In this document: positions 1 to 64,000 of the stretch, one piece after another
Position numbering within the stretch: position 1 is the first letter of the stretch
Layout: every line of letters begins with the position of its first letter
The notes under the pieces: generated by a model
The model's input: the letters and a program-made list of their open reading frames with translations, nothing else
Databases searched by the model: none
What the model was told of the DNA's origin: nothing
Program-made: the position numbers and the translations under genes
Source: Chthoniobacteraceae bacterium
GTDB lineage: Bacteria; Verrucomicrobiota; Verrucomicrobiia; Chthoniobacterales; Chthoniobacteraceae
Assembly: GCA_947449735.1 (NCBI GenBank)
Contig: CANFTB010000006.1
Coordinates: 1 to 64,000 of the forward strand
Reading direction: 5' to 3'
DNA: 64,000 nucleotides

Positions 1-3000
1 CTCAACCGCACTGACGTTGAGTGGTTCCAGCGCACAAATCTGGAACGGCAGCTTCCGCTTCCTCGGGACGGCGTCACTCAACCTGGGAGCCGGTGCAGTG
101 ACTCTCAATGCCACTCCGACAGTGACTGTGAACGCAGGAACTTTGACGGTAGGCGGAGCGATCTCCGGAGATTACGGAGTGACGAAGTCTGGTGTGGGGA
201 CCTTGGTTCTTTCGGGAGCGAATGTCTACACGGGCGCAACCACAGTGTCCGCCGGCACGCTGGTTCTCGACGGAACGAACGCGCTGCCTCCAGGCTCGGC
301 GCTATCGGTGGCCGCGGGCGCCACGGTGGTCTTGCAAAACGGCGCGCCGATTCCGAGTTACACGGGTTCCGGCGCCATTACTTTCGCCCCGGGTACCAGC
401 GTATCAGTTGGGGCAGGGGACGTGACGCAGACTGTTTCGGCCACTTTGTCAGGAGCCTCGACTCTGACCAAGGTCGGTTCCGGGTCCGTCACTCTTTCCG
501 CTCTTTCCTCATACACTGGCAAGACTTGGATTCAGCAGGGGGCTTTGTGGATTGCTTCTTTGAACAAGGTGAGTGGTGGTGTGGCGGCAAGTTCGCTGGG
601 GGCACCGACGACTGCATTGAACGGCGTGATTGACCTGGGCAGCCTCACATCCACTGGAACTCTCGTTACTGGGGGGAGTCTGGTGGCCTATGAGTCGTAC
701 CTCACCGGGACGCCGTACACGCTTTCAGGAAACGCGAGCAATCCATGGGTCCTAGCCAAAGATTTGGGCCAGAAGTGGACTTTTGAGGCTGAGTACTTGA
801 TGAATGCCAATGCCGGAGGCAACACGCTCTTCTCGTACGGAATGTACACCGATGGCATCCTGGTGCGTTCTCAGACGGGCGACGGAGTGTGGATCAAGAA
901 TACATCCTATGGCCCCCTTGATCCTTTTGGAGGTACAACGACTGGAGGACAGTTTGTTGCCGTCAAAATCACATTTGATAGCGGGACGATGAAAGTCTAC
1001 GCCGCAGGCGTCTTGCTTAAGACGTCAACCGGATTGGGGGTTTTAAACCCTGCGGACAAGACGATTCGATTGGGCGCGGCACCTCACGGCCCGGGTGAAG
1101 GATTTGATGGGCAGGTGAGAAACATCCGGATCACATTCGACGGTCCTTTGCCAGTGACAGCAACCGACCGGGTCATTAATCTGGCTGGCACAACGGGTGG
1201 CGGTGTTCTTGACCAGTCCGGGACGGATCTCCTCAACTACACGGGGGGGGTCACGGCCACGGGGGCCGGTTCCAAGACGCTCACCCTGCAGGGCTCCACT
1301 TCGGGCACCGGCGAAATTTCAGGTGTGATCGCAAACAACAGCGTGCTCAACACGACGGCGATTTTGAAGCAGGGCACCGGTACTTGGACGCTTTCGGGTG
1401 CCAATACCTACTCCGGTGGAACGACACTAGCAGCCGGAACCTTGGCGCTCGGCAACGCCGGAGCGCTCGGCACGGGGATGCTCACAATCAGCGGCGGGTT
1501 CCTCAACAACTCGTCTGGCTCAGCCCTGACGATTTCGACCGTGTCAGCCCAAGCTTGGACCGGTGATTTCGGATTCCTAGGTTCCAACAGCCTGACCTTC
1601 TCTGCAGGCGCCATTGCGATGAGCGGCGACCGCACCATCGTGGTGAACGCTTCGACGCTCGAGTTCGATGGCTCGATCATGGGCGGCGGTGCGCTGACGA
1701 AGTCTGGCGGCGGTACGCTGGTGTTGGCGGGGACCAACGATATTTCCGCCATCAATATCACGGGCGGTACGCTTCAGTTGAACTCTGGAGACGCCGCGGG
1801 TTCGGGGGCAATCACCACCTCGAGCGGTGCGACCCTCCTGCTGGCGCCGCAGGGAGGCGTGCCTCCCGGTCTAGTGCACCGGTGGTCCTTCAATGAAATC
1901 GCGGGAACCTCTCTTGCGGATTCAGTCGGCACGGCTAATGCGACACTTTCAACACCATCCGGTTCTCCCAACGGCAGTGTTTCCGGCGGAAGCGTCCAAC
2001 TGACGGGCGGCGTCTGGAGCAGCGCGACCTACATCGCCATGCCCTCCGGGATGCTGGCGGGACTCACCAGCATGACTCTCGAGGTTTGGGCCTCCTCCGC
2101 TCAGCAGGCAAATTACCCGAGGATATTCGATTTCTCCGACGGCACCTTCGCGAACAGCCTGCTTGCCTGCTTCTCTGACAATGGTAGCAGCGCTAACGCT
2201 TGGCTTTATACAAACGCCGGCACCCGTTCGGCTTCGGTGTTTCCCTTCGAGGCAGGCCGTGTTTACCACTGGGCGTTGGTCTGGGATGCGACGAGTTCTC
2301 TCCTCTCGTTCTACCGGGATGGAGTGCTTGTTTCTACGCAGTCACTGGCGGGCAAATCGTTGTCGCAGATCCCCGACACCTACTTCTACCTGGGACGCGC
2401 CGAAGCCTCGGCAGATCCGTCTCAAACATCGACCTATTCCGAATGCCGCCTCTGGAACCGTGCACTCACCTCACTGGAAGTAGCGGCGAGTACGGTTGCC
2501 GGTTCCGATGTCACTCCGCCGGCGCCAATCAGCCTCGCAAATTTCATCACTGGAGCGGGTTCACTGCAGAAGACAGGAGTGGGAACAGCGAGCGTTTTGT
2601 CCTCCAACGCTTACACCGGCGGTACGACGATTTCGGCTGGCAGCCTTGTGGTTTCCAGCAACGGGGCGCTTGGCTCCGGTGCTGTTTCCATTTCAAACGC
2701 CGCCGCCCTCTCGTTTGTGAACGCCTCCGATCTGGCTTTCGGCAACACGATCAGCGGGGCCGGTCAAGTGCTCGCCTCGGGTTCTGGCGCACTCACTTTG
2801 TCGGGAGCGAGCACCTTCACCGGCGGACTGAAGCTCACCGCTGGTACTCTGACTCTCGCCAACACCACGGCCCTCGGCACTGGCACGCTCTCCATCACCG
2901 GCGGCGCGCTTTCCGTTGCAAGCGACCTCACCCTCGCCTCAAACAACCCCGTTACGCTAGGCGGGAACTTCGCCTACCAGGGCGCAGCGAGTCTCTCTCT

Positions 3001-4707
3001 CGGGACGGGCACGGTCACGCTGTCGGTGTCTCCCAACATTAATGTCGTTAACGGCACCCTGAAGTTTGGCGGCAATGTGAGCGGTACGTTCGGTCTGACG
3101 AAATCTGGCGATGGGACGCTGGTGCTGGCTGGCAGCAATACTTACACAGGCGCGACGACGGTTTCCGCGGGGACGCTGGTATTCTCCGGCGCGAACTCTG
3201 TTCCAACTGCCTCCGCGTTGAGCATCAGTGGCACCGGAGTGATTCGTCTCCAGAGCGGCGCGAAAGCGGGCAACTTGATTGGTTCAACCAACCTCGCACT
3301 CGCCTCGGATGCGGACACGACCATTGGGAACGGATCGGTTACGACGGGGACGTTGTCTGGCATCCTTTCCGGTGATGGCGGCATCACCAAGTCGGGAACG
3401 GGCGCCATCACGATTTCCGGCGCCAACACCTACACCGGCAAGACGGTCATCTCGAACGGTACCCTCGTAGTCAGTTCGCTCAACAGCGTCCTCAACGGCG
3501 CTGCAACTAGCAATCTGGGTGCGCCTTTGACCTCGTCCAACGGCACGATCGACCTCGGCAGCCTCACAAGCACCGCCACCCTGACCATCGGCGGCAACGG
3601 TCTCACCACGGACCGCGTCATCAACCTCGCCGGCACCACCGGCGGCGGCCAGATCAACCTGGTCGGCACCGGCACGGTGAAGTTTACGAGTGACCTGACA
3701 GCGACCGGCGCCGGATCCAAGACGCTTACGTTGATCGGGTCCTCCGTAGCCGTGGGCGAACTCGCCGGGGCCATCGTGGACAACAGCGCCACGAACAAAA
3801 CCTCGCTTAAGAAGCAGGGGACTGGAACGTGGATCCTTTCCGGCTCAAGTTCGTTCTCCGGAGGGACCAATCTTGGCGGCGGAACCCTCATTCTGAACAA
3901 TGCGTTCGCGCTGGGCACCGGCGCGCTGACCATCAGCAGCCCCAGCACCTTCGACAACGCCTCCGGCGCTGAGTTTACGCTGGGATCGAACCCCGCGCAA
4001 AGCTGGGACGCCGACTTTACCTTCCTCGGCTCCAACAACCTGAACCTCGGCACCGGAGCGGTAACGCTCTCTGCAAACCGGACGGTGACTGTCAATGCGG
4101 GTGTCCTGCAAGTGGACGGCGTGGTCTCGGGTGCATTCTCACTGACAAAGGCGGGTGCCGGAACGTTGGTGCTCAACGGAAACAACACCTTCACTGGCGG
4201 AGTGGTGCTGACGGGCGGGACCTTGATCCTGAACAAGGCGAGCGGTGGCGGTTCTGGGGCGGTCACGGCCGGTACCGGCACTACCCTTGCGGTGGGAGGA
4301 TCGGTCGCCAATGGAGACTTCACGTTTGCCTCTGCACTCTCGGGCGCAGGCGCATTGCAGAAGATCGGCGGAAACACCGTCACATTGAGCGGCGCAAAGA
4401 CGCAAACCGGGCTCACGACAGTCAGCGAAGGGACGCTGCGTCTGACCAGCGGCATCGTTGGCGCCGGGACCGTCAATGTCACCTCCCTCGGCGCACTGCA
4501 ACTGGACGCCGCCACCGACTTCACCGTAACGAATGTTCTGACGGGTGCGGGCGTGGTGAGCAAATCGAGTGCCGGCAAAGTGGTTCTTTCTGGTGCCAAC
4601 AGTCTGTCTGGCAATCTTCTGCTCAATGCCGGAACCCTCAGCATGGGCCATGTGTCCGCGCTCGGCACCTCGACGCTCGCTATCGCTGCCGGCGCGTCCA
4701 TCGACGC
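1..4707 (+). repeat. PATR super-repeat, unit A (start may lie upstream)
   Basis: This is the first of three in-frame copies of a long coding unit inside the giant gene. Bases 1-259 match 4708-4966 with about five mismatches (roughly 98% identity), an offset of 4707 bp or 1569 codons. The unit is 552 bp shorter than unit B. It carries two LamG-like inserts (about 676-1155 and 1858-2510) in places where units B and C do not have them. Confidence 0.8.
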
Positions 4708-7700
4708 CTCAACCGCACTGACGTTGAGTGGTTCCAGCGCACAAATCTGGAACGGCAGCTTCCGCTTCCTCGGGACGGCGTCACTCAACCTGGGAGCCGG
4801 TGCAGTGACTCTCAATGCCACTCCGACAGTGACTGTAAGCGCAGGGACTTTGACCGTAGGCGGCGCGATCTCCGGAGATTACGGAGTGACGAAGTCTGGT
4901 GTGGGGACCTTGGTTCTTTCGGGAGCGAATGTCTACACGGGCGCAACCACAGTGTCCGCCGGCACGTTGATTCTCGACGGGCCGAACGCCCTGCCTGCCT
5001 CTTCTGCGTTGTCGGTCGCGGCTGGAGCGACGGTGATCTTGCAAAACGGCGCGCCCATCCCGAGCTACACGGGCGCTGGCATCGTAACATTCGCTCCGGG
5101 TTCCAGCGCGTTTGTCGGGGCAGGGGACACGACCCAGAGCCTGCAGATTACCTTAACCGGCGCTTCAACGCTGACAAAGGTTGGTTCCGGAACCACCACT
5201 CTATTGTACCTCTCCCCCTATACGGGCGGCACTGCGATTCAGGAAGGGACGTTGTCTGTGATTTCGCTGAACAAGGTTGTCTCGGGCGCGGTCTCCTCAA
5301 GTCTGGGTGCGCCGGTCACTGCCTTGAACGGAACTATTCATCTGGGGACGCTTGGGAAGACGGGCACGCTGCTCCTCACCGGCACTGCGCAGACGACGGA
5401 CCGCATCATCAACCTCGCAGGGACCACCGGCGGTGGGGTGCTCGACCAGTCGGGAACGGGCGCACTGGTGTTCACGGGCAGCGTGACGGCGACCGGCGCG
5501 GGTTCGAAGACGTTGACGTTGCAGGGGTCGACTTTCGGCACCGGCGAGATTTCGGGGGTCATCTTCAACAACAGCCCCGCCAATACGACGGCGCTCTTGA
5601 AGCAGGGTGTCGGCACTTGGACGCTTTCCGGCGCCAACGCCCACTCCGGTGGAACCACTGTGCTTGAGGGGACTCTTGTCCTTGGAAACGCGGGCGCGCT
5701 GGGAACTGGAAGCCTCACTTTGAGCGAGGGGGCCTCCCTGGATGTGTCCTCGGCCCTCTCGCTGCCTGCCCTGACCCAGGTTTGGAATGGGAGCTTCAAT
5801 TTCCTGGCGTCCGGTTCCCTTGATATGAGCGCTGGATCGGTGCAGCTTGCCTCAGACGTCACCGTCACTGTTCCATCGGTCCAGTATCAGACGGGCCCCA
5901 GCACGGTTTCAGCCTCCAATTTGATCGCCTCCTTCGCCTTGAACGGAAACCTCAATGATGCTTCCGGAAACGGCCAGAATTTCACTGCTAGCAGCGGTGT
6001 GACGTATGTGAGCGGTCACGACGGCACGCCGGGCGGCGCGGTTTCATTCAACGGCTCCTCCACCTATCTCTACCGAACCGCTCTGTCTCAGACGCCTGGA
6101 TCGCAAATGACGATTGCGGGCTGGATTAAAACAACAAGCACCGGCGGCGTCATTGTGCAGGCGGGAAGAAGTCCGTCCGTGATGCAAGGCGAGCAGATGT
6201 TAAGCGTGGATGCGTCGGGAGGCCTGCTGTACTGGGACTACAACGGTGGCTATGGCTTCAACGGGCCCGCTTCAAACACCGCGGTGAATTCCGGATCTTG
6301 GCGGCACATTGCCTTCGTCAAGAATGGTACTTCGGCGACCTATTACGTGGACGGAGTTGCCGCCGGCACAATCACAGGGATTGATCGTGCGCATGTCGCA
6401 AGTGACTTCGCCGTTGGTAAGGATTACCGGGACAACCGGGCTTTCTTCGCTGGAGAAATGGACGATCTGCGGGTTTATGGACGCGCTTTAAGCAGCGCCG
6501 AAGTAGCATCGCTGGCGAGCCCGGACGCCAGCCTGAAGACATTGTTGACCGTAGCGAATGTCTCGGGGAGCGGTTCTCTCGGCAAGTCCGGTGACGGGAC
6601 GATGATCCTGAGCGGGAACAACACCTACACCGGCGAGACAACCGTCAGCGGGGGGACCCTCGTGATTAACGGAGCGAATGCTCTGCCCTTGAGTTCTGCT
6701 CTGACGATTTTACCGGGCGCCACCGTTGTCGTTCAGAATGGTGCCTGGACTCCTTCGTTCACCGGCGGCGGGATGCTCGCTTTCGGGGTCGGCGCGAATG
6801 CGACATTGGGTATGGGCAACGGCTCTGGAGATTTCGGCGCCGCGCTGTCCGGTTCCTCCTCCATGACCAAGGTGGGCTCCGGTGAGATCACGCTTTCAAG
6901 CGTCTCTTCCTATACCGGGGTGACTTCAATTCAGAACGGTGTTCTTTCCGTGGCCACATTGAACCGTATTGTTTCCGGGGCCGCCGCTTCGAGTTTGGGC
7001 GCACCGACATCAGCTTTGAACGGCACAATCCATCTTGGGTCGCTGGATCAGACCGGAGTCTTACGCATCACTGGCGGCGCGCAGACGACAGACCGCATCA
7101 TCAATCTTGCTGGCACCACCGGCGGCGGCGTGCTTGACCGTTCGGGCACGGGCGCGCTTGTGTTCACTGGCGGCGTGACGGCCACCGGGGCGGGATCGAA
7201 GACGCTGACGTTGCAGGGAACGGACTCCGGCACCGGCGAAATTGCGGGCGTGATTGCGGACAACAGCGCAACCAACACGACGGCGCTCTTGAAGCAGGGA
7301 GCCGGCACTTGGACGCTTTCCGGCGCCAACACTTATTCCGGCGGAACGACGCTTTCCGAAGGCACGTTGCGCTTGGGGAATGCCGGTGCGCTTGGCGCTG
7401 GCACCTTAACGTTGCAAGGCGGTGCCCTTGACAATTCCACCGGTGGAGCGCTGACCTTGTCAGGCAATTTGCCTCAGAATTGGGCAGGTGATTTCGTCTA
7501 TCTGGGATCCAATCCGCTGAGGTTTGGTTCAGGTCCGGTCAGCATGACGGAGGACCGGACGATTACGGTGTCCGCCTCGGTCCTGCAGATTGACGGTGCG
7601 GTGACTGGCGGTGGGACTCTGACGAAAGCCGGCGCGGGCGCCTTGGTTCTAAGCGGCGTCAACACATTCTCTTCAATCAACCTGACTGGAGGAACCCTGC

Positions 7701-10700
7701 AGCTAAATTCTGAAAGCGCCGCGGGTGAGGGGAACCTGTCGTTGTCCGACGGAGCCACTCTGTCGCTCGACTCTACTGGGGCGCCGTTGATCTTCGATAA
7801 TGCCGTGGACGGCTCGGGCGCCGTTTTGATTTCTGGAACGGGAGGAGTCAGGCTGACTGCAGCCAACACGTATGGCGGCGGGACTACGATAGCATCTGGA
7901 AGCCTCTTCGTGTCCTCGGATGCGGCGCTTGGAACCGGAGCCATCTCTATAGCTAGCGGGGCCGCTCTGGCGGTGGACGCGCCCACCTCCGCGGTCATCT
8001 CGGTCAACATTTCGGGCTTTGGTCAGTTGCTCTCTTCGGGCTCCGGTGGGCTGACACTGTCGGGGGCGAATACGTTCTCAGGCGGGGTCAAACTGAGCGC
8101 TGGAAACCTGAATCTCGCGAGTGCGACGGCACTCGGCACCGGTACGTTCACGATCAACGGCGGCGCCATTTCCTCCGAGGGAGATCTTGCGCTCTCGTCC
8201 GGCAACGCTATCGCGCTGGGTGGCGATTTCTCCTACCTCAGCGCTGCCAGCCTGGCTCTTGGAACGGGCCCCGTTGCCCTCTACACCTCCCCCAGTATCA
8301 ATGTGGCGAGCGGCGTCTTGAGTCTTGGTGGCAACATGAGCGGCGCTTTCGGGTTGACCAAAACTGGCGACGGGACGCTCGTTCTTTCCGGCCGCAACAC
8401 CTATACCGGCGCGACGACAGTCTCCGCTGGGATGCTCGTTTTCTCAGGTGCGAACTCCGTCCCGACCGCCTCGGCCGTCACCATCACGGGCACTGGATTG
8501 ATCCGGCTGCAGGACGGCGCGAAAGCCGGCGACTTGATTGGTCCCACAGACCTCGCGCTCGCCGCGGACGCCGACACAACGATTGGAAATGGCTCTGTGA
8601 CTACCGGCACACTGTCCGGCGTTCTGTCAGGCGCCGCCGGACTGACCAAGTCGGGAACGGGCACAATCACGCTTTCCGGTCTCAACGTCTACACAGGCAG
8701 GACGGCCATATCGAGCGGCACGCTTGTGGTCACTTCGCTCAACAGTGTCCTCAACGGCTCGCCAACAAGTAATCTGGGGGCGCCTTTGACGGAGTCCGAC
8801 GGGACGATCGACCTCGGCAGCCTCACGAGCACCGCCACTCTGACCATCGGCGGCAACGGTCTCACCACGGACCGCGTCATCAACCTCGCCGGCACCACAG
8901 GCGGCGGCCGGATCAATCTCATTGGCACCGGGACGGTGAAGTTTACGAGCGACCTGACGGCGACCGGCGCCGGGTCCAAGACGCTCACGCTGCTCGGATC
9001 GTCCTTGGCAGTGGGCGAGATCGCTGGAGCCATCGTAGACAACAGCATCACGAACAAGACCTCGCTTGCGAAGCAGGGCAATGGGACGTGGATCCTGTCC
9101 GGCGCCAACTCCTTCTCCGGAGGTACTAATCTCGGCGGCGGAACCCTCATTCTGAACCACCCGTTCGCGCTGGGCACCGGCTCGCTGACCATCAGCAGCC
9201 CGAGCACCTTCGACAACGCTTCCGGCGCTGAGTTCACGCTGGGATCTAATCCGGCGCAGACTTGGGGCGCCGACTTCACCTTCCTCGGCTCCAGCAACCT
9301 GAACCTCGGTACCGGTGCGGTGACGCTCGCGGCGGACCGGACAGTTCGAGTGAACGCGGGCGTGCTGCAGGTCGACGGCGTGGTCTCGGGTGCATTCTCG
9401 CTGACAAAGGCAGGTGCCGGAACGCTGGTGCTCAACGGGAACAACACCTTTACGGGTGGAGTCGCACTGACGGGCGGCACGCTTATATTGAACACGGCGG
9501 GCGGCGGCGGCAGCGGGCCGATTGCAGCCGGGACCGGAACTAAGTTGTTGGTTGGAGCATCTGTGCTCGATGGAGACTTCGTTTTTGCCTCGGCTCTTTC
9601 TGGCGGCGGTTCATTGCAAAAGATCGGTGGAAATACCGTCACCTTGAGCGGAGCGAAGACGCAGACTGGGCTCACGACGGTCGGCGAGGGAACGTTGCGC
9701 CTCACCAGCGGGACCATCGGAGCTGGGGCATTGAATGTCACTTCGCTCGGTGTCCTGCAGTTGGACGCCTCTACAGACTTTGCTGTAACGAACGCTCTCA
9801 CGGGTCCTGGTACGGTGAGCAAGTCGGGCAGCGGCAAAGTGGTTCTCTCTGGTGCCAACAGTCTCTCTGGCGATCTTTTGCTCAACGCAGGAACCCTCAG
9901 CATGGGCCACGCGTCCGCGCTCGGCACCGCGACGCTCACAATCGCGGCTGGAGCATCGATTGACGCATCCACACCTCTCAACCTGAGCGGAGCTAGCGCA
10001 CAAATCTGGAATGGCAGCTTTAGTTTCCTGGGGACGGCTTCGCTGAACATGGGAGTCGGAGCCGTGACATTGAACGCCACTCCGATGATTTCGGTTGGCG
10101 CCAGAACGCTGACGGTGGGCGGTGACATCTCCGGCGAATACGGAGTGACCAAGACCGGTCCGGGAACCTTGGTCCTCTCCGGCGTGAATACCTACACGGG
10201 CGCTACCACGGTGTCCGCCGGCACGCTGGTGCTGGACGGGCCGAATGCGTTGCCAGCCTCCTCTGCGCTGTCGGTGGCCGCAGGAGCCACGGTGATTTTG
10301 CAAAACGGCGCGCCGATTCCGAGCTACACTGGTGCCGGCATTGTGACTTTCGTTCCGGGCTTCAACGCTTTGCTTGGGGCGGGGGATACGAACGAGAGTC
10401 TGCAGATTACGCTCACAGGCTCCTCCACACTGACCAAGATTGGATCAGGAAACATCACGCTTTTGAACTTCTCGTCCTACACGGGCGTCACCTCCGTTCA
10501 GGACGGAATCCTTTCCGTGGCCTCGCTGAACAAGATTGTTTCGGGAGCGGCCTCCTCGAGTTTGGGTGCGCCTGCTACCTCCCTGAACGGCACGATTCAC
10601 CTTGGCTCGCTGGAGAAGACGGGCACGCTGCTTCTCACCGGCACTGCGCAGACGACGGATCGCATCATCAATCTCGCCGGCACCACAGGCGGTGGGGTGC

Positions 10701-13700
10701 TGGACCAGTCGGGCACGGGAGCGCTTGTGTTCGCGGGCAGCGTCACTGCGACCGGCGCGGGTGTGAAGACGCTCACTTTGCAGGGGTCAACTTCCGGAAC
10801 TGGTGAGATTTCGGGTGTGATCGCTAACAACAGCGCGACGAACAAGACGGCGCTCTTAAAGCAGGGTGCGGGCACCTGGACGCTTTCGGGCGCCAACACT
10901 CACTCTGGTGGAACGACTGTGCTTGAGGGGACTCTTGTCCTTGGAAACGCGGGCGCGCTTGGAACTGGAAGCCTCACTTTGAGTGAGGGGGCCTCGCTGG
11001 ATGTGACTTCGACACTCTTGCTGCCAGCTCTCACTCACATTTGGAATGGCAGCTTTAATTTTCTGGCTTCCGGTTCCCTAGATCTGAGCGCCGGATCCGT
11101 GCTGCTTACCACAGACGTCACTGTCACGATCCCGGCTCCCAACGCCGATGCGCTGCTGACCGTCGCCAGTGTCACCGGGAGTGGTTCGCTCACCAAATCC
11201 GGTGATGGGACGATGATTCTGAGTGGCAGCAACACCTACACCGGCGAGACAATCGTCAGCGGGGGGACCCTCGTGCTTAACGGGGCGAGCGCGCTGCCTT
11301 CCAGTTCTGCGTTGACGATTTTACCGGGCGCCCGTGTTGTTTTCCAAAATGGCGATTGGACGCGTTCGTTCACAGGCGGCGGGACGCTGGTTATTGGAAC
11401 AGGCGCAAGGGTGCCCCAAACACTAACCTTTGCACCGCTCCCGAACCGGACCTATTTGGATGCACCGTTCCGCCTGGTAGCGTCTTCGACTTCCGGGCTG
11501 GAGCCAACATTCTCCGTGGTGAGCGGCCCTGCGTCGATTTCCGCAGGCTCGCTGACGATCACAGGCGCCGGCACGGTGGTGGTGAGATCGGAGCAGGCCG
11601 GCTCTGGCGCAGTCATTCCGGCGGTTCCTGTGGTGCGCAGCTTCGATGTGGCGAAGGCGGACCAGGCCATCACGTTTGCCGACATCGCAGACAGGACATT
11701 CGGAGACAGCGCATTCAGTGTGGCTCCTGCGGTTGCCTCCGGGCTGCCAGTAGCGTTGAGTTTGGTGAGCGGTCCTGCAATCCTCAGCGGCGGAACGATA
11801 GCGATCACAGGCGCCGGCACGGTGCGACTGCGTGCGGAGCAGGCCGGGAACGCCAACTTTAATGCGGCTGTTGTTGTGGATCGGGAATTTGCCGTTGCCA
11901 GGGCGCCTCAGCTGATCTCCTTCGCTGCCCCCTCGAACAAGACTTTCCTCGATCCTTCTGTCTCCTTAAGCCCTCTTTCAACTTCCGGGCTTTCAGTCGC
12001 TTTGCGAGTGGTCAGCGGCCCAGCGAGCCTGACCGGAAACGTGCTCTCCATTTTGGGTGCCGGAACGGTGGAACTGCGCGCCGAACAGCTAGGGAACGCA
12101 AATTATCTGCCCGCACAATCTGTGGATCGGACCATTGTGGTGGCTAGAGTCGCGCAACAGATCACTTTTAGCGCGCTCCCCATGAGGGTCTATGGTGTGG
12201 CGCCGTTTGCCTTGGAGGCCTCTTCCACTTCGGCGCTGCCGGTCGCCTTCTCCGTTGCAAGGGGGCCTGCCTCCGTCGACGCGGGCAAGCTCGCATTGAC
12301 CGGTCCGGGAACCGTCTTGGTGCGTGCGACTCAGGCTGGAAATGACGACTACCTGCCCGCGAATATCGTAGAACAAGAGTTTGTTTCTGCTGCAGTCCCC
12401 ACCATCACGCGGCAGCCGATGCCGGCAGCGGCAAAGGTCGGAGATGATGTCGTCTTATCGGTGATCGCATCAGGGATTCCGGAGGTCTCCTACCAGTGGA
12501 AATGCGAAGGAGTCGTTGTTTCCGGGGGCACAGCCGCCCAGTTGAAATTAACCAAGGCTCCCAGCGTTGGGGTTTTCAACTACACCGTTGTGGTCAGCAA
12601 CAGCGCGGGGCAGGTGGAAAGCGACTCTGCGCTGGTGACAATCCGCGGCCTGCCGGTACTGGGCCCTCTGACTCCTTCCGGACCCCTCGGAGTGGAGCCC
12701 AGTTCCGTCGTCAACATCGGGCTCTCTGGAACGCTCGAGTCCGACTGGACCTACCAGTGGCGTCTCAACGGCGTGCCGATCGGAAACGCCACCCAATCCG
12801 TTCTCTCAGTCAAGATCCAGTCGGCGGATCAGGAGGGCGATTATGACGTCGCCGTCACGAACAAGGTGGGGACGCGCGTGTCCGAAACCAAGCAAGTGAC
12901 GCTAAACACGCGTCCGGCCGTATTGCTTACCGACCTGCCCCCCGTGACATTGCTTGAGGGGCAGGAATTGAAGTGGGCTGGTTTCGCTGCAACTGGCGAC
13001 AATTTGGCGATCAAGTGGTCGCGGAATGGCGTGAATGTGCCAGTTCAAACGGACGGCATCTTGAGGTTAAGCGCCGTGACAATGGCCGATGCGGGTGAGT
13101 ATACGGTCGAGGCCTCCAACATGCATGGGGGCAAGCCTTTCAGCTCTGTTCAGAGCAGGGCTGTGCTGACGGTGTTGCGGGCTGTCACTTCTGTAAGTCT
13201 CCCGACAGGGTTGTTGACGGCCAATCCGGATTCGGAGCGCGTTGTGGTTACCGGCACGGCAACGGGTTCGGCGGTCCAGTACCAGTGGACGCGCAACGGC
13301 GTGCCCATACCCGGCGCGACTTCCGCGACTCTCGTGCTCCCTTCTGTGAGCAGATCCGAGTCGGGCGACCGTTTTGTTCTGCAGGCGTTCAACACGGATC
13401 CTTTGACGGGCAAGGTGCTGACGTCCAAAACAAGCTCCGAAGTTTTGCTTACGGTGCGCGAGCCCGTTTCCAACCCGCAGATTACTCCGAACGGCGGTGT
13501 CCTTGATCTCGGCCAGGAGCTGAAACTCCAGTCATCTGCCTCTGGAACCGGGCCTTTTACGTATCAGTGGTACAAGGACGGCGTTGAGATCTCTGGAGCT
13601 ACCGAGGCCAACTACAGCTTCCTGGTCGAGCGCACCTCAGGGGGGAATTATACGGTCAAGGTGTCGAATCTTGTGAATTCGGTGCTCAGTCCGTCCACGG

Positions 13701-16700
13701 CCTTCTCCGGGTTTGTAGTCCGCGTGCCGGTTTCCATTACGCGGCATCCCGTGGGACGTACTTCGAATTCCGGAGCCACGATTAAGCTCTTGGTGGTTGC
13801 CGACGGCATGGTCCCGATAACCTACCAATGGCGCAAGGATGGGGTGCCGATTGAAGGGGCGGATCAAGCTGAGCTTGAGATTTCCAACCTGCAGGCTGAG
13901 GCGGAGGGTGACTACGATGTGGTGGTCAACAACCCCGTAAAGAAGCCCGTCACGAGCAACCTGGCTTCCGTCATTATCAACGACGACGTCCGTCTTGAGC
14001 CCGGTTTCCCTCAATCCGTGGCGGTTGTCGACGGCCAGGCCGCTTTGATGGAAGTTCGCGTCACGCCGGTGAAGGGAAAGACGTTCCGTTACCAGTGGAG
14101 ACGCAACGGAGTGCCGATCAAGGGAGCCACCTCCTCCGTGTACCGGCTCAAGGCTGCGAGTGTATTGGATGCCGGCGACTACGACGTGCTGGTCAGTGCA
14201 AGTGCCGCGGCCACCGCCAGCCAGTCGGCTGCTTTGTCGGTATTTGCTCCGACCAAGGTGGTTGTTCCGCCGGCCTCGCAGACCAAGGTCTGGTCGGATT
14301 CAGTGACGCCTGAGAAAACCACCTTGAGCGTCCTGGCGGAGGCTGACGGGGCGATACATTACCAGTGGTACAAAGACGGTGTGGCTACCGGGGAGGATTC
14401 GGCGTCCCTCGAGGTCATGGCAACAGACAGTACTGTACGCTACGGCGTTGAAGTATCGGCTTTTGCGGGTGAATTGTCTTTGGGGCGCACTCGACGGTAC
14501 GAGGCCGATGTGCGGTTGCTCGCAATGGCTCAGATCGCTGAGGCTGGGAATCCTTTGGACTCCTCGGTGACGGCTGGCGGCTCGGTGACCCTGCGGGCGA
14601 CTGCTCTGGGAGACGATCTGGAATACCAGTGGAAGCGCTTCCGCGCCGGAGTATGGTCTGCAATACCCGGAGCGACTTCGTCTGAATTGACATTGGGGCC
14701 GGCGCGCGCGAGTGACTCAGGGGCGTATAAAATGGTGGCGTGGAACGCCAGAAACAGCGCCGCCACTCGCGAGGCTGCACTCGCAGTGCGCGAGATCAAC
14801 GTGATTCCTGATTCTGGTCAACCGCGCTCGGTTGTCGTCAACCCGGGCGATATGGCCGTCTTCTCTGTCACGGCTACTGGAGCAAATCTCTCCTATCAGT
14901 GGCGTAGGAACGGCGATCTAATCACCGGTGGGACTTCATCAGTTCTGAAGGTGGGGGCTGTCCCCAATGCATCCGCTGCCGAAGACAGGCAGGCGAGAGA
15001 GGGCCAGTACGATGTGATCGTGAGCCACGCCCAAGGCAATTCTCTGAGCAGCGCCGCATCGTTACAGGTGCGTGTGCCGGCTCAGATCGAAGATCAACCG
15101 CAGAAAACCTCTATCGCTGAGGGGAATCCGCTCACCCTTCGCGTAAGGGCTTCCGGAACGCCTCCGATCTTTTATCAATGGCGCAAGAACGGCGAGGACC
15201 TCCCGGGAGCCACTGCACCGTCCTTCGTTATTTCATCTGCACGCGACAAAGACAGCGGCTCCTATGAAGTTTTCGTCTGGAACGAGGCCGGTCGTGAATT
15301 GAGCGTCGCCGCGCCTGTATTTGTTCCCTCGCCGGTTCTCATCAAGACGCAGCCTGTTTCCTTGGTGCGCGGGGTGGGTGAGGAGGCCCTTTTTGTGGTC
15401 GAGGCCACAGGAACTCCCAAGGACGGCAGCACGGCGCTGGTCTACCAGTGGCGGCGCGATGGAGTCGAGATACACGATGAGATCGGGCGCACCGGGACGA
15501 ACACAGCCACGTTGCGGATTTCGGATGCCGGAAGGATTTATGGGAACGACTCAGGTTCCTTAGACGAGGTGAGTTCTGCGGGTGTTTACGACGTCGTTGT
15601 CTCGGGCGCTTCAAATGTGATCGCCAGCATGCCCGCCGTTCTCAAGGTCAACTGTCCGCCGGTGATTGTTAAGCAACCGTTGAGACAGATCGTGAACCAG
15701 GGTGACTCCGCCAGCTTTAAGGCGATTATCCGTGGAACCCCCGAGTTCAGTTTCCAATGGCTTCTGAACGGCGTGAAGCTCACTGACGCAAATGCTCAGA
15801 AGGAAATCTACACCATTCCAAGCGTGTCGAAGCTTTCCGTGGCGCAGAAATATTCCGTGGAGATCTCCAATGCATACGGCAAGGTTGTGAGCAACGAGGC
15901 CGAGTTGAAGAACCTCACCCCGCTCTCCTTAGCAAAGGCGTCTCGGGCACAAGCCCCCGGTTTGGATGCTCTTGTTCCCTCGCTCGCTGAGAATGAGGGT
16001 GTTGTTGAGAAGCCAGTGGGCGCCGTGTTCCAGCTTTCTGAGAGTGTTGAGGACAACCCGGACTACCGGATTGTCTTCCAGTGGTTCAAGAATGGCGTGG
16101 CGATTCCGGGGGCGAATACAGCAAGCCTGAGGATTTCCGAGCTCAAGGAGTCGGACGCTGGAGTTTATAATATTTTGATTCGTGCGCTGGTGGAGGGTGA
16201 CGAGAAGGGGCGGGCAGTCGGCAAATCAACCCAGCTCATTGTCAAAGGGCCTCCTGTTGTTCAGCCGATCCCGACTCAAAGTGTGCGCGTCGGGCAGCAT
16301 GTGATGATTTCCCCCATAGCCAAGGGCACAGGCGCGATTTCCTTCGCTTGGAAAAAGGTTCTTTCCAACGGGAGCAAAGTGTCTGCGACGGCCACCGGTA
16401 GGACCTTCAATACTGAGACTGGAGTCTTGGATATAGCATCGGCGCAAGTCGGGGATTCCGGGACCTACGAACTTGTCGCGAGTGACGACAACGGGGAGAG
16501 AACGGTTCTGACGGAGCTCAAGGTGACTCCGGCGATGACGGTGAGCTTGAATCCCTCCGCCTCGGCCGTTTCCTTGGATGTACGCGGTCGCTTGCTGCTT
16601 GAGGCATCGGTTACCGGAGTTGGACCGTTCAGGTATCAGTGGCGTTATAACGGAGTGAACATTTACGGCGCGGTGTATCCTCGCTTCGAGATACCGTTGG

Positions 16701-19700
16701 TCCAGACCAAGCATGCCGGCCGGTATGACCTCGTCGTCACTGGCGCTGAAGATCGCGTCACCAGCCAGCCAGTTCAACTGACTGTCCGCGAAGGTCTGCG
16801 CATCACGAAGCATCCCGCGCCTCTGCTCGTGGTGAACGCTGGACAACCCATTGAGATTTCGGTGGGGGTCAACTGGGAGTCTGACGTTGCATTCCAGTGG
16901 ATACGCGGACTCGGTCGCTCAGCACAGTGGCTTTCCGGCCAGACCAACAAGACTTTGCGAATTGAACACGCCGAAGCAGGGGACGAGGGCTTCTACATGG
17001 CGCTCGTCACGGGCCCTCTTGGCAGGCAGAGCAGTGCGATGTGCCGGGTTGTGGTCAACAAGCCCGTTTCCATTACCCAGCACCCGATCTCCCAGGCGTC
17101 CTTCCCGGGGGCAACGGTGGAATTCCGGGTGACTGCCGCCGGTACGGGTCCCTTCACCTATCAGTGGACACGCGATGGAGCTCCTATCCCCGGAGGTACG
17201 TCAAACGTATTGCGTCTTGCTGGGATCTCAGCCTCCGACGCTGGCAGCTACCGGGTACTTGTGAAAAACCCGGTTGATGTGAATGGAGTTCTCTCGAGCG
17301 CGGCAGAACTGAGGGTCAGTGTGCCCGCCACGATTGTAAAGGAGCCCAACGACATTAAGGTCCTGCAACACGGCACCATCAAACTTACAGTTCAGGCTGT
17401 CGGGGACGGATTCATGACGTATCAGTGGCGTCGGAGCGGCTGGGAATTGGAAGGCCGGACGAGTTCGGAGCTGAGCGCCACCAACGTGAGCGTGTTTGAC
17501 TCTGCATCTTACGACGTTGTGGTGGTCAACTACCTGGACGCGGCGAAGACCATCGAGATCGGCCGGACGACCAGCCGCAAGATCGCCGTGCAGGTGATCG
17601 AGCCGGTTAAGATTCTGGCGCTCCCGTCAAACCAGATGGTCCAGGAAGGCAAGCCGGCGTCGTTCCGAGTCGTCGGTGCCGGCACAGGCCCGCTGCAGTA
17701 CAGCTGGGCGCGCGTGGACGGCGCGGCCGATCCGAGGGTGGAGGCGGCAAGCGGTGACACTCTCTCGTTTGCCTCGGTATCCGCAGCGGATTTTGGCGCT
17801 TACAAAGTCACGGTCACCGGTCCGCTGTCGGACACCGTGGACAAGCCTGTGGTTGTGGAAGGATTCAGCCTGATTAAGTCCGAGAGCGGACTGACCATCA
17901 AGACCCAGCCCCAGCCCAAAACCGTGCGCGAAGGACAGAGCGTGACGTTGTCCGTTGAAATGGAGGGCGCTGCCGATCCATCCCTGAACTATGCATGGTA
18001 CAAGTCAGGAAATACCACGCCGCTTGGTTCTTCGCCGACCTACACGATCGCGAGCGCCAAGTCCGAGGACACCGGCTCATATTCGGTGATTGTTTCCAGT
18101 TCCGCCGGGTCTGTGCAGAGCGTTCCTGCGCTTGTTTTTGTGAATCTTGCCAATCCGACAGGAACTCCGGTGACTCCTGAGGAAAGAAAGGGCGTTCAGG
18201 ATTTGCAAACTCTTGTTGCCAACGAGGGTGAAACAGTCTTCCTGCGTACTTTTGCGGTGGGCTATGGCTTGAATTATCAGTGGACCCGATCGGACGGGAA
18301 ACCGCTGCCGGCATCGGCAAAGGGCGCGAATGCCGCCGTCTTGACTATACGCGGAGCGAAGCCCGAGGACGGCGGCGTTTATTCCGCATCAATCACCCTT
18401 GCTGATGGCACCAAACTGGACGATCCCATTGGGTGGACTCTTTATGTTGCCCCAATACCGGTGATCACCGATCCGCCGGTGTCGGGTATCTATCTCCCCG
18501 GAGAGCGTGCAATATTGAGCGCGGGGGTGAAAGTGACGCGCGACACCCGTTTCCAATGGTTCTTCCGTCCGAATGCCGAAGCCGCGTGGAGCCAGGTTCC
18601 AGGCGCTTCCTCGAGCAGTACTTACATAATCGCCTCAGTGAAGGCTGCCGACTCCGGCGAATACCGGCTTGAGGTGACCAACGGAGCAGGGACAGCCAGC
18701 AGTGAGTCGGCAGCCGTCCGGGTTCTTGCGCCTGTGGTGATTGCGTCTGCTCCTGAGATTTCGCCCGCGAGCACGACGGTTCTGGGTGTTGTGAACGGGG
18801 TGAACCCCGGCTCGATAGCAACCCTCAAGGTGCGTTTCACCGGAGACGTCGCCGCAGGGGATCCTTTCCAATGGTTTAAGCTGGACCCGAAGACCCGGTA
18901 CTGGACTCCAATCGACAGCGTCAGGTCTGACACGCTGGTGATCTCAAACGTTCAGGAGGTGGACGACACATTGTACAAGGTGAAGGTGATTGCGAAGGTG
19001 AACGGCTCGGTTGAGAGCCCGACGGTGCGACTGGTGGTAAATGACGCCGTCGCCTTTGCCTCAACGGCGAAGCTGCAAACCTTGTCTCTGGTGACGGGAG
19101 AACCGGCTCGATTTGACGTGCCTGTCACTGGGTATATGCCGCAGTTCCAGTGGTTCTACCGGAAGTCTCTTTCCAGTGCTTGGAGTTTGATGCTCGGGGA
19201 AACAGGAAGCGCTCTTTCGATAGCCGCCGCATCGGCGAAGTCCGACGGCTACTACGGCGTGTGTTTGGCGAACGCTTTCTCGAAGGCTGGCGCGAGCAAG
19301 GCCACTCCGGACGAGCCGTTCCTCATCGGGCGCATTATCATGCACGAGCCTCCCCAAATCGAGGGCTCCGTTCTGTTGGCTTCCGGAGATTTCAATGCGT
19401 CCTCTGCGGGGCTCGGTGTCCTTGATGAATCCAAGCCCTTCGTGTTGTCAGCCTCCATCCTTGGCGGCAACGCAGTGCCGGTGACCTATCAGTGGCGGAA
19501 GGACGGCCAAGTCCTCGCCAAGGGCACAATTCTTGCCCTTCCCGAAACACTGACCCAGGCACTGACTGCCTCCTCGCAGACGGCGGCTGGCCGCTACGAT
19601 CTGGTGCTTTCGAACATTTACGGAACGACAGTGAGCGCACCCTTCAATTTGGCAGTGAACACCAGACCGGTAATCTCGGTGTCTCCGGCGGATATCACGG

Positions 19701-21937
19701 TTGCTGAGGGCAGTTCTGCGAGCTTCCGCGTTGATGCTGAGGGAGACGAAGTCACATTTCAGTGGAAAGTTGCCTCTTCCAAGGACGGTCCGTTTGAATT
19801 CCTGCGCTATCCGGGCGACGATATTGCCACGGGTCGAGTGCTCACGTTCACAGATCTGGCGACGTCGAGCACATACAATGGCAGGTACTTCCTTGCGCTT
19901 GCCTCAAACCACGCGGGTTTTGATCCCGCAATTGGAACAAGCCGGGCAGCCCGCCTTGTGGTTGCCTCGCCGAATGATTTGTCTGCGAAGCCTCCGGTTT
20001 TGTCCGGTTCGGTGACCAACGGTGTGGTCCTTCCAAAGGCCTCGGATGTCGCAATCAGCATTGAAGCTTCGGGCAGTGGGACACTCACCTATCAGTGGAG
20101 GAAGGATGGTGTCCAGATTCCAGGGGCCACGGACAAGGCATATCGTTTGCCGGTGGTAACCAATGATTCAGGAGGACTTTATGATGTGGTTGTCTCCAAC
20201 GATGTGAGCTTTGTTTACAGTTCGCCAGTCTCCATCCGTGTCGAACCGCACCTGGATGCTGTTTTGATTCCCTCCGCGGTCAATTTGGGTGATGCCGTGC
20301 GCCTCGAGGCCAAGGTGTCGGCGTCGAGCGCGGTTTCTTATAAGTGGTACCGGAAGGCGGTGGGCGCTGCTGATAAGGACCGTACTCCTCTCAATGGCTT
20401 GAATGGAGTGTCCGGGGCAAATGCGTCCGTTCTTGTGTTTGATGCGGTGCAGCTCTCCGACGATGCCGACTATCAGGTGGAAGTCACGACGTCTGCTGCG
20501 TCTCAGGTGAGCGTCTTCCAGCGGATGAGTGTCGTTAGCAAGGTGGTCATCACAGGCCAGCCTGTCGGCCAAGTGAGGACAGAAGGGGAGCTTGGCGTCA
20601 CGCTCAAGGTCAGTGCGTCGGGTGGCGGCACACTTCTATATCGCTGGTTGCGTGATGGAAAGCCGATGAGCGACGGCAATGGGGTAAGCGGTGCGACGAC
20701 CTCGCAGATTCAGCTTACACCACTGGCATTGGATCAAGCGGGCATCTATCAGGCTGAAGTGTCAAATTCTGCTGGTGCTGTGGTGAGCGCTGCCGCTGAT
20801 CTGCAGGTGCTGCCCAAATTCGCGGTGACCATCAAAGTCCCTGAGAAGGTAACGCTCGGAATGGGTACCAGCCTCATCGCCTCGGTGGTTGGTTCGGATG
20901 CGGTTTCCTACCAGTGGTATCGCGGTTCCGGTGATGCTGCCACGGCGATTCCTGGGGAAACGAAGCCACAGTTGAACATCAACCCGGTGCTCAGCTCGGA
21001 TGTGTGCGCCTACACGGTTGAGGCGATCGAGGTTGGGGGGCAGAAGCGACGGGTTCGGGGGACCGGGACGCTGAGTTTAAGCCGTTCACTTGAGTTGGTT
21101 GTTCCGCTTTACTCCCAGACGGTTCCGGCAGGCGCTTCCGCCCTTTTCGGAGTCGTGGTGAAGTATGACCAGCGCTTGCGCTACCAGTGGTATCGTGGAA
21201 CGGGTGCTTCCAAGGTGCTTATCGATGGCGCAGCGACCGATAAACTTGTGATCAGGGATGTGAAGGACCCGGCTGATTTCTCGACTTATACCGTCAGGGT
21301 GTCGGCGCTTAGCGACGATTCCCTATTTGTGGAGTCTTCTGCAAAACTGAACAAACAGCTCGCGCTCGGATCGGGTTCCGTGACCGGCCCGGGGGTGGTG
21401 GGTACCTTGTCTGCGACTAGCTTCAGCCGCTGGTGGGTATTCCGTGTGAACGCCACGAACACCTTGGACGCATCCGCTCCCGGCCGGACTGGCTACTGGT
21501 TGCTTGAGCGCAAGCAGGATCGTGACGCCTCAGGCACCCTGATGGCTGTGACAACCGGACGTTCCGCATGGGTGTGGAAGGATTCGATGGATCCTGTGAA
21601 ATGGAACTCCTCCGAGCAGCAGGTGCAGGACGCTTCTGCAAACTCCAAGTCCGAGTTTTCGGTGGTTGCGGCCCGCCTGACGGAAGGAGTGGATTCCTTT
21701 ACGCTGAATGGGGCGGTTGAAACTGGAACTGACGCCGCCTGGGTGGGCGCTCCGGAGGTCGCGGCGGGTTCGTATGATGCCACCGCCGCCGATTCCTACA
21801 TTTTGGACATGAGCTGGGATGGCGATCTGGGTTCCAGCGCTCAGGTGTATGGCGAGGGCGAGGCGGATTGGATTGAGTTGATCAAGTTTGTGAAGTCCTC
21901 CCTTGATGCGCAGAGTGCCGGACCGGCCGGTGAATAA
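2..21937 (+). CDS. Giant PATR / LamG / Ig-like repeat surface protein (5' partial)
   Basis: The frame is open from the first base and the first residues match an internal repeat, so the true start lies upstream; at least 7311 residues are encoded here. Order seen: residues 1 to about 3800 are autotransporter-associated beta-strand (PATR) repeats, with motifs such as GTLVLSGANTYTG and LAGTTGGG, predicted to form a beta-solenoid. Three LamG-like segments are inserted near nt 676-1155, 1858-2510 and 5905-6520. Four MBG-like repeats follow (nt 11410-12390), then about 32 Ig-like repeats (nt 12400-21350), each with a YQW-type core followed by N/D-G. The last 190 residues match no family I know. 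I see no autotransporter beta-barrel, PEP-CTERM or LPXTG signal, so the export route is unclear. PATR proteins of this kind are common in Opitutaceae. A role in adhesion or polysaccharide binding is inference only. Confidence 0.93.
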   Translation, partial: STALTLSGSSAQIWNGSFRFLGTASLNLGAGAVTLNATPTVTVNAGTLTVGGAISGDYGVTKSGVGTLVLSGANVYTGATTVSAGTLVLDGTNALPPGSALSVAAGATVVLQNGAPIPSYTGSGAITFAPGTSVSVGAGDVTQTVSATLSGASTLTKVGSGSVTLSALSSYTGKTWIQQGALWIASLNKVSGGVAASSLGAPTTALNGVIDLGSLTSTGTLVTGGSLVAYESYLTGTPYTLSGNASNPWVLAKDLGQKWTFEAEYLMNANAGGNTLFSYGMYTDGILVRSQTGDGVWIKNTSYGPLDPFGGTTTGGQFVAVKITFDSGTMKVYAAGVLLKTSTGLGVLNPADKTIRLGAAPHGPGEGFDGQVRNIRITFDGPLPVTATDRVINLAGTTGGGVLDQSGTDLLNYTGGVTATGAGSKTLTLQGSTSGTGEISGVIANNSVLNTTAILKQGTGTWTLSGANTYSGGTTLAAGTLALGNAGALGTGMLTISGGFLNNSSGSALTISTVSAQAWTGDFGFLGSNSLTFSAGAIAMSGDRTIVVNASTLEFDGSIMGGGALTKSGGGTLVLAGTNDISAINITGGTLQLNSGDAAGSGAITTSSGATLLLAPQGGVPPGLVHRWSFNEIAGTSLADSVGTANATLSTPSGSPNGSVSGGSVQLTGGVWSSATYIAMPSGMLAGLTSMTLEVWASSAQQANYPRIFDFSDGTFANSLLACFSDNGSSANAWLYTNAGTRSASVFPFEAGRVYHWALVWDATSSLLSFYRDGVLVSTQSLAGKSLSQIPDTYFYLGRAEASADPSQTSTYSECRLWNRALTSLEVAASTVAGSDVTPPAPISLANFITGAGSLQKTGVGTASVLSSNAYTGGTTISAGSLVVSSNGALGSGAVSISNAAALSFVNASDLAFGNTISGAGQVLASGSGALTLSGASTFTGGLKLTAGTLTLANTTALGTGTLSITGGALSVASDLTLASNNPVTLGGNFAYQGAASLSLGTGTVTLSVSPNINVVNGTLKFGGNVSGTFGLTKSGDGTLVLAGSNTYTGATTVSAGTLVFSGANSVPTASALSISGTGVIRLQSGAKAGNLIGSTNLALASDADTTIGNGSVTTGTLSGILSGDGGITKSGTGAITISGANTYTGKTVISNGTLVVSSLNSVLNGAATSNLGAPLTSSNGTIDLGSLTSTATLTIGGNGLTTDRVINLAGTTGGGQINLVGTGTVKFTSDLTATGAGSKTLTLIGSSVAVGELAGAIVDNSATNKTSLKKQGTGTWILSGSSSFSGGTNLGGGTLILNNAFALGTGALTISSPSTFDNASGAEFTLGSNPAQSWDADFTFLGSNNLNLGTGAVTLSANRTVTVNAGVLQVDGVVSGAFSLTKAGAGTLVLNGNNTFTGGVVLTGGTLILNKASGGGSGAVTAGTGTTLAVGGSVANGDFTFASALSGAGALQKIGGNTVTLSGAKTQTGLTTVSEGTLRLTSGIVGAGTVNVTSLGALQLDAATDFTVTNVLTGAGVVSKSSAGKVVLSGANSLSGNLLLNAGTLSMGHVSALGTSTLAIAAGASIDASTALTLSGSSAQIWNGSFRFLGTASLNLGAGAVTLNATPTVTVSAGTLTVGGAISGDYGVTKSGVGTLVLSGANVYTGATTVSAGTLILDGPNALPASSALSVAAGATVILQNGAPIPSYTGAGIVTFAPGSSAFVGAGDTTQSLQITLTGASTLTKVGSGTTTLLYLSPYTGGTAIQEGTLSVISLNKVVSGAVSSSLGAPVTALNGTIHLGTLGKTGTLLLTGTAQTTDRIINLAGTTGGGVLDQSGTGALVFTGSVTATGAGSKTLTLQGSTFGTGEISGVIFNNSPANTTALLKQGVGTWTLSGANAHSGGTTVLEGTLVLGNAGALGTGSLTLSEGASLDVSSALSLPALTQVWNGSFNFLASGSLDMSAGSVQLASDVTVTVPSVQYQTGPSTVSASNLIASFALNGNLNDASGNGQNFTASSGVTYVSGHDGTPGGAVSFNGSSTYLYRTALSQTPGSQMTIAGWIKTTSTGGVIVQAGRSPSVMQGEQMLSVDASGGLLYWDYNGGYGFNGPASNTAVNSGSWRHIAFVKNGTSATYYVDGVAAGTITGIDRAHVASDFAVGKDYRDNRAFFAGEMDDLRVYGRALSSAEVASLASPDASLKTLLTVANVSGSGSLGKSGDGTMILSGNNTYTGETTVSGGTLVINGANALPLSSALTILPGATVVVQNGAWTPSFTGGGMLAFGVGANATLGMGNGSGDFGAALSGSSSMTKVGSGEITLSSVSSYTGVTSIQNGVLSVATLNRIVSGAAASSLGAPTSALNGTIHLGSLDQTGVLRITGGAQTTDRIINLAGTTGGGVLDRSGTGALVFTGGVTATGAGSKTLTLQGTDSGTGEIAGVIADNSATNTTALLKQGAGTWTLSGANTYSGGTTLSEGTLRLGNAGALGAGTLTLQGGALDNSTGGALTLSGNLPQNWAGDFVYLGSNPLRFGSGPVSMTEDRTITVSASVLQIDGAVTGGGTLTKAGAGALVLSGVNTFSSINLTGGTLQLNSESAAGEGNLSLSDGATLSLDSTGAPLIFDNAVDGSGAVLISGTGGVRLTAANTYGGGTTIASGSLFVSSDAALGTGAISIASGAALAVDAPTSAVISVNISGFGQLLSSGSGGLTLSGANTFSGGVKLSAGNLNLASATALGTGTFTINGGAISSEGDLALSSGNAIALGGDFSYLSAASLALGTGPVALYTSPSINVASGVLSLGGNMSGAFGLTKTGDGTLVLSGRNTYTGATTVSAGMLVFSGANSVPTASAVTITGTGLIRLQDGAKAGDLIGPTDLALAADADTTIGNGSVTTGTLSGVLSGAAGLTKSGTGTITLSGLNVYTGRTAISSGTLVVTSLNSVLNGSPTSNLGAPLTESDGTIDLGSLTSTATLTIGGNGLTTDRVINLAGTTGGGRINLIGTGTVKFTSDLTATGAGSKTLTLLGSSLAVGEIAGAIVDNSITNKTSLAKQGNGTWILSGANSFSGGTNLGGGTLILNHPFALGTGSLTISSPSTFDNASGAEFTLGSNPAQTWGADFTFLGSSNLNLGTGAVTLAADRTVRVNAGVLQVDGVVSGAFSLTKAGAGTLVLNGNNTFTGGVALTGGTLILNTAGGGGSGPIAAGTGTKLLVGASVLDGDFVFASALSGGGSLQKIGGNTVTLSGAKTQTGLTTVGEGTLRLTSGTIGAGALNVTSLGVLQLDASTDFAVTNALTGPGTVSKSGSGKVVLSGANSLSGDLLLNAGTLSMGHASALGTATLTIAAGASIDASTPLNLSGASAQIWNGSFSFLGTASLNMGVGAVTLNATPMISVGARTLTVGGDISGEYGVTKTGPGTLVLSGVNTYTGATTVSAGTLVLDGPNALPASSALSVAAGATVILQNGAPIPSYTGAGIVTFVPGFNALLGAGDTNESLQITLTGSSTLTKIGSGNITLLNFSSYTGVTSVQDGILSVASLNKIVSGAASSSLGAPATSLNGTIHLGSLEKTGTLLLTGTAQTTDRIINLAGTTGGGVLDQSGTGALVFAGSVTATGAGVKTLTLQGSTSGTGEISGVIANNSATNKTALLKQGAGTWTLSGANTHSGGTTVLEGTLVLGNAGALGTGSLTLSEGASLDVTSTLLLPALTHIWNGSFNFLASGSLDLSAGSVLLTTDVTVTIPAPNADALLTVASVTGSGSLTKSGDGTMILSGSNTYTGETIVSGGTLVLNGASALPSSSALTILPGARVVFQNGDWTRSFTGGGTLVIGTGARVPQTLTFAPLPNRTYLDAPFRLVASSTSGLEPTFSVVSGPASISAGSLTITGAGTVVVRSEQAGSGAVIPAVPVVRSFDVAKADQAITFADIADRTFGDSAFSVAPAVASGLPVALSLVSGPAILSGGTIAITGAGTVRLRAEQAGNANFNAAVVVDREFAVARAPQLISFAAPSNKTFLDPSVSLSPLSTSGLSVALRVVSGPASLTGNVLSILGAGTVELRAEQLGNANYLPAQSVDRTIVVARVAQQITFSALPMRVYGVAPFALEASSTSALPVAFSVARGPASVDAGKLALTGPGTVLVRATQAGNDDYLPANIVEQEFVSAAVPTITRQPMPAAAKVGDDVVLSVIASGIPEVSYQWKCEGVVVSGGTAAQLKLTKAPSVGVFNYTVVVSNSAGQVESDSALVTIRGLPVLGPLTPSGPLGVEPSSVVNIGLSGTLESDWTYQWRLNGVPIGNATQSVLSVKIQSADQEGDYDVAVTNKVGTRVSETKQVTLNTRPAVLLTDLPPVTLLEGQELKWAGFAATGDNLAIKWSRNGVNVPVQTDGILRLSAVTMADAGEYTVEASNMHGGKPFSSVQSRAVLTVLRAVTSVSLPTGLLTANPDSERVVVTGTATGSAVQYQWTRNGVPIPGATSATLVLPSVSRSESGDRFVLQAFNTDPLTGKVLTSKTSSEVLLTVREPVSNPQITPNGGVLDLGQELKLQSSASGTGPFTYQWYKDGVEISGATEANYSFLVERTSGGNYTVKVSNLVNSVLSPSTAFSGFVVRVPVSITRHPVGRTSNSGATIKLLVVADGMVPITYQWRKDGVPIEGADQAELEISNLQAEAEGDYDVVVNNPVKKPVTSNLASVIINDDVRLEPGFPQSVAVVDGQAALMEVRVTPVKGKTFRYQWRRNGVPIKGATSSVYRLKAASVLDAGDYDVLVSASAAATASQSAALSVFAPTKVVVPPASQTKVWSDSVTPEKTTLSVLAEADGAIHYQWYKDGVATGEDSASLEVMATDSTVRYGVEVSAFAGELSLGRTRRYEADVRLLAMAQIAEAGNPLDSSVTAGGSVTLRATALGDDLEYQWKRFRAGVWSAIPGATSSELTLGPARASDSGAYKMVAWNARNSAATREAALAVREINVIPDSGQPRSVVVNPGDMAVFSVTATGANLSYQWRRNGDLITGGTSSVLKVGAVPNASAAEDRQAREGQYDVIVSHAQGNSLSSAASLQVRVPAQIEDQPQKTSIAEGNPLTLRVRASGTPPIFYQWRKNGEDLPGATAPSFVISSARDKDSGSYEVFVWNEAGRELSVAAPVFVPSPVLIKTQPVSLVRGVGEEALFVVEATGTPKDGSTALVYQWRRDGVEIHDEIGRTGTNTATLRISDAGRIYGNDSGSLDEVSSAGVYDVVVSGASNVIASMPAVLKVNCPPVIVKQPLRQIVNQGDSASFKAIIRGTPEFSFQWLLNGVKLTDANAQKEIYTIPSVSKLSVAQKYSVEISNAYGKVVSNEAELKNLTPLSLAKASRAQAPGLDALVPSLAENEGVVEKPVGAVFQLSESVEDNPDYRIVFQWFKNGVAIPGANTASLRISELKESDAGVYNILIRALVEGDEKGRAVGKSTQLIVKGPPVVQPIPTQSVRVGQHVMISPIAKGTGAISFAWKKVLSNGSKVSATATGRTFNTETGVLDIASAQVGDSGTYELVASDDNGERTVLTELKVTPAMTVSLNPSASAVSLDVRGRLLLEASVTGVGPFRYQWRYNGVNIYGAVYPRFEIPLVQTKHAGRYDLVVTGAEDRVTSQPVQLTVREGLRITKHPAPLLVVNAGQPIEISVGVNWESDVAFQWIRGLGRSAQWLSGQTNKTLRIEHAEAGDEGFYMALVTGPLGRQSSAMCRVVVNKPVSITQHPISQASFPGATVEFRVTAAGTGPFTYQWTRDGAPIPGGTSNVLRLAGISASDAGSYRVLVKNPVDVNGVLSSAAELRVSVPATIVKEPNDIKVLQHGTIKLTVQAVGDGFMTYQWRRSGWELEGRTSSELSATNVSVFDSASYDVVVVNYLDAAKTIEIGRTTSRKIAVQVIEPVKILALPSNQMVQEGKPASFRVVGAGTGPLQYSWARVDGAADPRVEAASGDTLSFASVSAADFGAYKVTVTGPLSDTVDKPVVVEGFSLIKSESGLTIKTQPQPKTVREGQSVTLSVEMEGAADPSLNYAWYKSGNTTPLGSSPTYTIASAKSEDTGSYSVIVSSSAGSVQSVPALVFVNLANPTGTPVTPEERKGVQDLQTLVANEGETVFLRTFAVGYGLNYQWTRSDGKPLPASAKGANAAVLTIRGAKPEDGGVYSASITLADGTKLDDPIGWTLYVAPIPVITDPPVSGIYLPGERAILSAGVKVTRDTRFQWFFRPNAEAAWSQVPGASSSSTYIIASVKAADSGEYRLEVTNGAGTASSESAAVRVLAPVVIASAPEISPASTTVLGVVNGVNPGSIATLKVRFTGDVAAGDPFQWFKLDPKTRYWTPIDSVRSDTLVISNVQEVDDTLYKVKVIAKVNGSVESPTVRLVVNDAVAFASTAKLQTLSLVTGEPARFDVPVTGYMPQFQWFYRKSLSSAWSLMLGETGSALSIAAASAKSDGYYGVCLANAFSKAGASKATPDEPFLIGRIIMHEPPQIEGSVLLASGDFNASSAGLGVLDESKPFVLSASILGGNAVPVTYQWRKDGQVLAKGTILALPETLTQALTASSQTAAGRYDLVLSNIYGTTVSAPFNLAVNTRPVISVSPADITVAEGSSASFRVDAEGDEVTFQWKVASSKDGPFEFLRYPGDDIATGRVLTFTDLATSSTYNGRYFLALASNHAGFDPAIGTSRAARLVVASPNDLSAKPPVLSGSVTNGVVLPKASDVAISIEASGSGTLTYQWRKDGVQIPGATDKAYRLPVVTNDSGGLYDVVVSNDVSFVYSSPVSIRVEPHLDAVLIPSAVNLGDAVRLEAKVSASSAVSYKWYRKAVGAADKDRTPLNGLNGVSGANASVLVFDAVQLSDDADYQVEVTTSAASQVSVFQRMSVVSKVVITGQPVGQVRTEGELGVTLKVSASGGGTLLYRWLRDGKPMSDGNGVSGATTSQIQLTPLALDQAGIYQAEVSNSAGAVVSAAADLQVLPKFAVTIKVPEKVTLGMGTSLIASVVGSDAVSYQWYRGSGDAATAIPGETKPQLNINPVLSSDVCAYTVEAIEVGGQKRRVRGTGTLSLSRSLELVVPLYSQTVPAGASALFGVVVKYDQRLRYQWYRGTGASKVLIDGAATDKLVIRDVKDPADFSTYTVRVSALSDDSLFVESSAKLNKQLALGSGSVTGPGVVGTLSATSFSRWWVFRVNATNTLDASAPGRTGYWLLERKQDRDASGTLMAVTTGRSAWVWKDSMDPVKWNSSEQQVQDASANSKSEFSVVAARLTEGVDSFTLNGAVETGTDAAWVGAPEVAAGSYDATAADSYILDMSWDGDLGSSAQVYGEGEADWIELIKFVKSSLDAQSAGPAGE
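4708..9966 (+). repeat. PATR super-repeat, unit B (5259 bp)
   Basis: The second copy runs to the point where the AQIWNGSF landmark recurs. Three landmarks give the same offset of about 5259 bp (1753 codons): AQIWNGSF (4736 and 9995), LTTDRVINLAG (3601 and 8860) and DRIINLAG (about 5400 and 10659). It holds one LamG-like insert (about 5905-6520) that unit C lacks. Exact frame keeping indicates duplication of a whole protein segment rather than chance similarity. Confidence 0.8.
9967..11410 (+). repeat. PATR super-repeat, unit C (truncated)
   Basis: The third, partial copy matches unit B from its start through the LDVTSTLLLPALT segment. It then joins directly to the ALLTVASVTGSGSL block that in unit B comes after the LamG insert. 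It ends where the MBG-like repeats begin. It is more diverged from unit B than unit A is at the equivalent place. Confidence 0.7.
11410..12390 (+). repeat. Four MBG-like repeats in the giant protein
   Basis: Four consecutive segments of about 80 residues share the pattern (A/Q)Q.ITF..(L/P)..(R/K)(T/V)(Y/F), then VSGPAS, then GTV.(V/L)RA(E/T)Q(A/L)GN. This resembles the MBG-type Ig-like domains found in large bacterial surface proteins. They form the joint between the beta-solenoid part and the Ig array. Confidence 0.65.
12400..21350 (+). repeat. Array of about 32 Ig-like repeats
   Basis: I counted about 32 cores of the type YQW(R/K)(R/K)(N/D)G, spaced about 85-100 codons apart. Each is usually followed by a (D/S)(A/S)G.Y.(V/L) strand, the classic Ig tryptophan and D-x-G-x-Y pattern (the Y-x-C cysteine is absent). 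Variants include FQW, YSW and YKW. The repeats differ from each other at DNA level, unlike the PATR units, so this array looks older. Confidence 0.8.
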
Positions 21938-22006
21938 TTTTCGAGCCCCTGTTCATTAGATGCTCTTGCGTGTAATCCGCGGCCTTTCTCGCAAGCGGGT
22001 CTCCTT

Positions 22007-22993
22007 ATGAACAGGCGCCTTCTCTCCGCCGGGCTTAAAGTTGTGGTCGTCATGGTGGCCGTGATTTGGCTCAGCCGGCGTGTCGATTGGTTGTCCGTGC
22101 TTCGGGTGATTTCCTCCGCCAGTCCTTCACAGCTCCTTCTTGCCTACGGGTTGTCGTGGGCGCCGATTTTTATTTCGGCCTGTCGTTGGAGGGCGTTGTT
22201 ACGGGTGTTGGATATCCCGGTTTCCGTTGGCCTGCTTTTGAGAGTTGCCCAGATAGGTCAGTTTTTTGCAGTTCTGGTTCCAGGGGTGGCGGGCGACGAC
22301 GGCACGCGCTTCTATTACATATCGCGGATCGCGAAAGGGAGGGCCAGGCAGGCTTGTTCTACGGTGCTTCTGGACCGCGCCCTGGGGTTCGGGAGTCTTT
22401 TTGTGGTAAGCCTTGTTTGCATTCCGTTGAACTGGAGTTTGATGGAGCAGACGTCGGGCACTAGGTTGATTGGGTACGGTTTCCTGTCGATGGGATGCGT
22501 GATGCTGGTTTTAGGCGCGATATTCTTTGTGGTTTCCAAGCCGCTATTGGACGGTGTTATCCGGGCAGTTCAGGCACGGTTTCAATCATCACGACTCGTG
22601 GCTGAGTTAACGGAAGCTGCGATGGTGTTTACCGGCCGTCGCTCCACCCTTGCGCTCGTTGTTTTAGGGGCGGTTCTCACGCAGGTTGTAGTGAGCGCGA
22701 GCTTCTGGGCAGGCGGACGAGCTGTTGGAATCAGCCTGCAGTTGATGTCGTGGGCGAGCTTCGTGCCTGTCATCCTTGTCGCAGCGGTGCTTCCGATCAC
22801 CTTTGCCGGAATTGGCGTCCGCGATACGTTGCTGTTTCTTTTTCTAGGTGGCGCAGCCCAATCAGATCCAGAAAGGGTGGCTGCGCTTTCCGTTTTGATT
22901 CTCGCGTTTGGACTGATGAACGCCTCGATAGGTGGTGTTCTGTATTTGTTTTTCAAGCCACTTGCGCAGGAAGAAGCGGACGCCGTCTCCTGA
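22007..22993 (+). CDS. Flippase-like membrane protein, LPG synthase TM / UPF0104 family
   Basis: 328 residues with repeated hydrophobic segments throughout (for example residues 7-22, 38-55, 75-92 and 160-185), consistent with about 8 membrane helices. The motif PGVAGDDGTRFYY near residues 92-104 and the GIGVRD segment near residue 268 fit the lysylphosphatidylglycerol synthase TM family (PF03706). Members move or modify lipids, or share the fold without a known substrate. No MprF-type catalytic domain is present, so aminoacylation of lipid is unlikely. It starts 69 bp after the giant gene and converges on rodA. Function beyond a lipid-related membrane role cannot be assigned. Confidence 0.8.
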   Translation: MNRRLLSAGLKVVVVMVAVIWLSRRVDWLSVLRVISSASPSQLLLAYGLSWAPIFISACRWRALLRVLDIPVSVGLLLRVAQIGQFFAVLVPGVAGDDGTRFYYISRIAKGRARQACSTVLLDRALGFGSLFVVSLVCIPLNWSLMEQTSGTRLIGYGFLSMGCVMLVLGAIFFVVSKPLLDGVIRAVQARFQSSRLVAELTEAAMVFTGRRSTLALVVLGAVLTQVVVSASFWAGGRAVGISLQLMSWASFVPVILVAAVLPITFAGIGVRDTLLFLFLGGAAQSDPERVAALSVLILAFGLMNASIGGVLYLFFKPLAQEEADAVS

Positions 22994-23047
22994 GACTGTG
23001 GTTCCGCGTGTTGGTTCGCTGCCTCCTCTGGGAGGGCGCATCAGCCG

Positions 23048-24154
23048 CTACACGACTTCCCGACGGTGAACCCATACTGAGTTTACCAGACCAAGAGCCA
23101 CCATGTTCATCAGGAGAAAGGTGCCGCCATAGGAGATGAGGGGCAGCGGAAGACCTGTGATAGGCATGATGGCTATCGTCATTCCGATGTTCTGGTAGAT
23201 GTGGAAGAAAATTTGCGTGGCAAATCCCGTGGAGATCACCAGCCCGTAGTGGTCTGCTGATTTGTGGGCGCAGAAGAGGCTTGCCATCAGTAGCAATCCG
23301 AAGGCTCCCACCAAGGTAGAGGCCCCAAGAAAGCCCCACTGTTCGCCGATTGCCGTGAAAATATAGTCGGTATGCACCGTGGTGCCCGGGATGAATCCTT
23401 GCTCAACCTGGGTATTTGGTGCTTTGAATCCCTTCCCGTTAAACCCTCCGGAACCTATCGCGATGAGCGCCTGGTTGATGGCATAGCTGGCGCCCTGGGG
23501 ATCGATCTGCGGATCCACAAACGTCACCAATCGCTGCCTTTGGTAGGGTTTCAGCCCGAAGTTAATCACGAGAGGCAGGAGTGCCATCCCTGACAGGAGC
23601 ACCGCCAGCAGGTAGCGCTTCGGCATTCCAGCGGCAAACATCGTCGCCAGCATTACTGGGATCCATACCAGCGTCATTCCGAAGTCCGGCTGCTTGATAG
23701 TCAGCAGCATCGGCCCTCCGATGATCGCTCCGATGGACAGGAGCTTCAGGAAGGGATGCATCTTCGCAAATTGGCTCAAAAAGAGTGCGACCGTGAGAAT
23801 GCCCGCGAACAGTGCGAGTTGGGACGGTTGAAAGGTCCCAATGCCGGGAAGGCGGAGCCAGCATTTGGCCCCTCCGTGCTCCTGGCCAAGGGAGGTGTAA
23901 GTCAAGGCGGTCAGCAGGGTCCCTGTGATGTAAAGGGGAAGTGCCGCCCATTTGACCCAGCGGTAGTGGATCACGCTTACCGTAAAAAAGACGAGTATCC
24001 CGCCCGCGACCCAGAGTGCCTGTTTCTCCCAGTACTCGCTGGTTCTAAAGTATGTGGCGCTGTAGACAGCTACCACGCCGAAGAGGGAAAGCAGTACGGT
24101 CAGGCTCACGATGAGCCAGTTCATGCCAAGAAGCTTTCTTAAAAGAGGAGTCAT
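23048..24154 (-). CDS. rodA: Rod shape-determining protein RodA (SEDS peptidoglycan polymerase)
   Basis: 368 residues, a SEDS-family polytopic protein that polymerises lipid II for lateral cell-wall growth with a class B PBP and the MreBCD system. Seen: about 10 hydrophobic segments, the GQEHGGAKCWL loop, the QPDFGM segment, GSGG-(F/L)-x-GKG, the HTDYIF motif with the conserved Asp, and a C-terminal LPLISYGGT segment typical of RodA/FtsW. The longest frame begins 111 bp earlier, inside the upstream ABC gene. I chose the ATG at 24154 because the residues before it are not RodA-like and it leaves a 19-bp gap to that gene. No mre genes or PBP2 gene lie nearby. Confidence 0.93.
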   Translation of the reverse strand: MTPLLRKLLGMNWLIVSLTVLLSLFGVVAVYSATYFRTSEYWEKQALWVAGGILVFFTVSVIHYRWVKWAALPLYITGTLLTALTYTSLGQEHGGAKCWLRLPGIGTFQPSQLALFAGILTVALFLSQFAKMHPFLKLLSIGAIIGGPMLLTIKQPDFGMTLVWIPVMLATMFAAGMPKRYLLAVLLSGMALLPLVINFGLKPYQRQRLVTFVDPQIDPQGASYAINQALIAIGSGGFNGKGFKAPNTQVEQGFIPGTTVHTDYIFTAIGEQWGFLGASTLVGAFGLLLMASLFCAHKSADHYGLVISTGFATQIFFHIYQNIGMTIAIMPITGLPLPLISYGGTFLLMNMVALGLVNSVWVHRREVV

Positions 24155-24173
24155 GACTGGTGCTGCTGCCCCG

Positions 24174-24962
24174 TTAAGCGAAGTTAGGGACGGCTGCAAG
24201 GAGCTTCCGAGTATATTCGTGTTGTGGGTCGGCGTAGATTCTCTCTGCTGGCGCTGATTCCACAATCTTGCCTCTGTACATCACCAGAATATGGTCGCTG
24301 ATGTGTTCGACGACCGCGAGGTCATGCGCGATGAAGAGGTACGACAGGCCGAGCTGCTCCTGCAGGTCCTGCAGGAGGTTCACGATCTGTGCCTGGACGC
24401 TCACATCCAGAGCGCTCACGGGCTCGTCGCATACGATAAACCGCGGCTCCACTGCCAGAGCCCGCGCGATCCCGATGCGCTGGCGCTGGCCCCCGGAAAA
24501 CTCGTGGGGGTAGCGCGCGGACATTTCCGGCTGCAGACCGACCTGCCGCAGGAGGTCCGCCACGCGGGCGGAGCGGTCCTTGCGGGTCATCTTTGGAAAA
24601 TGAATCTCAAGCGCCTCTCCGATGATTTCGCCGACCGAATGGCGTGGGTTCAGAGAGCCGAAGGGGTCTTGAAAAATCATCTGCATCTGCCGGCGCAAGG
24701 GGCGGAACGCCGACTCCGACATGCTCAGAATGTCTTGGTCCTGGTAACGCACCTCGCCAGAGGTGGCGGGAGTCAATTTGAGGATCGTCTTTCCAATGGT
24801 GGACTTGCCGGAGCCGCTCTCTCCGACCAGCCCGACGGTCGAGCCTGCTTCGATGGAGAAGCTGACGTCATCAACGGCCTTGATGTCGTCGATATGCCGT
24901 CTCAGAACGCTGGAGCGCACAGGGAAGTAGGTCTTCAGTTGGCGGACTTCGAGTAGTGGCAT
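24174..24962 (-). CDS. Oligopeptide/dipeptide ABC transporter ATP-binding protein (OppF/DppF type)
   Basis: 262 residues forming a cytoplasmic ATPase subunit. Visible motifs are Walker [10 protein letters not shown] near residue 50, Q-loop QMIFQDP, ABC signature [15 protein letters not shown], Walker B FIVCDEP and the switch His in AHDLAVV. The C-terminus has the Opp/Dpp-type extension ending in [14 protein letters not shown]. This class normally works with OppD and two permeases taking up peptides or nickel, but none is encoded nearby. It sits between thiG and rodA on the same strand. It may serve a transporter encoded elsewhere, or be the remaining half of a split or fused system. Confidence 0.9.
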
Positions 24963-25045
24963 GGGGAATGTCGTGGGGAGTTTGGCGGACCTCGAAAGGA
25001 GTCCTTCAGCCGGACGGAAAAATACTCCGCAGGCCTTGGTCGGGT

Positions 25046-25858
25046 CTAGTGGGGATGCGTGTTCAAAAATGCGGTGAGGGGGCTGGTTGCGGACGCGGAT
25101 TCCGAGATGTCTCCCAGACCGGTTTCGTATGCTTCCCGGCCGGCCTCGACTGCGATGCGGAATGCGCGTGCCATGCGCACAGGGTCTGCCGCAATGGCAA
25201 TCGCCGTGTTAACCAAAACAGCCGAAGCGCCCATCTCCATGGCTTCCGCGGCCTGGCTTGGCGCTCCGATACCGGCGTCCACCACCACCGGGATGCGGCA
25301 CTGCTGCAGGATGATTTCGATCTGGTCCCTCGTTCTGATTCCGCGGTTGCTTCCGATTGGCGAGCCGAGGGGCATGACGGTGGCCGTGCCAACCTCCTCG
25401 AGCCGTTTTGCAAGCACAGGGTCCGCGTTGATGTAGGGAAGCACTGTGAATCCGTCCCTCACAAGAATCTCCGCCGCCTTGAGGGTCTCGATAGGGTCTG
25501 GAAGCAGGTAGCGGGGGTCCGGGTGAATCTCGAGTTTGATCCAGTCCGAGATGCCGGCCGCGCGTGCCAACCGTGCCAGGCGGACGGCCTCCTCCGCATT
25601 CATCGCCCCGCTCGTGTTCGGCAGGAGGAGATACTTGGAGGGGTCGATGTAATCCAGAATGTTGGCAAAGGGATCACTCGAGCCGCTCAGGTCGGCGCGA
25701 CGGAGCGCGACGGTGACGATTTCCGTGCCGCTTGCCTCCAGAGCGTCCGCCATGGCCTGGTTGGAGGCGAACTTGCCGGTGCCGAGCATCAGTCTTGAGC
25801 GAAACGTGCGGCCGGCAATGGTCAGGGATTGGGTCTGAGGTTCTGTCTGGAGAGCCAT
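25046..25858 (-). CDS. thiG: Thiazole synthase ThiG
   Basis: 270 residues. ThiG forms the thiazole phosphate moiety of thiamine from deoxyxylulose 5-phosphate, dehydroglycine or iminoglycine, and sulfur carried on ThiS. Seen: RLMLGTGKF near the N-terminus, [18 protein letters not shown] with the Schiff-base lysine, [13 protein letters not shown], and [27 protein letters not shown] shown here only as landmarks (PIGSNRG, GIGAPS). The longest frame adds 43 residues with no ThiG similarity, so the ATG at 25858 (MALQTEPQ) was preferred. No thiS, thiH/thiO or thiF is adjacent. The upstream gap was inspected for a TPP riboswitch and none was recognised. Confidence 0.93.
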
Positions 25859-25991
25859 GGAGGTCTCACAGTAGCAAACCTCCGCCGCATTTCTACCTCG
25901 GAATCCTTCTGCAATCGTCTCCGCTGGCATGCGGGGTTCATTTGCGGTATGCATGGGGTCCCGACCCAACCCACGCACCTTTTCCATCCCC

Positions 25992-26576
25992 GTGATTTTA
26001 AACGACCATCAGATCCGCCACCTGGCAGGCCAGGGAATGATCAGCCCTTTTGAACCCGAGCTTGTACGGCACCTTGAAGACGGCCAGCCCGTGCTTTCTT
26101 ATGGCCCGTCGAGCTACGGGTATGACTTGAGGCTGTCTCCTAGGGAGTTTCTGATATTCCGACATATTCCAGGCACCGTGGTTGACCCCAAGGCCTTCAA
26201 TCCTAAAAACCTCGAGTCCAGCCCGGTGCACCGGGACGAGTCGGGCTCCTACTTCATTCTTCCCGCCCGCAGTTATGGTCTGGGTGTTGCGGTGGAGGAG
26301 TTGCACCTGCCCACAGACGTGACCGCCATCTGTGTGGGCAAGAGCACCTACGCTCGCTGCGGAATCATTGCGAACGTGACGCCGGCCGAGGCCGGTTGGA
26401 AGGGGCATCTTACCCTCGAGTTTTCGAATTCGAGCGCCGCTGACTGCCGGATCTATGCCTCCGAGGGGGTTGTCCAGATGCTGTTCTTCCGCGGAGAGCC
26501 CTGCGGCACCTCCTACCGGACGCGCCGCGGAAAATACCAGAACCAGCGTCAGCGCGTGACGTTGCCCAAGGTGTAA
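25992..26576 (+). CDS. dcd: dCTP deaminase
   Basis: 194 residues, the same size as E. coli Dcd (193). It deaminates dCTP to dUTP, which feeds dTMP synthesis. The family start is M-I-L-x-D, and here a GTG at 25992 opens [11 protein letters not shown], so I chose it over the ATG at 25929, whose extra 21 residues look non-coding. Motifs seen are [26 protein letters not shown] containing the catalytic Glu, and the C-terminal Y-x-x-R-x-G-KYQNQ tail that closes over the nucleotide. It is divergent from thiG across 133 bp and converges on the DUF1501 gene with a 23-bp gap. Confidence 0.92.
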
Positions 26577-26599
26577 GGGTTCACCGGCGTAGCGCTGCC

Positions 26600-28048
26600 C
26601 TACGCAAGAAGCTCGGAGACAACCCTGGCGCCCTGTCCGTCGGTGAGCGTCAGGTTGCCTCCGTTTCGGATGAAGCCCAGCTTGCTGTGGTCGAAGCCGA
26701 AGCAGTGCAGGACGGTTGCGTGCCAGTCGTAGTGGTTCACGATGTCCTTGACCGCTTTGTGGCCCCATTCGTCGGTTTCGCCGAAAACCAGCCCGCCTTT
26801 GAAGCCGCCCCCCGCGACCCACTGGCTGAAGCCGTGGGTGTTGTGGTCCCGGCCCCATTTGTCGCGGCCGGCGTCGTTTTGGAGCACCGGCAACCGGCCC
26901 ATTTCGCCCCCCCAGTGGACGACCGTGCTGTCCAGAAGTCCGCGCTGTTTGAGATCGAGAATCAACGCGGCGCTCGGGCGGTCCGTTTCGGCGCACCGTT
27001 CGGGGAGCGATTTGATGATGGACCCGTGATGGTCCCAGCTCTGGCCGTTGTTGAGGACCTGCACATAGCGTACGCCCCGTTCCACAAGCCGCCGGGCTGT
27101 CAGGCAGCGGCGCCCGTAGTCGGCCGTGAGGGGGTTGTCGATGCCATACAACTTGAGGACGTGCTCCGGTTCGCCCGAGAGATCCAGCGCCTCCTTCGCG
27201 GCGACCTGCATCTTGCCGGCCAGTTCGTAGCTCGCAATGCGCGCCTGCAGATCGTGCTCGCCCGGATGCTCCGCGGCGTGCCCGCCGTTTAGCGACTTTA
27301 GAAACTCCATCTGCCTGGACTGCGGTTTTCCCAGGAAAGCCGCGGGCGGGTCAAGGTTCAGGATGTAGGGCGCCTTGGCCTGCACAAGCGTGCCCTGGTA
27401 TGTCGAAGGCAGCCATCCGTTTGTCCAGTGCTGGTGCTGGAATGTCGGCAGCCCCGAGGGGTGGGCGAGCACAACGTACGCGGGGAGGTCCTGAGTCTCG
27501 CTCCCCAAGGCGTAGGCCATCCAGGCGCCAAACGTCGGGCGTCCCACGGTGCCTTTGCCCGTCTGCATGGCGAGCATTCCCTGCAGATGGTTGCTGACGC
27601 CCGAGCGCATCGAGCGGATCAGCGTAATCTCGTCTGCAACCTGCTGCAGGTTTGGAAGCAGTTCGCTCAACTCCATCCCCGACTGGCCCGACTTCTTGAA
27701 GGTCCATGGAGAGCCGAAAACCTTGGAGGAGGCCTGCGCCACGTTGTCGTAAATCACCTCGCCCGGAAATTTCTCGCCGTGGTATTTCGCGAGCATCGGC
27801 TTGGGGTCAAACAGGTCCATTTGCGACGGTCCGCCCATCATGAAGAGGGAGATCATCGCGCGCGCCCTGCCCGGGGAGGGTGCGATCTTGGGTTTGACAT
27901 CAAAGCTTTCTGCTCCCAGAAGCGGCTTGACTGGGGCGGCCAGCAGCCGATCGTCCCGCAGCAGCGAGGCCAGCGCGAGGCCCCCCAGACCGAAGCCGCC
28001 GCTGTGCAGGAAGTGTCTGCGGGAGCAGAGAGAGGAATTTGAATTCAT
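26600..28048 (-). CDS. DUF1501 protein, Tat-exported, sulfatase/phosphatase-like fold
   Basis: 482 residues. The N-terminus has a twin-arginine signal (SRRHFLHSGG followed by a hydrophobic run), so it is predicted to be exported folded. The DUF1501 family belongs to the alkaline phosphatase/sulfatase superfamily and is abundant in Planctomycetes and Verrucomicrobia. Family landmarks seen are MISLFMMGGPSQMDLFDPKP, GMLAMQTG, RCLTARRLVERGVRYVQV, WDHH and GRDHN.HGF near residues 400-410. It starts 15 bp after the DUF1549/DUF1553 gene, and the two occur together in many PVC genomes. Enzymatic function is not established for the family as far as I know. Confidence 0.9.
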   Translation of the reverse strand: MNSNSSLCSRRHFLHSGGFGLGGLALASLLRDDRLLAAPVKPLLGAESFDVKPKIAPSPGRARAMISLFMMGGPSQMDLFDPKPMLAKYHGEKFPGEVIYDNVAQASSKVFGSPWTFKKSGQSGMELSELLPNLQQVADEITLIRSMRSGVSNHLQGMLAMQTGKGTVGRPTFGAWMAYALGSETQDLPAYVVLAHPSGLPTFQHQHWTNGWLPSTYQGTLVQAKAPYILNLDPPAAFLGKPQSRQMEFLKSLNGGHAAEHPGEHDLQARIASYELAGKMQVAAKEALDLSGEPEHVLKLYGIDNPLTADYGRRCLTARRLVERGVRYVQVLNNGQSWDHHGSIIKSLPERCAETDRPSAALILDLKQRGLLDSTVVHWGGEMGRLPVLQNDAGRDKWGRDHNTHGFSQWVAGGGFKGGLVFGETDEWGHKAVKDIVNHYDWHATVLHCFGFDHSKLGFIRNGGNLTLTDGQGARVVSELLA

Positions 28049-28063
28049 GCGGCAGCCTTTTTG

Positions 28064-30733
28064 CTATTCGGTGTGGATGAAACGGTTGGAGGCCAGCAGC
28101 GCCTGGCAGAGCGAGCCGAATGCATCCCGCTGGGGATCGGACGGCGGCGCGTCCTTGGGGCCGGGATGCTTTGCGGAGTAGTCGCGGAGGGATTCCGTCT
28201 GCTCCGAAAGCATCACGAGAAAACGGTCTTCCTCCGCGGCCGCGGGCGGCCTGCCCTGGGTGAGGATCCATGCCCTGCGCACCTGCGCCCGGGCGTCTCC
28301 GGGAAGTTCCTTTCGCACGCGCTCGGCAAGCGCTCGGCCGGTCTGCACGACGAAGTCGTCGTTCATTAAAAACAAGGCCTGCGGGGCGACGGTTGAAATG
28401 GGGCGGGACTCGCAGTTCGGATCCATGACTGGCAGGTCGAATGTATCCAGAACGGTCATGGGCATTTTGCGGCGCAACTGGAGGTAGATCGAGCGCCTGT
28501 TCACCGCGGGCGCGGAGGTGTCCACCTTCACCACGTCGCCGTTTGCATTGAGAACCTCGACACCCGCGACGATGCGACCCTCCGTGGTGCGTGCCGCCGT
28601 GACGGGCACGCCGAACATGTCCTTTTTTAGCAGCCCGGCCACCTCGAGCATCGAGTCCCTGACGGTTTCCGCGTCGAGACGGCGTATCTTGAATCGTCCG
28701 TACCAGACGTTCTCAGGATCTTGAGCCGTTGACGCGTTGTTGATGGAGGACTGGCGGTACGTCTGGCTGAGCACCATTTCTCTGTGCATGGCTTTCAGAC
28801 TCCAGCCCGATTCGACGAAACGCACGGCGAGGTAGTCCAGAAGCTCAAGGTGCGAGGGCAGCTCTCCAAGGCGCCCGAAGTCCGCGGGCGAGTTGACGAT
28901 CCCCCGGCCGAAGTGGTGCATCCAAACCCGGTTCATGAGGACCCGCGCCACCAGCGGATGCCGTCCGGAAGTGAGCCACTGTGCGTAGGCGAGGCGGCGT
29001 CCGGATGTTTGCAGAGAGGGGTCGGGCTTTTGAATTTCGGGGCCCCCGAGGACGGCGAGTTCGCCGGGGGTCACCGCTTCGCGAAGCTGGTCGTGGTCCC
29101 CACGGTGGTGGAGTTCGCTCTTCGGGATGTCGCCCGAGACCTCGGTGGTGACCGTGAGCATTCCCTCGGCGGGCTTCGTGGCGCGCAATTTAGTCGCCTC
29201 GGCGCGTTTCTCCTGCACCAACTTGTCCGCCTTGGGATCGTAGAGGTTGAGTCCGAACAAACTCAGCGCGGATGGATACTTCTTGATCAGCGCCTCCTGT
29301 TCGGGCGAGCGCTTGGCCTTTTCCGTGGCCCTCGCTGCGCGGTACGCATCACGTTCCCCTTCCGGAATTTCCAGAATCTTTTTTTCAAACAGCTCGTCCA
29401 GAAACTTGCGGTCCATGCTCTTCGCCTCGGCCTCTATGGCCACCGCCTGCTTTTCAATTTCCGCCGCCTTGTCCCGGTCCGCCTGCGTGTAGAGAGAAAC
29501 GAACCGTTGCGCCGGTGTGCGCCACTTCCGCCAGTCCAGAGCGGGGTCGAAGATGGCCCGAAGGCGGAAGTAGTCGACCTGGGTGATGGGATCGTAGCGG
29601 TGGTCGTGGCACTGCGCGCATGCGACCGTCAGTCCCAGCAGTGAGGTGGAAACCACGCGCACCGTGTCGGCGATGTTTTGGTTCCGGGCGAGATTGGCGT
29701 CCGCAACAGCGTCGCCGGTGCCGTCCGGGGCGAGGCGCAGGAAGGCGGTCGCGGCGAGGGCGTCGAATTTCGACTTGTCGTGCACCGCGTCCCCGACCTT
29801 GCCGTGTGAGACACCCGCAAGTTCGTCGCCGGCGAGTTGTTCTTGAATGAAGCGGTTCCAGGGCTTGTCCGCGTTGAGAGCGCGGATGACGTAGTCCCGG
29901 TAGCGCCAGGCGTGCGCGCGCAGCGAGTCCGCATCCGCATAGCCGTTTGTGTCGGAGTACCCGGCCACGTCGAGCCAGTGCCTCGCCCAGCGTTCCCCGT
30001 AGGCCGGGGAGGCAAGGAGCCGTTCGACTTGCTTGGAATAAGCTGCGGGGTCTTTGTCCGCCTCGAATGCGGAAATTTCCTCCGGGGAAGGGGGGAGGCC
30101 GGTGAGGTCCAGGCTGAGGCGGCGTAGCAAAACGGCCCGCCTGGCTTCCTGCGCGAATCCGAGGCCATGCTCCTCCAGTTTGGCGCGCACGAAAGCGTCG
30201 ATCGGGGAGAGCGAGGGGCTGTTTTCAAATCTTGGAGGCACCTGCTTTACGGCCGCCTGATAGGCCCAGAACTTCCGGTCTTCGTCGGTGATGTAGGGCC
30301 CGGGAGGCAGTGAGTCGGGCTCTTTCTCTGACACGAGGGCTCCCGATTTCACCCAGCTTTCGAGGGTCGCAAGTTCCTCCGGTGTCAGCTTTTTTCCTTT
30401 TTTGGGCATCTCCCCTTCGCGGATGACGCGGATGAGTTCACTGTCGCCGGGGGACCCGGGGTGAAGGATGCGAGAGCCGTCCTTGGTTTCTCCGTCCATG
30501 AAATGCCGGAGGCGCAGGTCTACCCCGCCGCCCAGCTTGGGCTCCTCGCCGTGGCAGTGCGTGCAGTGGGCTTTTAGGATCGGGCGAACCTGTGTTTCGT
30601 AGACGGGTGCGGGGGAGGCTCCACCTTTGGCGGGGGGCTGTGTGAGGGCTGCAGAGTGCACGGATATCCCTGCGGCGCAGTGGTAAACAGCTGCCGCTAG
30701 GAGAAGCCGCCTGATGGGGGTGCTGCGCTTCAT
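28064..30733 (-). CDS. Heme-c binding PSCyt1 / DUF1549 / DUF1553 protein
   Basis: 889 residues. Domains in order: a signal peptide at 1-28; a planctomycete-type cytochrome c domain (PSCyt1) with C57-x-x-C60-H61 in AHCTHCHGEE, and a later MPKKGKKLT with a possible axial Met; DUF1549 (about 140-380, with ERWARHWLDVAGYSDTNGY); and DUF1553 (about 560-830, with RVLMNRVWMHHFGRGIV and RRSIYLQLRRK). A second CAQCHDHR motif lies near residue 375. I began at the ATG at 30733 because it opens a good signal peptide; the longest frame adds 19 poor residues. It is paired with the DUF1501 gene downstream. A periplasmic redox role is inferred from the heme motif; the substrate is unknown. Confidence 0.9.
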   Translation of the reverse strand: MKRSTPIRRLLLAAAVYHCAAGISVHSAALTQPPAKGGASPAPVYETQVRPILKAHCTHCHGEEPKLGGGVDLRLRHFMDGETKDGSRILHPGSPGDSELIRVIREGEMPKKGKKLTPEELATLESWVKSGALVSEKEPDSLPPGPYITDEDRKFWAYQAAVKQVPPRFENSPSLSPIDAFVRAKLEEHGLGFAQEARRAVLLRRLSLDLTGLPPSPEEISAFEADKDPAAYSKQVERLLASPAYGERWARHWLDVAGYSDTNGYADADSLRAHAWRYRDYVIRALNADKPWNRFIQEQLAGDELAGVSHGKVGDAVHDKSKFDALAATAFLRLAPDGTGDAVADANLARNQNIADTVRVVSTSLLGLTVACAQCHDHRYDPITQVDYFRLRAIFDPALDWRKWRTPAQRFVSLYTQADRDKAAEIEKQAVAIEAEAKSMDRKFLDELFEKKILEIPEGERDAYRAARATEKAKRSPEQEALIKKYPSALSLFGLNLYDPKADKLVQEKRAEATKLRATKPAEGMLTVTTEVSGDIPKSELHHRGDHDQLREAVTPGELAVLGGPEIQKPDPSLQTSGRRLAYAQWLTSGRHPLVARVLMNRVWMHHFGRGIVNSPADFGRLGELPSHLELLDYLAVRFVESGWSLKAMHREMVLSQTYRQSSINNASTAQDPENVWYGRFKIRRLDAETVRDSMLEVAGLLKKDMFGVPVTAARTTEGRIVAGVEVLNANGDVVKVDTSAPAVNRRSIYLQLRRKMPMTVLDTFDLPVMDPNCESRPISTVAPQALFLMNDDFVVQTGRALAERVRKELPGDARAQVRRAWILTQGRPPAAAEEDRFLVMLSEQTESLRDYSAKHPGPKDAPPSDPQRDAFGSLCQALLASNRFIHTE

Positions 30734-30865
30734 GTTCTGGCCAAGGACTAACCTATCGGGCGTCCGGCTATTAGGTCGAAAAGAATTCACCGGGCCGTGC
30801 GGGTTCCGCGTTGTGCAGTCGCCGCAATCCTGCTGCGGGCATCCACCCGGCCCGCAACTTTCGGT

Positions 30866-32356
30866 CTACAACCTGGCGCGCATCGCATCTACGCGGGCCT
30901 GCACTTCGGCGGGCATCTTCACCAGTTCGGGCCAAACCCGGTGGTAGCCTTCGCCCGGCAGCTTCCGCGTGGCGTCGAAGCCCATGTGGGTGCCGATGGT
31001 GGCGATGCTTGGAGCGTGGTCGAGGGCGTCGCTTGGGTTTTTGGTGACGATGCTGTCGCGTTGCGGGTCCGTGTTGGCGCACATGCGGAAGAGGACCTCG
31101 CTGGTGTTGTGCACATCGCAGTCGGCGTCTACGACGACGATGTACTTGGCAAACATCATTTGTCCCATGCCCCACAGCCCGTGCATGATCTTGTAGGCTT
31201 GTAGGGCGTACTGTTTCCGGATGGACACGAACACGAGGTTGTGGAAAACGCCTTCTGCCGGGAGGGCGATGTCCACGATTTCCGGGAAGTTCATCTGGAA
31301 CACGGGCAGGAAGATCCGGGCGCTTGCCGTTCCCATGTAAAAGTCCTCCATCGGTGGAATACCGACGATGGTGCACGGATAGACAGCGTCCCTGCGGTGG
31401 GTGATGGCGGTGATGTGGAAAACGGGGTAGCTGTCCACCGGCGTGTAGAAGCCGGTGTGGTCGCCGAAAGGCCCTTCGTCCCGCATTTCCCCCGGGTGGA
31501 CAAAGCCTTCAATCACGAAGTCAACGTCCGCAGGCACCTCCAGGGGAACGGAGATGCACGGCGCCAGGTCCACCGGTTTTTTCCGGATAAACCCGGCGAA
31601 CAACAGTTCGTCCAAACCGTCGGGAAGCGGCGCCGTCGCCGCGAAGGCATACGCCGGGTCGCCGCCGATGGTGATGGCGACCGGCATCGGTTCGCCTTTC
31701 TCGTAGTATCGCTTTCCGTGCCGCGCACCGACCTTGTGGACCTGCCAGTGCATCCCCGTGGTCTGCGGGTCGTAAATCTGGATCCGGTACATTCCCAAAT
31801 TGCGCTCCCCGGAGTCGGGATCTTTGGTGTGCACGCAGGGAAGGGTGATGAAGCGGCCACCGTCGTCCGGCCAGCACTGGAGGATGGGAAGGTCGAGGAG
31901 GGTGGGAAAGGCCTGGGCGGCAGTGGAGGGAGTGACCGGGGTTTCAAACCGGTGGACGATTTCCTGCGCGGGTCCGGTGCGCACGTGGTTTGGTTTTGCG
32001 TTGAGCAGGCCGAGTCCCTGCATCGCCAGAGCCCATGCGGATTTGAGGCTGGTGGGAGGCTTGGCCTTCAGGATCAACCGCATCTCGTTCATGAGCTCGT
32101 CCACGTGTCCGAGTCCGAGGGCGAGAGCCATGCGCTTTTGCGAACCCATCGTGTTGATCGCCACGGGGAAGGAGGACTCGATCCCGTTCACCGTGGGCTT
32201 CTCAAAAAGGAGGGCCTTGCCGCCTCCGGGGGATTTCATCTCGCGGTCCGCCCATGCGGTGATTTCCAACTCGGTCGCCACGGGAAAGGGGATGCGCACA
32301 AGTTCGCCCGCTTTTTCGAGGGCGGCGACAAATTCAGCGGTGGAGCGGTAGGCCAT
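30866..32356 (-). CDS. UbiD family prenylated-FMN-dependent decarboxylase
   Basis: 496 residues, the usual UbiD length. The family reversibly decarboxylates aromatic or unsaturated acids, for instance 4-hydroxy-3-polyprenylbenzoate in quinone synthesis. Seen: NLGMYRIQIYDPQ with the conserved Arg, GGDPAYAFAATAPLP, EMRDEGPFGDHTGFYTP (the conserved acidic E-x-x-x-E cofactor/active-site motif), and CTIVGIPPMEDFYMG. No ubiX-like prenyltransferase lies in the window, so the cofactor must be made elsewhere. It lies 131 bp before the DUF1549/DUF1553 gene on the same strand and is divergent from nagB. Whether it serves menaquinone synthesis or aromatic catabolism cannot be decided here. Confidence 0.92.
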   Translation of the reverse strand: MAYRSTAEFVAALEKAGELVRIPFPVATELEITAWADREMKSPGGGKALLFEKPTVNGIESSFPVAINTMGSQKRMALALGLGHVDELMNEMRLILKAKPPTSLKSAWALAMQGLGLLNAKPNHVRTGPAQEIVHRFETPVTPSTAAQAFPTLLDLPILQCWPDDGGRFITLPCVHTKDPDSGERNLGMYRIQIYDPQTTGMHWQVHKVGARHGKRYYEKGEPMPVAITIGGDPAYAFAATAPLPDGLDELLFAGFIRKKPVDLAPCISVPLEVPADVDFVIEGFVHPGEMRDEGPFGDHTGFYTPVDSYPVFHITAITHRRDAVYPCTIVGIPPMEDFYMGTASARIFLPVFQMNFPEIVDIALPAEGVFHNLVFVSIRKQYALQAYKIMHGLWGMGQMMFAKYIVVVDADCDVHNTSEVLFRMCANTDPQRDSIVTKNPSDALDHAPSIATIGTHMGFDATRKLPGEGYHRVWPELVKMPAEVQARVDAMRARL

Positions 32357-32426
32357 GGTGGCATCCTAGCGCCTAAAGGCCCCAAGGAAAGAAGGGCGAA
32401 ATGAAAATGGGCGTGACGCGGGCCTC

Positions 32427-32468
32427 GGATTTGGAGTGATGTCCCCCCACGCAAGTGCGCTCCAATCC
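32427..32468 (+). promoter_or_regulatory. Inverted repeat just before the nagB start
   Basis: GGATTTGGAG (32427-32436) pairs with CTCCAATCC (32460-32468) apart from one extra base, with a 23-nt loop between. The right arm ends 5 nt before the nagB ATG and takes the place of a ribosome binding site. It could be an operator or an mRNA hairpin that hides the start region. No experiment or known consensus supports either reading. Confidence 0.35.
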
Positions 32469-32473
32469 AAACT

Positions 32474-33256
32474 ATGGAAGTCATAATCGAACCCACGGCC
32501 GATGCAGCGAGTGTCCTTGCTGCTCGCATTGTTGCTGATCTTGTAAGGAAGAAGCCTGCCGCGGTTCTGGGCCTGGCGACTGGCAACACGCCGCTTCCCA
32601 TGTATCGAGAGCTGATTCGGTTGCATGCTGAGGAGGGGCTGGATTTCAGCGGGGTGACCACTTTTAACCTGGACGAGTACCTGGGTTTGGAGCCCGCTCA
32701 TCCGGCGTCCTACCATCACTTCATGTGGGAGAATCTCTTCCGTCACATCAACGTGCGTCCGGAGCAGGTGCACCTGCCGGATGGGCTGACTCAGGACGTC
32801 CCCTCCTGCTGCGCGGCTTACGAGGCCTCGATCCGCGGCGCCGGGGGGATTGATTTGCAGGTGCTCGGCATCGGCGGCGACGGGCACATCGGCTTTAACG
32901 AGCCGGTTTCCTCCCTTTCTTCGCGAACCCGAATCAAGACGCTCACCGAGCGGACACGCAGTGACAATGCGTTCGCCTTTTCCACGCCGGACGCCGTTCC
33001 TCACCATGTGATTACGATGGGGATTGGAACGATCATGGAGTCGCGGGAGGTTTTGTTGCTAGGGTTTGGCGGCCGCAAGGCGGACGCGCTGGAGGCAACG
33101 GTCGAGGGGCCGGTCAGCCAGATGGTGCCGGCATCGGTTCTGCAGTTTCACCAGCGGGTCCGGGTGATTTTGGACGAGGCCGCCTCCGTCAAACTGAAGC
33201 GGGCTGACTATTACAAGCACGTATACGCTAACAAACCGGGGTGGCAGAGGATTTGA
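32474..33256 (+). CDS. nagB: Glucosamine-6-phosphate deaminase
   Basis: 260 residues. NagB converts glucosamine 6-phosphate to fructose 6-phosphate and ammonia, the last step of amino-sugar catabolism. Seen: GLATGNTP phosphate loop near residue 33, TFNLDEYLGL with catalytic D67, GIGGDGHIGFNEP with D136, H138 and E143, then MGIGTIM and the lid. This matches the D72/D141/H143/E148 arrangement of the E. coli enzyme. It is followed 54 bp later by an AraC regulator and is divergent from the UbiD gene. No nagA or nagE homologue is adjacent. Confidence 0.95.
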   Translation: MEVIIEPTADAASVLAARIVADLVRKKPAAVLGLATGNTPLPMYRELIRLHAEEGLDFSGVTTFNLDEYLGLEPAHPASYHHFMWENLFRHINVRPEQVHLPDGLTQDVPSCCAAYEASIRGAGGIDLQVLGIGGDGHIGFNEPVSSLSSRTRIKTLTERTRSDNAFAFSTPDAVPHHVITMGIGTIMESREVLLLGFGGRKADALEATVEGPVSQMVPASVLQFHQRVRVILDEAASVKLKRADYYKHVYANKPGWQRI

Positions 33257-33310
33257 AGGGTTGGCGGAGGCTTTGTCCGGAATTGCGGGAAGCCCCGTCT
33301 CCACCCTTTA

Positions 33311-34201
33311 ATGGAACTCGACCTCACCAGTACTCCTGAGAGGACCATACTCGACTTGAGGGAGTTACAGATCCCTCATCTCCGGGTGCTGGGCCGCTAT
33401 CGCTACCTCCGTGCCCATCCCCCGCTGGCGGACCACGCCCACCCCGGGATGATGGAGATTTCGTTCCTGGCAAGGGGCACGCAAAACTACTGGATGGGTG
33501 GGGACTGCTACCGGATGACAGGTGGCGACCTTTTCGTGACGTTTCCCGACGAGCCCCACAGCACTGGTCCCGACCCGGAGCACTGCGGGTTGATGTACTG
33601 GTTCATTTTGGAGCTTCCCGAAAAACCGGAGGGGTTTCTGGGCCTGCCGGATGGCCTGGCCAGGGCCTACTGGGGGGGCTTGCGAAGCTTCGCGCACCGG
33701 CACTGCTGCGCGGGACCCGGGTTGCAGTTGATTTTGGAGCGCGTGTTTCGCGCAGCGGAAACGTCGCAGGGTCCTCTTCGCGCCGCGCGCATGCATCTGG
33801 CGCTGCTCGAGTACTTGTTTGAAATCGTGGCGCTCTCCCAGAGGGCGCCTATGCGAGCGCTTTCAGATGCCGTTTCCCAAGTGCTCGAGTACGTGGACCG
33901 GCATCTGGAAGAGAAGCTCAGTGTTGAAGTGTTAGCGCGCGAGGCCGGGCTGTCTGTTCCCAGGTTCAAGGCGCGGTTCCGCTCTGAAACGGGTTTTCCT
34001 CCGGCCGAGTTTGTCCTGCGGCGGCGGATCGAGAGGGCGAGTCAGATATTGCTCCGGGGCCGGAGTTCGGTTCTGGATGTGGCGCTCCAGGTCGGCTTTT
34101 GCAGCTCCCAGTACTTTGCCAGCGCCTTCCGCCGGATCACCGGGATGACCCCCTCGGCTTTCCGCGAGAAGCTCGGGGGAGGGCGTCCGCAGGATGTTTG
34201 A
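33311..34201 (+). CDS. AraC family transcriptional regulator
   Basis: 296 residues. The N-terminal half is a cupin-like ligand pocket (HPGMMEISFLARG, GGDLFVTFPDEPHS). The C-terminal ~100 residues carry the double helix-turn-helix of AraC proteins: LSVEVLAREAGLSVPRFKARF, then VLDVALQVGFCSSQYFASAFRRITGMTP, cited here in part (VGFCSSQYF, GMTPSAFR). It probably controls nagB and/or the oxidoreductase and DUF1080 genes that follow on the same strand after 88 bp. The effector is probably a sugar, by analogy with the family. Confidence 0.93.
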   Translation: MELDLTSTPERTILDLRELQIPHLRVLGRYRYLRAHPPLADHAHPGMMEISFLARGTQNYWMGGDCYRMTGGDLFVTFPDEPHSTGPDPEHCGLMYWFILELPEKPEGFLGLPDGLARAYWGGLRSFAHRHCCAGPGLQLILERVFRAAETSQGPLRAARMHLALLEYLFEIVALSQRAPMRALSDAVSQVLEYVDRHLEEKLSVEVLAREAGLSVPRFKARFRSETGFPPAEFVLRRRIERASQILLRGRSSVLDVALQVGFCSSQYFASAFRRITGMTPSAFREKLGGGRPQDV

Positions 34202-34289
34202 ATCTGTATCGCGATATCCCAAGGAACGACAGGCGGCTCTTCTTGCTCCATTGTTACGACCCCCTCTAGTCTAACGTCTTCTCAAACTT

Positions 34290-35576
34290 ATGAACACCAC
34301 CCCCTCGGACTTTTCCCGTCGCGACTTCCTGAAAGCCTCTTCTGTGGCCGCTGGTACACTCGCATTTCCCTCGGTTTCAAGCGCCCAGCACAGGGCGGAC
34401 CGCATCAAGATCGGCTTGGTTGGCTGCGGAGGACGCGGTTCCGGCGCCGCCAACAACGCCCTTGAGGCCGATCCGGGCGTGCAACTGGTCGCCATGGCGG
34501 ATGTTTTTCCGGAGAGGCTCGAGGCCAGCCTGAACGGGCTCAGCGCGAAATACGCCGGCACCCCGGGGCGCATCGACGTGCCGAAGGAGCGCCAGTTCAC
34601 CGGGCTCGACGCTTACAAGCAGATGATGCAGACGGACATCGACGTCGTCCTCCTTGCGGCGCCCCCCGGATTCCGGCCGCTGCATTTCGCCGCTGCGGTG
34701 GAGGCGGGAAAGCACATTTTTTGCGAAAAGCCGATGGGCACCGACGCCGTGCACGCGCGGAGTCTTTTGGAGTCCGCGCGCCAGGCTAAGCAGAAGAAGC
34801 TCAGTGTCGTGGCTGGGTTCTGCTGGCGCTACAGCAATCGGCGGTCTTTGTTCGAGAAGATCCACGGTGGAGCAATCGGCGAGGTAAGAAGCCTTTACCA
34901 CACCTATCTGACGGGCCCTGTGAAGCCGATGCCCGCCGCTGAAACACGCAGGGAAGGGATGAGCGACGTCGAGTGGCAGCTGCGCAACTGGATGAACTTT
35001 GTGTGGCTTTCCGGAGACGGCCTGGTCGAGCAGGCCTGCCACAGCGTGGACAAGATGCTCTGGGCGATGAAGGACGTCGCCCCGCTGCGCTGCACGGCCA
35101 ACGGAGGGCGGCAGGTGCCGAACCCCGGCGGAAACATTTTCGATCACGTGACTGTGCACTATGAATGGGCGAACGGCGTGCGCGGAATCATGGCGCAGCG
35201 CCAGATCGGCGGTTGTTACAACGACAACAGCGACTACGTCACCGGGGAGAAGGGGATTGCAACGACCAAGGGCGGGCTGAGCATTAGCGGCGAGACGCCC
35301 TGGAAGTACGACGGGCCGAACTTTGAAATGTACGTGCACGAGCACAAGGAGTTGTACGCATCGGTGCGGAGCGGCGCGGCGCACAACGACGGGGAATGGA
35401 TGTGCCAGAGCACGCTGGTCGCGATCATGGGCCGCATGGCCGCCGCCACCGGCCAGGAAGTGACCTGGGAGCACATGCTCAAGTCCCAGGACAATATCTT
35501 CCCGTCCACCCTGCGCATGGACATGGATTTGCCCGTGGCCCCCATGGGGTCGCCCGGAAAGACCAAGCTGGTTTAA
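34290..35576 (+). CDS. Tat-exported Gfo/Idh/MocA oxidoreductase (1)
   Basis: 428 residues. The twin-arginine signal SRRDFLKASS at residues 9-18 sends the folded, NAD(P)-loaded protein to the periplasm. A Rossmann motif GLVGCGGRGSG lies at about 43-53, the catalytic E-K-P occurs in FCEKPMG, and QACHSVDKMLW carries the conserved His/Asp of the C-terminal domain. Members oxidise or reduce sugar hydroxyl/keto groups. Only 27 bp separate it from the DUF1080 gene, so they are probably co-transcribed, which fits formation of a 3-keto sugar that the DUF1080 protein then cleaves. Confidence 0.93.
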   Translation: MNTTPSDFSRRDFLKASSVAAGTLAFPSVSSAQHRADRIKIGLVGCGGRGSGAANNALEADPGVQLVAMADVFPERLEASLNGLSAKYAGTPGRIDVPKERQFTGLDAYKQMMQTDIDVVLLAAPPGFRPLHFAAAVEAGKHIFCEKPMGTDAVHARSLLESARQAKQKKLSVVAGFCWRYSNRRSLFEKIHGGAIGEVRSLYHTYLTGPVKPMPAAETRREGMSDVEWQLRNWMNFVWLSGDGLVEQACHSVDKMLWAMKDVAPLRCTANGGRQVPNPGGNIFDHVTVHYEWANGVRGIMAQRQIGGCYNDNSDYVTGEKGIATTKGGLSISGETPWKYDGPNFEMYVHEHKELYASVRSGAAHNDGEWMCQSTLVAIMGRMAAATGQEVTWEHMLKSQDNIFPSTLRMDMDLPVAPMGSPGKTKLV

Positions 35577-35603
35577 ACGATTCAGCCAAACGCTTCCCCC
35601 CCG

Positions 35604-36938
35604 ATGAAGACTTTCCACGTCTCTTTGTTGTCCCTGGTGATGGGACTGCTGTCCCTGCACGCCGCGCCTCCTCCACCTCCGGGGTTTGTTTCGCTATTTA
35701 ACGGAACGGATTTCGAGGGCTGGCGCGGGGGCTCGACGTTCGACCACAGGGCGCTGCTTGAAATGCCCGAGGCAGATCGGGTTGCCAAAATAGCCAAGTG
35801 GAATGAAGACCTGGGCGGACACTGGGCCGTGCAGGGAGACGAGATCGTCAACGACGGCAAGGGAAGCTACCTGACGACGCTGAAGGACTTCGAGGACTTC
35901 GAGCTGCTTTTGGAATACAAGACGGTTCCGAAAGCAGACTCGGGCGTCTATCTGCGGGGCGTGCCCCAGGTGCAAATCTGGGACCCCACGGATCCCGACG
36001 GCGGAAAGCTCGGGCGCGCGATGGGTTCGGGCGGTCTGTGGAACAACCCCCCGGGTTCGCCCGGCAAGGATCCGCTGGTGCTCGCGGACAAGCCATTTGG
36101 AGAGTGGAACCGGCTGCGTGTGGTGATGGTGGGTTCGCGGGTGTCGGTGTGGCTCAACGGAAAGATGACGGTAGACCACGCCATCCTCGAGAATTACTAC
36201 GACCGGAACTCGAAGGATCCGGCGATTAAAGCCAATCCGCGCCCTATTCCGCGCAAGGGGCCGGTCCAGTTGCAAACCCACGGTGCCGAGATCCGTTGGA
36301 AAAATATCTTCCTCAAGGAAATTGGGAGTGAGGAGGCGAATCGCATTCTTTCGGCCCACGGCGAGGGGCCGGGGTGGAAGCCCATTTTCAACGGCTCGGA
36401 CCTGACGGGGTGGAAAGGTCCTGTGGACCAGTACGAGGTCGTGGACGGGGCGATCTACTGCAAGCAAGGGAAGGGCGGAACATTGCACACGGTCGACGAG
36501 TTTTCTGATTTCAAGGTGCGGGCGGAGTTCAAGCTGCCGCCGGGGGGGAACAACGGCTTCGCCATCCGGTATCCCGGGACGGGCAACACCGCCTACGTCG
36601 GAATGTGCGAGTTGCAGGTGCTGGACGATTCGGCCGAGAAATACGCGAAGCTGGATCCGAGGCAGTACCACGGCTCGGTTTATGGAATCGTCGCGGCGCA
36701 CCGCGGTTATCAGAGACCCGTCGGGGAATGGAATTTTGAAGAGGTCACCATAGAGGGTTCTCGGATCAGGGTGGAGCTGAATGGAACGGTGATCTTGGAC
36801 GCCGACGTTTCGCAGGTGACGGAGTACATGGCCAACTCGCCCCATCCGGGCAAGGAGCGGACGAGCGGACACTTTGGGTTCGCCGGGCACAACGACCCGG
36901 TGGGCTTCCGCGCCCTCAGAGTGTTGTCCTTGAAATAG
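35604..36938 (+). CDS. Secreted two-domain DUF1080 (3-keto-glycoside hydrolase/lyase-like) protein
   Basis: 444 residues with a signal peptide at about 1-22 ending in SLHAAP. Two DUF1080 (PF06439) domains are seen. The first, about 28-235, begins FVSLFNGTDFEGW; the second, about 250-444, begins KPIFNGSDLTGW. Each has the lectin-like motif series (YTI/EYKT, G(V/F)(Y/A)(L/I)R, PAGEWN/PVGEWN-like, and H.G.EI.F/HFGFAGH). Some family members cleave 3-keto-glycosides. Placed between two exported oxidoreductases, it likely acts on oxidised disaccharides or glycosides in the periplasm. Which of its domains is catalytic is not clear. Confidence 0.9.
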   Translation: MKTFHVSLLSLVMGLLSLHAAPPPPPGFVSLFNGTDFEGWRGGSTFDHRALLEMPEADRVAKIAKWNEDLGGHWAVQGDEIVNDGKGSYLTTLKDFEDFELLLEYKTVPKADSGVYLRGVPQVQIWDPTDPDGGKLGRAMGSGGLWNNPPGSPGKDPLVLADKPFGEWNRLRVVMVGSRVSVWLNGKMTVDHAILENYYDRNSKDPAIKANPRPIPRKGPVQLQTHGAEIRWKNIFLKEIGSEEANRILSAHGEGPGWKPIFNGSDLTGWKGPVDQYEVVDGAIYCKQGKGGTLHTVDEFSDFKVRAEFKLPPGGNNGFAIRYPGTGNTAYVGMCELQVLDDSAEKYAKLDPRQYHGSVYGIVAAHRGYQRPVGEWNFEEVTIEGSRIRVELNGTVILDADVSQVTEYMANSPHPGKERTSGHFGFAGHNDPVGFRALRVLSLK

Positions 36939-36977
36939 GCATCCGTCGGTTCCTGTGCTATTTTGATTTAGCGCGAG

Positions 36978-36995
36978 GCGGGGACCTTGTCCCGC
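36978..36995 (+). terminator. GC-rich stem-loop after the DUF1080 gene
   Basis: GCGGG at 36978-36982 pairs with CCCGC at 36991-36995, with a bulged G and an inner AC/GT pair around a 3-nt loop. No T-run follows. It may weaken read-through into the next oxidoreductase gene, or be incidental. Confidence 0.22.
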
Positions 36996-37014
36996 ACTTG
37001 CATGCTTTGCCGCT

Positions 37015-38352
37015 ATGAAAACATTAACTTCACGTCGCAGTTTCCTGCGTTCTTTGGGGACGGCCGGCTTGGTGGCCCCTGCGTTTGTAAGGAATTTGAT
37101 CTCCGCACCGCCCTCCAGCAAGGTGCGTCTCGCTTCGTTTGGCGCCAACGGGATGGCTTGGTCGGACTTGAATGCGCATTTGGCCCATCCCTCCATTGAA
37201 CTGGTGACTGTTGCCGAGGTGGATTTGGACAGGCTGGGCAAACTGACCCAGCGGTTTCCTGACAACACGGTGCGCGTGTATCAGGACTGGCGGCGATTGC
37301 TGGAGAACGAGGCCAAGAACATCGACGCGGTGACGGTCGGCACGCCGGACCATATGCACGCGCCGATCGGTTTGTCGGCCATGGAACTGGGGCTGCACGC
37401 TTACGTGCAAAAGCCGTTGGCGCATGACGTTTTTGAGGTGCGCAAGATGTCCGCGCTTGCGAGGGAAAAGAAGCTGCATACGCAGATGGGGATCCAAATT
37501 CACTCCTCCGGGCAGTACCGGACGGCGGTTCAGTTGATTCAGTCGGGTGTGATCGGGAAGATCCGGGAGGTCCATACTTGGAGCAGCAAGAAGTGGGGGG
37601 ACTCGGCTCCCGCCCCGTCGGAGGCGCATCCCGTTCCGAGCGGCCTGGACTGGGACAACTGGCTCGGCGTGGTGGATGAGCGGCCTTTTGTCAAAGGCGC
37701 CTATCACCCAGGGAACTGGCGCAAACGTCTGGATTTCGGCACGGGTACGTTCGGAGACATGGGGTGCCATATTTACGATCCGGTCGTGGACGCCTTGAAA
37801 CTGGGTTCGCCCCTGAGTGTCCGAAGCGAGGGGCCGGCGCCCAACGAGTGGAGCTGGGCGGTCAACGCGGTGATCCACTATGTGTTTCCCGGCACCGAGT
37901 TCTGCGAGTCCAAGACGGTCAAGGTCACCTGGTACGACGGCGATGCCAGACCCCCCGAGGACGTGAAGGCTTTGCTGGAGGGGCAGCCGCTTCCCGAGCA
38001 GGGGTCGGTGTTCATTGGCACCAAGGGCCGGATGGTCCTGCCGCACATAGACTGGCCGAAGTTTTTCCCGTCCGCAGATTTTAAGGATTTCCAGTACCAG
38101 AGGGTGGAGGCGGGGAATCACTACGCCCAGTTTGTGGACGCTATACTTGGTGGGCCAGCAACGTCGGCGAATTTTGACTACTCGGGCATTCTGACCGAAA
38201 CGGTGCTGCTCGGCGGATTGGCGACTTTCCATCCGAACACCACGCTGGAGTGGGATGCGCAAAAGATGCGGTTCAAAAACCTGCCTGATGCGAACGAGAG
38301 GGTGCGGCGCCGCTATCGCAAGGGGTGGGAGGTTGCCTCGATGGACGTTTGA
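37015..38352 (+). CDS. Tat-exported Gfo/Idh/MocA oxidoreductase (2)
   Basis: 445 residues with the Tat signal SRRSFLRSLG at residues 6-15. The first Rossmann loop is weak (SFGANGMAWSDL instead of G-x-G-x-x-G). The usual E-K-P is Q-K-P in AYVQKPLAHD, where the catalytic lysine remains. The C-terminal domain has GDMGCHIYDPVVDAL with the conserved D-x-G-x-H-x-x-D pattern. It lies 76 bp after the DUF1080 gene on the same strand. It could supply the second oxidation or reduction step of a 3-keto-sugar route. Substrate unknown. Confidence 0.9.
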   Translation: MKTLTSRRSFLRSLGTAGLVAPAFVRNLISAPPSSKVRLASFGANGMAWSDLNAHLAHPSIELVTVAEVDLDRLGKLTQRFPDNTVRVYQDWRRLLENEAKNIDAVTVGTPDHMHAPIGLSAMELGLHAYVQKPLAHDVFEVRKMSALAREKKLHTQMGIQIHSSGQYRTAVQLIQSGVIGKIREVHTWSSKKWGDSAPAPSEAHPVPSGLDWDNWLGVVDERPFVKGAYHPGNWRKRLDFGTGTFGDMGCHIYDPVVDALKLGSPLSVRSEGPAPNEWSWAVNAVIHYVFPGTEFCESKTVKVTWYDGDARPPEDVKALLEGQPLPEQGSVFIGTKGRMVLPHIDWPKFFPSADFKDFQYQRVEAGNHYAQFVDAILGGPATSANFDYSGILTETVLLGGLATFHPNTTLEWDAQKMRFKNLPDANERVRRRYRKGWEVASMDV

Positions 38353-38362
38353 TTTATAAAAG

Positions 38363-38395
38363 CCGACTTGTTGCGGGTTACGATCCCGCCGTCGG
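38363..38395 (+). terminator. Compound stem-loop after oxidoreductase (2)
   Basis: Outer arms CCGAC (38363-38367) and GTCGG (38391-38395) enclose inner arms GCGGG (38373-38377) and CCCGC (38385-38389). It starts 10 bp after the stop codon. There is no T-run directly behind it, so a Rho-independent role is uncertain. Confidence 0.35.
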
Positions 38396-38618
38396 AGGCA
38401 ATGTAAAGGACTGGACGGTTCCGCAGGTGCTTTAAAAAAACAAATATTCTCGAACCTATCTGATGATGGGATTTGTATCGGCAAAAGCGCGCGAGGCTTA
38501 ACCTTCTGCTGTGGGTTTAATCATTCGACCGGCTGGGGGACGCAGGTTTTGGAAGGAAGCCTGCAGGCGAAACTTCCTCCATGGGTAGTCGAATCGGAAG
38601 CGTTTGCCAAAAGGTCGC

Positions 38619-38647
38619 TTGACGCCGAGGGGGGCGAAGTTTGAAAT
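38619..38647 (+). promoter_or_regulatory. Possible sigma-70 promoter of bamA
   Basis: TTGACG at 38619-38624 (5 of 6 to the -35 consensus), a 17-bp spacer, and TGAAAT at 38642-38647 (4 of 6 to the -10 consensus). Transcription would begin near 38654 and leave a leader of about 48 nt before the bamA ATG. Confidence 0.35.
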
Positions 38648-38701
38648 ACAGGTTCCTGTGTCCGCTTCAACTTATGATTTGGCCGCCGGTAGATTGCTCT
38701 T

Positions 38702-41038
38702 ATGAATTATCGCATTGTTCCCTCCCTTCTGTGTGTGGTGGCTGCTACTCCTGTCGTATCTGCGGTTGCCTTGGCTCAGAACAAGGCCCCGAATGTGGTT
38801 GAGATTGAGGTTCAGTACGCAGGGCCTGCCACGGTTGCTAAGGAACGCCTGCTTGCAAACATGCGGACTCGGGTCGGACAGCCCTACTCGGAGCAGGTGG
38901 TCGAAGAAGATGTGAGGAACCTGTACGCTACTGGAAATGTGGTGAATGTGCGTATATTCGGTGAGGCTAAGGGCGATGGCGTCAAGGTGATCGTGGTGCT
39001 TCAGGCGAAGGCGCGTGTCACGGCCGTGGACATCGTGGGCGTGCAAGAGTTTAAGATTAGCAGGATACGCGAAAAGATCTCGGTCAAGCCCGGGGACTCC
39101 TCAAGCGAGGCCGCGATGGAGGCGGACCGCCAGAAGATTTTGGAGTACTACGCTTCCAAGGGCTTTTCGGATATCGCTGTAAACTACAAGCTGGACGTCA
39201 ACGACAAGATCGGCACTGCCCGTGTGGTTTATGAGGTTCAGGAGGGCAAAAAGACCGCGATCAAGACGGTGCGCTTCGAAGGGAATTCGCAGATCAGTTC
39301 CAAGGAACTTTCCGCGGTTGTCAAAACCCGGAAGTACCGTCCCGTTTTGAGTCCGATTTTGAAGACCGGCCGCGTTGTGCAGGAACAGTTGGGTGACGAC
39401 GTGGCTGCCATTCGTGAGTTTTATCAGAACAAAGGGTTTTCGGATGTTCAGGTCGCCGAGCCTCAAATCAACAGGCTCAATGGGAAGGTGGAGGTGGTCT
39501 TCAGAGTTTCTGAAGGCGCTCCTTACAAGGTGGGGAGAATTTCCTACCGCGGGGCGAAGCTTTTCGCCCAGGACCAAATCGACCGGGTCACCAAGCTGCG
39601 CTCCGGAGACGTTTACTCTCCGAAGGCGGTTCAGGCTGACATCAAGGCCCTGCAGGATCTTTACGGGGCGAAGGGTTATGTTGATTTCCAGGCGGGAGCG
39701 CGATCGACTCCGGGAGGTAACCAGGCGACGGATATCTCTTACACCATGGAAGAGGGCGGACCGGCTCGTGTGGGTAGGATAAGCATCACCGGAAACACAC
39801 GAACCAAGGACAAGGTGGTTCGCCGTGAACTGGCCCTCGAGCCCGGCGAAGTTTTTAACACAGTGCGGATGGAGGCAAGCAAGCAGAGGTTGAACAACCT
39901 CAATTACTTCTCTAAGGTGGATCTCTATCCTGCGGAGTCTGGAAATCCCGAGGAGAGAGACCTGAAGGTAGTCTTGGAGGAGAAGCGGACGGGGTCGCTC
40001 AATTTTGGGGCCGGCTTTTCCTCTGTCGACAGTCTGCTGGGATTTGTTGAGTTGACGCAGAGCAATTTTGACGCGACCCGCTGGCCCAACTTTACGGGCG
40101 GGGGGGAGAAATTCCGAACCCGCGTTCAGTACGGTGCGAAGCGCCAGGACGCGACGATCTCCCTCACAGAGCCCTATTTCTTGGACAGGAAGCTGTCCCT
40201 CGGCGGGGAGTTATTTTACCACGACGCTTCTTACGTTTCGAGCCTCTATTCCGAACAGCGCGCCGGTTTTGAGCTGGTCTCCCGCAAGCCCTTGACGGAG
40301 TTTTCCTTCGGTCGTTTGGGTTATCGTATTGAACAGGTGAATGTGCACAGCGTTGACAGCAGCGCCCCTGCTGCCGTCCTGGAGTTGAAGCAGCGCGGGG
40401 CCCAGTTGAAAAGTCAGGTGTTTACAGGAATCACCTACGATACGAGGGATTCCCTCTTTTTGACCCGCAAGGGAGAGCGTCTTGATTTTTCAACCTTCGT
40501 GACGGGAGGGCCTCTTGGTGGTGATATTCAAATTTACGGATGGAATGCTGAGGCTTCGAAGTATTTGAAGTTCAAGTGGGATACGATCCTGACGCTGAAT
40601 GCGCAGGCGGGTGTGGTGGAGGGGTGGGGTTCCACCAACTCCAAATTTGGAGATGTTCCGTTGTATGACCGGATGTTTCTTGGCGGCTCTAATGATTTGC
40701 GAGGGTTCCGGTTTCGTCACGTGGGGGGGAAGGGCAACGTGAAGGACGCGCTTTCGGGTGAGCCGCTGGGGGGGAAGACGATTGCACGTGCCACTGCGGA
40801 GTACACGATGCCGATTATCGACAAGGTGCGGGGTGCGTTTTTTTACGACGCAGGGTTTGTGAACGCAGAAGCGTACGACTTTTCGTACGGGAAGTACAAT
40901 TCGGATGCCGGTATCGGGCTTCGGCTGGACCTGCCTATCGGTCCTGTTCGGATTGACTATGCGGTGCCAACCAAGAAGGACACGGACCTGTCCTCCAGCA
41001 GAGGGAGATTTAATTTTAACGTTGGTTATCAATTTTGA
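38702..41038 (+). CDS. bamA: Outer membrane protein assembly factor BamA (Omp85)
   Basis: 778 residues. BamA folds and inserts beta-barrel proteins into the outer membrane. Seen: a signal peptide (1-26, ending ALAQ), about five POTRA domains (about 30-420, with repeated GN(S/T) and F(Y/S)(Q/S)NKGF patterns), then a C-terminal barrel with LTEPYFLDRKLSLGGE, TYDTRDS, the conserved lid motif GGSNDLRGF near residue 665, and a final aromatic residue (VGYQF) as the barrel signal. It heads the cluster bamA-ompH-lpxD, the same order as in Proteobacteria. A possible promoter lies about 50-80 bp upstream. Confidence 0.95.
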   Translation: MNYRIVPSLLCVVAATPVVSAVALAQNKAPNVVEIEVQYAGPATVAKERLLANMRTRVGQPYSEQVVEEDVRNLYATGNVVNVRIFGEAKGDGVKVIVVLQAKARVTAVDIVGVQEFKISRIREKISVKPGDSSSEAAMEADRQKILEYYASKGFSDIAVNYKLDVNDKIGTARVVYEVQEGKKTAIKTVRFEGNSQISSKELSAVVKTRKYRPVLSPILKTGRVVQEQLGDDVAAIREFYQNKGFSDVQVAEPQINRLNGKVEVVFRVSEGAPYKVGRISYRGAKLFAQDQIDRVTKLRSGDVYSPKAVQADIKALQDLYGAKGYVDFQAGARSTPGGNQATDISYTMEEGGPARVGRISITGNTRTKDKVVRRELALEPGEVFNTVRMEASKQRLNNLNYFSKVDLYPAESGNPEERDLKVVLEEKRTGSLNFGAGFSSVDSLLGFVELTQSNFDATRWPNFTGGGEKFRTRVQYGAKRQDATISLTEPYFLDRKLSLGGELFYHDASYVSSLYSEQRAGFELVSRKPLTEFSFGRLGYRIEQVNVHSVDSSAPAAVLELKQRGAQLKSQVFTGITYDTRDSLFLTRKGERLDFSTFVTGGPLGGDIQIYGWNAEASKYLKFKWDTILTLNAQAGVVEGWGSTNSKFGDVPLYDRMFLGGSNDLRGFRFRHVGGKGNVKDALSGEPLGGKTIARATAEYTMPIIDKVRGAFFYDAGFVNAEAYDFSYGKYNSDAGIGLRLDLPIGPVRIDYAVPTKKDTDLSSSRGRFNFNVGYQF

Positions 41039-41116
41039 GTAGCGAAGGACAAATTTTTTGATCAAGTATTAGCATCGCTTGGGATAATTCCCGTAGCACC
41101 CCTTAGAAAACAACAC

Positions 41117-41701
41117 ATGAAACTAAATCGTATCGTAGCCGTCCTCGCAGTATCCTTCGGAGCCTCCATCGCAGCCGTTTCGGCTCAAGCGGCGGATCTC
41201 AAAGTAGGCCTGATCGACATGAAGCTGGTGTTCGACAGCTATTACAAGACCAAGGATGCCGAGGCCAAGATCAACGACGCCAGAACGCAGGCGAAGAAGG
41301 AATTGGACGACCGTCTCGACACCTTTAACAAAGCGCAGGAGCAGGCTCGTAAATTGAACGATGAAGCCGGCAAGGCTGAGCTTTCCGAAAAAGCCAAGGG
41401 CGAAAAGACCAAGGCGCTGAATGAGAAGCTCCAGGAGCTAGGAGTCATGCAGCGTGAAGTTCAGGAATTCCAGCAGACGCGCGAACGCCAGCTTTCGGAG
41501 CAGTCCGTTCGTTCCCGCAATGGACTCGTTGAAGAAATCAACAAGGTCGTGGCAGACATCGTAAAGGGTGGAGGATACGACCTGGTGTTCGACAAGTCCG
41601 GTCAGAGCCTCAACCAGGTGAACGTCATCCAGCACTCGAAGGAGTCCTTTGACTTCACTGCTGACGTTGTCTCGAAGTTGAACGCAGAAAAGAAGAAGTA
41701 A
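41117..41701 (+). CDS. skp: OmpH/Skp family periplasmic chaperone
   Basis: 194 residues: a signal peptide at 1-25 (ending VSAQAA), a short beta segment (LKVGLIDMKLVFDSY) and a long lysine/glutamate-rich coiled coil from about residue 45 to 150, then a return strand (YDLVFDKSGQSLNQV). This is the jellyfish-like Skp layout. Skp trimers carry unfolded outer-membrane proteins to BamA. The gene starts 78 bp after bamA and is followed 9 bp later by lpxD, so the three are probably expressed together. Confidence 0.9.
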   Translation: MKLNRIVAVLAVSFGASIAAVSAQAADLKVGLIDMKLVFDSYYKTKDAEAKINDARTQAKKELDDRLDTFNKAQEQARKLNDEAGKAELSEKAKGEKTKALNEKLQELGVMQREVQEFQQTRERQLSEQSVRSRNGLVEEINKVVADIVKGGGYDLVFDKSGQSLNQVNVIQHSKESFDFTADVVSKLNAEKKK

Positions 41702-41710
41702 ATTCTGCGG

Positions 41711-42742
41711 ATGTCCGCAACAGCTCGAATCAGTATTCAGGAACTGGCCGCCCTCGTAGGCGGCCAGTTGTCTTTCGGGGGACAGACTCCCCTGTGGATC
41801 CAGGGCGTGGCCTCCGTGGAAGAGGCTGGCGTCGGGGATCTTACGTTTCTGGGTAACCCGAAATATCTGGCGGGTTTGAGGGTTTCACGGGCTTCGGCCG
41901 CACTGGTGCCCCAGGATTTCTTTGAGGAGGTTCCCCCCTTACTTGTTAGGGTTGCAAATCCGTCTTTGGCTTTTGCAAAGATGGTGGAACATTTCACTCC
42001 TCCTCCTGTGACATTTACGAATGGCGTTCACCCGACGGCTGTTGTCGGTAAGGGTGCAACAATCTCTCCGGAGGCATCCGTGCAGCCGTTTGCTGTGATC
42101 GAGGAGAATGCTTTCGTCGGAGCTGGAACGACAGTGGGTGCCCATTGTTACATTGGACATGGCGCTCGGATTGGGGATCATTGCCTGCTGCATCCGCGCG
42201 TCACAATCGCGCAGCGGTGCGTGCTCGGAAACCGTGTTATTCTGCATTCCGGGGTTGTCGTTGGCAGCGATGGGTTCGGTTTTGAGAACCAGTCAGGTAA
42301 GCACGTGAAGATTCCCCAAGTTGGAATTGTTCAGATCGACGATGATGTCGAGATAGGAGCGAACACGACTTTGGACAGAGCCCGGTTTGGACGGACGTGG
42401 ATCCGTTCGGGTACTAAAATAGATAACTTGGTGCAGATTGCGCACAACGTCATCGTTGGCGAAAATTGTCTCGTGGTAGCCCAGACCGGCATTTCAGGAA
42501 GCACGCGCCTTGGCGATTCAGTCACTTTAGCCGGTCAAGTTGGCGTGGTGGGGCATATCGAGATTGCTGCTGGAGTTGTAGTGAGTGCGCAGTCTGGCGT
42601 GAGCAAAACGTTGAAAACGCCGGGGCTTTACATGGGCTCTCCCGCGGTTCCTGCTGTTGAGTATCGTGAACAGGTTGCGCATTTGCGGCGGCTGGAGAAG
42701 CTGGCGCAGAGGGTGCGGACTCTTGAGTCCAAACAGATCTAG
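41711..42742 (+). CDS. lpxD: UDP-3-O-acylglucosamine N-acyltransferase
   Basis: 343 residues. LpxD adds the second acyl chain in lipid A synthesis. The N-terminal uridine-binding domain (about 5-95, with VGDLTFLGNPKY) is followed by left-handed beta-helix hexapeptide repeats (about 105-310). SDGFGF, KIPQVGIV, DDVEIGANTTLDRA and IAHN with catalytic H245 are present, and a C-terminal helix follows (REQVAHLRRLEKLAQ). Its presence means the organism makes lipid A. In many Proteobacteria fabZ and lpxA come next, but here the neighbour is an unrelated convergent HAD gene. Confidence 0.95.
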   Translation: MSATARISIQELAALVGGQLSFGGQTPLWIQGVASVEEAGVGDLTFLGNPKYLAGLRVSRASAALVPQDFFEEVPPLLVRVANPSLAFAKMVEHFTPPPVTFTNGVHPTAVVGKGATISPEASVQPFAVIEENAFVGAGTTVGAHCYIGHGARIGDHCLLHPRVTIAQRCVLGNRVILHSGVVVGSDGFGFENQSGKHVKIPQVGIVQIDDDVEIGANTTLDRARFGRTWIRSGTKIDNLVQIAHNVIVGENCLVVAQTGISGSTRLGDSVTLAGQVGVVGHIEIAAGVVVSAQSGVSKTLKTPGLYMGSPAVPAVEYREQVAHLRRLEKLAQRVRTLESKQI

Positions 42743-42781
42743 GGCTGACCTCGGCGCGCGTTGGCGTGCCTCTTTTGGGAT

Positions 42782-43465
42782 CTAAAGCTCCTGAAACCAG
42801 GATGTGAGCTTGCTGATGTCCAGTTCGTCGAGGCGTTCAACGCTCAGGTCTGCTGCAAGCAGTTCGCTTTTGGTATGAGTCGTTGCTACGCCGATGACTC
42901 TCATGCCGGCTGCCCTTGCCGCCGCGATTCCAACGTGAGCGTCCTCAAAGACAATGCACCGGTTAGGGGGGAACCCTGCTTTGGACGCAGCCTTCAAAAA
43001 GACTTCCGGGTCGGGTTTTCCCTGCAAAACATCCTCGGAAGTCACCCAATCGTGAAAGGAGTTGGCCAAGCGCAGGATTTCGAGAGAAAGGCGGATGTTC
43101 TCCCTGTGAGAAGACGAACCGATGACACAGGGAATTCCCGCCTCTGCAAGTCTGGCAAGCCACTCTCGAACTCCGGGCAAAGCCTCCAGCCCGCGTTCTG
43201 CAACGATCACGCGGTACAGTTCCTCCTTCCTCAAAGAAAGTGCCCGAATTTCTTCCGGATTTTCAGTCCAGCGCAGGAGATGAGGGATAATGTACTCATT
43301 CTTGCGGCCAAACCCTTTCAGGAAGTGATCCGTCGACAGTGGAAGACTTGCCTCCTTTGCGAGACGCTCCCAGCTCTCTTCGTGCTGCCTTCGTGAATCG
43401 ATGACCACACCGTCCCAGTCAAACAGAGCCGCCCATTTTGCACCGGATGGAGGGGGTGTTTTCAT
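42782..43465 (-). CDS. HAD-superfamily phosphatase, beta-phosphoglucomutase-like
   Basis: 227 residues. Motif I is ALFDWDGVV with nucleophile D16 and acid/base D18, motif II GSSSHRENI, motif III GKPDPEVF and motif IV VFEDAHVGIAAARAAGM. A helical cap follows motif I. This is the subfamily of beta-phosphoglucomutases, phosphoglycolate phosphatases and sugar-phosphate phosphatases; the substrate is not visible. Convergent with lpxD, and 31 bp downstream of the pseudoprotease gene on the same strand, possibly its operon partner. Confidence 0.88.
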   Translation of the reverse strand: MKTPPPSGAKWAALFDWDGVVIDSRRQHEESWERLAKEASLPLSTDHFLKGFGRKNEYIIPHLLRWTENPEEIRALSLRKEELYRVIVAERGLEALPGVREWLARLAEAGIPCVIGSSSHRENIRLSLEILRLANSFHDWVTSEDVLQGKPDPEVFLKAASKAGFPPNRCIVFEDAHVGIAAARAAGMRVIGVATTHTKSELLAADLSVERLDELDISKLTSWFQEL

Positions 43466-43496
43466 GCATTGCAGCCTGCGGGGGAGGCCAGGGGTC

Positions 43497-45017
43497 CTAG
43501 TTCATCCTGTTTAGAGCCGGCAATCCATAGCTCTTTTGGAGGCTCGGACCGACGGCTTCGGCCGACTTCACGTCGATAAAAATCAGGCTTGGATCGCCCG
43601 CGAATTCAATGCGATGGACTCCGTTCGCCGCCTTTTGCAGAGCCTTTGGGACGTCAGACAGGTCGTTGATGACCTCACCGTTGATCGATTTAAGAACGAG
43701 GTTCCTGAGATCCTCGTATCCGACAGTGACATCCGAGGGCAGAACTCTCGTGAGGATGATAACGCGTTTCCTGGTCTCGCTGTCGGTTTCCGACTGCGTT
43801 CGGTCGATGTTCAACAGCTCCAGAGGGGCCTTTCGCTGCCAGTCGCTTCCAAACTCTTTCAGGTACTGCCGGGAGAGCTCTTGAAACACCAAACCTCCAA
43901 GGATAAAGAAGTTAGGCGCCTTGTCTATGACGTAGGGCTCGCTCAAATAACTCCCGGGACTACGCCGGGATACCGGCACCTCCGCTTCAACTGAAGTTCC
44001 ATTCCTAGAAAGACGCACCCGCACTTTATCCCCTTCGAAATGTTTCGTACACACTAGGTGTCCCAGCGAAATCCTCCCGTAGGTGGCGTCCTTGTAATTG
44101 CCGTCTGAATCAATGGGTTCCCCGGCGATCTCAAGCAGGACGTCTTCCTTGCGGAGACCCGCCTTGTCAGCGGGCCCGTCTTTCAACACCTGAGTGACAA
44201 GAACGCCTCCGTTCGTTCCGTTCAGCTTCAGGTACTTGCGCAACTGAGGATCCCGGGTCGTTGAGAAACTGCAGCCCATGCGGGGGAAGCCCTCGTAGGG
44301 GCTTTTGGAGGCGTCCCTGAGAAAGTGATCGACGACAGCGGTCGGGATGAAATCCATGATGCTCGACTGTGCGTCGTAGCGGAGCATCACTCCGGCAAGT
44401 TTGCCCTCTTTTAAAACAGGAAGAGCGAAGGCCGCGTCCCTCATTTGGAGGGACACGCTGAGGCGACCTGCGAGGAAGGAGGAATCGTCGATCGGATAAC
44501 GGACAACCTCCGCTGTGGTCATCTTTCCTGTCGAGAAAAGGGGGTTGCCATTGGCTTCTAGTTGTAGCACCGAGAGCTGGTCCCCCACGTTCGGGGTGGT
44601 TAATTTCAATCCCGCCTTGTTTGCCAGAAACGGAGCCGACTCCGGCCTGAGGAGCGCCAGATCAGATTCATAATCAACATATTCAACGCGTGCCGCTTGC
44701 TTTTGTTCTCCGTCGGCGCTTTCCAGTTCGATGTAAGTCGCGTTTGCGACGCATTCCGCGGTTACCAGTACCCGACCACCATCGATAACGGTGCCGATGG
44801 CCCGACGAGCATTGGGGGCGCGTTTTGACCAGGGGCGGGAGAAGTCGTACGCCTGTGCCGTGACTGTGACTTTTACGATGTTCTGTAGAAACTGGGCCTG
44901 ATTCGGGGCGTTAAGGACGGAATCCGGTGCTGCTGCGGTTTTCGCATCTGAAATGGCCGGCGCGCTGACTAGTGCTGCAGAAACAAGCGCGGATAAGACA
45001 AGAATTGGTCGACTCAT
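43497..45017 (-). CDS. HtrA/Deg-like pseudoprotease with PDZ domains
   Basis: 506 residues with a signal peptide (1-25). The trypsin-like fold is recognisable by alignment with the neighbouring active paralogue, but the triad is broken. The His site in T-N-A-H is T-A-E here (E88), D119 is kept in ESDLALL, and the Ser site in G-N-S-G-G-P reads A-A-F-A-L-P (F197 in place of Ser). A PDZ domain follows (GGVLVTQVLKDGPADKAGLRKEDV, near 270-330), then the family's C-terminal region with a second PDZ-like part (residues 415-490). It starts 10 bp after the protease gene. It is probably a periplasmic scaffold, chaperone or regulator rather than an enzyme. Confidence 0.85.
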   Translation of the reverse strand: MSRPILVLSALVSAALVSAPAISDAKTAAAPDSVLNAPNQAQFLQNIVKVTVTAQAYDFSRPWSKRAPNARRAIGTVIDGGRVLVTAECVANATYIELESADGEQKQAARVEYVDYESDLALLRPESAPFLANKAGLKLTTPNVGDQLSVLQLEANGNPLFSTGKMTTAEVVRYPIDDSSFLAGRLSVSLQMRDAAFALPVLKEGKLAGVMLRYDAQSSIMDFIPTAVVDHFLRDASKSPYEGFPRMGCSFSTTRDPQLRKYLKLNGTNGGVLVTQVLKDGPADKAGLRKEDVLLEIAGEPIDSDGNYKDATYGRISLGHLVCTKHFEGDKVRVRLSRNGTSVEAEVPVSRRSPGSYLSEPYVIDKAPNFFILGGLVFQELSRQYLKEFGSDWQRKAPLELLNIDRTQSETDSETRKRVIILTRVLPSDVTVGYEDLRNLVLKSINGEVINDLSDVPKALQKAANGVHRIEFAGDPSLIFIDVKSAEAVGPSLQKSYGLPALNRMN

Positions 45018-45027
45018 AGGTGGTTAT

Positions 45028-46500
45028 TCAGCGGGCGGATGCGTCGATATACTGTTCTTGCTGCACCCCGTAGCGGTCGCGAATTCGCTCCCGGGCTGCT
45101 TCCACCGCCGTGCGTTCGAGGACCAGGGGTCGGCCGTTTCCGACAAACTTGATGACGTAGAAGTCCGATGGTTTGGAGAGTGCCTCGGAGGCTTGCTGCA
45201 GCGTCCGGATGGTGCTGCCGTTGATCTCCTCCACAATGCCTTCTTTAAACTCACCCAGATATGTGTTGATGGGATCGGCTAGAAAGTTGGTGAGTACGAC
45301 GATTTCCGGGTGCTCCTTGTAGATCTCCTTTGGAACAAACGCCTCGAAAAAATAGACCAGTCTGGGGTTTTGAAACTGGACGGTGCTCAGCAGGTTTCGG
45401 GACAGCGGTTGGAAGAGCAAACCTCCGAAAAGAAGGTAGTTCGGCTGTACGTCAAACTGGTTCGCCTGCATCTGGAAGGGCCATGCGTTCGGCAAGGGCA
45501 CGGTGACGTCCATTTTCTTTTGGTCCCGCAGAATGCTCATCCGAACTGAATCTCCCTTGAACTTGCGTTCCGCAACCTCCGCCATCTGGACGCGTTCACC
45601 CTCGAGTTCCAATGTTCCGTCGCTCGCTACTGGAAGGCCGTCCACAGCGAGTATCACATCGCCCGCCTTAAGATGCCCAAAGCAAACCCCTGCCGAGGCG
45701 ACGTTTGAAACAAAAACTCCACGGTCGTCACGCTCCAGCCCCAGTCCTTGTCTCATTGCGGGGTTGAGTGTGTTGTAAGTCGTGATGGACAGATCCATGT
45801 AACGGTCGTACGTACCGTCAGATATGTCCGATAAGAACCGCCGGATGACGGGTGTGGGTATCATGTACCCCACGTTTTGAGCCACATCCCCGCTAAAGCC
45901 TTGGAACGCCACGCCTACAACCCGGCCCTTTTGCAGCACGGGGCCCCCGCTGTTGCCAGGGTTTATGGCGGCATCGATTTGGATGGTCAGATGGGAATCA
46001 ATTCCCGAGTGGGCGTAAGGTCTGAAATCGATGCGGGACACCACTCCCCGAGTCACGGAAAGCCTGTCGCCGCCTATCGGATACCCGTAAACGGAAACCT
46101 CGGATTCAATCTCCGGTATGTTTCCAAGGTCGAGCGGCTCCGTCCCTTGAAAGAAAGAGGCATCCTGAACTTTGAGGATCGCTAGGTCGCAGTCGTGAGC
46201 TACATGCTCGACCTCGGCGATGTACTTTTTGGGGTCGTTCTCCTTTTCGAGCGTCAGAAAGCGGGCGTTCGACACGACGTGGGCGTTTGTCAGGATCCGG
46301 TCTTTGGAGACGACCCAGCCGGTGCCTGAACTGCTCATGGTTGTCCCAGGAAGCCAAGGCTGGCGGTAGTTTGGCTCTTGGGATGTGTTGCTAATCCGTG
46401 CGAGGCTCTTTCGAATCGGAGACCGTTCGGCCGCGTCTGAGGACTGGGTTGAGAGCAGAGTAACAGCGAGGAACAAGGGCGTGAGGCAGCGGATTTCCAT
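45028..46500 (-). CDS. HtrA/Deg-like serine protease with PDZ domains
   Basis: 490 residues with a signal peptide (1-24). The triad is intact: H74 in LTNAHVV, D105 in DCDLAIL and S184 in NPGNSGGPVL. A PDZ domain follows (GVFVSNVASAGVCFGHLKAGD, about 260-345). The long C-terminal part (YLLFGGLLFQPLSR, and a second PDZ-like region near 400-470) resembles the plant Deg9 type rather than E. coli DegP. It probably degrades or senses misfolded envelope proteins. The gene lies 136 bp after ychF and directly before its inactive paralogue. Confidence 0.9.
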   Translation of the reverse strand: MEIRCLTPLFLAVTLLSTQSSDAAERSPIRKSLARISNTSQEPNYRQPWLPGTTMSSSGTGWVVSKDRILTNAHVVSNARFLTLEKENDPKKYIAEVEHVAHDCDLAILKVQDASFFQGTEPLDLGNIPEIESEVSVYGYPIGGDRLSVTRGVVSRIDFRPYAHSGIDSHLTIQIDAAINPGNSGGPVLQKGRVVGVAFQGFSGDVAQNVGYMIPTPVIRRFLSDISDGTYDRYMDLSITTYNTLNPAMRQGLGLERDDRGVFVSNVASAGVCFGHLKAGDVILAVDGLPVASDGTLELEGERVQMAEVAERKFKGDSVRMSILRDQKKMDVTVPLPNAWPFQMQANQFDVQPNYLLFGGLLFQPLSRNLLSTVQFQNPRLVYFFEAFVPKEIYKEHPEIVVLTNFLADPINTYLGEFKEGIVEEINGSTIRTLQQASEALSKPSDFYVIKFVGNGRPLVLERTAVEAARERIRDRYGVQQEQYIDASAR

Positions 46501-46636
46501 GCGTCTTCGCAGGATGGACCATCACAGCGCCACTGTAAAGGCGGCCTGTTGACCGAACGGATCGCGCCGCCCGAGAGCAGTGAAGTGCCGTGAGACAACT
46601 CTCTGGGGGTCCATCGCCCCACTCTGGACGCGGGGG

Positions 46637-47785
46637 CTATACGTTGAATCTGAATTCAACCACGTCGCCGTCCTGCACCGTGTACTCCTTGCCTTCGATC
46701 CGGAGCTTGCCGGCCTCGCGGGCTTTCGCAAATGAGCCTAGGGCGACCAGATCGTCATAGGCGGTGACTTCGGCGGCGATGAAGCCCCTTTCAAAGTCGG
46801 AATGAATCACACCAGCGGCGGCCGGCGCCTTGTCTCCTTCACGGATTGTCCAAGCACGGGTTTCCTGTTCACCGGTGGTCAGATAGGTTCTCAGGCCGAG
46901 GAGGTGGTAGACAGCGCGGATGAGGGAGCCCACGCCGCTGCTCTTCACCCCCAAACCTGAAAGGTACTCGCTCGCATCTTCCTCGGGTAGGTCGACCAAT
47001 TCACTCTCAATCTGTGCGCTGATCACCACCGCTCCGGTTGCAAAGTGGGCGGCGGCGTATTTTTGAACGGCCTGAACGTGGATTACCGCCGGCAGGGTCT
47101 GCACTTCGGCGCTGGCGGGACCAGACATAAGGCTGGAGGCGGCGGCGAGGTCCGCCTCTGACACATTGCAGGCAAAGATTGTGGGCTTGTTTGTGAGCAG
47201 AAAAAACTCCTTGGCCACTTTCTTCTCTTCATCCGAAAGTTCTGCGGTCAGAGCCGGCTTCCCATCGTTGAGATGAGGGAGCAGCTTTTCAATGACTGCA
47301 GATTCTGCCTTGGCGACTTTGTCCCCCACTCGGATTGCTTTATGGAGACGCTCGTTACGCTTTGTCAGAGAGGCGATGTCAGCGAGGATCAGCTCGGTGT
47401 TGATCACCTCAATGTCGCGCACTGGATCGACGTTTCCGCTGACATGATGGATGTCATCGTCCTCAAAGCACCGTATCACCTGGACAATGGCGTTCACCTC
47501 CCGGATGTGGCTGAGAAACTGGTTGCCCAACCCTTCGCCAGCGCTCGCTCCTTTTACTAGGCCTGCGATATCGACGAACTCAACCGCGGCTGGAACCAGC
47601 TTCTTGGAGCCGGAAATCTTTGAGAGCACCTCGAGTCGCGGATCCGGCACCGTCACCACGCCAACGTTGGGATCGATGGTGCAGAAGGGATAGTTCGCCG
47701 CCTGCGCCTTCCGGGTGCGCGTCACGGCATTGAAAAGAGTCGATTTACCAACGTTTGGGAGGCCTACAATTCCGGCAGATAGCAT
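46637..47785 (-). CDS. ychF: Redox-regulated ATPase YchF (Obg-like P-loop protein)
   Basis: 382 residues, slightly longer than the usual 363. G1 is GLPNVGKST at residues 8-16, G3 [16 protein letters not shown], and the G4 position reads NVSE (N-x-x-E) instead of NKxD, which gives YchF its preference for ATP. The middle coiled coil (about 135-200) and the C-terminal TGS-like domain with [22 protein letters not shown] (motif T-I-x-x-G) and VEFRFNV end are present. YchF binds ribosomes and is linked to stress responses. It is divergent from glpX across about 410 bp. Confidence 0.95.
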
Positions 47786-48196
47786 TTGAGCGAATTTTTA
47801 GATGAGTGGAGCGTCAGTATGGCGTACGCACGCGCTGGCATTCAGAAGGTGCGCGCGCTCATGCTCAACTCAAAACGGCGGCCGGGTGGAGCATTCGAGG
47901 CGAAAAAGTGAAGAACTGGAGTTCGCCGGTCCATTTCACTGCCGGTTCTTGTCCGGGCGCGCAAACTCTCGAACCGTTGGCTTTTCGCAGGAGGTGAACG
48001 AAAGTCGCCCCCGTGGCAGGGGGCTCCCTCTGTGTTATCCCTCTATCGATGCTTGCACAGTCGATATCGAACTTCGGCGGGCATTTGGATTGGGATAAAA
48101 ACACCGGAAAATATTTAATTGTAGTGCCACGTCTTTCTGTTGTTCGCGAAACCGGACATGCAGTATCTGACTGCCTCCCCCACGCGTACAACCCTC
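47786..48196. other. Intergenic region between ychF and glpX
   Basis: About 410 bp between two divergent genes. Reading frames here (up to 108 codons) have arginine/proline-rich, low-complexity translations with no family likeness, so I do not call genes. A perfect 6-bp GCCCCC/GGGGGC hairpin with a 6-nt loop lies at 48007-48024, without a T-run. An AT-rich stretch near 48094-48125 is the likeliest place for a glpX promoter. Confidence 0.5.
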
Positions 48197-49261
48197 ATGC
48201 AACATCCTGTTTCCCTCTCTACCTCCGACGCCGAGCGCACCATTGAATTTGAATTTGTGCGTGCGACCGAAAATGCGGCCCTCAACTCACTTGCCTGGTT
48301 GGGCAGGGGAGAAAAGGAACTTGCGGATGCCGCTGCATGCGACGCTATTTACGGAGTTTTTGATCTCGTCGATATCTGCGGCGAGGTAGTCATCGGAGAG
48401 GGAATCAAGGACAACGCACCGGGGATTTTTCTTGGCGAACACCTCGGAACGTGGCGGCCCGGGTCGCCAAGCTTCGATATTGCGCTGGATCCGATTGACG
48501 GCACTTCGAACATTGCCAATGGGTTGCCGAATTCCATTTCAGTCATGGCCGCAAGCCATACCTTGGAAGGTAACCCGCGTGTCATGCAGAACCTCCCTTC
48601 GTTTTATTCGAAGAAGCTCGCCTTCGGTCCGGAGGTCGTGAAGGCCATTAGAAATGGGATGGCGGAGCTCTCGCTGGAGGCACCCTTGGAGCAGACACTG
48701 GCCCTCGTCGCAAGCGCTCTGGGAAAGAGGGTTCCGGAGCTTGTGGTGATGACGATGAATCGGCCCAGGCATGCTGAACTCATTTCCGAGGTGCGGCGCT
48801 GCGGCGCGGCCTTGCGGTTGATTTCTGACGGCGATATCACCGCCGCCGTTTCTCCATCGATGCCGGATTCTGGAGTCGACCTGTATCTGGGCATTGGAGG
48901 ATCCCCGGAGGGGATTCTGACTGCGGCCGCGCTGAAAGCGGTTGGAGGTGAAATGCTGTTGCAGATGTGGCCTAGAGACGAGGCTGAACGCGAGAGCGTT
49001 CGGGCTGAGGTGGGTGCTGTTGACATGGAGAGGATTTACAAGGTCGACGACCTGATCAAGGGAGACAGCGCGATTTTCTGTGCTACGGGCATCAGCGACA
49101 GCCCGTTGCTTCCGGGGGTGAAGGTCACGGGAAAGAAGGCCACGACGACGTCCATTCTCATGAGGGCGCGCAGCCGTACGGTTCGCTACATCAGGGCGGT
49201 CCATGACCTCGAGCACAAGACCATCCATCTTCGGAGCGCCCGCAGCGACCGAAAGCTCTGA
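48197..49261 (+). CDS. glpX: Class II fructose-1,6-bisphosphatase
   Basis: 354 residues. GlpX dephosphorylates fructose 1,6-bisphosphate in gluconeogenesis. Seen: FEFVRATENAALNSLAWLGRG as in the family N-terminus (cited in part: RATENAAL), GEVVIGEGIKDNAPG, the metal site ALDPIDGTSN and ISDGDITAA. The longest frame starts at 48140, but GlpX proteins begin just before the EF-x-R-x-T-E-x-A-A motif, so I chose the ATG at 48197. The ATG at 48158 is the alternative. No typical class I bisphosphatase is nearby. Confidence 0.92.
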   Translation: MQHPVSLSTSDAERTIEFEFVRATENAALNSLAWLGRGEKELADAAACDAIYGVFDLVDICGEVVIGEGIKDNAPGIFLGEHLGTWRPGSPSFDIALDPIDGTSNIANGLPNSISVMAASHTLEGNPRVMQNLPSFYSKKLAFGPEVVKAIRNGMAELSLEAPLEQTLALVASALGKRVPELVVMTMNRPRHAELISEVRRCGAALRLISDGDITAAVSPSMPDSGVDLYLGIGGSPEGILTAAALKAVGGEMLLQMWPRDEAERESVRAEVGAVDMERIYKVDDLIKGDSAIFCATGISDSPLLPGVKVTGKKATTTSILMRARSRTVRYIRAVHDLEHKTIHLRSARSDRKL

Positions 49262-49297
49262 AGATTGCAGGCGCCGGGGTAACCGGGGAGCGTGGGG

Positions 49298-50347
49298 CTA
49301 ACCCGCAGAAATGGAATCGCCTGTCCTGCTGGCGATCTGCCGCAGGGCCCAGTGAGCGTGCTCGGCAATGAGGGCCTCAGGATCATGCATCGCACATTGA
49401 AGCGCTGGAATGTCATCCTGAGTCCCTGTGTTACCGAGGGCGACGCAGACATTTCGGATGAACCCGCGTCTCTTAATCCTTCGAATGGGGGAGTTTTTAA
49501 AAAGGTCGCGGAATTGCTGGTCGTCCAGCTTTAGGAAGTCACGAAGCCGCCATTGGGCCGCAAAGGAGCGGGCAGCAAAGCGTGCTTCTCCAGAGGCCTT
49601 TGCAAATCGATTCCATGGGCAAACCGCGGAACAGTCGTCGCAGCCGTAAATTCGGTTTCCGATCAATGGCCGCAGATGCTCAGGAATGGATCCTTTCAGT
49701 TCAATCGTGAGATAGGATACGCACAGTCTCGCATCGAGTTGGTAAGGAGCGGTAATGGCGGCGGTTGGGCAGACGTCGATGCAGCGGGTGCAGGTGCCGC
49801 AGCGGTCCTTTGCGGGCTGGTCAGGGGTGATTTCGAGAGTCGTCAGGAGGGCGCCGAGGAAAAAGAAGGCCCCCAGCTCGCGGGAGATGACCATCGTGCT
49901 CTTGCCGTGCCAGCCGAGGCCGGAAAGTGCGGCGAAATCGCGCTCCAAAACCGGCCCTGTATCAATGTAGCTTCGCTGGCGCCCACCGAAGGTGACCAGA
50001 AGCTCTTCAAGGGCCCTGATTTTAGGTTCGAGGACCGTATGATAGTCGTCCCCCCAGGCATAGCGGGCGATTTGGTAATCGGCGTCTCCCATCAAGGCGG
50101 TCGGACCTGGGGCGTAGTTGCTGGCAACCATGATGATGGTCTTGGCGCCGGGCAGGACGAGCTGTGGGTCTGTGCGCCTGTCGGCGTTTTTGGAGAGCCA
50201 GGCCATCTCCCCTGACCTGCCATCCTCAAGCCACTTGCGAAATGCACCGGCGTGCGGTGGGGTTTGTGCGGGCGCAAACCGGCAGGCGTCAAAGCCCAGC
50301 TCGGCGGCCCGTTGGAGTATCGCCTCCTTCAGCACGTCTGCGGCCAC
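49298..50347 (-). CDS. queG: Epoxyqueuosine reductase
   Basis: 349 residues. QueG reduces epoxyqueuosine to queuosine in tRNA using cobalamin and two 4Fe-4S clusters. Seen: MVASNYAPG and LGWHGKSTMVI in the cobalamin-binding part, the first cluster motif CGTCTRCIDVCPTAAI, the second CDDCSAVCPWN, and a C-terminal HEAT-like region. The start is a GTG at 50347, which overlaps the end of aroK by 19 bp, pointing to translational coupling. Other queuosine genes are not in the window. Confidence 0.93.
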   Translation of the reverse strand: MAADVLKEAILQRAAELGFDACRFAPAQTPPHAGAFRKWLEDGRSGEMAWLSKNADRRTDPQLVLPGAKTIIMVASNYAPGPTALMGDADYQIARYAWGDDYHTVLEPKIRALEELLVTFGGRQRSYIDTGPVLERDFAALSGLGWHGKSTMVISRELGAFFFLGALLTTLEITPDQPAKDRCGTCTRCIDVCPTAAITAPYQLDARLCVSYLTIELKGSIPEHLRPLIGNRIYGCDDCSAVCPWNRFAKASGEARFAARSFAAQWRLRDFLKLDDQQFRDLFKNSPIRRIKRRGFIRNVCVALGNTGTQDDIPALQCAMHDPEALIAEHAHWALRQIASRTGDSISAG

Positions 50348-50868
50348 GCGAACGCCTCTTTGGCTGCCTCCACGAGTTGTTCCACCGCCGTTGTTTGCGG
50401 TATCGCACTGGTGTCTATTTCCCAGTGAGCCGTCTCGGCGTATAGCGGCCCGCGGGCCTCTATGAGTTTAGACAAGGTCTCCCGCGGGTTGGTTGTTTGG
50501 AGAAGGGGGCGCTTGGTGTTTCGCGATACCCGCTCAAAGAGAACCTCTTCGCTCGCACTCAGGCAGGCCACGAACCCGATCTCGCGCAACAGACTTCTGT
50601 TTTTCGGAGACAAAACAGCCCCGCCGCCTGTGGAGATCACACAATGGAAGCGCGTCGAGAGCTCTTCCAGAGCTTTTGTCTCCTTAGCTCGGAAGGACTC
50701 CTCCCCCTCGGTCTCGAAAATCTCCGAGATTTGCTTTCCCGTTCGCTCGGTGATGAGTTGGTCCGTGTCAACGAATTGAAAGCCTAGGGCCTTTGCTGCA
50801 AGCCTGCCCACCGATGACTTCCCGCTTCCCATGAAGCCTATGAGCACCAGGTTTTCTCTGTGTTGCAT
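50329..50868 (-). CDS. aroK: Shikimate kinase
   Basis: 179 residues. AroK phosphorylates shikimate in aromatic amino acid synthesis. Seen: Walker A GFMGSGKSSVG at 11-21, DTDQLI with the Mg/shikimate Asp near residue 34, SFRAKET with the substrate Arg, STGGGAVL, and the lid Arg in RNTKRPLL. It starts 41 bp after pyrG and its end overlaps queG. The rest of the shikimate pathway is elsewhere. Confidence 0.95.
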   Translation of the reverse strand: MQHRENLVLIGFMGSGKSSVGRLAAKALGFQFVDTDQLITERTGKQISEIFETEGEESFRAKETKALEELSTRFHCVISTGGGAVLSPKNRSLLREIGFVACLSASEEVLFERVSRNTKRPLLQTTNPRETLSKLIEARGPLYAETAHWEIDTSAIPQTTAVEQLVEAAKEAFAWPQTC

Positions 50869-50908
50869 CGTGTATTGGACAGAGGGAAGGGCAGGAGGCT
50901 CAACGACT

Positions 50909-52507
50909 TTAGCAGTTGGCGAGGCTTGCCTGAATGAACCCCGAGAACAACGGATGCGGGTGGTTGGGCTTCGACTGGAACTCGGGGTGGAACTGGCAGG
51001 CTAGAAAGTAGGGGTGGTCCTGAAGCTCGATCAACTCCACCAGCGTTCCATCGGGCGAGGTGCCCGAGATGACAAACCCTTTCGCCTCAAGCTGCTCCCG
51101 GTACGCCAGGTTGAACTCGTAGCGGTGCCGGTGCCGTTCGCGTATCTCGTTTGTGCCGTATACCTTGCGGGCTTTTGTCCCCTCCTTGATCAGTGTTGGC
51201 CAGGTGCCCAGACGCATGGAGGCTCCCTTGCCGGTGACGTCCTTCTGCTCCTCGAGAAGATGGATCACGCTGTGCTGCGCTTCCGGGTCAAACTCTGCTG
51301 AGTTTGCGCCCTCGAGCTTGCAGACGTTCCGGGCGAACTCGATGGTGGCAACCTGCATGCCGAGACACAGTCCAAGGAAGGGGACTTTGTGTTCGCGCGC
51401 AAACCGCGTGGCGTTGATCTTGCCCTCCACCCCACGCTCTCCAAAGCCGCCAGGGACAAGAACTCCCGCAACATCCTTCAGGATTGTTTCAGGATTCCAA
51501 TCTTCCAGTGTTTCCGCGTCAATTCGGACGAGGTCTATTCCGCAGTCGTTCGCCGCGGCTGCGTGTGTGAGGGATTCGTAGATGGACTTGTAAGCGTCCT
51601 GAAGTTCTATGTACTTGCCCACGACGGCTATTTTAACGCGTTTTTTCGGGTGGATGACGCGGTCGACAAAGCGGATCCACTCAGCCATTTTCGCCTGTGG
51701 AACGTCCAAGTGTAGCAGTTCGCAAACAATCTCATCCAACCCTTCCCGCTGCAGCATGAGAGGCATCTCGTAAATGGAATGGTCCACGTCGCGTGCTTCG
51801 ACAACAGCCTCTAGCGGAACGTTACAGAACATGGAAAGCTTCTGCCTGACGTCCTCTTCCAAGGGATGTTCAGTGCGGCAGATCAGCACCTGTGGCTGCA
51901 AACCGATCTCACGCAGCTTTGCGATCGATTGCTGGGAGGGTTTCGTCTTCAGTTCTCCCGCCGCCTTAATGAAGGGAACGAGCGTGACATGCATAATCAC
52001 GACGTTCTGCGGGCCAACCTCGAGGACAAACTGCCTGATTGCCTCCAGAAAGGGCAGTCCTTCGATATCACCGGTCGTGCCTCCGATTTCGGTGATCAAA
52101 ATATCGCAAGGCTGCTCCTTGGAAAGAGAGCGCAGGCGGTTTTTGATTTCATCCGTGACGTGAGGGATGACTTGCACCGTGTTTCCAAGATAGTCGCCCC
52201 TGCGCTCCTTGCTGAGTACGGTTTCGTAAATCTGGCCAGAAGTGGTGCTGTTTGATCGGCTTAACACTGATGATGTGAAGCGCTCATAGTGGCCGAGATC
52301 TAGGTCCGTCTCGGCTCCGTCGTCGAGCACATAGACCTCCCCGTGCTGGAAGGGGTTCATGGTGCCCGGGTCCACATTCAAGTAGGGGTCGAACTTTTGA
52401 AGAACCACCTTGAGTCCACGGTTTTCCAGAAGCGTTCCGAGGGCGGCTGCGGCCAGTCCTTTCCCGAGGGAGGAAACGACTCCTCCGGTAACAAAGATGT
52501 ACTTCAT
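50909..52507 (-). CDS. pyrG: CTP synthase
   Basis: 532 residues. PyrG aminates UTP to CTP with glutamine as nitrogen donor. The synthetase domain opens [17 protein letters not shown], followed by [13 protein letters not shown] and [15 protein letters not shown]. The class I glutaminase domain (about 290-532) has the nucleophile Cys in GLCLGMQ and the H-P-E dyad in FHPEFQSKP. The longest frame starts with TTG at 52597. I prefer the ATG at 52507, which matches the family start; the ATG at 52528 (MAKSTHP) is nearly as good. It is preceded by kdsB, as in Chlamydia. Confidence 0.94.
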
Positions 52508-52600
52508 AGGATGGGTAGATTTGGCCATGGAGAAACTGTCGCGGTTTTCAGGTGAAAATGCCAGCAAAGGAAACTCGACGCGTGGCGTTCTCGGCAATCG

Positions 52601-53332
52601 CTAAACACCCTTGAGAAGTACTTCCGCTCTGTGTGCGTCCTCCAGCGTGTCCACTCCAACGGAGGCGTGCTTGGCGGCGAGCACCCGGACGGCGGCGCCG
52701 TTTTCCAGAGCTCTTAGTTGTTCAAGAGATTCTGCAGCCTCTAGTTGCCCGACTCGCCAGCGGACAAATCTCAGCAGGAACTTGATTTGATATCCATAGA
52801 TCCCTAAGTGCCGCCGAAACGGGAACGGTCCCCCGTCCCTGAGGTAGGGGATGGGGCTTCTGGAGAAGTAAAGAGCGTTTGACTGCCTGTTCAGGACAAC
52901 CTTAACAAGGTTTGGGTTCGAGGGATCCTCGTCTGGCGAAAATGGCACCGCCGCTGTGACCATCTCCAAAGAGGGTTCCTTTGACAGGGTTCGAGCCAGT
53001 CGGCTGATCAAGGAGGGGTCTATTAAAGGCTCGTCGCCTTGGACGTTGATCACGTGAGAGTAACCCTTTAAGCGGGATGCGACTTCTGCACAGCGGTCGG
53101 TGCCTGAGACGCATTTCACGGAAGTAAACGCCACCTCCGCACCGAAGGCGAATGCACTTTCAGCGATGCGCATGTCGTCGGTAGCCACGATGACGGCGTC
53201 CACCGCCTTTGCCCGGAGGGTGCGCTCCCAGACATGTTGCACGAGTGGTTTCCCTGCGAGTAGATGGAGGGGTTTGCCTGGGAAACGTGTGGATCCCCAG
53301 CGGGCGGGTATAATGGCTGCTGTTTTTGGCAT
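52601..53332 (-). CDS. kdsB: 3-deoxy-manno-octulosonate cytidylyltransferase
   Basis: 243 residues. KdsB activates KDO with CTP to CMP-KDO for the LPS inner core. Seen: IPARWGSTRFPGKPL at the N-terminus, VIVATDD, CVSGTDRCAE, NVQGDEPLIDP and HLGIYGY. It heads the run kdsB-pyrG-aroK-queG; PyrG makes the CTP that KdsB uses. A GAGG sequence about 8 bp before the ATG is one of the few Shine-Dalgarno-like sites in the window. Confidence 0.95.
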   Translation of the reverse strand: MPKTAAIIPARWGSTRFPGKPLHLLAGKPLVQHVWERTLRAKAVDAVIVATDDMRIAESAFAFGAEVAFTSVKCVSGTDRCAEVASRLKGYSHVINVQGDEPLIDPSLISRLARTLSKEPSLEMVTAAVPFSPDEDPSNPNLVKVVLNRQSNALYFSRSPIPYLRDGGPFPFRRHLGIYGYQIKFLLRFVRWRVGQLEAAESLEQLRALENGAAVRVLAAKHASVGVDTLEDAHRAEVLLKGV

Positions 53333-53467
53333 GCGGCCTCAAGAATGGCCGCAGGGTGTAATTCTGGCAAATGAGTAAGGAGTGGGCGGAGCTGCAGCCG
53401 CTTTACCGTTTGGCTTTTTGGAAATTTAAAGCAGAATCCCCCCGTAGGCGCGGGTTGTTAGACTAAG

Positions 53468-54058
53468 ATGATGCTGGGCTTCATTAATTTGATTGTTTTT
53501 GTTCTCTGCTTGGGCGGGCTTCTCGCCGTCGTCTGGGGTACATTGATTTATAGGAGCTTGGTCGGGGGCCGTCAGGGGTGTGTCTCTGCGTTCCTTACAT
53601 TACAGGAAGAGCTTGAAGCCCGGTATGAAATGCTGCCCAGGCTGATTGAAACGGCACGCGGGTACATGCGGCATGAGAAGGAGGCCCTCGAAAGCGTCCT
53701 TTCAGCCGTGGCGGTCGCGTCCACTGCGCTTCAGACAATGGGGGAAGCTTCCGACAAGACGGGCCGCTTCGACAGCATTCTTCAGGCGGAGGAGTCTTTA
53801 TCTGAGGGCGTGATGAGGTTCTTTGCCATCTCGGAGGCTTATCCCGAGTTGAAGGCTGACCCAAGGATGAGGCAGTTGGTGCAGTCGTTCTTGGGGCGTG
53901 AGGCTGCGGTGGAGGAATGTCGTGCAGCGTTTAACGAGGCGGTGGCCAAGTTTAATAGGAGCCGAAGCGAATTTCCTGCAGGTTACGTGGCGCGCTTGAT
54001 GAGGATCGACGAAATGGTCAGTTTCGAGAAGGCTTTGGGCGCAGAAGGGGAAGATTAG
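53468..54058 (+). CDS. LemA family protein
   Basis: 196 residues. One N-terminal membrane helix (about 4-27) is followed by a helical bundle. The LemA pattern (Y-x-x-L-V, helix, L-x-x-R-x-x-x-x-P-x-L-I/V, G-Y-x-x-H-E) is seen in YRSLVGGRQGC, LEARYEMLPRLI and RGYMRHEKEAL. A later conserved YPELKADPRMRQL corresponds to the family's YP-L-x-A segment. Function of LemA is not established. Divergent from kdsB by 135 bp. Confidence 0.9.
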   Translation: MMLGFINLIVFVLCLGGLLAVVWGTLIYRSLVGGRQGCVSAFLTLQEELEARYEMLPRLIETARGYMRHEKEALESVLSAVAVASTALQTMGEASDKTGRFDSILQAEESLSEGVMRFFAISEAYPELKADPRMRQLVQSFLGREAAVEECRAAFNEAVAKFNRSRSEFPAGYVARLMRIDEMVSFEKALGAEGED

Positions 54059-54064
54059 TGAGAG

Positions 54065-54090
54065 GAAAAGTCGGAAGGCTCGGACTTTTC
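54065..54090 (+). terminator. Probable terminator after lemA
   Basis: GAAAAGTC (54065-54072) pairs with GACTTTTC (54083-54090) around a 10-nt loop, 6 bp after the lemA stop. The right arm is T-rich and followed by TCTG, so it could work as a weak Rho-independent terminator. Confidence 0.45.
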
Positions 54091-54150
54091 TCTGTCGGAT
54101 TGGGCCGCCGTTGACACTCTGGTTGCACACGCTTTACTCTTCTTCACTAA

Positions 54151-54666
54151 ATGAAACGGACCGCTGTTTTTGTGGTTTCATGCGTTGCGTCCCTCGTCAT
54201 GCGGGGGCACGCAGCGGGTCCCGTTCGCGTGCATGCTGCCGCCCCGCTTCCATTAGCGCTGGACGATGCCTACAAGGTGGAGAAGGTTTTTTCGCTGTTG
54301 ATTGACCCTGAGGTGGCCGGAAAGGGGTCTTCTCCGTGGCTCAAAATGGAGACCGACCGCCGTTACTTCGGCGCCTTGAATTCCTTTGAAAGGCGCCGGC
54401 GCGATGGTCATTCCTACACAGTGCACTGGGGGGCGCGTCAGACTGCGCCGGCGGGGCTTACGGTGCGGTTTGAATACCGTCAGCAAAAGCTTGGATCACA
54501 GGTGCAGGCTCAGGAGGTATTTTATCCCAAAGTGTCGGGGTCGATGCGCACCGAGTTTACGGTGCAGGGTGATGAGTACTATCAGGATGGCCAGGTGACG
54601 GCATGGAGGGTGGTTCTGGTGGAAAGCGGAAGGGTAGTGGGCCTGCAGCAGAGCTTCCTTTGGTAA
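54151..54666 (+). CDS. Small secreted protein of unknown function
   Basis: 171 residues with a signal peptide (about 1-21, ending HAA). I do not recognise the family. The mature part has KVEKVFSLLIDPEVAGKGSS, then beta-rich segments (SYTVHWGA, GLTVRFEYRQQ, MRTEFTVQGDEYYQDG and a final GVVGLQQSFLW-like strand). This suggests one compact beta-sandwich, perhaps a periplasmic or envelope protein. It is followed 14 bp later by the STAS gene and may be the first gene of that operon. Confidence 0.72.
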   Translation: MKRTAVFVVSCVASLVMRGHAAGPVRVHAAAPLPLALDDAYKVEKVFSLLIDPEVAGKGSSPWLKMETDRRYFGALNSFERRRRDGHSYTVHWGARQTAPAGLTVRFEYRQQKLGSQVQAQEVFYPKVSGSMRTEFTVQGDEYYQDGQVTAWRVVLVESGRVVGLQQSFLW

Positions 54667-54680
54667 CCCCTTCTAATCCT

Positions 54681-55196
54681 GTGACCCCTCAGTCTTCGAT
54701 TCAGGTTGGAGTAGCGGATGGTGCGGTGTGGATCAGGGTCGAGGGACGGGGGAGTTTTCAGAACAGCACTCCACTCAAGGATTTTGCGAGGCAGATGCTG
54801 GCAGGGGGGCACCGCAATTTTTACGTCGACCTGAAGGATTGTGCGCTGATGGATTCGACCTTTATGGGGACTCTTGCTGGAATTGCACTGAAGATTAGAG
54901 CGGAAGGGTTTGGCGAACTCCACGTTGTGAATTCAAACGAGCGGAACGTTTCATTGCTCTGCAACCTTGGATTAAATCACCTGCTGCGGTTGGACGGAGC
55001 ACTTCAGAGCTTTGATGTGGCAGCGCAACAGATGTCTGAGCAATCTACGCTTTCCTCGGTTGCTGTAAACAAGTCGGACGAGGCAAAGACGATGCTCGAG
55101 GCTCACGAAGCAGTTGTGGCTGCCAGCCCGGCTGTCGCGGCACAGTTCAAGGACGTGATCGAGTTTTTGAGACAAAATATCGAAGCAAAAAAGTGA
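54681..55196 (+). CDS. STAS-domain protein (anti-sigma-factor antagonist-like)
   Basis: 171 residues from a GTG at 54681. The longest frame starts inside the previous gene at 54603 with 26 implausible residues, so I moved the start past that stop codon; a TTG at 54660 is possible. A STAS domain spans about 8-110: VWIRVEGRGSF, YVDLKDCALMDSTFMGTLAGI with S59 at the position phosphorylated in SpoIIAA-like proteins, then LHVVNSNERN. The C-terminal ~60 residues form a helical extension (EAHEAVVAASPAV). It ends in GTGA, overlapping the start of the STT3-like gene, so the two are translationally coupled. The partner kinase or sigma regulator is not in the window. Confidence 0.8.
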   Translation: MTPQSSIQVGVADGAVWIRVEGRGSFQNSTPLKDFARQMLAGGHRNFYVDLKDCALMDSTFMGTLAGIALKIRAEGFGELHVVNSNERNVSLLCNLGLNHLLRLDGALQSFDVAAQQMSEQSTLSSVAVNKSDEAKTMLEAHEAVVAASPAVAAQFKDVIEFLRQNIEAKK

Positions 55197-56854
55197 ACGA
55201 CGCGGCTTCTCCAGTCGCTGATAGACTGCGTCCGGGTGGATATCGCGAGCGCTTCGGAAGGAGGTTTTCCTTCCCAATAATATTTTTTGCGGTGGTTTTC
55301 GCCGCTGGATTCGTGCGGTTTCACAACCTCACCGATGTTTTAGTGGCCGGACGCGTGTACTTCGTCGACGCGGACTGCTACTCACGAATGAGCAGGGCTA
55401 GGATTGTTTCAAACTCGCCTGGCGCGGTTGTCGGGCGGCAGATGTTTGAAAACTGGCCGGAAGGCGTTCTTTCTCACGCGAGCTCCCCGATGGATTATGC
55501 GATCGTGGGCTTGGAGCGTTTAGTCAGGCGATGCTGGCCGGATCAGGGGCGGTTTTCTGTGCTGCGAACTGCTACTCTGGATCTTGCCGGTGCTATTGTT
55601 TCCCCGCTCCTTGGGATGTTGCTCTGCGCTTTTTTATGCTTCTGGGCCCGCGGCGTCGAGATTGAGCGAGGACGGCGCCTGCAACTCTGGTGGTGCATTC
55701 CGATTTTGGCAGCCATCAGTCCACCCTTGGTTCACGCCACCTTGCTTGGGCGTCCAGACCACCAGTCTCTGCTGCTGGTGTTGCTGGCCGTGGCAATGGG
55801 AGCGGAGCAAAGATTGACGGTCTTTCCGTCCTCAAGGTGGGCGTGGGCGGGCGGGTTTGCGTGGGGAGGGGCTTTGTGGGTCTCATTTTACGAGCCGCTC
55901 GTTTTGCTGTCGCTCTCTCTTGCGCTGTCTGTTTGCTTTTGGCCGGTGAGTTGGAGAGTGAAATCACGGGTGAGATGGGGCATCGGAATTTTGGTTCCCC
56001 TTCTGTTGGGGGTGCTGGTGGACCATCTCAGAATCGTTTTCCCCGATCCTCAAAACATGGAGTCCCTCAAGCGCTGGGGGGCAACGATTGGTGAACTGCA
56101 GCCGCTCCGCGGTCTCTCAAATCTGTCTGCATGGGCGGGGCTTCTTCTGTGGGTGTCGCCGCTAACCGTGTTGTTTGCGCATGGCCGGGACCGCCGGAGC
56201 AACCTTGGGTGGATCTTGCTTTTGTGTTTTAGCGGCTTGCTCGTCCATTGGCAGATACGTTGGAGCCCGTACTTTGTGTTGGTTTTTCTTTTTGTGCTGC
56301 CTCAGGTCCTGACTTTGGCGCAGAGCAGGCGAAGCGGAGCGCTGGCCTTTTCCTTGGCCATGTATCCGCTTTTGGCCGAATGGGATAACCTCCTGTTTCC
56401 TGCGGCGCGGGTCGCAGAGGAGCGCTATATGGATCGGTCTGAACGCGTCAATGCACGCTTGGTGGCGGAACGCATGAAAAGTCCCTCATGCGAGCCCTTT
56501 ATCGCAGTATGGTGGCTGTCCCCGGCCCTGTCTTACTGGTCCGGCCAGCCCGCTGTGGCTGGCAGCGGGCACGAGGGAATCGCTGGCATCATGGACTCTG
56601 CCCGCTTTTTTCTGAGCACCAATCCCACCGGCGCCAAGGAGATCCTTGTCCGTCGCGGAGTATGCACCGTGGTTGCAAGCGACAGCGCGCGGGCCATCGA
56701 AAACTCTTCGCTGCTGCTAGGAGCACTCCCCGACTCGAAGCCTCTTGCGGAGAGACTTTGGCAATCCGACCTCGGACCTGAATGGGGGTTGGAGGGAGAG
56801 AGCAATGTGACCACCTTTCGTTTGTGGCGTCCCGCTCAAAAGCCCGGCCGTTAG
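55193..56854 (+). CDS. STT3/PglB-like GT-C membrane protein
   Basis: 553 residues with about 11-13 hydrophobic segments, starting with GTG overlapping the STAS stop by 4 bp. The layout is that of oligosaccharyltransferase STT3: a first loop DADCYSRMSRAR (59-70; acidic metal site), GRPDHQ at 186-191 in the second acidic motif position, and a C-terminal soluble part with WWLSPALSYWSGQPAVAGSGHEG beginning at W440. The last aligns with WWDYG...YYS...GGKHLG of PglB, but D-Y-G is changed to L-S-P. It is likely a lipid-linked sugar transferase; N-x-S/T glycosylation is doubtful because of this change. Family placement is by motif, not by search. Confidence 0.78.
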   Translation: MNDAASPVADRLRPGGYRERFGRRFSFPIIFFAVVFAAGFVRFHNLTDVLVAGRVYFVDADCYSRMSRARIVSNSPGAVVGRQMFENWPEGVLSHASSPMDYAIVGLERLVRRCWPDQGRFSVLRTATLDLAGAIVSPLLGMLLCAFLCFWARGVEIERGRRLQLWWCIPILAAISPPLVHATLLGRPDHQSLLLVLLAVAMGAEQRLTVFPSSRWAWAGGFAWGGALWVSFYEPLVLLSLSLALSVCFWPVSWRVKSRVRWGIGILVPLLLGVLVDHLRIVFPDPQNMESLKRWGATIGELQPLRGLSNLSAWAGLLLWVSPLTVLFAHGRDRRSNLGWILLLCFSGLLVHWQIRWSPYFVLVFLFVLPQVLTLAQSRRSGALAFSLAMYPLLAEWDNLLFPAARVAEERYMDRSERVNARLVAERMKSPSCEPFIAVWWLSPALSYWSGQPAVAGSGHEGIAGIMDSARFFLSTNPTGAKEILVRRGVCTVVASDSARAIENSSLLLGALPDSKPLAERLWQSDLGPEWGLEGESNVTTFRLWRPAQKPGR

Positions 56855-56906
56855 GAAGGCTGTTTTTGGTGAAAACGAGGGAGGGCTTCTAAAATCCGAA
56901 AGGACG

Positions 56907-57317
56907 TCACGGGCTGAGTCTGCTCACACGAATCACCTTGTTCGAATTGTCGTAAGTGACTTCGTACGAAAGTTTCTTTCCGCTAAACACGGCCTCTGCT
57001 GGCGTACCCGCGATCTCCCATACTCCTCCCGTTGCCAGATCCATGGTACCATGCGCGAACGCGCGTCCAGCCCTTGCCTCCTTGCTGTAACCCTGGGTGA
57101 AGGAAAACAAGTCGACTCGGTTGTGCCCGACAAGACGGCTTGATAGAGGCTGGCCGAATTCGGCGATGATCGTGCTGCGCGGGGTTCCCGCAGTGAGAAC
57201 ATCCAGATCCTTGCGAGGCGGCTGATTTGCTGCCATGAAAACAGAGCACGCGGGGAGTCCTGAAAGAGCTACCAAAAGCACCGGCAGAAAGACGTGGGTG
57301 GGAGGTATATGTTTCAT
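56907..57317 (-). CDS. Small lipoprotein of unknown function
   Basis: 136 residues. A hydrophobic N-terminus ends in LSGLPAC with a lipobox Cys at residue 24, so it is probably acylated and attached to the membrane. The mature part has LDVLTAGTPRSTIIAEFGQP, a pattern that resembles the start of BamE/SmpA-like domains (G-x-x-x-x-x-v-x-x-x-x-G-x-P), then FSFTQGYSKE, and ends VTYDNSNKVIRVSRLSP. The longest frame begins 13 residues earlier; the ATG at 57317 gives a proper lipoprotein signal. Convergent with the STT3-like gene. Function unknown. Confidence 0.75.
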   Translation of the reverse strand: MKHIPPTHVFLPVLLVALSGLPACSVFMAANQPPRKDLDVLTAGTPRSTIIAEFGQPLSSRLVGHNRVDLFSFTQGYSKEARAGRAFAHGTMDLATGGVWEIAGTPAEAVFSGKKLSYEVTYDNSNKVIRVSRLSP

Positions 57318-57396
57318 GAAAACTTCATCGCCCGAAGCATTCAGATCCGGCCGCAATTACTTCACAAGATTTTGTGGGTCGCTGCTTCGAACCCAA

Positions 57397-57416
57397 CCGG
57401 GCTTTCCTAAGCCCGG
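57397..57416 (-). terminator. Stem-loop after nrdA
   Basis: CCGGGCTT (57397-57404) and AAGCCCGG (57409-57416) form a perfect 8-bp stem with a 4-nt loop, 21 bp past the nrdA stop on the minus strand. It is followed by TTGGGTT rather than a pure T-run. A likely transcription end for the nrdBA operon. Confidence 0.5.
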
Positions 57417-57437
57417 CTGGCGTTCTCGGTGTTAGTA

Positions 57438-60284
57438 CTACTGGCAGGATTCGCAGGTTCCTCCGTTTTTCATAGCCTCCAGTGAGCATGCAGCGGCACG
57501 CTCGGCTTCTGAGAGTTGAGCTGGCCTGGCGTCCCTGCTGGCGTTGTCGATGGAGCTCTTGTTGATCGTGCGGAGGTAGTACGTCGTCTTCAGTCCGCGC
57601 TCCCATGCTTCCCTGTACATGAAGCTGGCTGCTCTGGCATCTGCATCCGCCAGCCAGAGGTTGGTGCTCTGTGCCTGGTCGATCCATTTCTGCCGAACGG
57701 CCGCACACTGGAGAATCCACGTAGGAGCGATTTCGAAGGAGGTCTTGTACAGGCGCCTTATCTCGTGGGGTATGCGATCGATCATCTGCACGGAGCCGTC
57801 GAAGTACTTGAGGTCCGCCAGCATGTCCTCGTCCCAAAGTCCGAGGTCCTGGAGGTCGCGCTGCAGGAGATCGTTGGTCCGGACGAATTCGCCCGAGAGG
57901 TTGGACTTCGTATGTATGTGCTTGTAAGTCGGCTCGATACAAGGAGTGCAGCCAACGATGTTTGAAATGGTCGCGGTGGGGGCGATTGCAAGACAGTTGG
58001 AATTACGCATCCCATTCTTTGCGATCAACGCCCTCAGCTCATCCCAGGGCATGCGCTGCTTGCGGTCCACGAGAACTTCCACGCCCCGTTCCCTTTCAAG
58101 CAGCTCCAGCGTATCGAGCGGCAGCAGCCCCCTGTCCCACTTGGAGCCCTCGTAAGACGAGTACTGGCCGCGCTCTGCAGCCAGATTTGAAGAGGCTGTG
58201 TAGGCGTAGTAGGCCACCGCTTCCATAATCTCATCGTTGAAGTCGACCGCGGCGGGTGTGTCGAAGGGGACGCGCTTCGTGTACAGCACATCCTGAAGTC
58301 CCATCACCCCCAGACCTACGGGACGATGGCGCATGTTCGCCCGCTCTGCGGCCGGAACCGGATAGAAGTTAATGTCGATGACATTGTCGAGCATCCGCAT
58401 CAGGAGCTCCACTGTGGCCTTGAGTTTCGGATGGTCGATGCCTCCTTCTGGAGTTAGGTGAGCCATCAGATTGACCGATGCCAGATTGCAGACAGCCACT
58501 TCGTCTGTCGAGGTGTTCAGCGTTATCTCCGTGCACAGATTGGAGTTGTGTATCACCCCTGCATGGTCCTGAGGAGAGCGCACGTTGCACGGATCCTTGA
58601 ATGTCAGCCACGGGTGGCCGGTTTCAAAGAGCGTCTCGAGCATCTTCTTCCACAGCTGTAAAACGCGTATCCGACGTCCGAAGATCTGGCCGTTTTCCGC
58701 CATGGCCTCGTACTCGAGATAGCGCCGCTCGAAGGCCGCTCCGTGCAGTTCGGGAAGATCCGGGACTTCGTTGGTGCGGAAGAGCGTCCAGTGGGCGTCT
58801 TTAGAAAGCCGCCCGTCGGAGATATCCTTGAGCCGTTTCATGAACGTGTCAGGAATCCACTGAGCGGTGTTCATGTTGTGGGTCCTGCGGCGGTCGTCGC
58901 CTGTTTCCTTGCGCAGGTCCAGAAAGTCCTCGATGTCCGCATGCCAGAGTTCGAGGTAGCTGCAAAGGGCACCGGGGCGCTTGCCCCCCTGGTTTACAGC
59001 GATGGCAATGTCATTGGATACCTTGAGGAAAGGCACCACACCGCTGGATTCGCCGTTGGTTCCCTGAATGTGCGCGCCAGTGCCTCGTACCGCCGTCCAG
59101 GAGCAGCCGAGTCCGCCCGCCCACTTTGAAAGGTGCGCGAAACGATTCCACGTTTCCGTGATCTCCTCGATGGAATCGCCGCAGTAGAGAAGGTAGCAGC
59201 TGGAGAGCTGGCTCTTGAGTGTGCCGGAATTGAAGAGCGTCGGTGTCGAGCTGCAGGCGCGGCGGGTCTTGTAGAGCGAATAAAAATCAATCGCCCGCAG
59301 TTCCTTTTCCTTCTCCAAGAGGGCCAGCCCCATGGCCACGCGCATCCAGAAGATCTGGGGAGCCTCGAGCCGCAGTTTTTCACCGCTGGTTGTGTCTCTC
59401 CTGTTGATCAGGTAGCGGTCGTAAAGGGTCTGGATTCCGAGGAAGTCAAACTGAAGGTCTGCGAACGGGTCCAAGGCGTCGGCCAGCTTGCGCAGGTCGA
59501 AGTCGGCGAGGCGCTGGTCCAGTCTTCCCAGCTGGATGCCCAAGGGTATATACGCTAGGAACGCCTTTTTGTGCGCTTCCTTCAAAGCCTGAGGACCGTC
59601 CGTGATTCTCCAGGCAAGGGTCTCTTCGTAGATGTAGGTCAGTAGGATCCTCCCGGCGACAAACCTGGAATCGGCCTCCGTTTCCAGCAAACCCTTCGCG
59701 TTGAGAATGATCGTTTCGCGCCTCTCGGAGGGGGACAGGGACATCGAAGTGGAGCGCAGCAACCGGTTGATGATATCCGCCTCGGATATTCCCAGCTTGA
59801 GTCCTATGAGGGCGAAGGACACGCGCGCCCGGATGTCGGAGAGCTGTTCGTGGGTTGCAAGCTCGAGTTGTTCCGCCTCGCCTTCGTACGACTTTTCGTA
59901 GGTCAGTTCGCGATGTGCTGCACGCTTGGCACGGTATTTACCGTAGGACAGGGCCACCCTGTGGTGCCCAAGCTCGAGGAGCGTCTCTTCCACCAAGTCC
60001 TGAAGCTGTTCGATGTGCACGAACAGTGGGTTTTCTTTCCGGACCTTAAATTCAATCTCCGCTCTGACCTGCCTGCCTATGGATTCATCAGCCTGGACCG
60101 AAGCACAAGCAGCGGAAACAGCCCTTTCAATCTTGTGGCCTAGCCAAGGTACAATGTGCGGTTTGGTCTGGAGCGACTGAGGGGTGTCGCGCCGGATCAC
60201 CCTTGGGAAATCGGCGGACTCAGGTGGAATGGCTACAATGTTGGATTCCAAGTGTTCAGATTCGAGTGCGAAGGTCGAAGACAT
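57438..60284 (-). CDS. nrdA: Ribonucleoside-diphosphate reductase alpha subunit (class I)
   Basis: 948 residues. An N-terminal ATP-cone (about 25-130, beginning RVIRRDTPQSL) gives allosteric control. The catalytic barrel has SSCYLL with C363, N582-x-C584-x-E586 in HNSNLCTE (thiyl radical Cys and partners), the second redox Cys C599 in VAVCNLASVNL, PTATISNIVG, and the radical-transfer pair Y902-Y903 in TTYYLRT. The C-terminus ends CESC-Q with the thioredoxin-type pair C944/C947. It makes deoxynucleotides together with NrdB, whose gene lies 91 bp upstream. Longer than E. coli NrdA (761). Confidence 0.95.
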   Translation of the reverse strand: MSSTFALESEHLESNIVAIPPESADFPRVIRRDTPQSLQTKPHIVPWLGHKIERAVSAACASVQADESIGRQVRAEIEFKVRKENPLFVHIEQLQDLVEETLLELGHHRVALSYGKYRAKRAAHRELTYEKSYEGEAEQLELATHEQLSDIRARVSFALIGLKLGISEADIINRLLRSTSMSLSPSERRETIILNAKGLLETEADSRFVAGRILLTYIYEETLAWRITDGPQALKEAHKKAFLAYIPLGIQLGRLDQRLADFDLRKLADALDPFADLQFDFLGIQTLYDRYLINRRDTTSGEKLRLEAPQIFWMRVAMGLALLEKEKELRAIDFYSLYKTRRACSSTPTLFNSGTLKSQLSSCYLLYCGDSIEEITETWNRFAHLSKWAGGLGCSWTAVRGTGAHIQGTNGESSGVVPFLKVSNDIAIAVNQGGKRPGALCSYLELWHADIEDFLDLRKETGDDRRRTHNMNTAQWIPDTFMKRLKDISDGRLSKDAHWTLFRTNEVPDLPELHGAAFERRYLEYEAMAENGQIFGRRIRVLQLWKKMLETLFETGHPWLTFKDPCNVRSPQDHAGVIHNSNLCTEITLNTSTDEVAVCNLASVNLMAHLTPEGGIDHPKLKATVELLMRMLDNVIDINFYPVPAAERANMRHRPVGLGVMGLQDVLYTKRVPFDTPAAVDFNDEIMEAVAYYAYTASSNLAAERGQYSSYEGSKWDRGLLPLDTLELLERERGVEVLVDRKQRMPWDELRALIAKNGMRNSNCLAIAPTATISNIVGCTPCIEPTYKHIHTKSNLSGEFVRTNDLLQRDLQDLGLWDEDMLADLKYFDGSVQMIDRIPHEIRRLYKTSFEIAPTWILQCAAVRQKWIDQAQSTNLWLADADARAASFMYREAWERGLKTTYYLRTINKSSIDNASRDARPAQLSEAERAAACSLEAMKNGGTCESCQ

Positions 60285-60375
60285 GCGGAAATGGGGTGGG
60301 CGGCGGGATGGAAAAGGGAGCGGGCTAGCGGGGCGCGGAGTGGCCGGGGCAGGGAGGGGCTGCCCCGGGTTTTCG

Positions 60376-61563
60376 TCAGATCAGGTCGTCTTCGTTGGAG
60401 TTGCGGACGCTACCGCTGGTCTGGTACTCAGTTACGCGAGTTTCAAAGAAGTTCTTCTCTTTTTTGAGGAAAATGACTTCATCCAGCCAGCTGAAGGGAT
60501 TGCTGCGGATTTTGTAAAGTTGGGGCAGTCCCAGTCCGGCCATTCTGCGGTCGGCGTTGTATTCGACGTAGTCGAGGAATTCCTGCTGCCGCATGCCCAC
60601 GATGTCTTCTGGCAGGCAGTCTGTGACAAACTCCTTCTCCAATTCCACGCCCTCCCGCATGAAGTCGGAAAGTTCCTGGCGGAACTCCGCCGTCCAGATG
60701 TCGGGGTTTTCGTTGATCAGCTCGGTCAGGATGTAGCGTCCCAGGGCGATGTGGTTGGATTCGTCGCGCAGGGTGTATTGGAACATCTGTCCGATGCCCG
60801 TCATCTTGTTCTGGCGGTGCAGGGAAAGCACCATGGCGAAGAGGGCGTAGAACTGGGTGCCCTCCATCACCTGGGTGATAGCGAAAAGGGCCTTTGCAAA
60901 CTGTTGCTTGTTGACCGTCTGCGTGAGGTCTATGCCCATTTTCAGCTCGGGCATGTGCCGTGTGATGAAGTTGTTCTTCTTTCGGATCGAGGGAATGTCC
61001 TGAAACTTCGCGGTCACCTCGTCCAGGTCGATGTTGAGGCTCCCGATGATGTGAAGCAGGGAGTCCATGTGGATGGATTCCTCTGCGATGTGGCGGAGGG
61101 AGGCGTGCTTGAGTTCCGCCGCGGTCAGGTTGTCCTCGATAACGTGGAGTACTGAGTCGCCCACAATACCTTCGGCTGCAGAGAAGTAGCCGATTCCCAT
61201 TTCGATGATCCAGCGCTCCTTCGCGGACAGCGCGTTGGTGTTCCACTGGTGCGCGTCCTTGGACATGTCAATGACGTCCGGTTCCCAGTGGTTGGCTTTC
61301 ATCTGCTTATAAATCCGGTACGCCTCGTGGTATTTCAAGGGGAGCACGTTGAGTTCAGCGGACCGGTGGCCGTTGATGACGCGTTTTCCCGCGAGCCGTT
61401 CCCGGGCCTTGGACTTATTAAGGCGGAAGGTTTTGTTTTGAAACTCGTAGACGACCACATCGCCTTGTTCCCGCGCGGTCATGTCCCCGTGGGTGCTGGT
61501 AAAGTTCAGGGGGTCTAGCGGTGTGGGGTCTGTGTCGTCGGAAGCGAGTAGTACGGAGCTCAT
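60376..61563 (-). CDS. nrdB: Ribonucleotide reductase beta subunit, class Ic-like (no radical Tyr)
   Basis: 395 residues of the ferritin-like fold. The metal ligands can be placed by spacing identical to E. coli R2: E131 (Asp84 in E. coli), E162 and H165 in EESIH, E234 in VMEGT, and E268/H271 in RDESNHIA. The residue at the Tyr122 position (E162 + 7) is L169, so no tyrosyl radical can form. Glu as first ligand plus a non-Tyr residue is the mark of class Ic, as in Chlamydia, which uses a Mn/Fe cofactor. The C-terminal Y380 of FFETRVTEYQ is kept for radical transfer. First gene of the nrdBA operon. Confidence 0.93.
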   Translation of the reverse strand: MSSVLLASDDTDPTPLDPLNFTSTHGDMTAREQGDVVVYEFQNKTFRLNKSKARERLAGKRVINGHRSAELNVLPLKYHEAYRIYKQMKANHWEPDVIDMSKDAHQWNTNALSAKERWIIEMGIGYFSAAEGIVGDSVLHVIEDNLTAAELKHASLRHIAEESIHMDSLLHIIGSLNIDLDEVTAKFQDIPSIRKKNNFITRHMPELKMGIDLTQTVNKQQFAKALFAITQVMEGTQFYALFAMVLSLHRQNKMTGIGQMFQYTLRDESNHIALGRYILTELINENPDIWTAEFRQELSDFMREGVELEKEFVTDCLPEDIVGMRQQEFLDYVEYNADRRMAGLGLPQLYKIRSNPFSWLDEVIFLKKEKNFFETRVTEYQTSGSVRNSNEDDLI

Positions 61564-62025
61564 GGCGTATTGGAACGGCTGGGAAGGATGCTGCGGTGGC
61601 TTGATCGGAGCGGCTGGCTGGCGTTTAGGAGAGAACGTGCTGGTTGCGGAAAATGGCTGGCGGTTGAATGCAAATAACCGTCAGCCTGCTTCCGGAGGGG
61701 GCCGGACGCGGGATGGACGGGCGTTGCACGCCTGTGAAGAAAGCGCCGTCGCGGGCCTATTGTGTGGCAGCGTCGGGCAACCTTCAAAATCCACCCCGCA
61801 TACTATTAGTGGGGGTCGGTGGGTGCAACGGGTCCAAATATGGGGGGTGGCGTTGCGAAAAAGCAAGGCGCGGCCCAATGAGATTCAGTGATTTTTTTCG
61901 GCTGAAAAATTAGTTTCTGGCACGCGAAGTGATTCAGGCTGCCGCCGGCCAGCGGGACTTTGATTCCAATTGCCGTGAGCCTGTCTGCCGCCTACATTCC
62001 GTTCCCCACCCGTCTCAATTTATAC
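61564..62025. other. Intergenic region between nrdB and tatC
   Basis: 462 bp between divergent genes, with no credible reading frame. Two small structures were seen: a near-palindrome ACTATTAGT at about 61804-61812, and a T-rich/A-rich hairpin TTTTTC/GAAAAA with a 4-nt loop at 61894-61909. The latter is 110 bp before tatC. No second NrdR-type box was found at the usual ~31-bp spacing. Confidence 0.5.
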
Positions 62026-62826
62026 ATGAATTGGCTTCGCAAGCTCTTCCAATTCCGCGAGCAAACCCAGGGGGACGCCGTTAAGCCTTTCCTGGACCAC
62101 CTTGAGGACCTTCGCTGGACCGTGGTCAAAATGGCCGCTTCTCTCGCGCTGGCCATGATTGGCGCCTTTTTCTTTGTGAAGGACATCTCCGCGGTGGTCC
62201 GCAAGCCGCTCGAAGCCATTCAGGGAAACGAACCGCTGATCACCCTCGGGGTGACTGACGCGTTCATGATATCCTTGCAGCTTGCGTTTTATGCTGGAAT
62301 TGTCGTTAGTTTTCCTTTCCTGATCTTTTTTCTGGCCGAGTTTGTACTCCCCGCCCTCACCACCAAAGAGCGGCGCATTCTGATGCCGGCAATCGCCGCG
62401 GGCTTCGTGCTTTTCGGTGCCGGCGCAGTGATGAGCTACTACTACGTGCTGCCCTCGACCCTGTCTTGGTTTAGCGCTTATGCGAAGTCGATGGGAATGG
62501 ACCCGAGGTGGCAGGCGAGGGATTATTTTGGTTTTGTGACCCATCTCACGATCGCTTGCGGGTTGCTCTGCGAGTTGCCCGTGGGCGTCATCGGCCTGGC
62601 TGCGCTCCGGTTGGTAACGTTCGGAATGCTATCGAAAACAAGGCCTTATGCGATTGTCGCGATTCTTGTTCTGGTGGCTGTGATTTCCCCCACGCCCGAT
62701 CCTTTTACCTTTGTCGGCCTAGCGGTTCCCGTCGTGGCCATCTACGAACTGTGCATCTGGATTGTTTGGTTCATGGACCGCAGGAGGGTGCGTGCCGAAG
62801 CCGGTGAAATACGGAACCTTGAATGA
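62026..62826 (+). CDS. tatC: Sec-independent protein translocase TatC
   Basis: 266 residues. TatC is the receptor for twin-arginine signals, which several proteins in this window carry (the oxidoreductases and the DUF1501 protein). Six membrane helices are predictable. The N-terminal motif FLDHLEDLRWT and the loop motifs PLEAI and FFLAEFVLPALTTKERR are typical, and the last helices end VISPTPDPFT. I used the ATG at 62026 (MNWLRKLF) since the longer frame adds 22 residues without TatC likeness. tatA and tatB are not adjacent. Confidence 0.93.
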   Translation: MNWLRKLFQFREQTQGDAVKPFLDHLEDLRWTVVKMAASLALAMIGAFFFVKDISAVVRKPLEAIQGNEPLITLGVTDAFMISLQLAFYAGIVVSFPFLIFFLAEFVLPALTTKERRILMPAIAAGFVLFGAGAVMSYYYVLPSTLSWFSAYAKSMGMDPRWQARDYFGFVTHLTIACGLLCELPVGVIGLAALRLVTFGMLSKTRPYAIVAILVLVAVISPTPDPFTFVGLAVPVVAIYELCIWIVWFMDRRRVRAEAGEIRNLE

Positions 62827-62862
62827 TTCGACATTTGATGCGCGGGGCGGAATCAACTTCAG

Positions 62863-62880
62863 GGCGGAGATTGCTCCGCC
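62863..62880 (+). terminator. Stem-loop after tatC
   Basis: GGCGGAG (62863-62869) and CTCCGCC (62874-62880) form a perfect 7-bp stem with loop ATTG, 37 bp past the tatC stop. No T-run follows, so termination is only a possibility. Confidence 0.33.
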
Positions 62881-62997
62881 TGCCTGCCTGCCGGACCTCT
62901 TATCCGGCGTCCTTCCGGTTCTCTCGCTTCTGACCAAGCCTCCGGGCTTTCAGCTGCGGAGGCGCGCCCTTTCTTGAATTTTTTCACCCCTAAAATC

Positions 62998-64000
62998 ATG
63001 CAACTGGACCCTGCTCTTCTTTCATCAATCGCGCAAAAAGTCGGAACCCCCTTCTGGTTTTATTCGGCCGGCACGCTGCGCCAGCGCATTTCAGAAATCA
63101 AACAGGTGACCTCGGACGGCATCCAGGCCCGCTTTGCCATGAAAAGCTGCCCCGCTACCAAGGTGCTGGGGGAGATGCACAAGGCCGGAATTTGGATAGA
63201 CGCGGTCTCTGGCAATGAAATGCTCCGAGCGATGCATGCCGGTCACGCCGGGGGGCAGACCCCGCCTGTGATTCTTTACACCAGCGACGTTTTCAGGGAC
63301 AACGCGCTCCAAGTGGTTTTGGAAAAGGGAATTCTGCCAAACATCGGTTCGCCGGGCATGATCGGTCAGCTGGCCGCCGCAGGCTATAAGGGGGATGTGT
63401 CCATCAGGGTAAATCCGGGCTTCGGCCACGGCCATGTGAACTCCTGCGACACGGGTGGGCCAAGTTCCAAGCACGGCGTCTGGCTTGGCGACCTTGCGGC
63501 TGTTGCCAAGGAGGTTGAGGCCGCCGGCATGCGCGTTGTGATGCTGCACGCACACATCGGCAGCGGCCCGCGTTTCGAGGAACTCCACGAGAATCTGGAG
63601 CGCCTCGCCCGCGAGTTTGCGGCCCTTCTGCCTCTTTTTCCCGCGCTTGAGGGGGTCAGCCTCGGAGGGGGCATCCCCCACAATTACCGCGACGCAGCCT
63701 CCCAGATACCGCTTGAACCTCTGCGCCAACTGTTTGCGCGCTGCCGTGAAATTTTGAGCACCGCCGCCGGAAGGCCTGTGCGGGTGGAGATCGAGCCCGG
63801 CCGCTACTTTGTGGCGTCTTCCTGCGTGCTGGTCACGAGAGTCGCGGAGGTCAAGGCGACGCAGTCGAATGAAAAGGGCGAGGGCGCGACCTTCGCCATG
63901 GTGGACGCCGGGTTTGTGGACCTGGTGCGCCCGGCGATGTATGGCAGTTTTCATGGAATAGATGTCGTCCCACTCGATGGAAAGCCGAGGTCTTCGGCGC
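62998..64000 (+). CDS. lysA: Diaminopimelate decarboxylase (3' partial)
   Basis: At least 334 residues; the frame runs off the window end. LysA is a PLP enzyme that converts meso-diaminopimelate to lysine. The N-terminal alanine-racemase-like barrel has FAMKSCPATKVL with the PLP lysine K49, VNPGFGHGHVN, SKHGVW, HAHIGSG, SLGGGIPHNY, EIEPGRYFVA, and the following beta domain begins with MVDAGFVDLVRPAMYGS. These motifs match the E. coli LysA branch closely. The ATG at 62998 starts MQLDPALL, 171 bp after tatC. Confidence 0.92.
   Translation, partial: MQLDPALLSSIAQKVGTPFWFYSAGTLRQRISEIKQVTSDGIQARFAMKSCPATKVLGEMHKAGIWIDAVSGNEMLRAMHAGHAGGQTPPVILYTSDVFRDNALQVVLEKGILPNIGSPGMIGQLAAAGYKGDVSIRVNPGFGHGHVNSCDTGGPSSKHGVWLGDLAAVAKEVEAAGMRVVMLHAHIGSGPRFEELHENLERLAREFAALLPLFPALEGVSLGGGIPHNYRDAASQIPLEPLRQLFARCREILSTAAGRPVRVEIEPGRYFVASSCVLVTRVAEVKATQSNEKGEGATFAMVDAGFVDLVRPAMYGSFHGIDVVPLDGKPRSSA

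Follow-up and report, generated by a model that had tools for sequence, protein, structure and literature searches.

A divergent STT3-like glycosyltransferase family of Chthoniobacterales, adjacent to a STAS gene in a single genus

Oligosaccharyltransferases (OSTs) of the AglB/STT3/PglB type are the closest described relatives of a 553-aa protein encoded in the window, by which we mean the whole stretch of 64,000 nucleotides of Chthoniobacteraceae DNA analysed here. The known enzymes and the window family have in common a fold with a C-terminal core domain, the Asp of the first DXD motif, the Asp at the second DXD position, a TIXE-type motif and a pair of Trp residues; unlike them, the window family has Asp-His-Gln in place of Asp-His-His and WWxSP in place of WWDYG, and the window protein matches no Pfam or NCBIfam family at E up to 1. 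A further Verrucomicrobiota family, represented by the STT3 protein L219, is alike in its first loop (GND) and in a GRPDHH motif near-identical to GRPDHQ, whereas L219 itself lies above the PF02516 cut-off, carries WPYG for WWDYG and matches AfAglB over most of its length. DPY19 C-mannosyltransferases, which act on Trp with Dol-P-Man as donor, are similar in overall fold and come next after the OSTs, scoring under STT3/AglB. In the part of the published AfAglB account that we draw on, D47 belongs to the first DXD motif, the second is an Asp-His-His with D161 and the metal-binding H163, and the TIXE motif, found in external loop 5, touches the acceptor peptide and lies at the metal site (PMC8342417). 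The excerpted report of a new bacterial family, which is tied to STT3/PglB by way of proteins that are uncharacterised and for the most part prokaryotic (PMC10584680), means that divergent STT3 relatives of the window type are to be expected.

The gene directly upstream of the transferase encodes a STAS protein, for which the nearest described counterparts are antagonists of the RsbV/SpoIIAA type with their RsbU/SpoIIE phosphatases. The likeness consists of the Ser/Thr loop and of a GAF-SpoIIE phosphatase gene as a neighbour within the order; unlike those systems, the window's genus keeps STAS and the phosphatase gene at separate loci. The preliminary description knew of no pairing of STAS with STT3-like enzymes, a statement that the open-licence PMC literature leaves uncontradicted: no description of a STAS domain paired with an oligosaccharyltransferase was found there. 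An excerpted account of Anabaena all4160 links STAS to a glycosyltransferase (PMC8256260); we liken it to the window by that description alone, and all4160 is a fusion protein, whereas the window has separate genes.

The features of the locus are collected in Table 1, with open reading frames, coordinates and the GTGA overlap at 55193-55196 all as the preliminary description gave them. The GTG start of the STAS gene at 54681 is backed by homologues starting at about the same position, and a longer frame from ATG 54603 is also open. The lipoprotein-like gene at 56907-57356 has no BamE match at E 0.01.

Table 1. Features of the STAS-transferase locus in the window, and two related loci on other contigs of the same genome.
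Feature	Position	Strand	Remarks
LemA-family gene, upstream neighbour outside the unit	53468..54058	+	PF04011, E 9.6e-29
Small secreted protein gene, companion of STAS	54151..54666	+	Model a beta-sandwich, moderate confidence
STAS-domain protein, 171 aa, anti-sigma-factor-antagonist type	54681..55196	+	MDST loop conserved; PF01740, homologues
GTGA shared by the STAS stop and the transferase start	55193..55196	+	Window and 8/9 genus loci
STT3-like GT-C transferase gene, 553 aa, GTG start	55193..56854	+	ORF, fold, profiles
D-A-D, transferase residues 59-61	55367..55375	+	D61 aligned with Asp of AglB first DXD (Gly-Asn-Asp)
GRPDHQ, transferase residues 186-191	55748..55765	+	Second DXD position, Asp-His-Gln
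TIGE, transferase residues 298-301	56084..56095	+	Putative TIXE-type motif
WWLSP, transferase residues 440-444	56510..56524	+	Occupies the place of WWDYG
Small lipoprotein-like gene, downstream neighbour, convergent	56907..57356	-	BamE below cut-off, E 0.22
GAF-SpoIIE phosphatase orthologue, other contig	G000:C16:20850-22193
Bactofilin pair, other contig	G000:C34:10694-12051

The assignment of the transferase is carried by its predicted fold and by profiles built from its family. An AlphaFold model based on the 61-sequence alignment reached a pLDDT of 93.3 and a pTM of 0.92, and when this model was compared with the PDB by Foldseek, ranks 1-16 were all chains of STT3/AglB or of an OST complex, at E 2e-11 to 3e-8 and with TMq of 0.59-0.69; entry titles served to identify some of these chains. 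DPY19 and PglB followed, with ArnT (E 1e-3) and PMT4 (E 1e-2) lower still. The family profile matches the C-terminal domain of AfAglB-S (3vgp) at E 1.6e-5, or 1e-4 with a larger alignment. At the other end of the protein, hhalign matched the family to L219 with 97.6% probability (E 4e-12) over residues 33-196 of the window protein, a match of the N-terminal part alone against one single sequence. L219 in turn matches PF02516 at E 1.4e-18, above the cut-off, and aligns with AfAglB over residues 31-657 (E 1.1e-14). In the alignment of the family with L219, D61 stands opposite the Asp of GND, and GRPDHQ opposite GRPDHH; since L219 bridges the family and AfAglB, D61 falls at D47 of AfAglB, and D189-H190-Q191 at its Asp-His-His, of which D161 and H163 are members.

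At E up to 1, the STT3 profile matches 2/61 transferase homologues (best 1.3e-4) and the AglB-core profile 33/61 (best 6.6e-4), while one orthologue (G016) scores 23.6 bits against PF02516, for which the cut-off is 24.5. A search of 57 relatives with PF02516 found nothing in the window's genome and a single protein above the cut-off, which is a different one; a PDB search with the single transferase sequence returned AglB only at E 0.6, under a dGTPase hit at E 0.3. Judged by its sequence, the 553-aa protein is formally outside PF02516, and it is best viewed as a member of a divergent GT-C family of the STT3/AglB/PglB fold, of which we found no description in the open-licence literature searched. 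Its designation in the preliminary description as an STT3-like GT-C protein is borne out by the modelled fold, the AglB profile match and the L219 alignment; the profile check against STT3 proposed there gave a divided result, the family and its fold leading to AglB but the window protein itself having no PF02516 match at E up to 1.

The motifs on which that designation had been founded (D-A-D at 59-61, GRPDHQ at 186-191, WWLSP at 440-444, and Y448, W449, G457 and H460) are all present. Across the 61 aligned homologues D61, D189, H190, Q191, E301, R356, W440, W441, P444, W449, G457 and H460 are invariant, and all six residues of GRPDHQ are kept in 61/61; because of this invariance, the named motif residues are not a product of chance. 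At the second DXD position the Asp is kept and a Gln stands where AfAglB has the metal-binding His163, every homologue having Asp-His-Gln (61/61). One motif was absent from the preliminary description: T298-I-G-E301, in which E301 is kept in 61/61 homologues, I299 in 55/61 and T298 in 48/61, fits the TIXE of external loop 5, and on motif and modelled fold we assign it as a candidate TIXE-type loop. The profile alignment sets the WW of WWLSP against the WW of an AglB, and residue 442 is Asp in 0/61 homologues, so the Asp of WWDYG is gone family-wide. This Asp belongs to the Ser/Thr pocket, so the family is unlikely to have the canonical pocket for N-x-S/T, which supports the earlier suggestion that the altered WWDYG points to an acceptor other than the sequon. 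The predicted catalytic loops thus look retained, as far as aligned residues can tell, while the sequon-reading corner looks altered.

Taking enzyme and neighbourhood together, we consider it probable that the locus encodes an OST-like polyprenyl-sugar transferase in a genus-specific STAS operon, free of direct STAS control. The observations beneath this reading are the similarity in fold and profile, the conservation of motifs, and the gene order with its distribution on the tree. Such a membrane glycosyltransferase would take a sugar or oligosaccharide from its polyprenyl carrier and pass it to an acceptor at the outer face of the inner membrane; D61 and D189/H190/Q191 would be placed around a metal ion, together with E301 of the TIXE-type loop, and the changed WWDYG corner would make a classical N-x-S/T acceptor unlikely. 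The loss of WWDYG would also suit a GT-C enzyme that acts on a lipid or polysaccharide acceptor in an ArnT-like role and is not a protein OST, as would the lack of any STT3 match (E up to 1) in 59/61 members, the presence of ArnT and PMT4 among the Foldseek matches, and the uncharacterised prokaryotic relatives of STT3/PglB mentioned in the excerpt of PMC10584680. We hold this to be possible but doubtful: ArnT (E 1e-3) and PMT4 (E 1e-2) fall far below STT3/AglB (about 1e-11 to 1e-8), and the family keeps both an AglB-like C-terminal domain and the TIXE-type loop, the motif that meets the acceptor peptide in the AfAglB passage cited (PMC8342417).

The transferase is widespread in the order. Matches were found in 48/57 relatives searched, comprising 12/12 genomes of the genus, 23/24 from other genera of the family (35/36 for the family in total) and 13/21 from other families of the order, where the figures of 48/57 and 13/21 include one doubtful match in G048 (E 5.6e-4, two internal TGA). 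A wider genome scan yielded 115 relatives, of which 80 were retained; all 80 are from Verrucomicrobiota and many from Chthoniobacteraceae, Spartobacteria or Chthoniobacterales. The set includes Candidatus Udaeobacter and a soil bacterium in culture, Chthoniobacter flavus Ellin428, which has its orthologue in L073. Against 288 genomes of the phylum, the family profile matched six, three within the order and three weakly outside it. In a literature search for Udaeobacter or Chthoniobacter with STT3, neither genus was among the open-licence PMC matches listed. The same order contains another STT3-like protein (L051, G045:C118), which has an ADHH motif and a long tail and is barely above the PF02516 cut-off.

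Against PF01740 the STAS protein scores above the cut-off (25.7 vs 22.6 bits, E 9.9e-6). Among NCBIfam families it is closest to antagonists, although none of these matches reaches its cut-off, and all 41 aligned rows (33 distinct) carry its MDST loop. STAS matches occur in 54/57 relatives, seven of which have no transferase match. For neighbourhoods taken from 20 of these 54 genomes, with neighbours counted by tblastn, a GAF-SpoIIE phosphatase lies beside STAS in 15 of the 19 non-genus loci read, and GrpE is nearby in 15, DnaJ in 14 and an RsmE-like gene in 9. The run outside the genus (L161-L180) consists of the secreted protein, STAS, GAF-SpoIIE phosphatase, GrpE, DnaJ and often the RsmE-like gene, and is split in the window's genus. 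There, an orthologue of the phosphatase is near-full-length in 11/12 genomes, the twelfth giving a weak hit only; in the four genus phosphatase loci that were read, from greedy ORF sets that include some antisense shadows, STAS is absent, DnaJ and the RsmE-like gene are present, and GrpE is labelled in three. The STAS protein would be a partner-switching antagonist, whose natural partner is probably the GAF-SpoIIE phosphatase encoded elsewhere in the genome.

STAS is directly upstream of the transferase in 9/9 resolvable genus loci and adjacent to it in 0/57 non-genus loci having at least 1.2 kb upstream, 14 of the 80 loci, one of them from the genus, being too short for this count. In one further genus genome (G002) the genes are split over contigs in a pattern consistent with adjacency, and another (G006) is outside the count. 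Transferase neighbourhoods among the relatives were taken from 20 of the 48 genomes with a match. In a maximum-likelihood tree of 61 transferases, the 10 STAS-adjacent sequences form a single clade with support 100/100 on a long stem (0.71), and the neighbours of this clade are two rows in which a dihydrolipoamide-dehydrogenase-like gene (Lpd) and bactofilin genes accompany the transferase. The coupling to STAS is real but confined to the genus. Adjacency in other genomes, chosen beforehand in the preliminary description as one test of its proposal, holds within the genus (9/9) and fails outside it (0/57), and the dedicated STAS-regulated glycosylation system proposed there found no support in this comparison, STAS being absent from 57/57 non-genus loci and the phosphatase its usual neighbour. 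We rejected an ancient regulatory pair of STAS and transferase, because the adjacency is genus-only and a single clade and STAS is usually found with the phosphatase.

Within the genus, regulation deserves separate consideration. The GTGA overlap is present in the window and in 8/9 genus loci, and its retention while the transferase protein has diverged to 49-59% identity is some evidence of selection on co-expression. A real regulated module, in which STAS, through its phospho-switch, governs the enzyme either by direct contact between the proteins or by fixed co-translation, would be in keeping with that retention, with a gene order found in 9/9 genus loci (the secreted gene in 8/9), and with a clade stem of 0.71 that could reflect changed constraint. 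We nevertheless judge it quite improbable. STAS occurs in 54/57 relatives, including the seven without a transferase match, and in most of the loci read its neighbour is the phosphatase; the MDST loop of STAS has stayed the same; the overlap is missing from one genus locus (L065); and STAS is expected to be cytoplasmic, with the active site of the enzyme outside. The overlap itself was rejected as decisive evidence of partnership because, of the 20 non-genus loci having Lpd, 16 show a 4-base ATGA or GTGA overlap between the transferase and this unrelated gene. A genus-conserved 4-base overlap can in this way hint at a partnership that wider gene order fails to support. On the preferred reading, of an OST-like transferase in a genus-specific operon, the transferase and STAS genes would have been joined once, in the lineage of the genus; today they probably share a transcript and are coupled in translation, and direct regulation of the enzyme by STAS is not indicated.

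In the genus transferase clade (A2), 18 residues are specific to the genus, and none of them falls within the named catalytic motifs; together with the long stem of the clade, these perhaps reflect faster change after relocation. In two genomes of another family (f6), the distance between STAS and transferase is about 3 kb, with both genes on one strand (G049, L151), or about 10 kb, with the genes divergent (G040, L150); in neither are they adjacent. The STAS-phosphatase run of this family, separated from the transferase and gyrase genes by 3-10 kb, is a possible trace of an ancestral layout. This proximity means that the STAS and transferase loci may once have lain close together, which counts against our reading.

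Outside the genus, two bactofilin genes lie downstream of the transferase, on its own strand, in 51/63 loci having at least 1.8 kb downstream (7/70 were too short); the bactofilins are directly next in 38 of the 51 and separated from the transferase by Lpd in 13, and the pair is absent downstream in 12/63. The pair loci, within L071-L140, have the order enzyme-(Lpd)-BactA-BactB, and PF04519 was found in both bactofilin proteins scanned. In a second set of 19 non-genus loci, which overlaps the first in being drawn partly from the same contigs, the pair is present in 10, from families f1, f4, f8, f9 and f12. The excerpt consulted describes bactofilins as membrane-associated polymers that bind client proteins (PMC12448750), and no link between bactofilins and oligosaccharyl transfer was found in the open-licence PMC literature.

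That the enzyme works with a bactofilin scaffold, and could sit at a growth or division zone, is compatible with the preferred reading, and we regard it as a tentative possibility. The single-strand order in 51/63 non-genus loci would speak for it, as would the recurrence of the pair near the enzyme in five families (f1, f4, f8, f9 and f12), its persistence beside the transferase in two different surroundings (gyrB/Lpd, or DUF5069 and nucleotidyltransferase genes), and the scattering of the Lpd-bactofilin arrangement across the tree, with 7 changes. Weighing against it, the arrangement without Lpd, which accounts for 38 of the 51, forms a single clade within the coverage of the tree (25 tree rows, 23 from the 38) and goes with wider shared synteny, so these loci do not count as independent support and what independent support there is becomes smaller; the pair is missing in 12/63 loci; and the window's genus has its bactofilins elsewhere in all three loci read. 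A fuller proposal, that a Chthoniobacterales OST-like family including Candidatus Udaeobacter, with WWDYG lost and TIXE kept, would be scaffolded by bactofilins and glycosylate non-sequon protein or cell-wall acceptors, with the STAS operon in one genus, strikes us as unlikely in its entirety. The bactofilin neighbourhood suggests a connection, open to test, of surface glycosylation with the bacterial cytoskeleton, and the pair is the partner most worth testing. More broadly, an uncharacterised branch of the STT3 fold in which the acceptor corner is changed and the catalytic loops are apparently kept could show how acceptor choice evolves in OSTs, and divergent OST-like enzymes of this kind may be of use in glycoengineering.

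The small secreted protein had been suggested as a part or target of the transferase system. It is conserved and precedes STAS in 16/19 non-genus STAS loci read, and was seen in 8/9 genus STAS-transferase loci; on gene order we rejected it as the transferase's own partner, since it travels with STAS and not with the enzyme, though it may be a target of glycosylation. No Pfam or NCBIfam family matches it at E up to 1, and its model, a beta-sandwich with a pLDDT of 71.7, returned nothing from Foldseek at E <= 0.001. Its QQSFLW end is invariant across 9 sequences. In three of the loci outside the genus, a large gene divergent from the STAS run (L163:6173-8917, L166:6511-9258, L171:6130-8898) combines an RMMBL (metallo-hydrolase) region with an ATP-dependent DNA ligase.
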